A DNA stretch of 46,572 bases from Bacteroidales bacterium (GTDB taxonomy: Bacteria; Bacteroidota; Bacteroidia; Bacteroidales; ML635J-15). Under the pieces are notes generated by a model. That model had not been told where the DNA came from. It saw nothing but the letters and a program-made list of their open reading frames with translations, and did not search any database. A program made the position numbers and the translations under genes. The DNA lies in assembly GCA_027858835.1 (NCBI GenBank), contig JAQIBY010000167.1, forward strand, positions 1 through 46,572, written 5' to 3'. Shown here in pieces: positions 1 through 46,572 of the stretch (the stretch's first letter is position 1; each line of letters starts with the position of its first letter).

Positions 1-231
1 AAAGACATTTCCCTTTATCCCAACCCGGTGATGAGCACCTTGAACATCAAGCTACCGGCTAAGGATAAACCGGTTCCTGTAGCCGTTTTAAGTCAACAGG
101 GTCAGGAACTGATAACAGACAGCATTCCTGCCGGCAACTCCCGTTATACCCTCGATGTTCACCATCTGTCCCCCGGCAATTACATCCTGAAAATCAACGG
201 CATCAGCAAAAGTTTTACGGTGGTGCGGTGA
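1..231 (+). CDS. T9SS type A sorting-domain protein, C-terminal end only (5' cut by window)
   Basis: The reading frame is open from base 1, so the 67-aa ORF in the track is only the tail of a longer gene. It reads KDISLYPNPV and ends in KINGISKSFTVVR. The YPNP motif, the alternating beta-strand pattern and the short hydrophobic/basic end are those of the type A C-terminal domain recognised by the type IX secretion system and removed or anchored at the outer membrane. The last 42 bases are identical to the end of the gene at 1138-3039. What the missing N-terminal part does cannot be told. Confidence 0.85.
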   Translation, partial: KDISLYPNPVMSTLNIKLPAKDKPVPVAVLSQQGQELITDSIPAGNSRYTLDVHHLSPGNYILKINGISKSFTVVR

Positions 232-299
232 GTTGGTTTGAGGTTGGGTCTGTGAAATTAACCTGAAACCTGAAACTTTTTAACCCCGAAGGCGGTGAT

Positions 300-375
300 A
301 TATTGGTAACCCCGGGTGTAAGCTTGTCCGGCGTAGTAAAACGAAGACGGAAAGCGGAACCCGGGGCTTACACGA
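300..375. repeat. GC-rich interrupted inverted repeat in the gap 232-495
   Basis: This gap holds no convincing gene; the minus-strand ORFs here lack protein-like composition. It contains GTGTAAGC (316-323) and its inverse GCTTACAC (366-373), each next to a CCCCGGG-type block, in a segment far richer in G+C than its flanks. This resembles the dispersed palindromic elements of Bacteroidota intergenic regions, but I see only one copy in the window, so the call is weak. Confidence 0.3.
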
Positions 376-473
376 CCACGCGGAAACCCTTTTGGCGCGC
401 ATTTTTGCTTTTTGCAAAAATCGTGACAAAATGACAAAAGAAAAAACAAAACCAAGCCTATCCAATTTTTCCG

Positions 474-481
474 TAAATTTG
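474..481 (+). promoter_or_regulatory. Bacteroidota -7 box (TAAATTTG)
   Basis: TAAATTTG fits the TAnnTTTG -7 consensus of Bacteroidota and lies 14 bases before the ATG at 496. No good TTG lies at the usual -33 distance. Confidence 0.35.
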
Positions 482-495
482 TAAAAAACAGCATC

Positions 496-1095
496 ATGAA
501 AAACCAATATAAACCAGGCCTGTCTTTTGAAATCCAGCACTATTGCGATGTGTATGATATGTATCTGACAGCGCTTCAAGACAGTATGTTTAACACAACC
601 CTTCTGGAACAAAACCAGGAATTCCTGCGCCAGGCTGCGCTTAATGCCTCACCCCTTTATTCCGGTAAAGCGCAAACCCTGTATGAGTTGGCTACAGATT
701 CGGTGTTTGTTGAATATACACCATTGCCCACGGATGAAATGGGAACAAAAAGTATGGTGCAGCAATCAATCGATGAAGACATCATTGAACCAGAGTTGAA
801 AGTCTATCCTAACCCAACAAACGGCTTGTTGTATGTTGAGTATGATTTCACAACAATCAATGACACTTACGATGAGTTTTTGTTGGAGTTAATGGGCATT
901 GACACAGAACCCAATTGCAAGCAAGGCAAAATTTCCATCTATTCGAATGATGGACAATTGATAAAAACCGTATCTTTGAACAAAACAAAAGGCATGGAAA
1001 GCATCAATATGCAGGATTGTAAACCAGCTCATTATGTGATTGAAATTACCGATTGCTATGGTTTCTCCAACAGTGTAAAGATTGTTAAACAGTAA
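496..1095 (+). CDS. Truncated T9SS sorting-domain protein
   Basis: A 199-aa protein with no signal peptide. Residues 1-70 look like the inside of a larger secreted protein (NASPLYSGKAQTLYEL), and residues about 103-199 form a type A T9SS C-terminal domain starting at LKVYPNPTNG and ending SVKIVKQ. A cargo of the type IX system must first cross the inner membrane by Sec, so without a signal peptide this copy should not be exported. I infer an N-terminally truncated remnant, although a -7-like box sits just upstream. It is followed directly by a strong terminator. Confidence 0.6.
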   Translation: MKNQYKPGLSFEIQHYCDVYDMYLTALQDSMFNTTLLEQNQEFLRQAALNASPLYSGKAQTLYELATDSVFVEYTPLPTDEMGTKSMVQQSIDEDIIEPELKVYPNPTNGLLYVEYDFTTINDTYDEFLLELMGIDTEPNCKQGKISIYSNDGQLIKTVSLNKTKGMESINMQDCKPAHYVIEITDCYGFSNSVKIVKQ

Positions 1096-1102
1096 AACAA
1101 AC

Positions 1103-1135
1103 AACCGGCAGGTGAATGCCTGCCGGTTTTATTTT
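1103..1135 (+). terminator. Rho-independent terminator
   Basis: AACCGGCAGG pairs with CCTGCCGGTT across a 6-base loop (TGAATG) and is followed by TTATTTTAT. It separates the truncated gene from the next one. Confidence 0.85.
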
Positions 1136-1137
1136 AT

Positions 1138-3039
1138 ATGAGAAAAATCTGTATTACCATATTGTTTTCCTTAACCATTTTAATGGCTCAAAGCCAAACG
1201 GTTTTCAATAAAATCATTGAGGATACTGCTGCTCATATCACTAACTCTGTAATAGCAATTGATACGGGATATGTTTTTTTAAGTGGTACAAGAAATGTTT
1301 ATAACATAAGAAGTTTTGCTTTAACATATGTCAATTTGAATGGAGAAAGGCAATGGGAAAAAATTTTTGGCAATTCACAAAACGAATTTTGGGAGGGCTG
1401 GAAAGGTAATTATAAACAGAAAAATAATAGTTCTTATCTTGCGGGACCTTATGTAAATTCAACATCAGGTAAAAAAGGTATTCATATATCTGTATTTGAT
1501 AGTATATTTAACATTGGGTCTCAAAATATTGTTTTTTATGATACAATTGACAAAAGAGCTTTTTATTCATTAAAAATAACTAATAATTTTTATTTTATAA
1601 CAGGTCAAATTTATGATTATGCTAACGAAACATATAAGTTAATTTTATTAAAAGTTGATAGTAATGGAAATTACTTATGGCACAAATCCTATGGTCCCAA
1701 TGTGTATGAATACGGGAGTTACCTTATTGAAACCTCCAATGGTGAAATATTAACTGGTGGTTCCACCTGGGTCACCGACATAGAAAACACCCGCTGGTAC
1801 TTTCTCAAAACCGATACGGCAGGCAATGTAATTTGGGAGAAGGCGTATGGGCGTAACAACTACAACAACGGCAAAGTCAGTGGCCTGATAGAAACGCAGG
1901 ATTCCAATTACCTCGCCTGTGGTGTGTACCCTGTTGCCAATTACGGCAGCGAAACCCTCTACGATGGCTGCCTGCGTAAAATTGATACCGCCGGGGAGCT
2001 GTTGTGGGAAAAGCATTACAGAAATTACTCATGTCACTCTGATGATCCCGATGATATTGATATAAAGTCGTCCATAAGTTCAATATTTCAAGAAAGTAAT
2101 GGTGATTTGCTAATATTAGGGTCAGCGTTTGGTTATTATCCAATACATCGCGGATTCTTAATGAAAACAAATTCCAAAGGCCAAATTAAATGGCACCAGT
2201 ATTATTACGCTGTATCAGAGAGTTCAAGGTGGCAATATTTTGTTGATTTTAAACCCACAAATGAAGGTGGTTATATACTTGCTGGCTATGGCAATGATTA
2301 TAGCAATCTTGGCTACGACCCGCCTCAGCAAGCCTGGTTGGTAAAAACCGACAGCCTGGGCATGGATGGGCTTAGCAACACAGAACCGGATGCCCTTCAA
2401 GTGGCAATAGACATACCTGATACCGTTTGTTATGAGGACACCATCCCGGTACAAATTCAAATTGCCGGAAAATCAGCTCCATACACTCTAAGCTTCAGCA
2501 CTGGCCAGGTGATTGACAGCATTTATTACCCCCCCACTTTTGTGCCACAGGAAATCGGCTTGGGTATAGTAAGTCTTTGGACAGGAGCAGTTCCTGATTA
2601 TAATTACCATAATGATACCATTACCGAAGCCACCATCACCAATCACACCTGGGGCCATTGCATTGTCCGGGATGTGGATTTTTATACGCCCGCTGGCATT
2701 GGAGCTTATGACATTTCCATTACCCTCACGGATGCCTATGGTGAGTCCACCAGCATCACCAAACACATCATCACCAAAAGCTGCGGAAATGCCATTGCCG
2801 AGGAAAACAGCGAGGCATACTGCCGCTTGTTTCCCAACCCTGCAAGTGACAAACTCCAATTAGAAATCCCCAACTTAACACAAGCGCAGGAAGCCACAAT
2901 TTACGATGCACAAGGCAAACTTGTTTTTTCTCAGTCAATCAACACCCAAGCCACCACACTCGACATCAGCAATCTAACTCCGGGGAATTATACTCTCAAA
3001 ATCAACGGCATCAGCAAAAGTTTTACGGTGGTGCGGTGA
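1138..3039 (+). CDS. Secreted T9SS type A sorting-domain protein with repeat (propeller-like) body
   Basis: 633 aa. Residues 1-20 are a Sec signal peptide (MRKICITILFSLTILMAQSQ). The body contains repeated units of the form GNxxWxKxYG and LLKxDSxGNxLW, such as KTDTAGNVIWEKAYG, which are typical of beta-propeller-like extracellular proteins of Bacteroidota. The end (RLFPNPASDKLQLEI to KINGISKSFTVVR) is a type A T9SS sorting domain. The likely fate is Sec export, then secretion or surface anchoring by the type IX system; no substrate or enzymatic role can be read. Base composition is mosaic: 1138-1690 and about 2010-2290 are clearly more AT-rich than the parts between and after. Confidence 0.85.
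   Translation: MRKICITILFSLTILMAQSQTVFNKIIEDTAAHITNSVIAIDTGYVFLSGTRNVYNIRSFALTYVNLNGERQWEKIFGNSQNEFWEGWKGNYKQKNNSSYLAGPYVNSTSGKKGIHISVFDSIFNIGSQNIVFYDTIDKRAFYSLKITNNFYFITGQIYDYANETYKLILLKVDSNGNYLWHKSYGPNVYEYGSYLIETSNGEILTGGSTWVTDIENTRWYFLKTDTAGNVIWEKAYGRNNYNNGKVSGLIETQDSNYLACGVYPVANYGSETLYDGCLRKIDTAGELLWEKHYRNYSCHSDDPDDIDIKSSISSIFQESNGDLLILGSAFGYYPIHRGFLMKTNSKGQIKWHQYYYAVSESSRWQYFVDFKPTNEGGYILAGYGNDYSNLGYDPPQQAWLVKTDSLGMDGLSNTEPDALQVAIDIPDTVCYEDTIPVQIQIAGKSAPYTLSFSTGQVIDSIYYPPTFVPQEIGLGIVSLWTGAVPDYNYHNDTITEATITNHTWGHCIVRDVDFYTPAGIGAYDISITLTDAYGESTSITKHIITKSCGNAIAEENSEAYCRLFPNPASDKLQLEIPNLTQAQEATIYDAQGKLVFSQSINTQATTLDISNLTPGNYTLKINGISKSFTVVR
2998..3039 (+). repeat. 42-bp direct repeat shared by two T9SS gene ends
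   Basis: These bases match 190-231 exactly and encode the same C-terminal residues (KINGISKSFTVVR). The two sorting domains differ more in the preceding sequence, which suggests local gene conversion or recent duplication of the domain end. Confidence 0.8.
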
Positions 3040-3089
3040 AGTAAAGTAAACTAAATTAATGGAATGACTTTAACCAAAACCATACAACT

Positions 3090-3293
3090 ATGAAATACTA
3101 AGTAAACAAAAACGCACAGAACAATGGTGACCATGTAGAGCATACACAGAATTATGATGATCTTCCAAAAGAAGAGAATCGTAAGTACTTAGGAGAATAT
3201 TCAAACTGTGCAGATGCTGCTCGTGAAGCAAAGAAAACGTATACGCAATCAAATGGATGTTTCTACTGTTGTAGAGCTTGTCACACAAGTTAG
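3090..3293 (+). pseudogene. Small cysteine-rich protein with in-frame TAA at codon 4
   Basis: The frame reads MKY-stop-VNKNAQNNGDH and continues open for 63 codons to a CFYCCRACHTS end. Content is protein-like, with a cysteine cluster near the C-terminus. From memory, short proteins with a pattern like K-N-GDHEVH...YLGEF...CYYC..CHTS exist in Bacteroidota and other phyla; the function is unknown to me. The TAA at 3099-3101 would block translation from the natural ATG at 3090 and there is no ATG inside the rest. It is probably a recently broken gene, or a sequencing error. Confidence 0.55.
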
Positions 3294-3369
3294 TAACACA
3301 CCTTATTCCCAACCAAATAATCCCCAAGGTCAGCGGAATTGGACTGCTGTTTGGAGATTGTTTGGTTTT

Positions 3370-3786
3370 TTATTTCATAACATCCTTCAGCCTCGCCATA
3401 TCCCGACTGACTTTTTCTTCAACCACTTTTGCATAGATTTGAGTAGTGCGAAGACTTTTGTGTCCAAGCATAGCACTTACAGTTTCAATTGGCACATTGT
3501 TAGAAAGAGTTACGGTGGTTGCAAATGTATGCCTGCCTAAGTGGGTGGTCAGTGTCTTTTGTATGCCGCAAACATCAGCAATTTCTTTCAGGTAAACATT
3601 CATTTTTTGGTTTGATGGTACTGGAAGCAGCGTTTCTTCATAACCTTTCTCTGAGTAATTGTATTTTCCCAATATTTCAAGACTTACTGGTAGTAGTGGC
3701 ACCATCGAACGAGTATGGGTTTTTTGTCTATAAGTCTTCACCCATAACTCGCCATCATTTCCTTTCACAATATTTTCACCTTTCAA
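3370..3786 (-). pseudogene. Tyrosine recombinase, catalytic C-terminal fragment
   Basis: 138 aa retaining the second half of a tyrosine recombinase catalytic domain: HLGRHTFAT (box II H-x-x-R), MLGHKSLRTTQIYAK (histidine and tyrosine nucleophile). The N-terminal arm-binding and core-binding domains and the first catalytic arginine are absent; the sequence upstream on this strand (3787-3960) does not encode them. It lies outside the current prophage, beside the chromosomal side of the ssrA site, on the same strand as ssrA. I infer the remnant of an earlier integrative element that may have used the same target. Confidence 0.75.
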
Positions 3787-3917
3787 TTTTTTATTTAACT
3801 TTGTTTCAAATTGTTACACCTAATCAAGTTCCCATTTCAATCAATTGTTTTGGTAACCGAATAACACACCTAACTACCTGAAAAAACATGAATTTAATTG
3901 AAATCAAATAAAATAAA

Positions 3918-3949
3918 AAATGGCTTACTACTTTCATAATAAGCCATTT
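3918..3949 (-). terminator. Probable original ssrA terminator, stranded by prophage insertion
   Basis: On the minus strand AAATGGCTTA and TAAGCCATTT form a 10-bp stem with a 12-base loop, followed by a long T-rich run. If the prophage were removed this hairpin would lie about 20 bases downstream of the tmRNA 3' end, so it is best read as the native ssrA terminator, now about 36.7 kb from its gene. Confidence 0.7.
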
Positions 3950-3970
3950 AATATCATCTTTTTTTTAGTC

Positions 3971-3991
3971 TTTGTGGAGCTGCCGGGAGTC
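3971..3991. other. attL, 21-bp attachment core
   Basis: TTTGTGGAGCTGCCGGGAGT followed by C is identical to 40681-40701. It is the last part of the tmRNA gene (acceptor stem and T-arm side). The next base differs (T here, G at attR), which marks the edge of the crossover region. Confidence 0.93.
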
Positions 3992-4081
3992 TCAACGTTC
4001 ATTTTATATGCCTGATTATTAGTTTGTTATATTTGTCTCATTTTGTCTCTTTGAGACATTTTGTCTCATATTTGTCTCATT
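3989..4081. promoter_or_regulatory. Putative integrase/excisionase arm-type sites near attL
   Basis: GTCTCAACGTTC (3989-4000) occurs inverted near attR at 40604-40615. It is followed by three copies of TTTGTCTCAT, a partial TTTGTCTCT and an inverted TGAGACA between 4031 and 4081. Clustered short repeats near the cores on both ends of a prophage are typical of arm-type binding sites for the integrase or its directionality factor. Confidence 0.55.
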
Positions 4082-4286
4082 CTGGAATTCTAAATGAAGT
4101 GCTTTCAATAGCTTCTGAAAGCTTGTTTAAACCTTTCAGAATATCGCTTGAAAACTCTGCAGTTTGCTCTCTAATAGTATTTAATCCATATGCCTGCATA
4201 TACATAATGGTTTCTTTTGGGTGCGCTTCTCCATAGCCTTCACCAAAAGCTTCATCCATTTCTTTTTTAGCTCTTTGTAAATCCAT
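4077..4286 (-). CDS. Hypothetical phage protein downstream of regulator
   Basis: 69 aa, charged, predicted helical (MDLQRAKKEMDEAFGEGYGEAHPKE). Its start overlaps the stop codon of the HTH gene upstream (TAATG type, base 4286), so the two are translationally coupled. Its own stop lies within the arm-site repeats. No domain recognised. Position between the repressor-like gene and attL is compatible with a role in lysogeny or excision, but this is only inference. Confidence 0.65.
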   Translation of the reverse strand: MDLQRAKKEMDEAFGEGYGEAHPKETIMYMQAYGLNTIREQTAEFSSDILKGLNKLSEAIESTSFRIPE

Positions 4287-4612
4287 TATTGCTTGTTTCT
4301 CAATTTTTGATATTCTGCCTCTGAAACTTCAACTTCAATCATTACACTGCGTTTCGGTGCTCTTTTAGACTCAACCGAGTCTTCTTCAACAAATAAAGCT
4401 GGATTCTCATTCCTTAGAAATTCATTAAAAACTTTAAAAAAATTAGTCCCTGTGCGTAAAGAAAATTGCAACAATTGGTGAGTGTCAATCGAATTTCTTC
4501 GGAAAATACTATACAGATTAGCCCGTGTAATGCCAAGTTTGTCGGCATAAACTTGAGCCTGCATTCCAGACCTTTGATAATCAGAATGTAATATTTCTCC
4601 AATTTGTATCAT
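4286..4612 (-). CDS. Helix-turn-helix regulator, candidate lysogeny repressor
   Basis: 108 aa. Residues about 12-45 form a helix-turn-helix (AQVYADKLGITRANLYSIF), with the tail KRSVMIEVEVSEAEYQKL. This layout matches small XRE-like regulators common in Bacteroidota, whose end typically carries an IEVEVTEEEY motif. It is transcribed leftward, away from the early genes, and the 126-bp divergent gap to 4739 carries palindromic TTGTAT sites, as expected for a repressor that controls both directions. It lacks a separate protease-sensitive or oligomerisation domain of the lambda CI type. Confidence 0.7.
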   Translation of the reverse strand: MIQIGEILHSDYQRSGMQAQVYADKLGITRANLYSIFRRNSIDTHQLLQFSLRTGTNFFKVFNEFLRNENPALFVEEDSVESKRAPKRSVMIEVEVSEAEYQKLRNKQ

Positions 4613-4642
4613 AATTCAAATTTAAGCATCAATGTAATTAGT

Positions 4643-4670
4643 TTGTATTCGATTTGGATACAATTTGTAT
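4643..4670. promoter_or_regulatory. Candidate operator: TTGTAT/ATACAA palindromes
   Basis: Three half-sites lie in 28 bp: TTGTAT (4643-4648), ATACAA (4658-4663), TTGTAT (4665-4670). The last two form a 13-bp palindrome ATACAAtTTGTAT. They sit between the divergent regulators at 4286-4612 and 4739-4978, where a lysis/lysogeny switch operator is expected. Confidence 0.55.
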
Positions 4671-4738
4671 AATTTATGGATATAAATTATAATCATGTGA
4701 TTATTTTTTGTTTACTTTGTTTAGTCGAATTTACAACA

Positions 4739-4978
4739 ATGGTTATGATTAGTCAATACTCAAAAAGCAGTACTCTTAATTTGGAAAGCTTCCGAAATGA
4801 GTTGAAAAAAGTTCCTGAATATAGGAAAAAGCTTGAAAAACGCACTGGTTTTTCGCCAGCGTACATCTATAAAGTGCTTAGTGGAGAAAGGCGTTTAAGT
4901 GAGAAAAATAGCAACATTATTATAGAAGGCAAAAAGCTAATTGAAGAGTATGAAACATTTATAAATACACTTTTATAA
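4739..4978 (+). CDS. Small DNA-binding protein, possible Cro-like regulator
   Basis: 79 aa from the ATG at 4739. The ORF track begins at 4676, but those extra 21 residues are translated from AT-rich promoter sequence (VIIFCLLCLVEF), so I prefer 4739. The region KKLEKRTGFSPAYIYKVLSGERRLSEK is a helix-turn-helix of the XRE type. It is the first rightward gene after the operator region and overlaps the next gene by one base (TAATG). A Cro-like or early activator role is inferred from position. Confidence 0.65.
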   Translation: MVMISQYSKSSTLNLESFRNELKKVPEYRKKLEKRTGFSPAYIYKVLSGERRLSEKNSNIIIEGKKLIEEYETFINTLL

Positions 4979-5538
4979 TGAATAATCCTAAACTTCCAGC
5001 CGGAATCGCACAAAACAGCGGTATAGAAATTTTTCGAACCGAAAAGTACAAAGCGAATTGCACCTATAATGGTCGCAAATTGGAGTATCTGGATCTTCCA
5101 ACAGAAATCCGTCAACTATTTCAATCAGAATTAATCCAAGACAAGCATGCATTAGCGTATTTGCAAGATGAAAACCTTGCAGATGGAAATGAAATTGAAG
5201 AAGCTTTTGTCTCATGTCGTTATGGCAATTTTGATGACACGCCAGACATGGTTGATGGAAAAACATCACCAGACTCTCCCAACTGTGGAAATGAATTAAA
5301 CTGTGCTGGTTTTGGGATCTTATGTAGAATCCCTGCAGGTCGTTTTGGCAATTTAACTAAAACAGAATATATCATCATTAGACTTGTAGCTCAAGGTAAG
5401 TTGGATAAAGAAATCAGTAACGAGCTTGAAAATACTGTTGATACCGTCAAAAAACATTTAAGCAACATCCGAACAAAGCTCGGTGTAAATAATCGCGTGG
5501 AGATAGCCCTATGGGCCCACAAACGCAAAATCTATTAG
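4978..5538 (+). CDS. LuxR-type HTH protein
   Basis: 186 aa. The C-terminal 60 residues (LTKTEYIIIRLVAQGKLDKEISNELENT to VKKHLSNIRTKLGVNNRVEIALWA) are a LuxR/FixJ-type HTH with the usual spacing of recognition helix and dimer helix. The first 110 residues carry no receiver-domain pattern and several cysteines (SPNCGNELNCAG). It is probably a transcription factor for early or replication genes. The start overlaps the stop of the previous gene. Confidence 0.75.
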   Translation: MNNPKLPAGIAQNSGIEIFRTEKYKANCTYNGRKLEYLDLPTEIRQLFQSELIQDKHALAYLQDENLADGNEIEEAFVSCRYGNFDDTPDMVDGKTSPDSPNCGNELNCAGFGILCRIPAGRFGNLTKTEYIIIRLVAQGKLDKEISNELENTVDTVKKHLSNIRTKLGVNNRVEIALWAHKRKIY

Positions 5539-5562
5539 CCCCAAACTTAAATCAAATATATT

Positions 5563-5883
5563 ATGTGTAAAAAAACAAAAAATGGAAAATCAGTTCTTAT
5601 CGTTGGATCAAATCCGATTGAGAACCGCGACATATTTCTTGTCGCTGAAACTAAACTCAGGGAATTTGGCTATGAAGTCATTAATCCTTTGAAATTTCAA
5701 ACGCCGGGTTTACGTGCTTCGTACCAGCTTCGGAATTATATCACACAATTTGCACTTGTACAGGCTGTGTGCTTCCTTCCTAACTGGCACGAATTGCAAT
5801 TTGCAGCAACCTTGCAAGGTTTGCAAAAGGGTATGGAATTGCAGGCAATAAGCCTAAAAGAACTTCACAATGAAGCTGTTTAA
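5563..5883 (+). CDS. DUF4406-like (nucleoside deoxyribosyltransferase fold) protein
   Basis: 106 aa. The pattern VLIVGSNPIENRDIFLVAETKLREFGYEVINP followed by DLMLPNWx-like ALVQAVCFLPNW and a final helix matches phage DUF4406 proteins, which have a Rossmann-like fold related to nucleoside 2-deoxyribosyltransferases. The usual substrate-binding acidic residues are not clear here, so catalytic activity is uncertain. It is likely part of the early operon, 24 bases after the LuxR-like gene. Confidence 0.6.
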   Translation: MCKKTKNGKSVLIVGSNPIENRDIFLVAETKLREFGYEVINPLKFQTPGLRASYQLRNYITQFALVQAVCFLPNWHELQFAATLQGLQKGMELQAISLKELHNEAV

Positions 5884-6019
5884 TGTTGTATGCCGGAGGC
5901 TGATCAGTCTCTGGCTACTCTAAATTGGAATGTCAGAACATTATCCGGACTATGTACAAAAATCGGAATGTTGATTTGAGTAAAAAAACACTTTGTTTCA
6001 TCGTATTAAAAAAGCAAAA

Positions 6020-6310
6020 ATGAATACATATAAAAACCCCAACCCTTTAACAAAAGAGAAACTCAAGACAGGAGTAATCTTTGGCAAATGGCTATTTACA
6101 AAAAATCAAATCTGTGGTAGATACACTTTAAAACGGACATCGAGCATAGATGACTGCACAACAGGGGAATATATGCTTATTTCAGAAGTCTCTGATGATT
6201 TTATTGAATGTCGTAATATTTTCTTGGGAGCTGTAGTAAATGCTTCAATTTCTCTGAATTCACTTTGCATCATCGAAGAAGCCCCAAAGGAAAGTGAGGT
6301 GAAATCATAA
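6020..6310 (+). CDS. Hypothetical early phage protein
   Basis: 96 aa from the ATG at 6020 (MNTYKNPNPLTKEKL). The track start at 5993 adds MFHRIKKAK, which looks like leader sequence. The protein has a beta-rich pattern with scattered cysteines (FIECRNIFLGAVVNASISL). No family recognised. The following small gene begins within its last codons in another frame, indicating a compact operon. Confidence 0.6.
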   Translation: MNTYKNPNPLTKEKLKTGVIFGKWLFTKNQICGRYTLKRTSSIDDCTTGEYMLISEVSDDFIECRNIFLGAVVNASISLNSLCIIEEAPKESEVKS

Positions 6311-6537
6311 ATAAAATAATTAGAAAAGACATTGCAAAAGTCATAGACACATTAGACTCCTTAAATAGTCAAATAGAGGATATAAAAGAAGCCGAAGATG
6401 AAAAACATGATAACCTTCCAGAAGGTATCCAGGACTCTGAAAAAGGAGAGCGTTTTATGGAAATCAGTGACCTTTTAGAGTGTGCTATTGACAGTATTTC
6501 TGAAGCCAAGGATAATTTGGAAGAAGCAAAACAATAA
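6307..6537 (+). CDS. Small acidic helical phage protein, apparent non-ATG start
   Basis: This gene is missing from the ORF track because it has no ATG near its start. The frame (ggt gaa atc ata aat aaa ata att) is closed upstream by TGA and then runs to TAA at 6535-6537. It encodes about 72-76 residues rich in D/E, containing LNSQIEDIKEAEDEK, DNLPEGIQDSEKGERF and EAKDNLEEAKQ. From memory, small phage proteins with DNLPExLQxSERGE followed by an EEAIDSLEEA helix are widespread. A GAGGTGA purine run at 6296-6302 would serve an ATA or ATC start at 6304-6309; ATT at 6319 is another option. The only ATG (6472) would remove most of the protein. Confidence 0.6.
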   Translation: MNKIIRKDIAKVIDTLDSLNSQIEDIKEAEDEKHDNLPEGIQDSEKGERFMEISDLLECAIDSISEAKDNLEEAKQ

Positions 6538-6549
6538 ACATTAAACACA

Positions 6550-9537
6550 ATGAAACAAGACATTGTACTGGAGAAAATTAAGGATGTTGCTAAATTGGAA
6601 GACATTGCAGGCGATTACATGCAACTAAGCAACGCAGGGAAAGATTTACACGGCACTTGTCCGCTTTGTGGAAAATCAGGCAAAGGAAAAGGAATGATTA
6701 TTTCACCGGCAAAGCAAATATTCAAATGCTTTTCATGTGGTGAAGGTGGTGCCGGAGCTTTGGCTTTTTTGCAAAAAACACAGAATAAAACCTTTGTTGA
6801 AGCAAAAAATGAGCTTGCGCAGAAATACAACATTTCCGAAGAGGCTTCAACCAATTCACGCTTGAATTACGAAGCAAAGAAAATGCGCAAACGCTCAAAA
6901 AAGGCGTTTATTGACAAGCAATTGAAAAGCTCTGGCTTAACATTCGATGATGTGCGTACTACTGTCATCGATGGAAGTAAAACAAAGGAAATTCCACCGT
7001 ATCAAACCGGTTGTTTAGACGATTACTGGCGATTACTCCCAGGCGAAGGCGATGACATGGTAATTTATTATTATGATCTCGAAGGTCGTCCGGTTGAATA
7101 TACCAGAAAAGGCAACAAAAACCCGGAGCAATTTTACCGAATCAGGTTCCAAAATCCGGACGCCCACAAAGACAAATCCGGAAAAGGGATGAAATACTAC
7201 TCCCCTTCCGGTTCAGGCACGCAGTTATATATCCCTGAAGCTGTCAGGAAACTCTACAAATCAAAACGCAAGATAAAGCGACTGTTCCTTCAAGAGGGAG
7301 AAAAAAAGGCTGAAAAGGCATGTAAACACGGCGTGATGTCAGTCGGGCTTATGGGAATTCACAACGTTGGATCAAAAGGACAAATGCCCCGGGACCTCCA
7401 AACACTAATTATTGAATGTGAAGTAGATGAAGTTTGCATTATGTTTGATAGCGACTGGCAGGATTTGTCGCGTAATGTTCGAGTTGGCGATAATGTTCAG
7501 CTTCGTCCATATAGCTTTTTCAGAGCTTTAAAATCATTCAAGGAGTACATGATCAGTTTTCGTAACATGGACATTTTCCTTGAAGTCTATTTTGCTGCAA
7601 TTCGGATAAATGAAACCGGTGATAAAGGATTAGATGATTTGCTTGCAAATGGACTTAAAGTCAATCCGGACTCGTTTAAAGATGATCTTGAAGCAGCTTT
7701 CAACTCAAAAGATGGGAAAGCAGCGCACGTTGAAGTACATAAAGTCACAAGCCTGACAGATTTCCAGTTAATGAATTTCTGGAATTTAAACGACAACCGA
7801 GAGTTTGCTCAAAAACACCTCGGTATTTTAAAGAACATCCCGGAATTCATGATTAAGCGGACAAAATTCCGCATCAATGAAAACAACGAGCTTGAACTCG
7901 CTGAACCAATGCTCCCGGAAGAAAAATTCTGGCAACCTAAAGAAAAAGGCTCAGGATATATATTTGTTTATCCGCGCCTATACACGTTTTTAGCAAATCG
8001 GGGTTATGGCCGAATCGTTATGCTCGGGGAACGACACTTTGTTCGAACGCAAAAAAACATTGTAGAGTTTGTTGATCGTATCGACATTAAGGAGTATGTG
8101 ATGGAATTCATTAAAAATGAAGCCACAGAGGATGTGCAAAACATGATGTATTCCGGCGGTCATTTTTACTTGGGTCCTCATAGCCTCGAAAATCTCAATA
8201 CGCTGAATTTAGATTTTGAAATGGCAGAAAGGACATCCCAAAATCTTCATTTTCATGACAAATTTTGGAATATCAGCATCGATGGTGTCAAAGAAATGAA
8301 CCCATCGAGTCGTACAAAGGCAGTTTATGCAAATAAAATACACAAGAAAAACGTAAAGTTGCTGAAAGATCATTTGCTTACATTCACTCAAGAAAATGGA
8401 AAGTATAATTTCCACGTTTCAGAAACAGGCAAAAAAGCACACTTCCTGCAGTTTCTAATTAACACATCAAATTTATACTGGAGATCCTCACGACATGTAG
8501 AAAATCTTCTCCCTGGTGAACAAATAGAAGTTGCAACTCATTTGCTTTCAAAACTCACCGCACTCGGCTATCAATGTCACCGTTATTTTAATGCTTCAGT
8601 CGCAAAATCTATCATTTACATGGATGCTAAAAATAGTGAAGTTGGCGCATCCAACGGACGCTCCGGAAAGTCAATTCTCGGACTTGCAATTGGGAAAATT
8701 GTTCCCCAAGTGTATGTCGGTGGAAAATCAAAGAAAATCACGGATGACAACTTTCTATTTGAAGAAGTAACCGAGGAAACTGAAAATGTATTCTTTGATG
8801 ATGTCCGGGCAAACATTGACTTTGAACACTTTTTCCCGAATATTACTGGTCGGTGGACAATTAACAAAAAAGGAGTTGGCAGAAACACGCTCCCCACAGA
8901 CAAATCTCCTAAAATTGCATTCTCTACAAATCATGCCATCAACGGAGAAGGCTCATCATTTAAAGACAGACAGCATGTGGTTGTCTTTAGCGACTATTAC
9001 AACGATAATCACAAGCCCACTGATGATTTCCGTCTCCTGTTTTTTGATGAATGGGGTGAGGATCAGTATAACTATTTCTTTAACCTGGTCGCCACATCAT
9101 TACACCTATATTTCAAATATGGTTTGGTTGAAGCTCCGGTTGACATTATTGAAAAACGTCGTTTACGTCAACAAATGGGCGAAGACTTCCTGCAATGGTC
9201 TGATATGTATTTCGGCTACAACGATTCACATATTGCTGAAAATCTGAATCAGGAAATCCCTCGCAAGGAGCTTTACCTCACCTTCCTTGATAGTAACCGT
9301 GCAGGAAATGTGCAACGGTACTATACACCGAACCGGTTCCGTAAATCAATGACAGCATTTTGCCATTATAAAGGCTTCGCATTTAATCCAACGCAGCCCA
9401 ATGATGAAGAAATCAATATTTCAGACTGGCTAGCTTCAGATCATGAAGGTGCATTTATCGGACTCCCGAATAAATCCGGAAGTGTCGAGTATTGGGAAAT
9501 TTCTGATGCTCATTTAGAATTAAACAAACCATTTTAA
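6550..9537 (+). CDS. Phage primase-helicase fusion (zinc finger, Toprim-like, SF3-type ATPase)
   Basis: 995 aa, the main replication protein. Residues about 37-63 form a CHC2-like zinc finger (CPLCGK ... CFSCGEGGAGALAFL). Residues about 235-300 look Toprim/DUF3854-like (FLQEGEKKAEKA, then IMFDSDW supplying the acidic pair). Residues about 695-800 are a helicase ATPase: Walker A SNGRSGKS, Walker B ENVFFDDV, and a sensor-like IAFSTNHA. This order is that of D5/SF3 primase-helicases, which prime and unwind phage DNA. It follows the small early genes and precedes the candidate origin. Confidence 0.88.
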   Translation: MKQDIVLEKIKDVAKLEDIAGDYMQLSNAGKDLHGTCPLCGKSGKGKGMIISPAKQIFKCFSCGEGGAGALAFLQKTQNKTFVEAKNELAQKYNISEEASTNSRLNYEAKKMRKRSKKAFIDKQLKSSGLTFDDVRTTVIDGSKTKEIPPYQTGCLDDYWRLLPGEGDDMVIYYYDLEGRPVEYTRKGNKNPEQFYRIRFQNPDAHKDKSGKGMKYYSPSGSGTQLYIPEAVRKLYKSKRKIKRLFLQEGEKKAEKACKHGVMSVGLMGIHNVGSKGQMPRDLQTLIIECEVDEVCIMFDSDWQDLSRNVRVGDNVQLRPYSFFRALKSFKEYMISFRNMDIFLEVYFAAIRINETGDKGLDDLLANGLKVNPDSFKDDLEAAFNSKDGKAAHVEVHKVTSLTDFQLMNFWNLNDNREFAQKHLGILKNIPEFMIKRTKFRINENNELELAEPMLPEEKFWQPKEKGSGYIFVYPRLYTFLANRGYGRIVMLGERHFVRTQKNIVEFVDRIDIKEYVMEFIKNEATEDVQNMMYSGGHFYLGPHSLENLNTLNLDFEMAERTSQNLHFHDKFWNISIDGVKEMNPSSRTKAVYANKIHKKNVKLLKDHLLTFTQENGKYNFHVSETGKKAHFLQFLINTSNLYWRSSRHVENLLPGEQIEVATHLLSKLTALGYQCHRYFNASVAKSIIYMDAKNSEVGASNGRSGKSILGLAIGKIVPQVYVGGKSKKITDDNFLFEEVTEETENVFFDDVRANIDFEHFFPNITGRWTINKKGVGRNTLPTDKSPKIAFSTNHAINGEGSSFKDRQHVVVFSDYYNDNHKPTDDFRLLFFDEWGEDQYNYFFNLVATSLHLYFKYGLVEAPVDIIEKRRLRQQMGEDFLQWSDMYFGYNDSHIAENLNQEIPRKELYLTFLDSNRAGNVQRYYTPNRFRKSMTAFCHYKGFAFNPTQPNDEEINISDWLASDHEGAFIGLPNKSGSVEYWEISDAHLELNKPF

Positions 9538-9549
9538 AAACTCAAAAGC

Positions 9550-9822
9550 ATGAAAAAAGTACAGTATTTTTATCCCGAAACGATTACAAAAGAAGCCGCC
9601 ATGGTAAACATGAGCGGCGAAACCCTTGACGAATACACTGACAAGGTTTGCAAATTCATTAATGAATTACCGGAAGGCCGACAACAGAAAATTGAAGATG
9701 TGGCCAATAAACGGACACTCAATTTATTCATTGAAATTTCAAAGCTATTCCACGACGAAATCGGTGGTGTCAATTTTACGCAGAATTTTACACACATTAA
9801 TAAATTAATAAGCTATGAGTAG
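9550..9822 (+). CDS. Hypothetical phage protein
   Basis: 90 aa, 12 bases after the primase-helicase gene, so probably co-transcribed. It is soluble and helical (ETLDEYTDKVCKFINELPEGRQQKIEDVANKR). It overlaps the next gene by 8 bases. No family recognised; location suggests a replication accessory role. Confidence 0.6.
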   Translation: MKKVQYFYPETITKEAAMVNMSGETLDEYTDKVCKFINELPEGRQQKIEDVANKRTLNLFIEISKLFHDEIGGVNFTQNFTHINKLISYE

Positions 9823-10024
9823 TGGATCACGCCGTATGTGGGAAGATGAACAAATCCGTTCTGAGCTGAAACTAGAGGAGAAACGACTTATTTTCCTGAA
9901 CAAAACAGCACAGGATATACAGGCAATTAAGCCAGGATCACAAGAATTTCAAAATCTGAAATTTATCCTGGAGAATAAAGAGAAAATAATCCGAAACCGA
10001 AAGTTTATTGAGGTTTTGGGATAG
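9815..10024 (+). CDS. Hypothetical small phage protein, coiled
   Basis: 69 aa, strongly charged and helical (EDEQIRSELKLEEKRLIFLNK). It overlaps the previous gene by 8 bases and is followed after 19 bases by a 44-aa ORF. Function unknown. Confidence 0.55.
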   Translation: MSSGSRRMWEDEQIRSELKLEEKRLIFLNKTAQDIQAIKPGSQEFQNLKFILENKEKIIRNRKFIEVLG

Positions 10025-10043
10025 TAATTAACCATCAATTATT

Positions 10044-10178
10044 ATGAGTGAAAAACTTACCAAAGAAGAGCTTGAGAAGAAAGTCAAGCATCATAAAAAG
10101 AAAGCGAAATACTACTCCAAAAAGCTAAAGGAGATAGAAGAAAAAAAGAGACGTATAGGGTTCAAATTTTATGACTAA
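10044..10178 (+). CDS. Very small basic/coiled phage protein
   Basis: 44 aa, too short for the ORF track (MSEKLTKEELEKKVKHHKKKA to GFKFYD). It is lysine- and glutamate-rich, a single predicted helix. It lies 19 bases after the preceding gene and 24 before the next, in the same operon. Composition and spacing support a real gene, but the function is unknown. Confidence 0.5.
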   Translation: MSEKLTKEELEKKVKHHKKKAKYYSKKLKEIEEKKRRIGFKFYD

Positions 10179-10202
10179 AAAATCAACCAAAATCAAATAA
10201 TC

Positions 10203-10373
10203 ATGGCAAAAGAAACAATTGAATTACGGTTTATCCCATATTTTCGCACACCGGTTGCGGAAATAAAAGCATTAGGCTTTAAAGAGCTTCAACGCTCACC
10301 TAATCGTATAAGAACTAGCGAAACTGATCATCTGAGACACTTTATTCTGAAAGATTTCAGTACAGATTCTTAA
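10203..10373 (+). CDS. Small hypothetical phage protein
   Basis: 56 aa, absent from the ORF track (MAKETIELRFIPYFRTPVAEIK). It starts 24 bases after the previous small gene and is the last ORF before the terminator at 10418. Beta-strand then helix pattern; no family recognised. Confidence 0.5.
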   Translation: MAKETIELRFIPYFRTPVAEIKALGFKELQRSPNRIRTSETDHLRHFILKDFSTDS

Positions 10374-10417
10374 AAAGATAGGTCTCCGGGTTCGACTCCT
10401 AACTGGTGTTTAACATT

Positions 10418-10446
10418 ACGCTCGGCTTTTGCCGGGCGTTTTTATT
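10418..10446 (+). terminator. Terminator of the early/replication operon
   Basis: ACGCTCGGC and GCCGGGCGT pair (9 bp, one G-T) around a TTTT loop, followed by TTTTTATTTT. It closes the operon that began at 4739. Confidence 0.88.
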
Positions 10447-10785
10447 TTGTGAGTGCGACAGCACGAACTCCTTTAAAGCTTTCTTTTTAGCGCACCGTTT
10501 CCCCCACTCCCCCATTTATTTAATGAAATATTGGACAGTACTTAAGTGCGAAAATCACACGTAAAAAACTGACAGTCTGCTATATATATACTCTTTTTTT
10601 ATATTTTTTCTTATAGTAAATAGTTAGTAATAAAAGTATATAAAAATCGTGCTTTGGTGCGTACTGTTTTTATTTGCTGAAAATCTGCAAGTTAAAGCGC
10701 ACTAAAAGCGCACCGCATTGCACTGTACGCACTAAAATACTTTTATAATCCTGCAATGTATTGACAGTCATTTATTTAGCGTTTT
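10447..10785. other. Candidate phage replication origin: CGCAC/GTGCG repeats with AT-rich core
   Basis: This gene-free stretch lies between the replication and virion modules. It holds seven CGCAC/GTGCG motifs: GTGCG at 10453, 10546 and 10657; CGCAC at 10491, 10698, 10709 and 10728. Several have the extended form AAAGCGCACTAAAA or TTTTAGCGCACC. They flank an AT-rich block (about 10580-10648) of TATATATATA, T-runs and TAGTAAATAGTTAGTAATAA. A second short family, GACAGT/ACTGT, recurs, with TGCGTACTGTTTTTATT (10658) resembling GCCGTACTGTTTTATTT (10802). Iterons beside a melting region suggest an origin; binding by the virion-gene regulator is the alternative. Confidence 0.5.
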
Positions 10786-10790
10786 TCTTG

Positions 10791-10798
10791 TACTTTTG
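10791..10798 (+). promoter_or_regulatory. Promoter -7 box for the virion genes (TACTTTTG)
   Basis: TACTTTTG fits TAnnTTTG exactly and lies about 100 bases before the first virion-side gene at 10901. The -33 region is T-rich (CATTTATTTAG) without a clear TTG, so an activator may be needed. Confidence 0.5.
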
Positions 10799-10900
10799 CA
10801 CTGCCGTACTGTTTTATTTCCACATTTCCAGTAAGTATTGTACCAGTATTAATCGTTTCCATTTGCCGAATACATCTATCTTAGTATAAACAAATAATTT

Positions 10901-11389
10901 ATGGCATCTGGAATTATAACAAGCATTCAACTCGATCCCTTTTACCAGCGTTTTCTGCGCAATTATTTTGAACACACCGGAATTGTGTTTGAATTCCCGA
11001 AAAACCACGAACTCAGTAAGGTATTTTGCCTGTTACTCACAAGGCCTCCATTAGACCCGGAGCCACGTGATGTAAAAAAGGAATGGGAATTTAAAATTGA
11101 CATTCCGTTTATGCAGCATAAAAACGTGATGTACAATCATTACATATCTGCACGTGCTAACATATCTCTGGCTAAGAAAATTCATGAATTCTATATGCTA
11201 GTTGCACATGAAGAATTAATCCGATTTCGCAACCAGGGATTCCAACATACCGAATGTATTGATTTGTTTATTGACAAATACAATCTCTGGTTTGAGAATT
11301 ATGATCGAGTACTGAAGGATTGGCAACGATATCGGAATAGAATTTATCAAAGAAAATTCAGTAAAAAATCCACCAACTTAAGCGCTTGA
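10901..11389 (+). CDS. Hypothetical phage protein at the head of the virion region
   Basis: 162 aa, soluble, rich in aromatic and basic residues (FDKYNLWFENYDRVLKDWQRYRNRIYQRKF). It is the first gene after the candidate origin and promoter. The basic C-terminus could bind nucleic acid. No family recognised; a regulator of late transcription or a head protein would both fit the position. Confidence 0.6.
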   Translation: MASGIITSIQLDPFYQRFLRNYFEHTGIVFEFPKNHELSKVFCLLLTRPPLDPEPRDVKKEWEFKIDIPFMQHKNVMYNHYISARANISLAKKIHEFYMLVAHEELIRFRNQGFQHTECIDLFIDKYNLWFENYDRVLKDWQRYRNRIYQRKFSKKSTNLSA

Positions 11390-11439
11390 ATTGTCCATTA
11401 AATGTAAATTCCTAAGATATACTAAGAACTACTAAGATT

Positions 11440-11808
11440 ATGTCAAAAACAATATGCACAAACATCAAATTCCAATATGCTTATAATTTTCAAAGCATAT
11501 CCGGGAATAATTATTCATTTAAAGCCGGCTTTGATTGGATTAAAATACCGACAACCGATGCTGAATTGCAAAACGCATCAAAAAATGTAAATGCAGGCAC
11601 TTATATCAGTCAATCACTTACATTGAAAGCCTTTGCTGCTGATATTAATGTAAATGATTTAGCCGATTTACCGCTTATTTTTCTTGTAACCATTGAAGAT
11701 GAAAGCACTGAGTTACTCGGATCATTGCAATTTCCGGCAAAAATGGAAACATTCAATGAGAAAAACGATTTTGCAGACATTTCCATTCTGCAAGAACATC
11801 CAATATAA
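11440..11808 (+). CDS. Hypothetical virion-region protein, beta-rich
   Basis: 122 aa with a strongly alternating beta pattern (SKTICTNIKFQYAYNFQSISGNNYSFKAGFDWIKIP), no signal peptide. It lies between the first virion-side gene and the capsid protease and is followed by a hairpin terminator. A minor head or decoration protein is plausible but unproven. Confidence 0.55.
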   Translation: MSKTICTNIKFQYAYNFQSISGNNYSFKAGFDWIKIPTTDAELQNASKNVNAGTYISQSLTLKAFAADINVNDLADLPLIFLVTIEDESTELLGSLQFPAKMETFNEKNDFADISILQEHPI

Positions 11809-11836
11809 TACATAATTATTTGATTTGGTTTGAGTT

Positions 11837-11872
11837 AGGTGACGTCCTTTCATGCGGGGCGTCACCTTTCTA
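11837..11872 (+). terminator. Intercistronic hairpin before the capsid protease
   Basis: AGGTGACG pairs with CGTCACCT (8 bp), with a further CC/GG inside, followed by TTTCTATGTTT. The first ATG of the protease ORF in the track (11852) falls in the loop, one reason to prefer the ATG at 11891. Confidence 0.7.
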
Positions 11873-11890
11873 TGTTTGTCAAAAACAGAT

Positions 11891-12775
11891 ATGGATTATA
11901 CACCTTACATCAATGAAATACTGACATCCGGAAAACACGGACGTAGTATTTCTTTCCTTTCGCATTACCAGTCGATACTTAATTACATCGAAAATCCTGC
12001 AAGCATTCAGGGAATAGAGCGTGAGGAATTAAAAATATTAGCAGTCACGCCAAATGGCGTCCAACCTTACGATGACTTCAAGCCAGAACCGGAAAATGAT
12101 GGCATTATTGCAATTGTTCCAATTCGCGGAACAATGACCCGTTATGGGTCCTGGTTTCGTTATGGCATGGAAGAAGTTGCAGAAATGCTTCTCCAATTAT
12201 ATGCTGATCCTGACATTAAGGGAATCATTCTCGACACAGACACTCCTGGTGGGACGGTGAATTCAATGCAAATTCTTGAAAATGCATTGGAAGTAAGAAA
12301 CAAACGAGTTGATATGCTTGTCAATCTTTCAGCATTTTCAGCCGGTTTTTATGTTCGTTGCCTTTGCGATAACGCTTATGCAACCCATCGAAACGCCAGT
12401 GTCGGAAATATCGGAATTCGTGCAACCATTCAGGATGATTCCGAATTGCTCAAAAAATGGGGATTGAAAATAATTGATGTCATTCCACCACAGTCAAAAT
12501 TCAAAGGAAAAGCCTTTGATGACGCAAAAGACGGAAACTCTGATGCGCTCATTAAAGAGTATCTCGAACCTCTGGCTGAAGACTTCCAAAAACTTGTCCG
12601 GGAAGCTTGTCCAAATCTTGATGAATCCGTTGAAGGCATTCTTGAGGGGAAAGATTTCTTTGCTACCGATGCCGTAAAATACGGATTAATTACCGGTATC
12701 AAATCCCGTGAAAATCTCATTACTGAAATGCTCAGTGATGACACTTACAACATGTCACAAATCCTTAACAATTAG
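11891..12775 (+). CDS. Capsid maturation protease, S49 (SppA-like) family
   Basis: 294 aa from the ATG at 11891 (MDYTPYINEI). The core IIAIVPIRGTMTRYGSW, then IKGIILDTDTPGGTV and NLSAFSAGFYV, is that of S49/ClpP-fold phage head proteases; the nucleophile is probably the serine in SAFSAGF (about residue 149) and the general base a lysine in PPQSKFKGKAF (about 202). Such proteases process scaffold and capsid precursors in the prohead. It lies 4 bases before the capsid gene, the usual pairing. Confidence 0.87.
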   Translation: MDYTPYINEILTSGKHGRSISFLSHYQSILNYIENPASIQGIEREELKILAVTPNGVQPYDDFKPEPENDGIIAIVPIRGTMTRYGSWFRYGMEEVAEMLLQLYADPDIKGIILDTDTPGGTVNSMQILENALEVRNKRVDMLVNLSAFSAGFYVRCLCDNAYATHRNASVGNIGIRATIQDDSELLKKWGLKIIDVIPPQSKFKGKAFDDAKDGNSDALIKEYLEPLAEDFQKLVREACPNLDESVEGILEGKDFFATDAVKYGLITGIKSRENLITEMLSDDTYNMSQILNN

Positions 12776-12779
12776 AAAT

Positions 12780-14816
12780 ATGAAACAAAAATTTAATGCA
12801 ATGTTGGAACGCCTGGGCTTTACTGCTAAGGTAAAATCCAACTCGCTCACTGCAAAAGAGCGGCGCACTCTCAATGCAGAGTGCAAAAAAGAGTTTGACG
12901 GCAAATCTCTTAATTCAGTACTGCAAAGTATTGCTGCCGAAAATGAAACCGAAGAAGATCAGGTTGTTGCTGAAATGGCAACTATTCTCGGTCTCGACGC
13001 TGAAGGTAATGATCCTGAAGGTAATGACCCGGAAGGTAATGACCCGGAAGGTGATGACCCGGAAGGTGATGATCCAGAGGGTGATGACCCGGAAGGTGAT
13101 GATCCTGGCACTGGCAAAACTGCCAAAATCATGAAAACCGCATCTCAGCGTTTGAAAAAATTGCAAGCTGAAAACAAACGCTTGCGAGGTGAAAGTGAAA
13201 GCCCAAAAGCTCCTAAAGTAATTGGTGCAGGTAATCAAGGTAAGAAAATTTTGCTTTGTGGTCCTGGTACTAACAAAACCCATCTTTATGGAATTCCTCA
13301 CGACATGTTTTCATTGGACAAAACATGGAATGCACGTGCTGCACGTGGAGTTGTTGCTGAAGGTCGGTATCGTGATGAAGAAATTGCAAATTTGAAAGCT
13401 GAGTTTGATCAGTATTCAATGGATTTTGCATCGCATTATGCTGAAGCAAAAGCTTCAGGACAATTGGCAACAATTGTTGCTGGCAATATGGATTATGATG
13501 ACTTAGCTTCAGATCTTGGTGCATATTATCGTGTTCGTCGTATGGATGCAATCATTACGCATCTGAAACGTTTAACTTCCGTAAAAGGAATTTTCCCGCT
13601 TGTTTCAAACATTCAGGATGAACAGGTAATGACCAACCAGTTTGAAGGTCGTTCATTCACGCAGGCCTATCAGTCCGGTCGTGTGTTCTCAGGTACATTC
13701 AAATTCCAGCCGGAAAAAGCGAAGGTTTCTGATGTGATGTTCAAATTCAAATTCTCTGATTTGAAAGATCTCGAACGTCAGTTCATTGGCTATCTTAACC
13801 GTGAAGGTTCTGATCCAATTAAATGGACATTCATTGAGTGGATTTTGGTACAATGTGCCGTTATCCAACACAATGAACAGGAATTACGCTATGTCAAAGG
13901 CATTGCTCTTCCTTCCACAACGAATGAGCCTGCGTATTTCATGTACGGATCAACTGGTATTCTGAATACCATGGATGACGCCTGGGAAAAACAAAACCGT
14001 ATGTATGTCTTTGGTGACAAACGTACCTACTCCTCTTCTACCATTCTCGAATATGTTCGTTCATTTGTACGTAGCGTTCACCACATGCGTGGTCGCATTG
14101 ATGACGTTGTGCTTTGCATGAATGATATCCATATTCCAGATTTTCTCGAAGCATATCGTGAAAAATATGGTAAAGACAGCAATTATAATGGCGAAAAAAT
14201 GGAAGTCAAAGATTTCCCATTGCCAAAAATTGTACGTGTTCCAAATATGGGATACAACCGTTACGACATGTGGATCATGCCGGAGGGAGCTCTCGAACTC
14301 CACGAAAACAAACCAGGAGAATTCTACTCCTACTATTTCCAACGTGATTTGGAAGAATTGTTTGTCACTTCATACGGCAAAGAAGGTACTTACGCATTTG
14401 CAGGTCGCAAATACGAAACACGTGCTGCTTTGTTGGCTGCCAAAGGTCGCCACACAAATATTTTCCGTAACAATCCGGTTACACTCCTCGCTGATGGTGA
14501 CACCACAGCCGATGCAGAATTAAACGACTGGTTTGAAGCTGTTGAAAATGCAGCTGCTACTGCTTTCACTGACTTTGAAAATGCCGTTGAAGGTGTTGTT
14601 TACAAACTTCTGATTGGTCACATGACCAACGCTACAACTGTCGCTAAGGCAGGTAAATTCTCTGAAATTACTGCTGCGTTTAATCCTGATGCACTTGGTG
14701 ATTACCTCAAGGTAATTTACAACCCAACTACGTCCCAGTTCATTGAGATTGAACGTAAAGTAAATGGTGTTGTTGCTGTCAATGCAGCTGCTAAAGCTCC
14801 GGCATATGTTGAATAA
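12780..14816 (+). CDS. Major capsid protein with N-terminal scaffold-like region and acidic repeat
   Basis: 678 aa. The track start at 12708 lies inside the protease gene; ATG 12780, four bases after the protease stop, is the better start (MKQKFNAMLERLGF). Residues 1-75 are charged and helical, 75-109 are seven EG(N/D)DP repeats, and 120-150 are basic and coiled. The capsid-like body follows (GRSFTQAYQSGRVF, LRYVKGIALPSTTNEPAYFMYG, YNRYDMWIMPEGALELHENKPGEF). The C-terminal 80 residues may be an added domain. Length, position after the protease and overall pattern support the capsid call. The N-terminal region could be a fused scaffold (delta domain) cut off by the protease. Confidence 0.75.
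   Translation: MKQKFNAMLERLGFTAKVKSNSLTAKERRTLNAECKKEFDGKSLNSVLQSIAAENETEEDQVVAEMATILGLDAEGNDPEGNDPEGNDPEGDDPEGDDPEGDDPEGDDPGTGKTAKIMKTASQRLKKLQAENKRLRGESESPKAPKVIGAGNQGKKILLCGPGTNKTHLYGIPHDMFSLDKTWNARAARGVVAEGRYRDEEIANLKAEFDQYSMDFASHYAEAKASGQLATIVAGNMDYDDLASDLGAYYRVRRMDAIITHLKRLTSVKGIFPLVSNIQDEQVMTNQFEGRSFTQAYQSGRVFSGTFKFQPEKAKVSDVMFKFKFSDLKDLERQFIGYLNREGSDPIKWTFIEWILVQCAVIQHNEQELRYVKGIALPSTTNEPAYFMYGSTGILNTMDDAWEKQNRMYVFGDKRTYSSSTILEYVRSFVRSVHHMRGRIDDVVLCMNDIHIPDFLEAYREKYGKDSNYNGEKMEVKDFPLPKIVRVPNMGYNRYDMWIMPEGALELHENKPGEFYSYYFQRDLEELFVTSYGKEGTYAFAGRKYETRAALLAAKGRHTNIFRNNPVTLLADGDTTADAELNDWFEAVENAAATAFTDFENAVEGVVYKLLIGHMTNATTVAKAGKFSEITAAFNPDALGDYLKVIYNPTTSQFIEIERKVNGVVAVNAAAKAPAYVE
13002..13106 (+). 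repeat. 15-bp tandem repeat in the capsid gene (7 units)
   Basis: Seven copies of a GAAGGTRATGAYCCN unit encode the acidic pentapeptide EG(N/D)DP. The unit is a multiple of three, so copy-number change keeps the frame. Confidence 0.92.
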
Positions 14817-14824
14817 AATATGAT

Positions 14825-14857
14825 AAAGGACTCCATCTCAATGGTGGAGCTCCTTTT
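14825..14857 (+). terminator. Terminator after the capsid gene
   Basis: AAAGGACTCCA pairs with TGGAG-C-TCCTTT (11 bp with one bulged C), followed by TTTCATTT. It would limit read-through from the highly expressed capsid gene. Confidence 0.8.
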
Positions 14858-14878
14858 CATTTAAAAATCATTTTTATT

Positions 14879-15907
14879 ATGAAAAAAATAAATTCAAAAC
14901 AGCTTCGAGCATCCCAAGGCAGGGTGCAGAGCTATATCGCGAAAAAGCAAAAAACCTTTTTCATTATTCTTGCGCTTCTTTTGGCAATTCCGGCATTTTC
15001 ATATGCTGCAACCGGCGATGATTTCGCTTTTGAATTTGGCACTGGTAGAACTGTCGTTGCAATGTCGGTTGGGCTTATGGGCACAATTGGCAGTATTGAT
15101 GATCCAGATGCCGTTGATAAGGCAGGAACGCAAGTAAAGGCAAAGTTGTGGTTGGTATCTTCCGATCAGTATGATGATTCGCAGACATTCCCGCCTAAAG
15201 TTGATAGGCAGCGAGGAACAATACCACTATTGTCGGGTGAAACATGGCATTATATAGCATCTGTGGAAGATAGTCCCGAACCGGGCTCATCAGGAGAATC
15301 CGGTGACATGGGTCCTACACTGAAAAACAGCTTGACATTTATAGTTGGTGGACTCGGTAATCAAATTATGAACTTGCTTGAACAGGGAACCGGGAAAGGC
15401 TTCTATATAGTCTGGGAAATATGCTCAACCGGAAAACGATACATTGGAGGTAACGGATGTAAACCAATGAAGCTAATTAGCTTTGAAGGTGGCGCGAAAA
15501 AAGACGGCACCGGTTGGACATTAACCTTCGAAAACCAATGTGGTGAGCTATGGTGCGAATACATTGGAAATACTCCTACAGTACAACCAGCACTTGTGGC
15601 TGCTGATGCAACCGACTTTGCATACAGTACAGGTGTAAATGTATATCAAGTTCAAGACGGAACAATTGCTGGAGTTACAATTACAGATATTACCGGAATT
15701 ACTGATGCTGACATAGGGAAAGTCATTACCTTAAAAGGATCTGGCGGTGAATTTCCTTCTGAAATTGATGGTATTACAGGTAATTTCCTACTTTCCTCTG
15801 GTGAAACATGGGTTGCCAATAATGAAGCCGGTGGTCGTCAAATTGATTTCAAAGTGTATAAGACAGGAGTTGATACTTATGTCTTTATTGAAATGTCACG
15901 CATATAA
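14879..15907 (+). CDS. Virion protein with N-terminal membrane segment, tail-tube candidate
   Basis: 342 aa. Residues about 26-44 are a hydrophobic segment ending IPAFSYAATG, preceded by a basic stretch: a signal-peptide or membrane-anchor pattern, unusual for a virion protein. The rest is beta-rich with glycine turns (SLTFIVGGLGNQIMNLLEQGTGKGFYIVW, LISFEGGAKKDGTGWTLTFENQCGELWCEYIG), similar in style to phage major tail proteins. It is flanked by strong terminators and directly precedes the chaperone frameshift pair, the usual place of the tail-tube gene. Alternatives are a head fibre or an exported accessory protein. Confidence 0.55.
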   Translation: MKKINSKQLRASQGRVQSYIAKKQKTFFIILALLLAIPAFSYAATGDDFAFEFGTGRTVVAMSVGLMGTIGSIDDPDAVDKAGTQVKAKLWLVSSDQYDDSQTFPPKVDRQRGTIPLLSGETWHYIASVEDSPEPGSSGESGDMGPTLKNSLTFIVGGLGNQIMNLLEQGTGKGFYIVWEICSTGKRYIGGNGCKPMKLISFEGGAKKDGTGWTLTFENQCGELWCEYIGNTPTVQPALVAADATDFAYSTGVNVYQVQDGTIAGVTITDITGITDADIGKVITLKGSGGEFPSEIDGITGNFLLSSGETWVANNEAGGRQIDFKVYKTGVDTYVFIEMSRI

Positions 15908-15927
15908 TCTTTTTTTCACTTGATTTT

Positions 15928-15956
15928 AAGGGAGCTTAGCAGCTCCCTTTTTTTTG
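15928..15956 (+). terminator. Strong Rho-independent terminator
   Basis: AAGGGAGCT and AGCTCCCTT form a perfect 9-bp stem with a TAGC loop, followed by eight T. Confidence 0.92.
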
Positions 15957-15959
15957 TCC

Positions 15960-15990
15960 TTTGTCAATATCAGGCAGTCATTTAGATTGC
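15960..15990 (+). promoter_or_regulatory. Promoter for the tail chaperone genes
   Basis: TTTG (15960-15963), a 19-base spacer and TAGATTGC (15983-15990), one base from TAnnTTTG. It lies directly after the preceding terminator and 30 bases before the ATG at 16021. Confidence 0.5.
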
Positions 15991-16020
15991 AGGAAATTGC
16001 AAATTTAAAAACATAACGTT

Positions 16021-16608
16021 ATGCCAAAAGAAATTTCATTTGCTCAAAAAAACGACTTTGTCACCCGGTATGAAACCGAGAACGAAAAGCACTTTAATAA
16101 GGATCGTGAGCTGTTCCTTAAAGTCTTCCCAACCAGTCCGCTTGTTGCTGAATTGCACAAAGCGAATGAGTTTAACCGCCAACGCCTTGATGGCCGCATG
16201 TTGATGGAACTACTCAAATCAGTATGCTTTGAGACAATTCTCGAAAACCGTGGCATCATGTCAGATGTTGCTAAACGTGAGAAAACCAAACGTAAATCCG
16301 AAGAAGAAGCACGTAAGCAAGCAGAAGAAGAAGCACTTAAGAAGGCAGAGGCCATGGAAGAGTTGAAATCTGCTGATCTGGATGAGATCAAATACAAAGA
16401 TGCAAAATCATTGATTCATCGTTTGTCTATTGACACTCCGGATATGAAGGGAAAAACCATTATCCCGGCATTGGCTGATTATAAAAAGATTCTCGAATCT
16501 GAGTCTGCAAAAGCTGCTGAGAACACAGAAGAAACCACTACTGAAGGTGCAGAGGCTGGTGCTAAGGCTGGTAGCTCTGATTCAAAAAAAAACGGGGACC
16601 AAGAGTAG
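16021..16608 (+). CDS. Tail assembly chaperone, short form (gpG-like)
   Basis: 195 aa. The N-terminal half is compact and helical (FPTSPLVAELHKANEFNRQRLDGRMLMELLK); residues 80-110 form a K/E coiled coil, and the end is a low-complexity tail (ENTEETTTEGAEAGAKAGSSDSKKNGDQE). Just before its stop lies the slippery heptamer A-AAA-AAC. In many siphoviruses the gene after the major tail protein is a chaperone (lambda gpG) made also as a -1 frameshift fusion (gpGT). Assignment rests on order and on the frameshift site, not on sequence similarity. Confidence 0.65.
   Translation: MPKEISFAQKNDFVTRYETENEKHFNKDRELFLKVFPTSPLVAELHKANEFNRQRLDGRMLMELLKSVCFETILENRGIMSDVAKREKTKRKSEEEARKQAEEEALKKAEAMEELKSADLDEIKYKDAKSLIHRLSIDTPDMKGKTIIPALADYKKILESESAKAAENTEETTTEGAEAGAKAGSSDSKKNGDQE
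16587..16593 (+). promoter_or_regulatory. -1 programmed frameshift slippery site (A AAA AAC)
   Basis: In the gpG-like frame the codons are TCA AAA AAA AAC GGG, which contains A-AAA-AAC in the correct phase. A -1 slip gives CGG GGA CCA AGA GTA GAA, which runs straight into the 16650-17072 ORF and adds protein-like residues (VEYPSIPWDET) before its first ATG. The stop of the zero frame comes 12 bases after the site. A weak stem may follow; no clear pseudoknot was seen. Confidence 0.7.
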
Positions 16609-17072
16609 AATATCCTTCCATTCCGTGGGATGAAACTGCAAACAAAGGCGTGCAGATGTGCATGGTACTCTATAACGATAGAGTAAACAGTTACTACTCC
16701 GCCAAGGAACTCGATGCCATAATCGATAGTGATCCCACATTTGAGAACCTTAACAAGCTGGTTACACTCGATGAGCGTAACCGGCTTTCTCATTTAGAGC
16801 TGCAGCACTACGAACAGCACAGCGAGTTTCTTTATAAGCATCCACTACTCCAAGATGACAAGCTACGCAATGAGCTGAATACATTAAGGCGCACGGATCC
16901 AGAAGCATTCATGCAGATGCTCACGAATGCAAAGAAGAGCATCGATCGCTACAGATCGCAGCTAAATAACAAGCGATATAGTACAAAAGAAGAGCGCATG
17001 CAGAAAGAACAGCACATACGATACTACACACATAAGATTGCTATCATTAAGGAGCTGGTCGCACAAGCATAA
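16593..17072 (+). CDS. Tail assembly chaperone frameshift extension (gpGT-like T part)
   Basis: About 159 aa read in the -1 frame after the slippery site. The first ATG is at 16650, but the frame is open and protein-like from the slip point (RGPRVEYPSIPWDETANKGVQ), so the product is probably a fusion of 16021-16593 with this part, roughly 350 aa. The body is helical and charged (LDERNRLSHLELQHYEQHSEFLYKHP). By analogy with gpGT, it would bind tape measure and tail-tube subunits. Independent initiation at 16650 cannot be excluded. Confidence 0.65.
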   Translation, partial: RGPRVEYPSIPWDETANKGVQMCMVLYNDRVNSYYSAKELDAIIDSDPTFENLNKLVTLDERNRLSHLELQHYEQHSEFLYKHPLLQDDKLRNELNTLRRTDPEAFMQMLTNAKKSIDRYRSQLNNKRYSTKEERMQKEQHIRYYTHKIAIIKELVAQA

Positions 17073-17099
17073 CGACTAATCACTCTATGTTGATGACTA

Positions 17100-17132
17100 A
17101 TAGCCGTGCAAGCCATGCATGGCTATTTTTTT
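17100..17132 (+). terminator. Terminator after the tail chaperone genes
   Basis: ATAGCCGTGCA pairs with TGCATGGCTAT (11 bp, one G-T), 5-base loop, then seven T. Confidence 0.9.
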
Positions 17133-17375
17133 GCTTAAAACCACTAAAGCACTGGCGCACAACGCCCTCATATTTCTGTTGATTTTGCTATTCATTGTTT
17201 TACAAATCGAGAACTCAGCGTAATGGTGAGAACTGTCACACACATTTAAAATAAAAAGTGTGGAAATTGCCAAAATGCAATAAATCAAAAACTTAATATA
17301 AAAATCATTGGCAACATGTTTCTATTTGATGACTAATGAAATTGGAAAAGGGATTAATAATTAAAATTAAGTGAC

Positions 17376-17383
17376 TATATTTG
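17376..17383 (+). promoter_or_regulatory. -7 box (TATATTTG) of the accessory gene 17409
   Basis: An exact TAnnTTTG match 26 bases before the ATG. The gap 17133-17408 otherwise holds AT-rich sequence with no gene; the minus-strand ORF there overlaps the terminator and is not protein-like. Confidence 0.5.
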
Positions 17384-17408
17384 AAAAGTAACCAAATAAA
17401 ATAATAGC

Positions 17409-17762
17409 ATGAATGATATACCTAAATTTATACACACAGTGAATGGTGACCATGAATTTGTAATATCAACAAACACACCTGCTTGTATTGCTGAAGTGCT
17501 TTATTTCGACACACACAAAGAAGTTGAAGTATTGCAGTTGCAACCACCAAAAGATTGGTTTATTAAGTTTCAAAATCATAAATATGTATTTGCCGAACGC
17601 TCTAAATATCCGGTAAATGGGAAATATGTTGTCTTAGTTATCCGCAAATTTTGGGAAATGCCAACAGAAAAAGATGTACCTATTGTCGGAGATATAAAAC
17701 ATGGAGTTATTACTAAAATGATTGATTGGTTTTGTGTAACACAAAAAAAAGCGACTGAGTAG
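17409..17762 (+). CDS. Accessory (moron-like) protein of unknown function
   Basis: 117 aa, no signal peptide, beta-rich and aromatic (VLQLQPPKDWFIKFQNHKYVFAERSKYPVNGKYVVLVIRKFWEMP). It has its own -7 box and ends inside its own bidirectional terminator, so it is transcribed independently of the virion genes. That arrangement is typical of morons expressed in the lysogen. No family recognised. Confidence 0.65.
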   Translation: MNDIPKFIHTVNGDHEFVISTNTPACIAEVLYFDTHKEVEVLQLQPPKDWFIKFQNHKYVFAERSKYPVNGKYVVLVIRKFWEMPTEKDVPIVGDIKHGVITKMIDWFCVTQKKATE

Positions 17763-17770
17763 TCGCTTTT
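17747..17770. terminator. Bidirectional terminator between convergent accessory genes
   Basis: AAAAGCGACT and AGTCGCTTTT form a 10-bp perfect stem with a GAGT loop. Runs of A and T on either side let it act for the plus-strand gene 17409-17762 and the minus-strand lipoprotein gene 17780-18148. The stop codon of the plus gene lies inside it. Confidence 0.88.
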
Positions 17771-17779
17771 ACAAATTAA

Positions 17780-18148
17780 TTAGTTTGACGCAAGTATTAT
17801 ATGTGCAGTGCCTCTTAAAATTACGATTGCATTTGGAGATACCATGCTTTCTTCCATGTCAAGTATGCCATCAATATAAACTTCAGCTGTAATTTCTGAT
17901 TTTTTTTCAGGACCTTGAACTACAAGATATAACTGCTCACCTGTGCGGCCTGTGAACTCATGTGCCCATTCTTCATCATACACTTCTTCAGTTCGTAAAT
18001 ATCCTGTTTCATCCTGTACTGTTATGTACATTGGATATTCATTACAATATGCTTTGTATTCTATTGTGATTTTGCGACCTTCTTTTTCGCAACTTGAAAA
18101 AAGAAAAATACAAAGAGTGGCTGTCAGTAATAATGTTAACTTTTTCAT
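17780..18148 (-). CDS. Prophage-encoded lipoprotein (moron)
   Basis: 122 aa from the ATG at 18148 (MKKLTLLLTATLCIF); the 15 residues upstream in the track are leader sequence. Residues 1-20 are a lipoprotein signal with lipobox LFSSC. The mature part is a single small beta domain (YPMYITVQDETGYLRTEEV, EQLYLVVQGPEK, ITAEVYIDG) like small MmpS-fold lipoproteins of Bacteroidota. It is convergent with its neighbour and has its own promoter. The protein at 38862-39242 has the same layout. Surface lipoproteins from prophages often block superinfection by the same phage; that role here is inference. Confidence 0.75.
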   Translation of the reverse strand: MKKLTLLLTATLCIFLFSSCEKEGRKITIEYKAYCNEYPMYITVQDETGYLRTEEVYDEEWAHEFTGRTGEQLYLVVQGPEKKSEITAEVYIDGILDMEESMVSPNAIVILRGTAHIILASN

Positions 18149-18171
18149 AATTGAATTTATTTTGATTTGCC

Positions 18172-18179
18172 CAAATATA
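18172..18179 (-). promoter_or_regulatory. -7 box (TATATTTG) of the lipoprotein gene
   Basis: On the minus strand TATATTTG lies 23 bases before the ATG at 18148. It is divergent from the plus-strand promoter at 18199-18229. Confidence 0.55.
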
Positions 18180-18198
18180 CAAAATTTATACAAAAAAA

Positions 18199-18229
18199 TT
18201 TGTCAGTTAAAAAAAACACCGTATGTTTG
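18199..18229 (+). promoter_or_regulatory. Consensus Bacteroidota promoter (TTTG-N19-TATGTTTG)
   Basis: TTTG at 18199-18202, a 19-base spacer and TATGTTTG at 18222-18229 match both boxes. The predicted start near 18236 gives a leader of about 148 bases before the gene at 18384, containing the structured RNA described next. Confidence 0.75.
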
Positions 18230-18285
18230 CAATGCAAGATACGTTAATATTTAATAATGATGCAAAACAGCTTCAAAAAAACATT

Positions 18286-18356
18286 GGGTGGCAAACCGGT
18301 GAAAGTCCGGGAGACTTTTCAAAGCATCGCTTTGACGGATCTTGCGGTGACCACCC
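18286..18356 (+). ncRNA. Structured leader RNA (candidate cis-regulatory element)
   Basis: A compact fold is visible: an outer stem GGGTGG/CCACCC (18286-18291 with 18351-18356), continued by CAA/TTG; a hairpin CCGG-tgaaagt-CCGG (18296-18310); and a hairpin TCAAAGC-atc-GCTTTGA (18319-18335). It lies in a 148-base leader after a consensus promoter and 27 bases before an ATG. The string GGTGAAAGTCC also occurs in cobalamin riboswitches and group II introns, but the rest of those consensus structures is absent here. Confidence 0.5.
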
Positions 18357-18383
18357 TTATTTTCTCATTTAACACTTTTAATT

Positions 18384-18623
18384 ATGCAAGATCCGAAAGT
18401 CAAAACCAAGGACCCAACTGTCCGCGCTGCCGTATTAATGGAGGCAGTTTCAAACTTCAAAGATTTTAATGAAAACAACATGGTAAAAGGCGTGCTGCTT
18501 AATTTGCTCGCTAATTTCATTAATTCTGACGAAATCAATCTAATTTCCACAACGGAAAAAGAAGACATTTCACTCTCTGTAAAAATGATCAACGGATTAG
18601 TTGATGCTATTTACGATTATTAA
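18384..18623 (+). CDS. Small hypothetical accessory protein
   Basis: 79 aa, helical (AAVLMEAVSNFKDFNENNMVKGVLLNLLANFINS). It is the first gene after the structured leader and starts a rightward group that includes the KilA-N gene. No family recognised. Confidence 0.6.
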   Translation: MQDPKVKTKDPTVRAAVLMEAVSNFKDFNENNMVKGVLLNLLANFINSDEINLISTTEKEDISLSVKMINGLVDAIYDY

Positions 18624-18642
18624 CCCTTAAAATTTTATTTCT

Positions 18643-19095
18643 ATGGAAAATGTAAAAATTAATACCGGGAAATTTCTCGGTAAACAGTTGCGCTATTTTA
18701 TTGAAAATGATGATTTGTTTTTGAATGCAAAAAACATAATTGCAATTCTTTCATTAAAAGAAGATGCGCTTGAGAAAATTGAAGCAATTGATAAACTAAA
18801 AGTGAATGATGAATGGTTTATCAATGAATTCGCTTTCAGTGTATTAAAACAAGAGTCAAAGTATGGTAGTACAAAAGTAACTGCATTTGTTGAAAAGCTA
18901 CCAGCTAAAAGCATGCAGTATTTTGCAGAAAACAATCAAAATAACCTGTTAATGGCAGTGGTTAACGATGTGCAAAACTTAATTAATAAGCGAGACAAAT
19001 CCATCCAGTTAATGGATGATCTTGATGAAAGCATTCAAAATCTTGATGATGCCATACTTGCCAGGGTAGAAGATTTTAATCAAATAAATATTTAA
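18643..19095 (+). CDS. Hypothetical accessory protein, possibly KilA/BRO-related
   Basis: 150 aa. The first half has the style of phage antirepressor-type domains (DDLFLNAKNIIAIL, then NDEWFINEFAFSVLKQESKYG), and the end is a predicted coiled coil (QLMDDLDESIQNLDDAILARVEDFNQ). It is followed 10 bases later by a clear KilA-N gene. Relation to BRO-N/KilA-N is a guess from pattern and context. Confidence 0.5.
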   Translation: MENVKINTGKFLGKQLRYFIENDDLFLNAKNIIAILSLKEDALEKIEAIDKLKVNDEWFINEFAFSVLKQESKYGSTKVTAFVEKLPAKSMQYFAENNQNNLLMAVVNDVQNLINKRDKSIQLMDDLDESIQNLDDAILARVEDFNQINI

Positions 19096-19105
19096 AATCA
19101 ATATT

Positions 19106-19641
19106 ATGCAAACACTTAAATTTAGTTATCACGAATCAGAAATAAGTTTTACTTATGGTTCTGAAGAAAATGTAATGGTAAATGCTACCGAAATGACAAA
19201 AGTATTTGGAAAAAGGATTCCATTTTTTCTAAAAGCTGACCATACAAAAGTGTTTATAAATGCTCTTGAGCTTACTCCATTTGGAGATAGCTCGGAGCCA
19301 TTAAAGCGCGATGAAATTATTAAAACTGTCAATGGAGTAAGTACATGGATGCACCGTATTTTAGCATTAAAATTTGCTGCATGGCTTGATCCTAAATTTG
19401 AAGTTTGGATATTTTCAACCATTGATGAAATAATACTTGGTGCATATCGGCAACATAAGGTAGCCAGCATTGCAAAAATCAAAGCACAAAAAGCTTTAGA
19501 GGATAAAAAAACATGTTGCTTGAAAAAAATCCTGAATTTCAAGAGTTCATTGAATTGGAGCAAAAAGTAAACGAAGCTTCAAAACAGCAGAAAAGCGCAT
19601 TGCGAATATCAAATGCTCAATTGAAAATGGATTTTTCTTAA
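19106..19641 (+). CDS. KilA-N domain protein, split by a -1 frameshift at an A7 run
   Basis: Residues 1-110 are a KilA-N DNA-binding domain (VMVNATEMTKVFGKR, STWMHRILALKFAAWLDPKFEVWIFSTIDEI). In the zero frame the ORF ends at 19570 with an atypical tail (KKTCCLKKILNFKSS). In the -1 frame after A7 (19505-19511) the sequence continues as MLLEKNPEFQEFIELEQ and ends at 19641 with ALRISNAQLKMDFS, which is the usual coiled C-terminal half of such proteins. So the intact gene would be about 178 aa. The shift could be a mutation, a sequencing error, a phase-variable tract or programmed slippage. KilA-N proteins in phages commonly act as regulators or antirepressors. Confidence 0.75.
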
Positions 19642-19665
19642 TCAATATTACTTGTTTTTAATAAT

Positions 19666-19700
19666 AAAGGGCGATGCATTGCATTGTCCTTTCTTATTTT
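19666..19700 (+). terminator. Terminator after the KilA-N gene
   Basis: AAAGG...CCTTT encloses a near-palindrome GCGATGCA/TGCATTGT, followed by TTTCTTATTTT. Confidence 0.75.
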
Positions 19701-19731
19701 AAAGCCATAAAATATCTTTGAAAAAAAAGCA

Positions 19732-20076
19732 ATGATAATAACAATTCTTAAAACAGGTAAGGATAATGCATTTAATCTATTCAACCAGGAGGTAACTTAC
19801 ATCATTGAAAAATCAACGATGTACTTAAACAATCAGGAACTTTTAAAAGCTGTGAATTTTCCGGCACCAATTCATCAAATAAAACAAATTGATGATGAAA
19901 GCTATATTCCGGCACATATTGCGCTTGGTGAGCTTTACAACTGGGATAAAGAAAAACATCAGTACATTCATTTGTTTACAGCTGTGGTAAATGCTTATCA
20001 TGAGTATTTGAGTGAGCAAAACGAAGACAAATACACAAAATTAAAGCGCAAGCTGTATGGCGATGATGTCGCTTAA
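19732..20076 (+). CDS. Hypothetical accessory protein
   Basis: 114 aa (MIITILKTGKDNAFNLF). The middle (STMYLNNQELLKAV, DDESYIPAHIALGELYNWDKEKHQYI) is similar in style to the protein at 18643-19095, which suggests a shared diverged domain. It is the last gene before the terminase module. No family recognised. Confidence 0.55.
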   Translation: MIITILKTGKDNAFNLFNQEVTYIIEKSTMYLNNQELLKAVNFPAPIHQIKQIDDESYIPAHIALGELYNWDKEKHQYIHLFTAVVNAYHEYLSEQNEDKYTKLKRKLYGDDVA

Positions 20077-20126
20077 GCTGTCCTTTCACACATGACTAAA
20101 CTGAAATACATTGCCGGAAAACACCG

Positions 20127-20750
20127 GTGATGATTGAACAGTTTAGAAAATTACACCCCGACATTTTAAAGGATTTCCGTAAAGACGGGAAAAGCTCTGC
20201 CATTCAGGAAAAGTTGAAATCTTATATAATCCACATCGATCGTGCTGTGGAAATTTATCGCTTTGACGGTAATATCTCCAGAGCGGCCAGAACACTCGAA
20301 AAAGAATTCCCGGAACTTTCATTCAATACGGCAAGGTCGCGCATATACGATGCGCTTAATATTTTCCATGTTAATTCATCTGTAAGGAACTCGGCATGGG
20401 ACAATTACTATGCTGACAAAATGGAGGATCTTGCCAAACTTTCCATTGCTGCTGATAACATTACAGAGGCTCGTAGATGCATGGAAAAAGCTCACATGTT
20501 CCGCACAAAAGAAGATGATCAGATGTTGAATCCTGATGATTTTAAAATGAAACAAACAATTGTTTCTCCAAACATCGATCATACCCGCCTTGGAATCGGA
20601 AAACACGATTTGAAAATAATTTTTAAAGAAAGTGTCGAAATGATTGAATCACGAGACATTGAACGCCCAAAGAAAGATAGCCTCATAAATGAAGTAGCAT
20701 TAGCCACTGGACAAACAATAGATACAGAGTATGAAGACGTTACAGATTGA
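20127..20750 (+). CDS. Probable small terminase subunit
   Basis: 207 aa, overlapping the start of the large terminase by 20 bases. The N-terminal 75 residues include a helix-turn-helix-like segment (FDGNISRAARTLEKEFPELSFNTARSRIYDAL), suited to binding the packaging site; the middle is helical and could form the oligomer core, and the C-terminus is acidic. Assignment depends on the HTH and on its position directly before the large subunit. Confidence 0.65.
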   Translation: MMIEQFRKLHPDILKDFRKDGKSSAIQEKLKSYIIHIDRAVEIYRFDGNISRAARTLEKEFPELSFNTARSRIYDALNIFHVNSSVRNSAWDNYYADKMEDLAKLSIAADNITEARRCMEKAHMFRTKEDDQMLNPDDFKMKQTIVSPNIDHTRLGIGKHDLKIIFKESVEMIESRDIERPKKDSLINEVALATGQTIDTEYEDVTD

Positions 20751-22410
20751 CAAAGAAAAGTTTCGCACTGACTATATGTCTGTATTGCAGCATCATGCTT
20801 ATCTTTCAGACACGCAAAATTTATGGGGTGACATCGGACGTGCTGCCGGTAAATCAACACACATCATTGCTCCTCGATTAGTGCGAATTGTTAATGATCT
20901 CCCAAGAGCTCCGATATTACTAATGTGTTCAACCTATGTTTCGTTACTTGACAATATTTTACCGGCAATCTTATCATATATGAATAAGCATTATGTGCGC
21001 GGATATCACTTTGAATATCAAAAAAAGCCTCCAAAGTTTTTCAAGCAACCTTATAGAGATGTTAGCGACTGGAGGCGAACCATTTCTTTTCCAAATGGTG
21101 CGTATGTTCGCTTTGGATCAATGGACAGGCCGGAATCAGTACTGGGCTCTGATTTCGTTCATGTAATTACCGATGAATTGCTTCGAATCAAAGAAAGCGA
21201 ATTCATTGAACGTGTTATTCCTACTCTGCGTGCCGATCGATCACTGTTTGGACACTCACCATACTTTGGTGGAATCACAGGATTTTCCAGTACTCCAAAT
21301 CTTGAAAATGACCATGACTGGTGGTTAGCTCAGGAAGAAAACATGGACAAAGAGTTGATTGATAAAATAATGGATGTTGCACTTCGTGTGGATCATGCTA
21401 AATATTATTCATCAGAATCAGAGTCAGAAAAAGAACGCAAAAAACATCAACGCTTTGCAAAGAAATGGTCTAAAATATTGCGAGAAAAACGCAAAGGAGC
21501 TACAACTTATTTGAAGGGCTCCAGCTTCTCTAATATTCTAATTTTAGGCACAGATTACATCCGTCAACAAATTGCAGGATCAAAATCGAATTTAGAAAAA
21601 GTACTCCTGTCAATTTTTGGAATACGCCCGAATGCTGTTAAGGAAATGTTCTTTGGAAAATTCAACAACTCGCACATTTACACTGACAGTTACAAATACA
21701 ACCATATTGATGTTGTCAATCAAGAAATGGAGTTTGTTAAATCATCCAGAGATTTAAAATACGGCAATGCTGAAAAACCTATTTTAGCAGGCTTTGATCC
21801 TGGACACTTTATGTCAATTGTATTTGCTCAAGAAAAGACTCAAGGCTCCAAGGAAACGTTGCGTGTATTGAAAAACATGTACGTTACTCACCCACAGCAA
21901 CACTTTGAACTTGCTGCAAAAATCAATGATTACTTTCAATATCATTCCCGGAAGAAAATATACTTGTATTATGACCGTGCAGCGAATCAGTGTAAAAGAA
22001 TTTACAGAAATAACCAATCCGGACGGACTGATGCCAGGATATTAAAACGAGAACTAGAAGCACACGGATGGCGTGTTGAACTTATGGATCTCGGTCGTGA
22101 AACAATTTTCCATTACCTTCACTATACGATTCTGAATATTCTATTTGGTGAGCATGACCAACGCACTCCAAAAATGGCAATCTGTCAAAATGAATGTGAA
22201 GAGTTAATTAGCTCAATCCGCCATTCCCCACTTAAGCGCAAAGATGGACGAATACAACTTGACAAAAAATCTGAGGACGAACTTGATCTTGAAGATCAAG
22301 CGTTTTGGAGTACCCAAATTGCAACGGCATTTATGTACCTGCTATATGGATTGTATGAAAAACACTTGCCGGCAAATGCAATTGATTATGAAGATTATAG
22401 CGGATTGTAA
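20731..22410 (+). CDS. Terminase large subunit (DNA-packaging ATPase/nuclease)
   Basis: 559 aa. The ATPase part has a Walker A-like GRAAGKST (residues 36-43) and a Walker B HVITDE (about 147-151). The nuclease part has RuvC-like acidic motifs: AGFDPGH (about residue 353), LYYDRAANQ, and LDLEDQAFWSTQIA near the end. It powers DNA entry through the portal and cuts genome ends. It overlaps the small subunit gene. The Walker A has Ala-Ala where many families have other small residues but keeps G-K-S/T. Confidence 0.87.
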   Translation: MKTLQIDKEKFRTDYMSVLQHHAYLSDTQNLWGDIGRAAGKSTHIIAPRLVRIVNDLPRAPILLMCSTYVSLLDNILPAILSYMNKHYVRGYHFEYQKKPPKFFKQPYRDVSDWRRTISFPNGAYVRFGSMDRPESVLGSDFVHVITDELLRIKESEFIERVIPTLRADRSLFGHSPYFGGITGFSSTPNLENDHDWWLAQEENMDKELIDKIMDVALRVDHAKYYSSESESEKERKKHQRFAKKWSKILREKRKGATTYLKGSSFSNILILGTDYIRQQIAGSKSNLEKVLLSIFGIRPNAVKEMFFGKFNNSHIYTDSYKYNHIDVVNQEMEFVKSSRDLKYGNAEKPILAGFDPGHFMSIVFAQEKTQGSKETLRVLKNMYVTHPQQHFELAAKINDYFQYHSRKKIYLYYDRAANQCKRIYRNNQSGRTDARILKRELEAHGWRVELMDLGRETIFHYLHYTILNILFGEHDQRTPKMAICQNECEELISSIRHSPLKRKDGRIQLDKKSEDELDLEDQAFWSTQIATAFMYLLYGLYEKHLPANAIDYEDYSGL

Positions 22411-22450
22411 TGTCCTTTTAAAATGACAATTAACGAATGATATTAGCGAT

Positions 22451-22756
22451 ATGAACGAAATACTATTTGATGAAGCCTTTGCAAAAATGAAAGAGCTCCA
22501 ACATGGTGATGAAACTTTTGAAATGCATTTCTTTGGTTTGAATAGAACCCGGGGAGAATCAGGCGGTTTAAAAAAGTACTTTAAATGCAGATTGCGTCCG
22601 GCACTGCCAAAGGAATTTTCTGAAATAATACTATCGGATACTTTGCTTCCATTCAAAGATGTGGATAATGATGAAAACAAACATTGTTACAAGCGATTAA
22701 TCCGCTTTGTTGCTTTCCCTCCCGAATATGAACTCTTGAAAATCAAACGTAAATGA
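22451..22756 (+). CDS. Hypothetical packaging-module protein
   Basis: 101 aa, between the large terminase and the portal, overlapping the portal start by 4 bases (ATGA). It has two charged segments (FDEAFAKMKELQHGDETFEMHFFGLNRTRGES) and no domain I recognise. Confidence 0.6.
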   Translation: MNEILFDEAFAKMKELQHGDETFEMHFFGLNRTRGESGGLKKYFKCRLRPALPKEFSEIILSDTLLPFKDVDNDENKHCYKRLIRFVAFPPEYELLKIKRK

Positions 22757-24252
22757 TTACACGATACGGAAATAATCACGGAATCAGTCAGGCAGGCACT
22801 GAAAAAATGATCAGTTTTGAAATACTCAACCGGTTTGAAGCTTTATCGATTGAAGAAGAAATTCAAACTTTTGAAAAATCAACTGTTTATGGCGACCGCA
22901 TGCGAATGCAAGATTATACCGTTGCCACAAATGGTGTAAGAAACAATCTTCCAAACGAAATGAAAACACTGTTAAGCTCTAATCATTTGATTCCCGGATT
23001 AATGAAAAAGCAAGTGCGATTTATGTATGGTGCCGGGCCGTTTCTCTATCAAGAAAAAATGGAAGACAACCATATGAAACGCATTTGGGCTGAGCGTGCA
23101 AAACATCCAACCTTTTGGAAATGGCTCAGCTCATGGAAAGCAAATGGCATGGCTGATGACGTTCAAACTTACATTAAAAAGGTTGCAACTAACTATTATT
23201 ATACAGAGGATTTCTTTTCAAAAAGATTACATAACAAATCTAGACGGGTTGGTGGTAATGGCTTCCACATTCGTGGTTTGGAACATGTCAGCACACACAG
23301 GGCTCGCCTGATGACAGAAAAAATCATTCCCGGATCAGAGGAGTTAAGAGATGAAGATTTAACGTGGGTTGGAATTGGTCCCTGGGACTCACCGTGGAAT
23401 AAAAACATTGAACTATTTTCCCGTTTCAATGAAGCAGATCCTTTGAAAGAAAATGTTTCAATCAATTACATCAAAGATATTACTTTCGGTGATGAGATTT
23501 ATTCCACTCCCACCTATTTCTTTGGTTTACGTGATTGGATCATAGGATCAAACCTTAATCCAAAATATGTCAACAGCTTTTTGAAGCATTCTTTTAATGC
23601 CAGAATTCACTGTGTTATACCATCCGCTTGGTTTGCAACAAAAGAAAAGAAGTTCAGGGAGTACTGTGAAGAAAACAGGGAGCGTGAACAGCGCGGACTT
23701 GAACTTATTAAGGAGTATGAAGGCGTTAAACTTGTATCTGATACCGGCGCTCCATTTGAATTTGACACATCCATGGTTCAGAAGTGTGTTGATCTCAAGA
23801 TAGAGCAATTGACAACCGTAATGAGTGGCGAAGGCAAGAATCAGGGAAAGATTTTCTATTCACGTAGTTTCCGTACAGAAAACGGAATTGAAAGCTGGGA
23901 GTTTAAAGAAATTCCAACCAATTATAAAGAATTCATGACTTCAATTAACGATTACGACAAGCGGTCAGTGCGTGTAGTTACTGAAGGCATGGGATTAGAT
24001 CCGGCACTTTCAAACATTGGCAGCGAGGGTATTTTTAGCAATTCCGGCTCACAAGTCTATTATAATTACTTAGTTTATCTGAACTCACTACAGTACGCTG
24101 AAGAGTTTATTTTAGCGGACCTAAATTCTGCCTTAAAAATTAACTTCCCGAGAATCTATAATGAAGGTTTCCGTCTTGGTTTATACCGGAATGTTCCACA
24201 GAGGCTCGAAGAAACAAATCCAACCGAACGTCCATCAGAAAATCATCAATAA
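22753..24252 (+). CDS. Portal protein (probable)
   Basis: 499 aa, directly after the terminase module. The N-terminal part is helical with YGAGPFLYQ and RAKHPTFWKWLSSW; the middle has the polar beta/helix pattern of portals (RVGGNGFHIRGLEHVSTHRARL); the end has long helices (NYLVYLNSLQYAEEFILADLNSAL). Size (about 500 aa) and neighbours fit a portal, the dodecamer at the DNA entry vertex. No single diagnostic motif is visible, so order carries much of the weight. Confidence 0.7.
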   Translation: MITRYGNNHGISQAGTEKMISFEILNRFEALSIEEEIQTFEKSTVYGDRMRMQDYTVATNGVRNNLPNEMKTLLSSNHLIPGLMKKQVRFMYGAGPFLYQEKMEDNHMKRIWAERAKHPTFWKWLSSWKANGMADDVQTYIKKVATNYYYTEDFFSKRLHNKSRRVGGNGFHIRGLEHVSTHRARLMTEKIIPGSEELRDEDLTWVGIGPWDSPWNKNIELFSRFNEADPLKENVSINYIKDITFGDEIYSTPTYFFGLRDWIIGSNLNPKYVNSFLKHSFNARIHCVIPSAWFATKEKKFREYCEENREREQRGLELIKEYEGVKLVSDTGAPFEFDTSMVQKCVDLKIEQLTTVMSGEGKNQGKIFYSRSFRTENGIESWEFKEIPTNYKEFMTSINDYDKRSVRVVTEGMGLDPALSNIGSEGIFSNSGSQVYYNYLVYLNSLQYAEEFILADLNSALKINFPRIYNEGFRLGLYRNVPQRLEETNPTERPSENHQ

Positions 24253-24254
24253 TT

Positions 24255-25346
24255 ATGGCAAACATTATCCCATTCAAAACCGGTGCAGAATTAAAAACCT
24301 TCCTATCAGGAATCAATATTACTTTGGACATCGGAAACATCCAATCAAGCTTTGTAAAAGCTATTGAAGATGTTTCTGATGTTGTTTCTGATGACGTCTG
24401 GAAGCTGATTATTGATCATTATAACTCCGAACATTTTGGAGATGGTGGAGAATATCAAAAGCTTGATGATCTGGTGAAGCTTGCACAATATGCCTTGGCA
24501 AATTTTGGCATGTTTCATCACTTTATTTGGCTGACAATTAGCATATCTAACTCATCTGTTACGGTAAAGAAAAGCGAAGATGAAACAACCGCTTATAAGT
24601 ATCTGACTGATGAAGCAAAACAAAGCTTAATTGATACTGCTTGGGTATTCATGACTAAACTGATTGAGTATTTGAATGCAAATGCAACGGTTTGGACAGC
24701 ATGGGAGAAAACCACATCCTACCAAGCTGATCAGATTGTACGTTACAATGACACTTTTTATAAGGCAAACGCTCAATTCACATCCGGGGAAAGTTTTGCT
24801 GTAGCTAATTGGACAGTTAAACCGGATTCTGAAGTAATTTTCCATAAATGGACACTTTCTGACCAATATACTGAGCTTCAAAATGAAATATTTGAGAGTT
24901 ATAAAGACTTTCAAAAGTATTTTGACATCTCCAGGTCTGCTTATTTTTATGCCAAACTGCGACATATTATAAATCGTGTAAAAGATGATTATGTGAATTC
25001 ACGATTATTTCAAAAAACAAGTGATAGCACAGTAATAAGAACACTAAAACGTGCTGTCGCTTACAAAACTATGTCTATTGCGACTATGGAGTTTGACTAC
25101 TTCATGCTTCCCAAACCATTACGGGTTTCAATCGGAAATGAGATGCAGAAAAATGCAAGATTCCGGGATGTGTCACACATGAAACAAGTAATTTCAGAAC
25201 GCTATAATCAAATAGCAGATCAGTATTTCGAGGAATTTGAACGGGCTGTACAAATTGATCGTGAATCAGAATCAATTTCAGAAAAAGTTACACAACCTTA
25301 TACAACCACACTTAATGAAGACAAGTCTCACGCCTCAATGATGTAG
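24255..25346 (+). CDS. Connector/structural protein with CBM-like insert
   Basis: 363 aa, 2 bases after the portal gene. The flanking parts are helical and resemble phage head-tail connector proteins of Bacteroidota (DUF6712-like by memory). Residues about 155-186 (WEKTTSYQADQIVRYNDTFYKANAQF, then NWTVKP) have the W...Y..GD.V.Y.G..Y.A pattern of carbohydrate-binding module family 5/12. Such modules in virion proteins can bind host glycans. The insert interrupts the connector-like sequence. Confidence 0.6.
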   Translation: MANIIPFKTGAELKTFLSGINITLDIGNIQSSFVKAIEDVSDVVSDDVWKLIIDHYNSEHFGDGGEYQKLDDLVKLAQYALANFGMFHHFIWLTISISNSSVTVKKSEDETTAYKYLTDEAKQSLIDTAWVFMTKLIEYLNANATVWTAWEKTTSYQADQIVRYNDTFYKANAQFTSGESFAVANWTVKPDSEVIFHKWTLSDQYTELQNEIFESYKDFQKYFDISRSAYFYAKLRHIINRVKDDYVNSRLFQKTSDSTVIRTLKRAVAYKTMSIATMEFDYFMLPKPLRVSIGNEMQKNARFRDVSHMKQVISERYNQIADQYFEEFERAVQIDRESESISEKVTQPYTTTLNEDKSHASMM

Positions 25347-25348
25347 CC

Positions 25349-26344
25349 ATGTTAGAAATTCAAAATGTCCAAATCCATACCGAATGGGATGAACTTACTC
25401 CCGATGAAGCGTTACAAGTAATTGAATTGCTTGAATTGCTTTACAAAGAAGTTGATGTCGTGGAATTCAGACTTCGACTATTGTCGATACTTTCCGGATA
25501 CAAGCGAAGCAAGAAAAAGCGCAAACCTGCGGAAATAGAAATGATAAACCAAAACCTTGCAATACTGGCTGATCAGTTTCGTTTCCCAACTCGTTACGAT
25601 TACACTGAAAAAGAACGATTATCACAGTTAACTCCTGAATTACGTGTGAAGCTTCGCAAGTATTTGCCATTTGAGATATTTGATTCAGAAAATTACGCTG
25701 AAGCTCAAACTTGTCTGGATCTCATCCCTTCTTTAAGAATCGATTTATCCTGGCATCGGAATCTTGTCCCGGAATTTGAATGGCTCGGAGTTAAACTTTT
25801 GGGTCCTGTAATTGATATTGATAATTACGGACTGATAAATACAAGCATAACTGCCGGTGAATATGTGGATGCACTTGGGTATTTCAATGCCTTCTTGGAC
25901 ACAAAAAACGATAAGTTTCTAATTGACATGTTAGCGGTTTTATACCGTATAGAAGGTGCCGAATATGGCGAAAAGTTTTTCACTTACAACAAAAGGCATC
26001 TTTCTGACGTGCCAATAAAATACAAGAAACTCGCTTTTTACTTAATTCAAAATCTCACAGATTTTCTCACAAACAGATCAGGTTACACCTTTTTATTTTC
26101 CCGGACAAAGAATAATGACGGTAGTGAAAAAATCAGTCTTGGTGCAGAGTCCACAATATTTGATTTGGTGAAAGCAGGATACGGAAGCGATGAAGAAATC
26201 CGAAAGAAAAATTTAGTGGTATATCTCAATATGCAAGTTGACAAGTTGAAATCATTCGTTTCCGAGTGCCGTGCATACAAAATGAAGGATACAGAAATTG
26301 CTTCAAAATATCACATTCCAATCAACACTTTAAAGCTTTTGTAA
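25349..26344 (+). CDS. Hypothetical structural/connector-region protein
   Basis: 331 aa, 2 bases after the previous gene. It is mostly helical, with no signal peptide or membrane segment (RLRLLSILSGYKRSKKKRKPAEIEMINQN, RYDYTEKERLSQLTPELRVKLRKYLPFEIF). The C-terminal SKYHIPINTLKLL is a possible helix-turn-helix-like end. A role in head completion or tail assembly fits the position only. Confidence 0.6.
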   Translation: MLEIQNVQIHTEWDELTPDEALQVIELLELLYKEVDVVEFRLRLLSILSGYKRSKKKRKPAEIEMINQNLAILADQFRFPTRYDYTEKERLSQLTPELRVKLRKYLPFEIFDSENYAEAQTCLDLIPSLRIDLSWHRNLVPEFEWLGVKLLGPVIDIDNYGLINTSITAGEYVDALGYFNAFLDTKNDKFLIDMLAVLYRIEGAEYGEKFFTYNKRHLSDVPIKYKKLAFYLIQNLTDFLTNRSGYTFLFSRTKNNDGSEKISLGAESTIFDLVKAGYGSDEEIRKKNLVVYLNMQVDKLKSFVSECRAYKMKDTEIASKYHIPINTLKLL

Positions 26345-26345
26345 T

Positions 26346-26906
26346 ATGATAGTAACAGATCCAGTCGTTGAACTGTTGAAATACTTTTGCAAATTTCCAA
26401 ATCGAGATGGAGTACTAAAGAACTTCGCCAGATCCAGCGAAAAAGTCAATGGATATAACGACTTAAAAACTTACATCCAGGAACTGCCGGCTGCAATTAT
26501 GCCTGAGATTAAGGATTTTATTTTTACTTCAGACAGCGATGTGCTTAAAGATCGTGTGCGCACAGCTTCCGATTATTTCATGCTTTTGGAATACGGACAA
26601 ATTGTGCAGTCCGGACAGAATAAAATGAAAGTACGTGAAACGGAATGGCTTGTTTCTTTAACCATTGCCCATCAAGCCAACGGTCGAAATCATGACGGTT
26701 TTGAAGAAGCCTTACTGAGCAATCAAGCATTAAATATTGTCCGTGATCTTATTCAGCGCATTGATGCTGATGATTCCAACACATGCGCTTCCGGTAGGTT
26801 GCTAGACAAACCGATTAGCATTTCCCCGGTTGAGCCCTATTTGCTGTACAACTCATACGGGTGGGTACTGACATTTAAGAAAACCGCTACAAATCTTTCA
26901 TTCTAA
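26346..26906 (+). CDS. Hypothetical head-tail joining protein
   Basis: 186 aa, soluble, mixed alpha/beta (DYFMLLEYGQIVQSGQNKMKVRETEWLVSLTIAHQ). It overlaps the next gene by one base. In this position, two genes before the tape measure, phages usually encode head completion or tail terminator proteins. Confidence 0.55.
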   Translation: MIVTDPVVELLKYFCKFPNRDGVLKNFARSSEKVNGYNDLKTYIQELPAAIMPEIKDFIFTSDSDVLKDRVRTASDYFMLLEYGQIVQSGQNKMKVRETEWLVSLTIAHQANGRNHDGFEEALLSNQALNIVRDLIQRIDADDSNTCASGRLLDKPISISPVEPYLLYNSYGWVLTFKKTATNLSF

Positions 26907-27412
26907 TGCAATACACTGCCAAATATCCCCAAAACCGCATGCGCATTAAAACAGAGTTTACCTCTGTAGCTTTGCGAGAAACTGCACAGGCAATCCGTGA
27001 TGAGCAATCACAGACAGCTTCTGAATGGGGATTGTTTGATACAGGAAATTTAGAAAAATCACTGAAAGGTCGCTTTTCAGTAGATGCGCAAGGCGGTGGT
27101 GCAAAACTCTCAATGAGATATTTGGCATATGCTCGGTTTCTTGACATGAAAGATTCCAGGAGAAGTAAAAAACGTGAAGGATATCACCTTTACAATCGCA
27201 TTGTATTTGGGCATCTTTACGGACAATTACTGCCACATTTACGATATGGTTTTACTCAGGAAGTTAGAGAGGAACTAAGTCAAAGATTATATGCTATTGC
27301 GGCAAGCAAAATGCCATTTTACCGGAAAATTGACATGCAAATAAAAGAAGTTTCAAACTATAATCCACAGGTTGGATCAATTATGGCGAAATCATACCGG
27401 GTTGGATATTAA
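26906..27412 (+). CDS. Hypothetical tail-region protein
   Basis: 168 aa, basic (MQYTAKYPQNRMRIKTEFTS). It starts at the stop of the previous gene (TAATG) and ends 11 bases before the tape measure gene. The pattern VALRETAQAIRDEQSQTASEWGLFDTGNLEKSL is somewhat like HK97 gp10-type joining proteins, in which a tyrosine/arginine-rich body follows an early helix and a D-T-G-x-L motif. I hold this weakly. Confidence 0.55.
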   Translation: MQYTAKYPQNRMRIKTEFTSVALRETAQAIRDEQSQTASEWGLFDTGNLEKSLKGRFSVDAQGGGAKLSMRYLAYARFLDMKDSRRSKKREGYHLYNRIVFGHLYGQLLPHLRYGFTQEVREELSQRLYAIAASKMPFYRKIDMQIKEVSNYNPQVGSIMAKSYRVGY

Positions 27413-27423
27413 TTATTGATACT

Positions 27424-30400
27424 ATGGGAAAACTTACCGATGACGTACTAAAATGGACACTGGATATTAATGGTGATCCTGCACGAAAAGATCTAAATAA
27501 ACTCGAACAATCAACTCGAAGCCTTTCGGAAACAAATAAACGTTTGAAAACCGAAATGGCGAAGCTCGATGCCCAGGAAAACAAAAACACAAAGGAGTAC
27601 CGTGCTATGCAAAAGCAAGTAACGGCAAATAATAAAACCATCAAGATCAATAAGACTGAGATGGGAAAACTCCGTAAAGAAATTGGAATTACCGGGCTTA
27701 CCATGAAACAACTGCGCTCAGAATCGAAACGACTACAGAACCAACTTAACAATGCAACTCCCGGGACGAAAGAATGGAAGCGTTTGAATAATGAATTGAC
27801 AGCGACAAAGGCAAGAATGTCTGAATTACGAGGAAATGGGTCTAAAGCAAATCGGATTTTTGGGGATTTTAAACAATCACTTAAAGGCATCTTACCGGCA
27901 TTTGGTTTCGCTGCAATTCTTGCCGGCATAGGAAAAATGTTCAAATCCCTTTATGAACTCAAAAAAGAAATTGAAGGAGACACAATCAGATCTACAAATG
28001 TACTCGGTGACAGCATTGGTTATGTGGAAGAACAGGCAAAAAAGAATGCAAAGCAACTAGGGCTTACTAATCGCGAGTATGTTGCCGCCACAGCTGTAAC
28101 TGCCGACTTGCTTGTCCCCTTGGGTTTGGCTCGGAAAAAATCTGCGGAGATGGCTTCAGGAGCTTTAGGAGTTGCCGGTGCATTGGATGAGTGGACACGT
28201 GGAGCTTTTGGACTTGAAGAAGTACAGCGTTCAGTAAATGCAGCCCTAACCGGAGAAATGGAAGGGATGAAGAAATTTGGTATTGTTATTCGTCAGGATT
28301 CCGAAGAATATAAAAATCTGGTAAAACAGAAAATGGAAATGGAAGGTGTTACCAAGGCACAAGCATCTGCAATGACTGTGCTTCAATTAATACAAGCGAA
28401 ATCACTCGATGCACAGCGATCATATAATTCCGAAGGGAATAAAACGCTGAGAATGGAAAAGCAAATTGCTGCATGGTGGAGAAGGAAAAAGGAACAAATG
28501 GTAGAAGCTTTTCAGGAAAAACCATGGGAAAAAATCGACATGGAACGTCGTTCGATTATCCGTCAAGCGAATGCATTGAAAAACACAAATCTACCTGCAG
28601 AGCGTAGAAATGAAATCTATGATGAACTTTCCCGACTTGCTCCTGAAATTGTTGAAGGCCTGGACAAGGAGAACATTAATATTGGGAAACTAAATGAAAA
28701 TATGCGTGAGTATAATAAGCTTGTGCTACAAAAAATGGTACAGGCTAGGGTTCAGGCTGAAATTAATGAGGAACAGGAAAAACTACTCGACATTCAAGAA
28801 AAAGTATTTGAGAGTGAGATGGGAATGATTAGCATAATGGACCGCAAACTTGAAACAATCAAACGAAGGATTGAAACGGGGACTACTGCTTCAGGTCAGG
28901 AATTAACAGAAGATCACATACGAATGTTGCAGGATTATTATGATGAAGTGAATGTGATTGTTGAAGATGGCAGCATGAAACTTAATGACAAATACACTGA
29001 ATATTTGAGCAAAACAAAAGAGGCAAATGAGAACATCAGATGGGGATTAACTCAATCTGAAATTGTCGGATATGACGAATCCGCATGGAACTCTTATTTG
29101 GAAAAAATTGAAAAACGTGATGAAATTCAAAATGATATTAATATAAAACAAGATACTTATATGAATAAGTACAAATCACTTTTTGATGGTAAAAATGAAG
29201 AGGAAGAAAATGATACCAAAGTTATTGGCTTGCTCCAGCAAAAGCAAAAAGAGTTGAAAAAAATAAAAGAACTCCGAGATGCTGCAACTTCTGAATCTGA
29301 TTTAATAAACTACAATAAGGAAGTTGAAGCCCTTGAAAACGAAATAAAACGATTAAATGAGCTTGGAACTATTAAGCCAGAACCTGAAGATGAAGAAACC
29401 GACACTAACTACGACACAGGCTGGTTTGAAAAAGAAGTAAAAGCTCAAGAGGAAATGGAGCGAGAAGCCATGGAGTTTCTTGCCAAAATGTATGAAATGC
29501 AATTGTCTGATGATGACCGTGCTGTTATTCAGGCAATGCAGAAATATGACAAGCTTCTTGAGGAAAATGCAAAATATATTGAGTACTACGAAAAACAAGC
29601 TGCTCAAGGAAATAAAGAAGCCGCTGAAACGCTTCAACAGTATAAAGATGCTGAAAAGCAAATTATTGAACAGCAAAATGCTGAAGTCAATGAATTACTA
29701 GAAAAATCTGATAATTTTAAAAGCGAACGGAAAGCTGCACGTCAGAAATTAGACCTGATGTCAGATCAAGAAGTTTATGATCTGCAATTACAACAATATC
29801 AGGAGTACTTAAATCTGAAGTATATATCTGAGGAAGAATATACAAAGCTTGTTGAACAGCTGGATAAGGAACTGCAAGAGGGAAAAATGGAATCCGTTCG
29901 TGAATACATTGCGGCTGCAGGTTCCTTAACAAACAATTTATCGTCAATGATTCAAGGCATGCAAGATGCCGAGCTCATGAAAGTTGAGAATAAATATGCC
30001 GGTGAATTAAAAGCAGCCGGAAATAATGCTGACAAGAAGTCCGAAATTGAGGAGAAAATCCAAAAAGAGCAAAACGCTATTCGTAAAAAATATGCAAATG
30101 CGCAATTCATGGCCACAATTGCATCAATGGTTGCCGATCAGGCTGCCGGTATCGTTTCAATTTGGGCACAGTTTGGCAATTTGCCCCCCGTTGCCGGATT
30201 ATTAACTGCCGGATTATTGGCTGCCACTATTCCTCAAATTGCAATTGCAAAACAAGAGCGAAATAAAACTATGCAGCTCAAAAAGGGAAATGTCATTGAT
30301 GTAATAGGCAAAGATGATGGCAATCGATACAATGCAGATGTAATTGATGATATTCGTACTGGTACTTATCGCCGCCCTGGTTATGCCTTATTCAACGAAA

Positions 30401-30729
30401 ACCCACAACGTCCAGAACTCGTTGTTGATGGAGATACAACAGCCCGTCTCAAGGCTGAATATCCTGATGTAATTCAAACTATCCGCTACGTTTCCCAACA
30501 TGCTACCGGAAAATACGATGCGGTTGATACTGCCGGAAGCTCAAATAGTAAAGCCACGGCTGTCAACTCCGGACAGGATTTTGGAGTGCTAATTGCCATG
30601 TATGAAGAAACCTCCAGTACCCTAAAACGAATCAATGAGCATCTCGATAAAGGACTCGGAATTAATTACGATTTATTGCAACAATCAGAAAGTGAGTTAG
30701 AAACAATCAAATCAATGAGTATTGGGTAA
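27424..30729 (+). CDS. Tail tape measure protein
   Basis: 1101 aa, the longest gene. Residues 1-140 and 340-900 are long coiled coils rich in K, E and Q. Hydrophobic segments occur at about 158-175 (ILPAFGFAAILAGIGKMF) and 893-940 (VADQAAGIVSIWAQF to LLAATIPQIAIAKQ), as in tape measures that also help DNA cross the membrane. At about 0.15 nm per residue this length predicts a tail near 165 nm, which fits a long non-contractile tail. No lysozyme or peptidase domain is evident. It comes last in the connector/tail operon. Confidence 0.85.
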   Translation: MGKLTDDVLKWTLDINGDPARKDLNKLEQSTRSLSETNKRLKTEMAKLDAQENKNTKEYRAMQKQVTANNKTIKINKTEMGKLRKEIGITGLTMKQLRSESKRLQNQLNNATPGTKEWKRLNNELTATKARMSELRGNGSKANRIFGDFKQSLKGILPAFGFAAILAGIGKMFKSLYELKKEIEGDTIRSTNVLGDSIGYVEEQAKKNAKQLGLTNREYVAATAVTADLLVPLGLARKKSAEMASGALGVAGALDEWTRGAFGLEEVQRSVNAALTGEMEGMKKFGIVIRQDSEEYKNLVKQKMEMEGVTKAQASAMTVLQLIQAKSLDAQRSYNSEGNKTLRMEKQIAAWWRRKKEQMVEAFQEKPWEKIDMERRSIIRQANALKNTNLPAERRNEIYDELSRLAPEIVEGLDKENINIGKLNENMREYNKLVLQKMVQARVQAEINEEQEKLLDIQEKVFESEMGMISIMDRKLETIKRRIETGTTASGQELTEDHIRMLQDYYDEVNVIVEDGSMKLNDKYTEYLSKTKEANENIRWGLTQSEIVGYDESAWNSYLEKIEKRDEIQNDINIKQDTYMNKYKSLFDGKNEEEENDTKVIGLLQQKQKELKKIKELRDAATSESDLINYNKEVEALENEIKRLNELGTIKPEPEDEETDTNYDTGWFEKEVKAQEEMEREAMEFLAKMYEMQLSDDDRAVIQAMQKYDKLLEENAKYIEYYEKQAAQGNKEAAETLQQYKDAEKQIIEQQNAEVNELLEKSDNFKSERKAARQKLDLMSDQEVYDLQLQQYQEYLNLKYISEEEYTKLVEQLDKELQEGKMESVREYIAAAGSLTNNLSSMIQGMQDAELMKVENKYAGELKAAGNNADKKSEIEEKIQKEQNAIRKKYANAQFMATIASMVADQAAGIVSIWAQFGNLPPVAGLLTAGLLAATIPQIAIAKQERNKTMQLKKGNVIDVIGKDDGNRYNADVIDDIRTGTYRRPGYALFNENPQRPELVVDGDTTARLKAEYPDVIQTIRYVSQHATGKYDAVDTAGSSNSKATAVNSGQDFGVLIAMYEETSSTLKRINEHLDKGLGINYDLLQQSESELETIKSMSIG

Positions 30730-30775
30730 CATTTGTACCTGCTTATTGTTATAAAGTATAATATCAAAAAAAACA

Positions 30776-30806
30776 TTGGTTTATCCGGATTGATACCGTA
30801 TATTTG
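30776..30806 (+). promoter_or_regulatory. Promoter for a candidate antisense RNA (TTG-N20-TATATTTG)
   Basis: TTG at 30776-30778, 20-base spacer, TATATTTG at 30799-30806. Predicted start is near 30812. It reads across the minus-strand small ORF 30848-30937. Confidence 0.65.
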
Positions 30807-30811
30807 ACAAA

Positions 30812-30933
30812 AGAAAAGGGTCGGATGCAACCGACCCTATTACTACATTAAATGAATATTGTGATGATAATTAAAATGTAGTATAAAACTTCTAAGAATT
30901 TTTTAATAGCCTCCCAGGGGGCTTTTTTCTTTT
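30812..30933 (+). ncRNA. Candidate antisense RNA to the 29-aa hydrophobic peptide gene
   Basis: A roughly 120-nt transcript is bounded by the promoter at 30776-30806 and by the hairpin AGCCTC-ccag-GGGGCT with TTTTTTCTTTTT (30908-30934). It would contain a 5' hairpin (AGGGTCGG/CCGACCCT) and be fully complementary to the small ORF 30848-30937. Both ends are predicted by eye only. Part of the hairpin coincides with codons of the peptide gene, so it could be accidental. Confidence 0.45.
30817..30838 (-). terminator. Terminator of the minus-strand small peptide gene
   Basis: On the minus strand AGGGTCGG and CCGACCCT form an 8-bp stem with a 6-base loop, followed by TTTCTTTTG. It lies 9 bases after the TAA of the 29-aa ORF. 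Confidence 0.75.
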
Positions 30934-30937
30934 TCAT
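30848..30937 (-). CDS. 29-aa hydrophobic membrane peptide (type I toxin-like or smalltalk-like)
   Basis: Not in the ORF track. It has an ideal Shine-Dalgarno (GGAGG, 7-base spacing), rare in Bacteroidota, and its own terminator. The peptide has a KKKK start, a tryptophan, and a C-terminal transmembrane helix (YYILIIITIFI). Two readings are possible. One is a small Bacteroidota phage-associated protein of the kind named smalltalk, which from memory occurs near phage-type amidase genes; an amidase gene lies 630 bp away. The other is a type I toxin, since a promoter and terminator on the opposite strand would yield an antisense RNA. A -7 box TATATTTG lies at 31011-31018 on this strand. Confidence 0.6.
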   Translation of the reverse strand: MKKKKAPWEAIKKFLEVLYYILIIITIFI

Positions 30938-30950
30938 ATATTTTCCTCCA

Positions 30951-31037
30951 TTATTTAGTGTTATAGCCGAGATCCCTTATTTTTTCTGGCGCAGCATTCA
31001 ACCAGTAATACAAATATAACTTATTTATAATTTTCAT
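30951..31037 (-). CDS. Possible 28-aa ORF upstream of the hydrophobic peptide
   Basis: MKIINKLYLYYWLNAAPEKI to DLGYNTK, ending 13 bases before the next ATG. AGGAG directly abuts its ATG, too close for a normal ribosome site. Composition looks protein-like, but there is no family support. It could be a leader ORF. Confidence 0.3.
   Translation of the reverse strand: MKIINKLYLYYWLNAAPEKIRDLGYNTK
31011..31018 (-). promoter_or_regulatory. -7 box (TATATTTG) for the small peptide gene
   Basis: An exact TAnnTTTG match on the minus strand, 73 bases before the ATG at 30937, inside the possible 28-aa ORF. No clear -33 TTG. Confidence 0.4.
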
Positions 31038-31327
31038 CTCCTTTTTAAATATTATACAATTTCGTTAAATTATTTAATCATATTTTAACGAATCTAAAAC
31101 AATCTTGTCACCTTAATTCACGTCACGTCAAATTTAAACACAATTATTATGTTGTTCAGCATATTTTATCAACATCGTTTTAAAGTCTCTAAATAATATA
31201 ATCATTTTTTGAAAAAAAGTAAAGTGTTTACAGTATTAAGATTACTTATAATTATTTAATACGGATTTTTCTGTCCTTTCATTTTCCTACTTACACACCC
31301 ATATTTGTTGGACAAAAACATACCGAT

Positions 31328-31576
31328 ATGATCAAAGCATTTGTCCGAAATTTATTCGACCAACTTTTTTACACTGACCACGGAGATACGGTAATAAGTC
31401 TATTTGGTGGTATATCAGGGAGTGTACTTGTTAGTAATACATTTTTTACAAACCTCGCAATTTCATGTGTTACTTGGTTGGTTGCCGGAATTTTTGGGGC
31501 TCTGGGGGCTTTACTTACGAAACACATTGTAAAATCAGTTATTCAATCAGCTAAAAACCGTCGCAATGAAAAATAA
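31328..31576 (+). CDS. Holin (probable)
   Basis: 82 aa. Two hydrophobic stretches (ISLFGGISGSVLV and ISCVTWLVAGIFGALGALL) and a basic tail (KNRRNEK), directly upstream of and overlapping the amidase by 11 bases. Size, topology and position fit a phage holin that opens the inner membrane to time lysis. Holins share little sequence, so the call rests on this context. Confidence 0.7.
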   Translation: MIKAFVRNLFDQLFYTDHGDTVISLFGGISGSVLVSNTFFTNLAISCVTWLVAGIFGALGALLTKHIVKSVIQSAKNRRNEK

Positions 31577-32369
31577 AGGCATCATGCAATTTATTGCCGG
31601 AGTATTATTGCTTGTTGGCTTAACGCTAATAGCAGGCCTCGGAAGTCAAGAAGCAAGCCTTGTACATGTTAATGACATGAAAGAATACAAGGTTCGTGTT
31701 GCTGTTATCGCTGGACATGGCGATGTCATTAATCGGGAATATCAGACTTACGGCAAACAAAGCCCAGAATGGACGGACGGACTTAAAGTTTATGAAGGCA
31801 GATCCACACATGACCTTGCGCTTCGCTTGGTTCTTAAACTCCGAAATGCTGAAATTGATGCTGAGCTTGTGAATCCTGAGTTAAGTGATATATCCTTAAA
31901 GGAAAGGGTTTATCGCTGCAATATGCTACATATGTTCGACCGGCGAACCGTTTGCGTTTTCTTGCATCACAACGCCCAGTCATCAAATCCGAAATACACA
32001 AGGTTTCCTCCCGACTTTGTCGATGAAGAAGGAAATGCAGGTTGGTTGAGTATTTTCTCCGGAGGAGCTACCGGTATTGAAGTGTTTACCTATTTCGGAC
32101 AATCGAAATCAGATGATTTGGCAACATTCATTATAAATGAGCTTGAAAACACATTTCCTGATATCACAATGCGTAAAGATATGAGCGATGGAGATCCTGA
32201 TAAGGAAGCCGGCTTTTATGTGCTGAAATACACATCGGGTCCGGCTGTATTAATTGAATTTCTGTTCATGACAACTTACCCAGATTGTAAAACAATAGCA
32301 GATCCTGTCGCGCGTGAAAAATACCTCGATGCAATTGTTCGGGCAATCATTAAATATGATGAGTTATGA
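31566..32369 (+). CDS. Endolysin: N-acetylmuramoyl-L-alanine amidase (Amidase_3) with signal anchor
   Basis: 267 aa. Residues about 7-26 are a hydrophobic segment rich in G, L and A (FIAGVLLLVGLTLIAGLG), possibly a signal-anchor-release type. The catalytic domain has the Amidase_3 zinc and catalytic residues: H in VIAGHG, E in VYEGRS, H in VFLHHNAQ, and E in VLIEFLF. It cleaves the bond between muramic acid and the stem peptide. It overlaps the holin (11 bases) and the first spanin gene (ATGA). Confidence 0.88.
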   Translation: MKNKGIMQFIAGVLLLVGLTLIAGLGSQEASLVHVNDMKEYKVRVAVIAGHGDVINREYQTYGKQSPEWTDGLKVYEGRSTHDLALRLVLKLRNAEIDAELVNPELSDISLKERVYRCNMLHMFDRRTVCVFLHHNAQSSNPKYTRFPPDFVDEEGNAGWLSIFSGGATGIEVFTYFGQSKSDDLATFIINELENTFPDITMRKDMSDGDPDKEAGFYVLKYTSGPAVLIEFLFMTTYPDCKTIADPVAREKYLDAIVRAIIKYDEL

Positions 32370-32908
32370 AAAAACTGATGTTATTCATTATTATAGTTTT
32401 AACCTTATCTAGCTGCGGCTGCCGCTGGGCTTCCCGAAACTGCCCGGGTGAAACAATTACCGATACAATTTTTCGGGTTGAAATTTATGATACTACCTTT
32501 TTTGATACAATCATTCAACCGATTCCTAATCGTATATTAAAACTGAAAGCCCTGGCATTAATTGACAGCCTTGGTTATGTACAACTACCGGAAACAACAG
32601 TTACTGAACATTACGGCAACTCCATTTCCGTCCGCATCGTTCACGACACGGTTTATGCTGAATCCCTAAACCGTGACAGCTTAATCACAGTGCTAAAATC
32701 CAACATCCGTAAAGAGTTCAGAAAAGAACACATCTCAAATTCTGAACAAAAAACCGTTATACAAAAGCCTAGCATTCGCAAAAAACTTATAACCCTGATT
32801 ATTATTTTAATCATCGCTTTCACAATCGGCTATATATATATGCCTCGTGCAATGCGACAAAATCTATTTTCTAAAATCAAAAGATTCTTTTCATCAATTT
32901 CACCCTGA
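32366..32908 (+). CDS. u-spanin-like lipoprotein, copy 1
   Basis: 180 aa. A lipoprotein signal (MKKLMLFIIIVLTLSSC, cysteine 17), a periplasmic helical/beta stalk (DTTFFDTIIQPIPNRI), and near the C-terminus a transmembrane segment (LITLIIILIIAFTIGYIYM) with a basic tail. An outer-membrane lipid anchor plus an inner-membrane helix in one chain is the layout of unimolecular spanins such as T1 gp11, which fuse the two membranes at the last step of lysis. It overlaps the amidase gene. The stop codon lies in the repeat tract that follows (CCCTGAG). Confidence 0.75.
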   Translation: MKKLMLFIIIVLTLSSCGCRWASRNCPGETITDTIFRVEIYDTTFFDTIIQPIPNRILKLKALALIDSLGYVQLPETTVTEHYGNSISVRIVHDTVYAESLNRDSLITVLKSNIRKEFRKEHISNSEQKTVIQKPSIRKKLITLIIILIIAFTIGYIYMPRAMRQNLFSKIKRFFSSISP

Positions 32909-33031
32909 GCAACGTCGAACAATCAGCAATCAACAATTCACCCTGAGGTTACTCGAAGGGTCAGCAATTAACAATCAGCAATCAGCAATCAGCAATCAAC
33001 AATCAACAATTAACAATTAACAATCAGCAAT
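32909..33031 (+). repeat. Heptamer repeat tract 1 with REP-like hairpin
   Basis: A run of TYARCAA heptamers (TCAGCAA, TCAACAA, TTAACAA), ending directly before the ATG of the next gene. It includes CCCTGAGGTTACTCGAAGGG (32941-32960), an interrupted palindrome found again at 35292 and 35830. Confidence 0.9.
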
Positions 33032-33532
33032 ATGAAAAACATACTTATAATATTATCCCTCATTCTCCTCACATCCTGCGGCTGCCGCTGGGCTTCCCGA
33101 AACTGCCCCGCTGAAATAATCCGCGAGACAGACACACTTATCGTGACTGAGATACACGACACAACATTCTTCGACACAATCATCCAGCCACTGCCTGATC
33201 GTATAATCAGATTAAAAGCCCTAGCGATGATTGACGAAATGGGTTACATCCAAATGCCTGAAACAACAGTTACTGATCATTACGGCAACTCCATTTCCGT
33301 CCGCATCGTTCACGACACGGTTTATGCTGAATCCCTAAACCGTGACAGCTTAATCACAGTACTCAAATCAAACATACGAAAGGAATTGAGATCAGAAAAC
33401 ACTAAGTTTATTCAGGTTAAAACTGAGAAAAATAAAAAAACTATAAGTGTGTTTTGGCGAATTATTGTTGTGCTAATTTTAGCAGTTATCATATTATCAC
33501 TTGTTTATGTAATTATCAAAAAATTCCCATGA
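33032..33532 (+). CDS. u-spanin-like lipoprotein, copy 2
   Basis: 166 aa with the same layout as the gene at 32366: lipoprotein signal (MKNILIILSLILLTSC), stalk, and C-terminal transmembrane helix (IIVVLILAVIILSLVYVII). An 83-base stretch (33278-33360) is identical to 32609-32691, and a 33-base stretch at the start of the mature protein is also identical, while the membrane ends differ. This points to duplication followed by divergence or gene conversion. It overlaps the next gene by 4 bases (ATGA). Confidence 0.75.
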   Translation: MKNILIILSLILLTSCGCRWASRNCPAEIIRETDTLIVTEIHDTTFFDTIIQPLPDRIIRLKALAMIDEMGYIQMPETTVTDHYGNSISVRIVHDTVYAESLNRDSLITVLKSNIRKELRSENTKFIQVKTEKNKKTISVFWRIIVVLILAVIILSLVYVIIKKFP

Positions 33533-35286
33533 CTAATCTCACGATAACACATACACCCGCAGCAATTGCTTTATCTGACAATGACTTGTTATTCAAAGTC
33601 GTTACCGATAACTATTTGCAATCTGCCGGCACCAAGGCTCATATTGCATTTTACTTTAACAGCATTCCTGCTGTTGGGGATTATTTCAGGATTGTCAGTG
33701 ATTATTTTGATTTGACATTCACATTTGTTGACGGTACTGCTGATAATTCAGGCTTGCAAATTAATCGCAATTGGAACGAGCTTTTTGAATTCAGAACCTT
33801 CATGCTTCTTGACTTGCAAAAGAATTACTACATAAACAAATATTTTAATGTCACACACGGTATTGATACAGATATTGATTATGTGAAAATCGAAGCGAAA
33901 GAGGTTGGCGATTTTAATTTAGCTCAACCTGATGATAGTACAGATTGTCCAGCCATGCTAGGTCCTCCCTATTACGACAATGACGGGGCAAATAAAACCT
34001 ATAGAAATAATTACCGGCTTGAAGGTAAATTAAGTATTTTAGATTTTGAAGACTCTATTATCCCAACACATGACACACAGGAAGCAGCATTTAATTATAA
34101 AAAAATGCCTGAATTGCAAGGCGGCTTTGCTTGGCCTGAAACTTTAGGAACAATTGAACGTCCTGATATGATTGCAGAATATCGCTTTCAGGTTTGGGAA
34201 AATGACAATAGTGTGAGATCTGCAATTTTCAAAACATCTATATTAAAAGTATTACAAGGCGGTGTTTCAAAAAAAGATTATAAAAGCTTAATTGATGCTG
34301 AAAGTACTTGGTACGAAATGTGGCAGGAAAACCAATGGTTTTTAACCTGGCAACCAAACGGACATGTAATTGATTTAAACAGCACATTGAAATTGTATCA
34401 CCTTTCGACCTATACCGGAAATGTTCGATTGTATTGGAAAATAAATGGTGACCCACAAAATGTCAATTTCATTGCGCTTGATGATTTGTTAGCCAATACC
34501 GTTTACGAGATCATTGCATCTCCCGGGCTTTTATTTTCATTTATGGGTAGCTATATTACGGATCTTGAATATTTCGACTTATGGCTTGAAAAGCAATCAG
34601 ATGGCACGGTACTTTCAGAAACTCGCAGATATTACATCGATTGGCAATATTGTGAATTTCGCAGGGAGTTTTTATTTTCAAACTCATACCGTGGCGCATA
34701 TGACACACTCAGGTTTACTGGCAAAGGTTCTGAAAGTTGGGAAACTGAATCATATACCTATGAACATAAAGTGTATGATGAAGAATTGAAGAAAATAAAC
34801 CAGTCACGATCAAAGCTTTCAAACCCTCAAAAAACAAACACTGGGTGGATATCGCGGGAAGTTCTGGAATATATGCAGGAATTTCTTTTGTCTGAGGATC
34901 GCTACGAAATAAGAAATGGCAAACTTTACCCGGTTTACATTACATCGAGCAAAATAACTAAGCGCGCTGATGGCGAATACATATACAGTCTTGAGATAGA
35001 GTTTCAATATTCATTTAATGAAGAATATTTCTCAAGCGTTGATGGCATTCAGGAACAATCAAATCCGGTATCTGGCGGCTCTAATTTCATCCCGCAAATT
35101 GGTGGCGCAGGTGGTGGTCATGTAATCATCGCACCAGACGGTACCGAAATGCAACAACGTGCTTATTTGAAATTCATTGGCGCTGGAGTTACCGTTACCG
35201 ACGATGAAGGCAACAATCAAACAATTGTCGAAATCGAAGGTGGAAAAACCGCCTCCGACCGTTTATACATGTTTAACAAATATTAA
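33529..35286 (+). CDS. Tail/baseplate or fibre protein
   Basis: 585 aa from the ATG at 33529, which overlaps the stop of the spanin gene; the track start at 33454 reads through the end of that gene in another frame. The body is beta-rich with many aromatic residues (YRFQVWENDNSVRSAIFKTSILKV). The end (HVIIAPDGTEMQQRAYLKF, then GAGVTVTDDEGNNQTIVEIEGG) is a segment I associate with tail fibre/tip proteins of Bacteroidota phages. It is followed by a repeat tract. Confidence 0.65.
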   Translation: MTNLTITHTPAAIALSDNDLLFKVVTDNYLQSAGTKAHIAFYFNSIPAVGDYFRIVSDYFDLTFTFVDGTADNSGLQINRNWNELFEFRTFMLLDLQKNYYINKYFNVTHGIDTDIDYVKIEAKEVGDFNLAQPDDSTDCPAMLGPPYYDNDGANKTYRNNYRLEGKLSILDFEDSIIPTHDTQEAAFNYKKMPELQGGFAWPETLGTIERPDMIAEYRFQVWENDNSVRSAIFKTSILKVLQGGVSKKDYKSLIDAESTWYEMWQENQWFLTWQPNGHVIDLNSTLKLYHLSTYTGNVRLYWKINGDPQNVNFIALDDLLANTVYEIIASPGLLFSFMGSYITDLEYFDLWLEKQSDGTVLSETRRYYIDWQYCEFRREFLFSNSYRGAYDTLRFTGKGSESWETESYTYEHKVYDEELKKINQSRSKLSNPQKTNTGWISREVLEYMQEFLLSEDRYEIRNGKLYPVYITSSKITKRADGEYIYSLEIEFQYSFNEEYFSSVDGIQEQSNPVSGGSNFIPQIGGAGGGHVIIAPDGTEMQQRAYLKFIGAGVTVTDDEGNNQTIVEIEGGKTASDRLYMFNKY

Positions 35287-35395
35287 TTTCACCCTGAGGT
35301 TACTCGAAGGGCAACAATCAACAATTAGCAATCAACAATTAGCAATCAACAATTAACAATCAGCAATCAACAATTAACAATTAACAATCAATAAT
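35287..35395 (+). repeat. Heptamer repeat tract 2 with REP-like hairpin
   Basis: CCCTGAGGTTACTCGAAGGG (35292-35311) followed by TYARCAA heptamers up to the ATG of the next gene at 35396. Confidence 0.9.
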
Positions 35396-35821
35396 ATGAA
35401 AAACATCGACCCCATATTCGGTTATACTCCGTTCACAAAAATCGCTAAAATAACAGGCGCTATTGTTACAACTATTGACCCGGCGCGCGAGCCTACTTTG
35501 CCAAATGCAGGAATTAAAGCACTCTACACCGCTGACACAGCCGGCTGCAAAATAACAAGCATAGACATAAAATGCCTTGCCGGTTCATCAACAGGTTTAG
35601 TGCTGTTATTCATCACTGATGACACCGACAACCTGTGCCTAGTGAAAGAAATAGCCGTTGAAACCTACACGCCTTCAGATACAGTTGCCGGCTTTGAAAC
35701 AACCGAAGTTTTTGAAGACTTCCAACTCGAACCCGGGCAAACACTTTATGCCGGCATGCTCTCAGTTGGCAGTGCCACAAACATAATAGCACACATCGCC
35801 GATTATTTAAAACCAGAATAA
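35396..35821 (+). CDS. Small tail-region protein between repeat tracts
   Basis: 141 aa, beta-rich, no signal peptide (AGIKALYTADTAGCKITSID, LEPGQTLYAGMLSVGSATNI). The pattern is that of small virion head/tail fibre or trimerisation proteins. It is flanked on both sides by heptamer repeat tracts. No family recognised. Confidence 0.6.
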   Translation: MKNIDPIFGYTPFTKIAKITGAIVTTIDPAREPTLPNAGIKALYTADTAGCKITSIDIKCLAGSSTGLVLLFITDDTDNLCLVKEIAVETYTPSDTVAGFETTEVFEDFQLEPGQTLYAGMLSVGSATNIIAHIADYLKPE

Positions 35822-35993
35822 CAATTTTACCCTGAGGTTACTCGAAGGGCAACAATCAACAATCAGCAATTAACAATCAGCAATTAACAATCAGCAATTA
35901 ACAATTAACAATTAACAATTAACAATTAACAATTAACAATCAGCTATTAACAATCAGCAATTAACAATCAGCAATTAACAATTAACAATCAAT
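35822..35993 (+). repeat. Heptamer repeat tract 3 with REP-like hairpin
   Basis: The longest tract, about 20 TYARCAA units after CCCTGAGGTTACTCGAAGGG (35830-35849). It ends at the ATG of the next gene (35994). Confidence 0.9.
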
Positions 35994-36677
35994 ATGTCAC
36001 AATTCAAAGGATTTGCAAAAAAACAATTTAGAGGCTTCCCGGACAAACCATTCGGCAACAACCGTGGCTTTCCACAACCTGCACGTTGGTACACCGCAGA
36101 CCCTCGCTATCTTGTTTTAAACAGTTCAAACGAAGTGCTTGAGATGATTGATAGGGGTTATGATCAGGTCAACGCTACTCCTTATATTAATAGACCTATT
36201 TTTGTGCCCGATGATGAATATTTTGGTCAATCAATTTACCATTCAACTGGTGGCATCAATGTTGATATATCTGGGAAATCAAACTATACTGTTATAGCTT
36301 TAACTAGGCAGTATAGTAACTATATGAACCCCATTCGTTTTGATAACCATTATATTAGGCATCTCCGGTATTCAACTTGGACTTATCACTATCTATATGA
36401 CTTATCAAATACAATAATAGGTACCGGATTTATACCGCTTGTGTCTAATAACACCTATTGGGGGCTTATTTATGCTCTTGAAGTTACCGCTTCAAAATTG
36501 ATACAGCGATATCCAACAATAAAAGAAATAGATGTTAATCTTAATTCTAATAATATAGCTTTTACAGACACACTCATGGGTCGTGGTCATACACGTGAAA
36601 TTATGATCTTTGACAATTCACTTGATAATTCCCAAATAATAAACGTGATGAACTTCATGACATCTCAAATCCCTTAA
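35994..36677 (+). CDS. Probable receptor-binding/tail fibre protein with LamG-like end
   Basis: 227 aa. Basic N-terminus (MSQFKGFAKKQFRGFPDKPF), then a beta-rich body with aromatic-rich loops (RFDNHYIRHLRYSTWTYHYLYD). It ends GRGHTREIMIFDNSLDNSQIINVMNFM, the typical closing strand and helix of LamG/concanavalin-like domains in phage fibres. Host recognition is inferred from this end and from the location among tail genes. More AT-rich in the middle than its neighbours. Confidence 0.6.
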   Translation: MSQFKGFAKKQFRGFPDKPFGNNRGFPQPARWYTADPRYLVLNSSNEVLEMIDRGYDQVNATPYINRPIFVPDDEYFGQSIYHSTGGINVDISGKSNYTVIALTRQYSNYMNPIRFDNHYIRHLRYSTWTYHYLYDLSNTIIGTGFIPLVSNNTYWGLIYALEVTASKLIQRYPTIKEIDVNLNSNNIAFTDTLMGRGHTREIMIFDNSLDNSQIINVMNFMTSQIP

Positions 36678-36680
36678 CTT

Positions 36681-37073
36681 ATGAGACGCTACACCTACAT
36701 AACAAAAACAAACGCCATCACCGGCACTTCAACAATTCAACGTTACCGGTCCCGTGATGGCATTACTCGCACGACTGACACCACTGTCACGGCTGACGAC
36801 AATGATTACCAGTATTGTCTTGAGCACTCTCCCGAGAGCATTACAACTGAAGACATCACACAACAATATTACGATCAGCGTATGATTGAGGTCAAACAGC
36901 AACGCCGCGATCGATTCCACAACGAAGTTGATGACCTCACTGCCGAACTCGCACGAAGGCGAGAAATAAAGACCATCACCGTCGAAAAAGAGCAAACTAT
37001 CGTTTCAGAAATCGCCCGGCTAAGTGATGAGATCTTGCAATCACTCCCATATCCCGAAATACCAAACAATTAA
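36681..37073 (+). CDS. Possible fibre assembly chaperone
   Basis: 130 aa, 3 bases after the fibre-like gene. The first half is beta-rich and the second half a charged coiled coil (QQRRDRFHNEVDDLTAELARRREIKTI). A small coiled protein right after a fibre gene is often a fibre assembly chaperone, but no sequence motif confirms this. Its stop codon comes from the repeat tract that follows. Confidence 0.5.
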   Translation: MRRYTYITKTNAITGTSTIQRYRSRDGITRTTDTTVTADDNDYQYCLEHSPESITTEDITQQYYDQRMIEVKQQRRDRFHNEVDDLTAELARRREIKTITVEKEQTIVSEIARLSDEILQSLPYPEIPNN

Positions 37074-37132
37074 CAATCAGCAATCAACAATCAGCAATCA
37101 ACAATTCACAATTAACAATTCACAATTAACTC
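37065..37132 (+). repeat. Heptamer repeat tract 4
   Basis: TYARCAA units plus TTCACAA variants between the stop region of 36681-37073 and the ATG at 37133. No REP-like hairpin in this copy. Confidence 0.85.
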
Positions 37133-38824
37133 ATGAAAATAACCGTCAACAATATCAATTTACATTTATCACCGAAAACAAAAATTCGGTTTAGCTTGAA
37201 AAGTGCGATTTTCAGCAGTGATGGCTCGTATTCCTTTCCCTTTAATTTACCCGCTACCTATGAAAATAGAAAGGCTTTAGGTTTTCCAGCCAGGCTCAGT
37301 TTAAAACAAAAAAGCAAGTCATTTGATTGCATCCTGCAAATTTCGTCTCGCACCTTTGAAGCATCTTTGTTTGTCATTGATGCCAATGATGATGAAATAA
37401 GAGTGTCCGTTCTGTTAAATGACATCTTATATAATCGTGATGGGAAAACACTCATTACAGATTTGAATTATGATGAAATACCATTGTCTTTAAATGATGT
37501 AGATGCTGAGACATATTTAAATGACAGCCTAACATCCGGTTATCCGGATTATAAGTTTGTATTACCTGAATTTGTAAGTACTGAAAACGGATTCGGAGCT
37601 GCAAATCAGTATGTATTTTTTGATAATAATGCACAAGGTGTTGATGCAGTTCCCGGTATTAAATATCCTGAAAGCTCCTTGATGCCACAGATATATTTAA
37701 AATATGTGATTGATCAGTTTCTTGCAGATTTTGATTACAAACTTACGGCAGATGATTTCTTTCAAATCACAGAAATTAATAAGTTGCTGGTACTTGGAGT
37801 TGGTGGAGTGCGATACTCTGCAGATCCTAATTATAGGAAAATAATTATTAAAGATCATTTGCCTTACGTGAGTTTCCTCGAATTGGTTGAGAGGCTTAAA
37901 CACACGTTTTCAGCAACATTTTTTAAAAATCATTTTACAAAAGAGGTAAAATTAAAGCTTCTGAAAAACATTTTAACCGCAAGCCCTCAAGTCGATTTGA
38001 CAAAGCGGGCTAAAATTACGGACATAATGTCTGATAAAATGCTGGACGGATTTGTCTTGTCACACGAATTTTCAGAAACTGACGATATTTGGAAAGAAAA
38101 GGTACACGACATGCGTGATGAAGTTGTAACAGCCACTTATACATCTTTATCAAACGTTAATGATGACGCCCATGTTTCCGGGGAATTCTTTCTTGTTGAA
38201 CCATTTGTCGGTCATCCACGTTCGGCTTATTACCGATTTAACTCATCCGGAAATTATGAATTGTTTTCTTATAAGTTTCAGAGTTACTTAAATGGAGATA
38301 TAAATGGAAACCTTGAGAAATTTGAAAAACAAATTACTGGTCCGCTTACACTCCCTTGGGACTTTGATTACAATTATCACCGCTATTTCATTTCTCCATT
38401 ATTTGTCGTTCCACAAGAAAAACGCAAGGATCAAACTTTAAGACTTTTATTTTACCGGGGAATGCAACCAGGAGGAATGACCCCAATTGATCCACATTAT
38501 CCCGACGGAATTGACATCCCGCTTGCATCAATGGATGTTTGGAGTTATTTAGATGTAAAGGTTCCTGGGGCAAATCTCGCACTTCGCAATGACGGACAAT
38601 ATGGTCTCGTAGAAAATTTTTGGAAAAATTGGATAAATTGGTCGTTAACTACTCGCTTACCGGTTAAAGCAATTTCAACAATGGCATTTCCAGAAATAAT
38701 GGAACTCGATTTTTCTCTACCGGTACGGATTGACACAGAAAACTATCTTATTAATTCAATGGATTTTGAAGTAGATATTGATGATGAAATAAAATTTGTA
38801 AAAATGAATTTGGAACGTTTGTAA
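37133..38824 (+). CDS. Tail tip/baseplate structural protein
   Basis: 563 aa, no signal peptide. The N-terminus (MKITVNNINLHLSPKTKIRF, then SDGSYSFPFNLPAT) and the beta-rich body resemble tail proteins of Bacteroidota siphoviruses that I recall only as unnamed tail proteins. It could be the distal tail or hub component. It is the last virion gene before the lipoprotein moron. Confidence 0.6.
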   Translation: MKITVNNINLHLSPKTKIRFSLKSAIFSSDGSYSFPFNLPATYENRKALGFPARLSLKQKSKSFDCILQISSRTFEASLFVIDANDDEIRVSVLLNDILYNRDGKTLITDLNYDEIPLSLNDVDAETYLNDSLTSGYPDYKFVLPEFVSTENGFGAANQYVFFDNNAQGVDAVPGIKYPESSLMPQIYLKYVIDQFLADFDYKLTADDFFQITEINKLLVLGVGGVRYSADPNYRKIIIKDHLPYVSFLELVERLKHTFSATFFKNHFTKEVKLKLLKNILTASPQVDLTKRAKITDIMSDKMLDGFVLSHEFSETDDIWKEKVHDMRDEVVTATYTSLSNVNDDAHVSGEFFLVEPFVGHPRSAYYRFNSSGNYELFSYKFQSYLNGDINGNLEKFEKQITGPLTLPWDFDYNYHRYFISPLFVVPQEKRKDQTLRLLFYRGMQPGGMTPIDPHYPDGIDIPLASMDVWSYLDVKVPGANLALRNDGQYGLVENFWKNWINWSLTTRLPVKAISTMAFPEIMELDFSLPVRIDTENYLINSMDFEVDIDDEIKFVKMNLERL

Positions 38825-38839
38825 AAAACTGTATCTTTA
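38810..38839 (+). promoter_or_regulatory. Promoter of the second lipoprotein moron (TTG-N19-TATCTTTA)
   Basis: TTG (38810-38812), 19-base spacer, TATCTTTA (38832-38839), one base from the -7 consensus. It lies in the last codons of the tail gene, 22 bases before the ATG at 38862. Confidence 0.6.
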
Positions 38840-38861
38840 CACAAACAAACAAACAACTGCT

Positions 38862-39242
38862 ATGAAAAAGATATTTTTATTCTTAATTGTAATTATTGCA
38901 TTTTCAACCGCTTGTGAGCGCATGTCATTTAAAACAAATGAATATACCTACCGAGTAACAGGAAATAGTGATGAGTTTTATATAACCTATACAAATCCTG
39001 ATGATGGTTCTGTAAGCTTTGTAAGTGACGGTGAGTGGGAATTGGAACGGGAAAAGAAAACAAATGCTGGATATGATTATCTGACATTAATGGCAAGGTC
39101 TGATTGTGATACTTGTGATGTAACTATCGAAATTCTTGTGAATGGAGAAAGTATTGCCTTACACAAACGAGATGGTTTCTCCTTTGCGAAAATTAATGTG
39201 TTTGAAGATGACGAAGGAAATTATTACGAGCTCACTGAATAA
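38862..39242 (+). CDS. Prophage-encoded lipoprotein (moron), second copy type
   Basis: 126 aa. Lipoprotein signal MKKIFLFLIVIIAFSTAC (cysteine 18). The mature part has the same strand order as the lipoprotein at 17780-18148 (YTYRVTGNSDEFYITYTN, then GYDYLTLMARSD, VTIEILVNGE). It has its own promoter and terminator, so it can be made in the lysogen. It lies between tail genes and integrase, a common moron site. Superinfection exclusion or change of host surface is inferred. Confidence 0.72.
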   Translation: MKKIFLFLIVIIAFSTACERMSFKTNEYTYRVTGNSDEFYITYTNPDDGSVSFVSDGEWELEREKKTNAGYDYLTLMARSDCDTCDVTIEILVNGESIALHKRDGFSFAKINVFEDDEGNYYELTE

Positions 39243-39299
39243 CGCACAGTAGCACTAAAGCACTCCGATTAAGGAAAGAATTAATAAGACTATCAAAAT

Positions 39300-39337
39300 A
39301 AAAACGCCTATTACGAGATCCCGTAGCAGGCGTTTTT
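39300..39337. terminator. Terminator between the lipoprotein gene and int
   Basis: AAAAACGCCT and AGGCGTTTTT form a 10-bp stem, with TACG/CGTA inside the loop, and seven T follow. A-rich and T-rich flanks let it act in both directions between the convergent genes. Confidence 0.88.
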
Positions 39338-39338
39338 T

Positions 39339-39384
39339 TATGTTGTCATTTTTATACATATATATGTATAAAAATGACAACATA
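39339..39384. repeat. Perfect 46-bp palindrome next to the integrase stop
   Basis: TATGTTGTCATTTTTATACA and its exact reverse complement meet through TATATA, giving 23 + 23 bases with no mismatch and no spacer. It ends one base before the integrase stop codon. It may terminate int mRNA, but its length and perfection exceed what a terminator needs. Confidence 0.9.
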
Positions 39385-39385
39385 G

Positions 39386-40561
39386 TTACAATTCTGGAAA
39401 ATTATGCAGTATATCATTACTGATCTTTCCGTTCAAACTAACCAAATATTTGTCTGTTGTCTCAAGGCTTGAATGTCGCAAATGCTGCTGTATATCCTTA
39501 ACAGGAATTCCTAATTCACTTAGCATTATTGCGCCAGTGTGTTTATAGCTGTAAAATTTATACACTTTCGACACTCCGAGTTTATCACGTGTTTTCCGAA
39601 ATCTATTTGCCAGATTATTATGTCCCAATTGGGTGTATCCGGGTTTATTGCCTTGGCTGAAAACAAAGCAATCACCTTCATACATATGTAACATGTTAAT
39701 TTTAATTATTTCTGTCAAAGGGTCTGGAATTCCAATAGTTTGACTTTTGCCATTTTTGGCAATCTCTGCAGGGATTGTAATTGTCCACCTGCGAAAATCA
39801 ACATCTCGAATTTTTAAGCCTCTGAGCTCTTCCGGTCTGATGAAAGCATAATACATCATCGACACTGCCATATATAGCTGATGATCCCTTTTAATCTCCT
39901 TGGCGAACTCCTTTAATAGTACTTCAGGAATTGGTTTTGCTGCATATTTTTGATTTGATTTTTTAAGCTTTGGTAATGAGTGAACCGGACTTTGAATTCC
40001 GGCAAACTTAAACACTTCATTTAATACTTGCATGTATTTGCTAATTGTGATGTCTTCCCGATTCTGATCATTCCGTAAAAAATAGAAGAAATCGGATATA
40101 TGCTTATTGGATATTTCTCCAATAAATCTTTTGTCAAGCTGATTCGACTCTAACCAATAGTTGAATTGTCGGCATTTGCTTTTATATCCGAGCATGGTTT
40201 TTCGGCGGTATTTTGGCGTTGTCAGTGTATTGACATATTTTGATGCAAAATAAGCGAATGTTTTAAGGCTGTCAATACGAATTTTAGATGCTTCTTGCCG
40301 ATAGCCTAAGCTGTACTTATACTTAACCGAATTTCCCCCTGGCATCCATCCAGACTCAAGTAAATGTTTCCATTCCTCAATTAGTAATTCAGCCGATTTA
40401 TACCGTTCATCAGCAGTTTTCTGATTCAGGCCTTTATACTTCTTCAGCTGAATCATTTTAAGTGTATCCGGATCCTGAACCGAAAACCGGATACACCATC
40501 TTTTAGAAATATCTCCATTGCAATCATGAAGATAAGGTTCGCGATAATTCTTCTTTTTCAT
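39386..40561 (-). CDS. int: Prophage integrase, tyrosine recombinase
   Basis: 391 aa. N-terminal arm-binding part (residues 1-90), a core-binding SAM-like domain (about 105-200: LKTFAYFASKYVN to DQNREDITISKYMQVLNEVF), then the catalytic domain: arginine in FIRPEELRGLKIRDVD, YSYKHTGAIML (box II), LRHSSLETTDKYL (histidine and tyrosine nucleophile). In box II the usual H-x-x-R is replaced by Y-S-Y-K, as in a Bacteroidota integrase subfamily with YSWKHTG-type motifs. It is adjacent to attR and catalyses integration into ssrA. Confidence 0.92.
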   Translation of the reverse strand: MKKKNYREPYLHDCNGDISKRWCIRFSVQDPDTLKMIQLKKYKGLNQKTADERYKSAELLIEEWKHLLESGWMPGGNSVKYKYSLGYRQEASKIRIDSLKTFAYFASKYVNTLTTPKYRRKTMLGYKSKCRQFNYWLESNQLDKRFIGEISNKHISDFFYFLRNDQNREDITISKYMQVLNEVFKFAGIQSPVHSLPKLKKSNQKYAAKPIPEVLLKEFAKEIKRDHQLYMAVSMMYYAFIRPEELRGLKIRDVDFRRWTITIPAEIAKNGKSQTIGIPDPLTEIIKINMLHMYEGDCFVFSQGNKPGYTQLGHNNLANRFRKTRDKLGVSKVYKFYSYKHTGAIMLSELGIPVKDIQQHLRHSSLETTDKYLVSLNGKISNDILHNFPEL

Positions 40562-40603
40562 AGCCTTGATTTTTGTTTCCCCAAACTCAAATCAAGCTAA
40601 AAA

Positions 40604-40630
40604 GAACGTTGAGACACATTTTATGTCTCA
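40604..40630. promoter_or_regulatory. Putative arm-type sites near attR
   Basis: GAACGTTGAGAC (40604-40615) is the inverse of 3989-4000 near attL, followed by an inverted pair TGAGACA...TGTCTCA. The TGTCTCA unit is the one repeated near attL. Confidence 0.5.
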
Positions 40631-40680
40631 TTTTAATTTTTAAAGCTCATAAACATTTGAAATTCAATTGCTTACAAATT

Positions 40681-40701
40681 TTTGTGGAGCTGCCGGGAGT
40701 C
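40681..40701. other. attR, 21-bp attachment core within ssrA
   Basis: Identical to attL at 3971-3991. It covers the 3' end of the tmRNA gene, so the gene remains complete after integration. Confidence 0.93.
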
Positions 40702-41081
40702 GAACCCGGGTCCAAACAAGTAACAGACATGGTTTCTACATGCTTAGCTTTCTGTTAATTGTCGGGATAAATAAGGTTGAAAGCCTCCTAAGTTTATCCG
40801 TATCCTTTTAGCCTTAGTACTCTTTAAAGGAATCAGAGCACGCATCCCAAAATTATCGCCACTTCTAAAAGGTTTGGAATCAGGAAGATCCTCTCCAGAA
40901 GTGTCTCGTCCTAACGCCTAGCGAAAGGATTAAGCCTAATCTACTAAACTTCGATTAAGCAGCAAGAGCATAATTGTCTGCGCCATTTAAAAAGTCTGTG
41001 AACAGTTGGTAACGAGCATACTCACATGGCCCGGCATGCTTACAAATCCATTATCCTTGCTGTCAATACCATTTCAGCCCC
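40685..41081 (-). ncRNA. ssrA: tmRNA
   Basis: 397 nt. The 5' end GGGGCTG pairs with the 3' end CAGCTCC (7 bp, one G-U); the T arm is CCGGGTTCGACTCCCGG; CCA is not encoded. The tag frame at 40955-40984 reads (N)GADNYALAA-stop, and the ALAA end is the degradation signal recognised after trans-translation, which frees stalled ribosomes. The gene is an integration site for the prophage, whose DNA supplies the last bases. Confidence 0.95.
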
Positions 41082-41093
41082 GGAAAAGGATTA

Positions 41094-41124
41094 CAAAAAT
41101 ACGTAAAAACTTTACCATTTCAAA
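41094..41124 (-). promoter_or_regulatory. ssrA promoter (TTTG-N19-TATTTTTG)
   Basis: On the minus strand TTTG (41124-41121), 19 bases, and TATTTTTG (41101-41094) match both Bacteroidota boxes. The transcript would start about 6-7 bases before the mature 5' end, as expected with RNase P trimming. Confidence 0.8.
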
Positions 41125-41180
41125 GTTTTAAACAATATGGGCATCGCCTTTGTTTTTAGATTGTACTAATATTATCACCT

Positions 41181-41672
41181 ATGTGCTTATTAAAATCAAA
41201 GCCCACCAATGCAAAACAGGTTGATATCGAAAAATATGCCGGAAAATGGTATGAAATTGCGCGTTATCCAAATTCATTTGAAAAAAATTGCGATTATACA
41301 ACTGCAACTTATAGTTTGAAAAAAAATTACATTCAGGTTTTTAACCAATGTCGCAAAGCGGATGGCGCTGAATCCGGAATTAAAGGAAAAGCCTTCCCTG
41401 TGAAAGGAAGCAATAACACAAAACTGAAAGTTCAATTCTTTTGGCCTTTCCGTGCCGGATATTGGATTATAGCCAAAGATGATGACTACATGTGGGCATT
41501 AGTCGGCTCTCCGTCAAAACGATATTTCTGGATACTCGCCCGTGAGCCAAAATTAGCTCCTGATTTAATTGAAAAACTCAAGGAAATCATGAAAAATCAC
41601 GGATATTTTCCTGAACGCCTGTATTTCACTAATCAAGACGACTTATCAACAATAGAATCAACAAGTAATTAA
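41181..41672 (+). CDS. Lipocalin family protein (Blc-like)
   Basis: 163 aa. The lipocalin signature is near the start (IEKYAGKWYEIARYPNSFEKNC, with the G-x-W motif), followed by the strands ATYSLKKNYIQVFNQC and YWIIAKDDDYMWALVGSPSKRYFWILAREP and the final helix (LIEKLKEIMKNHGYFPERL). Bacterial lipocalins bind lipids or fatty acids, usually as outer-membrane lipoproteins. This one lacks a clear signal peptide (MCLLKSKPTNAK), so it may be cytoplasmic or its start may lie elsewhere. Confidence 0.88.
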   Translation: MCLLKSKPTNAKQVDIEKYAGKWYEIARYPNSFEKNCDYTTATYSLKKNYIQVFNQCRKADGAESGIKGKAFPVKGSNNTKLKVQFFWPFRAGYWIIAKDDDYMWALVGSPSKRYFWILAREPKLAPDLIEKLKEIMKNHGYFPERLYFTNQDDLSTIESTSN

Positions 41673-41825
41673 CTGATATTCTGATAGTTTTGATGCACAA
41701 CCACAAGGTGTTCCAGGTTGCAATTGTTAATTACTATTCAGTCGCTTATTTTTTTTGGACTGCTTTTTGAAGTAAATTTAACTTTATTTTAAACTTTATA
41801 AAGTTTATTGCGTATGAGTAAGCAA

Positions 41826-42176
41826 ATGAAAAAAACAGGAAGCATTTTGGGATTAATCTTGTTTGTTCTATTAACAACGAACAGTATAGGAAATGCACAG
41901 AAGGTTTATAACTGCCAATATAAAAGCGATGCAGATATAAATGTATATGTTTCTGATTATCGCAGCGATGCAGATTTGGTTGTTTATAAATGTGATTATA
42001 AAAGCGATGCATCGGGAAACGAAGGAGAATGGTATTTTGTGAATTATAAAAGTGAAGCAGATAAAAAAATTTATATAACTTCGTATCGTAGCGATGCAGA
42101 TTTGATTATTTATTTTTCAGATTATCGTAGCGATGCAGAATGGAAAAATAAAAGCAAACAACATTTAATGTATTAA
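41826..42176 (+). CDS. DUF6150-like repeat protein, exported (copy 1)
   Basis: 116 aa from the ATG at 41826 (MKKTGSILGLILFVLLTTNSIGNAQ), which gives a proper signal peptide; the track start is 18 bases earlier. The mature part is a run of YxSDAD units (YKSDADINVYVSDYRSDADLVVYK) ending KNKSKQHLMY. Its neighbour at 42197 has the same pattern. The family is small, periplasmic or surface, with no known function. The aspartate-rich repeats could bind cations (inference). Confidence 0.72.
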   Translation: MKKTGSILGLILFVLLTTNSIGNAQKVYNCQYKSDADINVYVSDYRSDADLVVYKCDYKSDASGNEGEWYFVNYKSEADKKIYITSYRSDADLIIYFSDYRSDAEWKNKSKQHLMY

Positions 42177-42196
42177 CCTAAAACTAATAATTTACT

Positions 42197-42541
42197 ATGA
42201 AACAATTACTTACAATTATCGCCGCAGTGTTTTTATTAATGATAAGTGCGAACAGTTTTGCCCAATCAGTGTATGCTGCTGATTCGAAATATGATGCGGA
42301 TATCAAAGTGTATGTAGCAGACAGTAAGTATGATGCAGATCTTGTCGTGTATAAGGTGTCTTCAAAATATGATGCAGATGACAACAAAGGTTTGTGGTAC
42401 TTTACGGATTCAAAATACGATGCGGATAAAGTGATTTATTTCGTTGACAGCAAATACGATGCAGATATAACTATCTATTTTGCTGATTCAAAATATGATG
42501 CAGAATGGCGCAGTGCAAACAAAAAACACCTAATGTACTAA
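42197..42541 (+). CDS. DUF6150-like repeat protein, exported (copy 2)
   Basis: 114 aa with a signal peptide (MKQLLTIIAAVFLLMISANSFA) and repeated SKYDAD units (DSKYDADIKVYVADSKYDAD), ending ANKKHLMY. It is a tandem paralogue of the gene 20 bases upstream; the unit has diverged from Y(K/R)SDAD to SKYDAD evenly along the protein, as if the repeats are homogenised. A hairpin (GCACCT/AGGTGC, 42542-42573) follows but lacks a T run. Confidence 0.72.
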   Translation: MKQLLTIIAAVFLLMISANSFAQSVYAADSKYDADIKVYVADSKYDADLVVYKVSSKYDADDNKGLWYFTDSKYDADKVIYFVDSKYDADITIYFADSKYDAEWRSANKKHLMY

Positions 42542-42639
42542 GCACCTAAAATTCAGTCTTTTAAGACAGGTGCATAATAAAAATCCAATGCTATGCATTG
42601 ATTTTCAAGCCGGAGTTTTAAGCACTGCACAAGTATCGA

Positions 42640-44607
42640 ATGAAGAAAGGACGGATTATTTTCGGGAGCGTATTATTGCTTCTCATTTTTGGGAGTGTTT
42701 TCACAGTAATTTACGTGAAAAATAAGCTGGAAGCAAAGCTTACAACGGTTTTAGACATTCAAGAATCAGATCATGATTTAAGCTGGAAAAGAATTCGCAG
42801 TTTTAAAGAAAACGGAAAACGTGGAATACGCATTTCTGAGATTAGTGCTACCAATACACAATCCGGAGACAGTGTTTTTTATGCTCAGGAAATTATCGTT
42901 TTTACAAAAGATAAAATTTCAGGACTAAAAAATCCTGCACAAATTTCCATTTTTATTGACTCCCCGACAATTCATTTGTACGAAACTGAGTCAAGTCAAA
43001 ACAATGCAGACTTGCCGGAAGGAACGGGAAACCTCTCATTTCATGACATGCCCTCATTGTATATTCGTAACCTGAGCATTGTTAATCATAATACTGATAC
43101 AATCCCGCAACGAATTCAGGGAATCCATATGCAAGGAGTTCAACAGAATAAAGCATGGCAGATTGATGTGCGATACAAAGCCAATAATCAAGATTTTCTA
43201 TGTTCAGCACAGCTTCGGGGGAATACGTCCAATTTCAAAATTGACAGTGCATTTATTTCCATTCAAAACATTAAGATTTGCAATTTTGAATACGAGCATA
43301 CACATTTCAAACGTGCGGAGGACAATTATAAACTACACATATTCAATCGATTAAATGCTATTGAAAACGATCAATTCAAGCAGATGACAGATAGCTCATA
43401 TATCGATTACGATTACTTCATTTCTTCACAAAATGGCGTGAAAGAAATCACAGGATACTGCAATGCACATGTCAATATCCCGGACAGTGTGCAAATGAAT
43501 TTCTCACATACGACTCAGCAAAATCAAATCTCAAAACAAAGTCAAGCTAATTTAGATTTTATTAGTTCTGATGGATCGATAAATTGGGATTATTCCCTGC
43601 ATCAGAATGAAGACGACTTCAATTTTTCACAACAATTTTTCAGCGATCTTCAAACGGAAATTCAAGTTGCCAAAAATCTCCTAAGCCTAAAATCAAAAGG
43701 CGATTTTCAAAGCAAATCAATTGAGCATGGACAAATGCAAAGCCGTGGAGGCTTTAACAATAATTTCTATACTGTTTACGATGATGTTGATTGCCTACTA
43801 GGCATTAACGGGACAGGAAATCAGACGATTTTGAGTTTCCGCTCAAGCGCCTTAAATCTCGATACTGAAATCAGGCTTTTGGACATTCAAAAAAGCTTAC
43901 GATTCAACAGCGGATTAAACATGGATGGTGATATTCATTTAACGAGCATTGAATTGCCTGAAGGCAAACAAAAACCAAAAACAAATCGCATTTTAAAACC
44001 TGAAAATCAAGAATTCAGCATACCAACATTTCTGAAAGAAGCAAATATTAGACTTATACTAAAAATTGATACATTGATTCAGGATAAAAACATTATATCG
44101 CTAAAAAATGACTTCACAGGACAATATCAAAATGAAATTTTCCAATTAACCGGCAGCATCGACCTTACTAATCAATATGTCGGAAGTTTAAAAACTAATA
44201 TGGAATTTTCCGACGGAAAATTAAACGGAAAATTATTGTCAGACGGATTACAAGTTAACAACACAAGCTCATTGCCTTTAATATCTTCAAGCATTGATTT
44301 TACCAAAGATACTGCGATATTACATGCTTTTGAAATCCCATTTCAGTCAAAAGAAAATGAACTCATAGTCCAAAAAAGCATATTACGCAGTGATGAATTT
44401 TTACTGATGCTCTCCGGTGCAATGGCAGCAGAACATCAAAATTTCGAACTTAGCCTAAGTGCCCCGTCTGGGCAATTCAAAGGCGCTGCTGCTCTACTTA
44501 TCAAAGCAAAAACCACAGAAAAGACTCATGGCTTGCAAACACTTATTCTGAAAGTAAATCGAGATCAAGGAAAATTAAAAATAAAAACAGAGGTATTAGA
44601 AAACTGA
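42640..44607 (+). CDS. Membrane-anchored AsmA-like/hypothetical protein
   Basis: 655 aa. One N-terminal transmembrane helix (IIFGSVLLLLIFGSVFTVIYV) is followed by a long beta-rich periplasmic region (SIFIDSPTIHLYETES, LSLKSKGDFQSKSIEHGQ, LLSDGLQVNNTSSLP). The anchor-plus-extended-beta layout is like AsmA/TamB-type proteins involved in envelope lipid transport, but no diagnostic motif was seen, so the relation is only suggested. Not part of the prophage. Confidence 0.55.
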   Translation: MKKGRIIFGSVLLLLIFGSVFTVIYVKNKLEAKLTTVLDIQESDHDLSWKRIRSFKENGKRGIRISEISATNTQSGDSVFYAQEIIVFTKDKISGLKNPAQISIFIDSPTIHLYETESSQNNADLPEGTGNLSFHDMPSLYIRNLSIVNHNTDTIPQRIQGIHMQGVQQNKAWQIDVRYKANNQDFLCSAQLRGNTSNFKIDSAFISIQNIKICNFEYEHTHFKRAEDNYKLHIFNRLNAIENDQFKQMTDSSYIDYDYFISSQNGVKEITGYCNAHVNIPDSVQMNFSHTTQQNQISKQSQANLDFISSDGSINWDYSLHQNEDDFNFSQQFFSDLQTEIQVAKNLLSLKSKGDFQSKSIEHGQMQSRGGFNNNFYTVYDDVDCLLGINGTGNQTILSFRSSALNLDTEIRLLDIQKSLRFNSGLNMDGDIHLTSIELPEGKQKPKTNRILKPENQEFSIPTFLKEANIRLILKIDTLIQDKNIISLKNDFTGQYQNEIFQLTGSIDLTNQYVGSLKTNMEFSDGKLNGKLLSDGLQVNNTSSLPLISSSIDFTKDTAILHAFEIPFQSKENELIVQKSILRSDEFLLMLSGAMAAEHQNFELSLSAPSGQFKGAAALLIKAKTTEKTHGLQTLILKVNRDQGKLKIKTEVLEN

Positions 44608-44666
44608 ACAAATAAAAAAAACCCAGAAAAAAATAGCTTCTTACGACAAAATTAAAGTTTTTTTAT

Positions 44667-44674
44667 TAGATTTG
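44667..44674 (+). promoter_or_regulatory. -7 box (TAGATTTG) of the histidine kinase gene
   Basis: An exact TAnnTTTG match 14 bases before the ATG at 44689. The transcript leader would be very short. Confidence 0.45.
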
Positions 44675-44688
44675 CTTAACGCTAAGTT

Positions 44689-46572
44689 ATGATGAAAAAA
44701 ACAATATTCCTCTGTGCGCTCATTTTTTTGTCATTTTTCAGAGTAATGTCTGAACCGGGCATTCATGAAATGACCAACAAGCTCCAAGTTACTTATTTGG
44801 GCGACCAAACCTATTCTCCATACGAATATCTTGATGAAAACGGAAATCCTTCCGGATATAATATTGTTTTGATAAAGCGAATTGCAGAAATGAATAATTG
44901 GGATCTTACCATTAAAATGCATCCCTGGCCACAGATTTTGGACAGCATGACAACATCAACTAACATTTATGTTGCATCCATGCTATATTCCCAGGAAAGA
45001 AATGAGATTTACCATTTCAGTCTGCCGCACAGCAAAGTAAATTATTCAATGTTTGTGCATAAACAGTCGCGTTTGTTCAATTTTTCGCAACTTCATGATA
45101 AGACAATTCTGGTTCAGGAAAAAGACATCATGCATGAATTTGTTTTGAAAATTGGCAACAACAACAAAATCATCACGTTTGACAGTTTTAAAGATGCACT
45201 ATATGAGTTAAATAAAGGAACCGGAGATGTTGTTTTATGCCCGATGATTCAGGGTAATTACTACATTGAATCCGGCAAACTTAAAAACATCATATCTTCA
45301 GATAATCCCTTTGCTCCTTTTGATTATTGTTACAGTACCAATCAATCAAATGAACATCTTTTAACAGATATTAATGAGACTCTGTTGCTTTTAAAAGAAA
45401 CCGGAGAACTTGAAAAACTGCATGATGAATGGTATGGTGATTTTGAAGGTTCTGACTATGTTCGGTTCATGCATAGATATGGGAAACTCACATTTTTCCT
45501 GCTTGGGCTGTTTTTGCTCTCTGCCTATGCGGTTATTTTCACATTAAGACGTACTGTTAAAAAGAAAACCCAGAGCCTTAAAGACGAACTGAAAACACGA
45601 GTCGTAATTGAAGAAAATCTCCGTATTGCAAAAGAAAAAGCCGAAGAAAGCGATCGATTGAAAACTGCTTTTTTAGAGAACATGAGCCATGAAATCAGGA
45701 CTCCAATGAATGGCATACTGGGTTTTACCGAATTAATTCTCAATGAAGAATGTGATAGTAAAGCCGAAGAGAAATCCTATCTTGAAATTATTAAACAAAG
45801 TGGGATACAACTGCTAAAAATCATCAGTAACATCATTAGCATTTCAAAAATTGATGCAGGAGAAATCACAAATCAGCCAAGAAAATTTAATCCCATGGAA
45901 CTTCTGCAAGAAGCCAAATCAGAATTCAATGAGATACTTGACAAAAAACAAATTGATATAATAATTAAGGCCCCAAACATCAGTCAGGAAGAAAGGCTAA
46001 TTGCAGATGATATCATCATACGGCAAATTATCTCCCATTTACTTAGCAATGCTGTGAAATACACAAAAGATGGCAATATTTATGTTGATGCCGAAATTCG
46101 GAACGATAAATTTATCGTAGCAATAAAAGACAATGGGGCCGGGGTTCCTAAGGCACAACAGGAGAAAATATTTACTCGTTTTTATCAACCCAATCACAGC
46201 TTAAGTCATGTTCAGGAGGGTTTAGGATTAGGACTTGCAATTTGCAAAGGCTTGTGCAATGTTATTTCTGCAAGTATTACCTTAGATCCAAAAGTTAGGA
46301 AAGGAGCTATATTCACCATTGAAATCCCAGTCAAAATTACAGAAAAAGCGAATTCCGAAATAAATCCTAAACCATCCCGAAATTGGGATGAATACAGTAT
46401 TTTAATTGCAGAAGATAATGATGAAAATTTCTTCTTATTCCGTGCTGCATTAAAAAGCACAGGTGTGAAAATAATTCGGGCAAATGACGGAGCCGAAGCA
46501 ATTAATATTACAAAAACCATGGATATTGATTTAATCTTAATGGATATTATTATGCCAAATATTGATGGATTT
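44689..46572 (+). CDS. Hybrid histidine kinase with periplasmic solute-binding sensor (3' cut by window)
   Basis: Missing from the ORF track because it runs off the window; open for 628 codons from ATG 44689. Order: signal peptide (MMKKTIFLCALIFLSFF); SBP_bac_3-like sensor (LQVTYLGDQTYSPYEYLDENGNPSGYNIVLIK, to LHDEWYG); transmembrane helix (LTFFLLGLFLLSAYAVIF); coiled linker; HisKA with the phospho-accepting histidine in NMSHEIRTPMNG; HATPase with N box LLSNAVKYT, G1 DNGAGVP and G2 GLGLGLAICKGL; and a receiver domain (ILIAEDNDEN, LILMDIIMP with the phospho-acceptor Asp). It is cut after DGF. It probably senses a small ligand such as an amino acid. Confidence 0.9.
   Translation, partial: MMKKTIFLCALIFLSFFRVMSEPGIHEMTNKLQVTYLGDQTYSPYEYLDENGNPSGYNIVLIKRIAEMNNWDLTIKMHPWPQILDSMTTSTNIYVASMLYSQERNEIYHFSLPHSKVNYSMFVHKQSRLFNFSQLHDKTILVQEKDIMHEFVLKIGNNNKIITFDSFKDALYELNKGTGDVVLCPMIQGNYYIESGKLKNIISSDNPFAPFDYCYSTNQSNEHLLTDINETLLLLKETGELEKLHDEWYGDFEGSDYVRFMHRYGKLTFFLLGLFLLSAYAVIFTLRRTVKKKTQSLKDELKTRVVIEENLRIAKEKAEESDRLKTAFLENMSHEIRTPMNGILGFTELILNEECDSKAEEKSYLEIIKQSGIQLLKIISNIISISKIDAGEITNQPRKFNPMELLQEAKSEFNEILDKKQIDIIIKAPNISQEERLIADDIIIRQIISHLLSNAVKYTKDGNIYVDAEIRNDKFIVAIKDNGAGVPKAQQEKIFTRFYQPNHSLSHVQEGLGLGLAICKGLCNVISASITLDPKVRKGAIFTIEIPVKITEKANSEINPKPSRNWDEYSILIAEDNDENFFLFRAALKSTGVKIIRANDGAEAINITKTMDIDLILMDIIMPNIDGF

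Follow-up and report, generated by a model that had tools for sequence, protein, structure and literature searches.

A 598-bp gap between the tape measure gene and the putative holin gene of an intact prophage holds a moron-like candidate unit for a small peptide, paired with a convergent antisense RNA; it may work like a type I toxin-antitoxin locus (probability about 0.36). The unit would be small, self-contained and of the moron type, placed in reverse orientation in a temperate phage, after the tail gene block and before the lysis cassette. Its minus-strand mRNA of about 200 nt (start inferred) would end at 30838-30817 and encode a 29-residue membrane peptide. A plus-strand promoter at 30776-30806 would drive an RNA of ~120 nt ending within the 5′ part of the ORF.

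Prophage and gap

The window (the whole stretch of 46,572 nt that was analyzed) is one contig (C132) of a 3.6-Mb host genome. The genome is of Bacteroidales type, judging from the order sampled and from its relatives, and its host genes carry T9SS sorting domains. An intact prophage is inserted at the 3′ end of the tmRNA gene. Copies of a 21-nt direct repeat (TTTGTGGAGCTGCCGGGAGTC) were located at 3971-3991 and 40681-40701 as attL and attR, the latter being the 3′ end of the tmRNA gene, and their positions give a prophage size of ~36.7 kb. A tyrosine integrase gene (39386-40561) adjoins the repeat copy at the tmRNA end. The portal (22753-24252) has 31-34% identity to portals of Porphyromonas and other Bacteroidota phages, and up to 56% identity to IMG/VR contigs. 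The tape measure gene was placed at 27424-30729 and the amidase endolysin gene (PF01520) at 31566-32369. The 82-aa membrane protein encoded directly before the amidase (31328-31576) was taken as a putative holin by position and hydrophobicity only. Flanking genes from ~20 to 39 kb are on the plus strand and the minus-strand unit runs opposite to them. The gap, given as ~600 bp in an earlier note on this DNA, was measured at 598 bp and has 27% GC versus 38% for the phage.

When the putative holin, the amidase and the tape measure were each used as a single query, neither IMG/VR nor the genome contigs yielded a closely related phage; the lone holin match (L012) was discarded as a spurious frame. 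The amidase is common to other mobile elements, where the adjoining small membrane gene is found without the 600-bp gap. A profile of the portal recovered 80 IMG/VR relatives, the nearest with a tape measure gene being L110 and L111 (portal 47%, tape measure 41% identity). The next structural gene in these two lies 44 bp past the tape measure gene. The distance in the nearest relatives with a tape measure gene (L110/L111, L036, L113, L135/L138/L181) is 4-108 bp, and over the well-measured relatives -3 to 108 bp, so the gap is extra DNA. Larger distances are listed for a few distant relatives, in which the next called ORF is small and doubtful. The gene following the tape measure gene in the nearest relatives is another structural gene, and their lysis cassette is also placed differently. 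The module was absent from these nearest relatives and no relative found keeps the peptide. On these sequence comparisons this phage alone has the gap and this position of the lysis cassette, in line with an inserted module. The module is flanked by a 16-nt inverted repeat (30756-30771 and 31042-31057), which was examined as the possible ends of a mobile element and discounted as probably due to chance (17% of shuffles).

At four places further downstream (32961-33031, 35312-35395, 35851-35989 and 37065-37130) a 7-bp unit (AACAATT/TCAACAA) is repeated in tandem, in arrays of 9-20 copies. The arrays end at or a few nt from the late-gene start codons at 33032, 35396, 35994 and 37133, and could be length-variable expression switches.

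Minus-strand unit

The 29-codon ORF (MKKKKAPWEAIKKFLEVLYYILIIITIFI; 30937-30848, minus strand) has a basic N-terminus and a hydrophobic C-terminal helix. The charged residues are N-terminal and the peptide ends in ...ILIIITIFI. The ORF had been described in the earlier note with a GGAGG seven bases before its ATG, a C-terminal helix and a terminator just past the stop, and each of these was recovered: the GGAGG at 30949-30945 (minus strand), 7 nt upstream of the start codon, a best 15-residue hydropathy of 2.57, and the terminator at 30838-30817, 9 nt downstream of the stop codon. This level of hydrophobicity was reached by 1.7% of random ORFs of 25-60 aa and by 3% of gap-sized sequences. Of Markov-shuffled gaps, 77% contained an ORF of 29 aa or more starting with ATG, and the length of the ORF is therefore uninformative.

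The intrinsic terminator, with the T-rich tail TTTTCTTTTG, is the firmest feature of the locus. Its predicted stability (-15.2 kcal/mol, z -4.7) was equalled in 0/200 shuffles and its strength is like that of the terminators after known window genes. Because of this terminator, a counter-oriented transcription unit on the minus strand probably exists. A candidate -7 box (TATATTTG; 31018-31011, minus strand) without a matching -33 element gives a possible mRNA start near 31004. About 0.5 such boxes per strand are expected by chance in the gap, so the box is weak evidence for a minus promoter.

A second small ORF of 28 codons (MKIINKLYLYYWLNAAPEKIRDLGYNTK; 31037-30951, minus strand) ends 1 nt before the GGAGG. 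Its translation is doubtful, judging from its own AAGGAG, which abuts its ATG. It had no homologue in the genomes and phages searched and was dropped as a co-encoded peptide. Upstream of the minus unit lies a perfect 9-bp dyad (TTCGTTAAA-N14-TTTAACGAA; 31061-31092), a possible operator. The dyad is present as a single exact copy in the window, and at least one 9-bp dyad was found in 25% of shuffled gaps. As the window holds no more exact copies, the TTTAACGAA dyad was rejected as the operator of the phage.

Shine-Dalgarno use

GGAGG was found upstream of 2/809 window ATG ORFs of at least 20 codons, and a GGAGG/Shine-Dalgarno site precedes 0/36 of the listed window genes. The 16S tail is sequestered in Bacteroidia, whose ribosomes fail to recognise Shine-Dalgarno sites (PMC9976891). 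On both counts the GGAGG is a weak argument in this lineage. At this locus it would be either chance or something unusual, and not a translation signal as in Firmicutes. It is quite improbable that it ties translation of the toxin to the few ribosomes with a free anti-Shine-Dalgarno tail, which would add a second, ribosome-based gate beside the antisense RNA. The locus would be a place to ask if a strong Shine-Dalgarno site has any effect in a lineage with a hidden anti-Shine-Dalgarno sequence. Elsewhere in the genome, a mobile element carries a 208-aa gene (L048:6210-6836) that also has GGAGG, 8 nt upstream, which is unusual for the lineage.

Plus-strand RNA

The plus-strand promoter TTG-N20-TATATTTG and the hairpin with T run at 30908-30934, both reported in the earlier note, are present as described. 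The promoter candidate is of the Bacteroidota primary-sigma type, with TTG at 30776-30778 and TATATTTG at 30799-30806. With the base composition of this gap, a full match has P of about 0.03 per strand. The consensus is not enriched window-wide, as 4 sites were found versus 4.8 expected; 3/4 of these sites are intergenic and sensibly placed. One of them lies directly upstream of the tmRNA gene (TTG-N19-TATTTTTG; 41094-41123, minus strand) and so serves within the window as a positive control of the Bacteroidota consensus. Transcription is predicted to start at about 30811-30813 and to end at about 30924-30934, giving an antisense RNA of ~120 nt with three hairpins (30812-30932, plus strand, ends inferred). 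The RNA folds at -33.4 kcal/mol, with z -4.1 versus dinucleotide shuffles.

The terminator-like hairpin (AGCCTCCCAGGGGGCT; 30908-30923, plus strand) is followed by a T run to ~30934. At -8.5 to -9.0 kcal/mol it is weaker than the well-placed window terminators (about -11 to -20 kcal/mol), yet it has the best T run. It sits 180 nt past the tape measure stop, while the other well-placed terminators lie ~8-96 nt past genes. The reverse complement of this terminator encodes KKKKAPWEA at the N-terminus of the peptide, the T run giving KKKK and the hairpin APWEA. Synonymous recodings of the 29-aa peptide with phage codon usage gave an equally stable plus hairpin in 0.9% of cases.

Antisense coverage of the ORF by a ~120-nt RNA, as proposed in the earlier note, held in part. 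The predicted RNA spans the ORF from codon 3 to the stop codon, together with the minus 3′ UTR; the start codon (30937-30935) and the GGAGG lie outside its predicted end near 30930. The predicted plus and minus RNAs have about 118 nt of perfect complementarity.

The plus elements bear on whether an antisense RNA operates here. A minus-strand moron with a small membrane peptide (for example superinfection-exclusion or lysis-modulating) and no functional antisense RNA is unlikely; the plus promoter would then be chance and the plus hairpin would at most stop readthrough. The minus terminator, hydrophobic ORF, counter-orientation and neighbouring lysis cassette form the classic moron pattern, and the chance frequencies of the promoter, only about 0.03 per strand in the gap and at expectation in the window, agree with that explanation. 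It is opposed by the close framing of the ORF by the plus elements and by the improbability of the hairpin among recodings (P 0.009).

Under the favoured explanation, in which the antisense RNA is functional, both transcripts, the translation of the peptide and its regulation are deduced from these sequence elements. The plus RNA would lower peptide output through a 3′-end duplex (~118 bp) cut by RNase III and/or through transcription interference, a mode that would correspond to txpA/RatA, yonT/SR6 and the C. difficile pairs. Because its predicted end falls short of the start codon and GGAGG, the RNA could act only through the 3′ overlap; this geometry excludes a direct block of the ribosome-binding site, unless the RNA reads through its terminator. 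Toxicity of the peptide is a guess by analogy.

Homologue searches

The 29-aa peptide had no match in Pfam, NCBIfam, PHROGs or PADLOC. No homologues were found in whole genomes of the host family (best non-self E 0.16), in GenBank phages or in IMG/VR. A degenerate PWEAIKK pattern was searched in about 85,000 genomes and 26 matches were viewed in context, all of them unrelated to the peptide; many belong to the IPWEAIKKIG family of Firmicutes. The module DNA is single copy in its own genome, and searches of GenBank phages and 384 genomes of the order gave nothing or short AT-rich chance matches. Rfam returned no RNA family above the gathering threshold for the locus.

These results bear on whether the peptide is made at all. 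It is somewhat unlikely that it is not. What is real would then be, on the plus strand, a structured noncoding RNA (or just a weak terminator closing the operon of the tape measure gene) and, opposite it, the minus terminator, with the ORF as an antisense shadow of the terminator and of AT-rich DNA. The main reason for doubt over the peptide is that the hairpin may be real and the ORF incidental, since KKKK is the T run and APWEA the hairpin read backwards; AT-rich DNA reads as Ile/Leu/Phe/Tyr. Agreeing with this are the 77% of shuffled gaps holding an ORF of the same length, the lack of Shine-Dalgarno use among the listed window genes, the lack of peptide homologues in the searches above, and a plus RNA with a promoter, three hairpins and z -4.1. 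Left unexplained are the minus terminator 9 nt past the stop, the ideally spaced GGAGG and the top-1.7% hydrophobicity. The plus hairpin, 180 nt past the tape measure stop, is also more distant and weaker than the other terminators of the window.

The points that favour a peptide unit with a convergent antisense RNA are the strong minus terminator with the stop 9 nt before it, the hydrophobicity (1.7%), the rarity of GGAGG (2/809), a plus promoter consensus shared with the tmRNA gene, the recoding result (P 0.009), the fold of the plus RNA (z -4.1), a layout seen once in 12,275 small ORFs (see below) and a gap that is extra DNA relative to the nearest well-measured relatives. The points against it are the lack of a homologue of the peptide or DNA in these searches, an ORF length that is expected, the KKKKAPWEA segment as terminator reverse complement, the weak minus promoter, the weak plus terminator (-8.5 kcal/mol) and Bacteroidia ribosomes that ignore Shine-Dalgarno sites. 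The unit is a reasonable candidate, and it is almost as probable that the 29-aa ORF is no gene at all.

Joint layout scan

The layout was scanned for in 12,275 ORFs of 20-60 codons from 1.75 Mb, mostly Bacteroidota phage and genome loci. The successive criteria asked that the ORF be hydrophobic, that it have a sense terminator, that an antisense -7 box lie shortly past that terminator and that an antisense terminator overlie the ORF. These left 748, 25, 5 and 1 candidates, the last being the prophage gap locus, which was also the only one of the five penultimate candidates with the full promoter consensus. The combination of Shine-Dalgarno site, hydrophobic ORF and terminator was unique to the locus in 397 kb. 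As the criteria were written after the locus was seen, this uniqueness is descriptive and carries no P value. The elements of the layout are observed together more than expected, an improbable joint occurrence for which all statistics are post hoc and from one locus.

Comparison with known systems

The type I toxin-antitoxin reading of the earlier note was supported in part, by a layout that resembles convergent, 3′-overlapping loci. The C-terminus, the lack of a homologue and an RNA predicted to fall short of the ribosome-binding site and start codon weigh against it, and the locus is a candidate rather than an established member. At 29 aa, the predicted product of the ORF fits the type I toxin profile of a hydrophobic protein under 60 aa that carries a transmembrane helix. 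The promoter and terminator consensus for an antisense gene overlapping the toxin mRNA are present and correctly placed, as predictions. Homology to a known toxin family was found in none of the four collections (Pfam, NCBIfam, PHROGs and PADLOC). Type I toxins usually carry charged residues at the C-terminus (PMC6563280), and none are found there in this peptide.

The closest working analogues are the convergent prophage pairs of Bacillus and C. difficile, and the closest taxonomic ones the seven pairs of Bacteroides thetaiotaomicron. The txpA/RatA and bsrG/SR4 loci of Bacillus prophages are type I loci with convergent, 3′-overlapping RNAs. Prophage pairs of this arrangement are described from Bacillus and C. 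difficile (PMC6563280, PMC5848175). The locus shares with txpA/RatA, bsrG/SR4, yonT/SR6 and CD2517.1-RCd8 the prophage site, a toxin-sized hydrophobic ORF with its own terminator, and a predicted convergent antisense RNA, which in txpA/RatA-type loci is ~100-180 nt and overlaps the 3′ part of the mRNA short of the ribosome-binding site. It differs in its N-terminal charges, hydrophobic C-terminus, lack of sequence similarity to those loci and an antisense RNA that would span almost the whole ORF, and it is known from sequence alone.

The seven candidate type I-like antisense pairs of B. thetaiotaomicron (PMC7366714) have RNA-seq support and are described as divergently encoded, with an ORF on each strand, and the TAnnTTTG-type promoter is the main one in that species. 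The likeness lies in the phylum, a small ORF with a cis-antisense RNA and a TAnnTTTG-type promoter, whereas the present locus is in a prophage, convergent and predicted. According to a 2025 paper (PMC12390103), known type I systems were confined to Proteobacteria, Firmicutes and Tenericutes before its own cyanobacterial case, and the pairs reported for Bacteroides are just seven look-alikes (PMC7366714). A compact prophage locus with all signals in 270 bp would be a convenient test case for whether Bacteroidota phages use antisense-controlled membrane peptides.

Phage morons are likewise counter-oriented small units with their own terminator, placed between late gene blocks and absent from relatives. 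The terminator opposite the surrounding operon and the absence from the nearest relatives were both found here; as for a promoter of its own for the lysogen, the one candidate is the -7 box TATATTTG (31018-31011), which lacks a -33 element. An antisense RNA is not part of the moron definition, and expression in the lysogen is here a prediction.

Smalltalk proteins (NF033879) resemble the peptide in length (~30 residues), basic start, single hydrophobic helix, occurrence in Bacteroidales and position near amidase genes. The smalltalk-like alternative raised in the earlier note did not survive the NCBIfam model search, which found no match in the peptide or the genome. That the peptide is a divergent member of this phage family in the lysis neighbourhood, with no regulatory antisense RNA, is very improbable. 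The N-terminal MKKKKAPWEAIKK of the window ORF is loosely like MKKSVWDTILK of a Bacteroidales smalltalk protein encoded beside an amidase-like gene, and the window ORF is similar in length and also near an amidase. It lacks, however, the conserved Gly/Cys C-terminal part and is in the opposite orientation to the amidase. In the NCBIfam search, the peptide had no match at E up to 10 to the curated model (cut-off 24.7 bits), and the genome had none at E up to 1, while the control search was positive in Bacteroides ihuae.

A smalltalk-like ORF elsewhere (MKDKQKIVELVVKVIVAALTAFLTALGTTSCMGCGPIHL; L104:1477-1596, minus strand) is followed by a terminator of -19 kcal/mol and an antisense TAnnTTTG box. 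Given this locus, smalltalk genes may merit a check for antisense RNAs.
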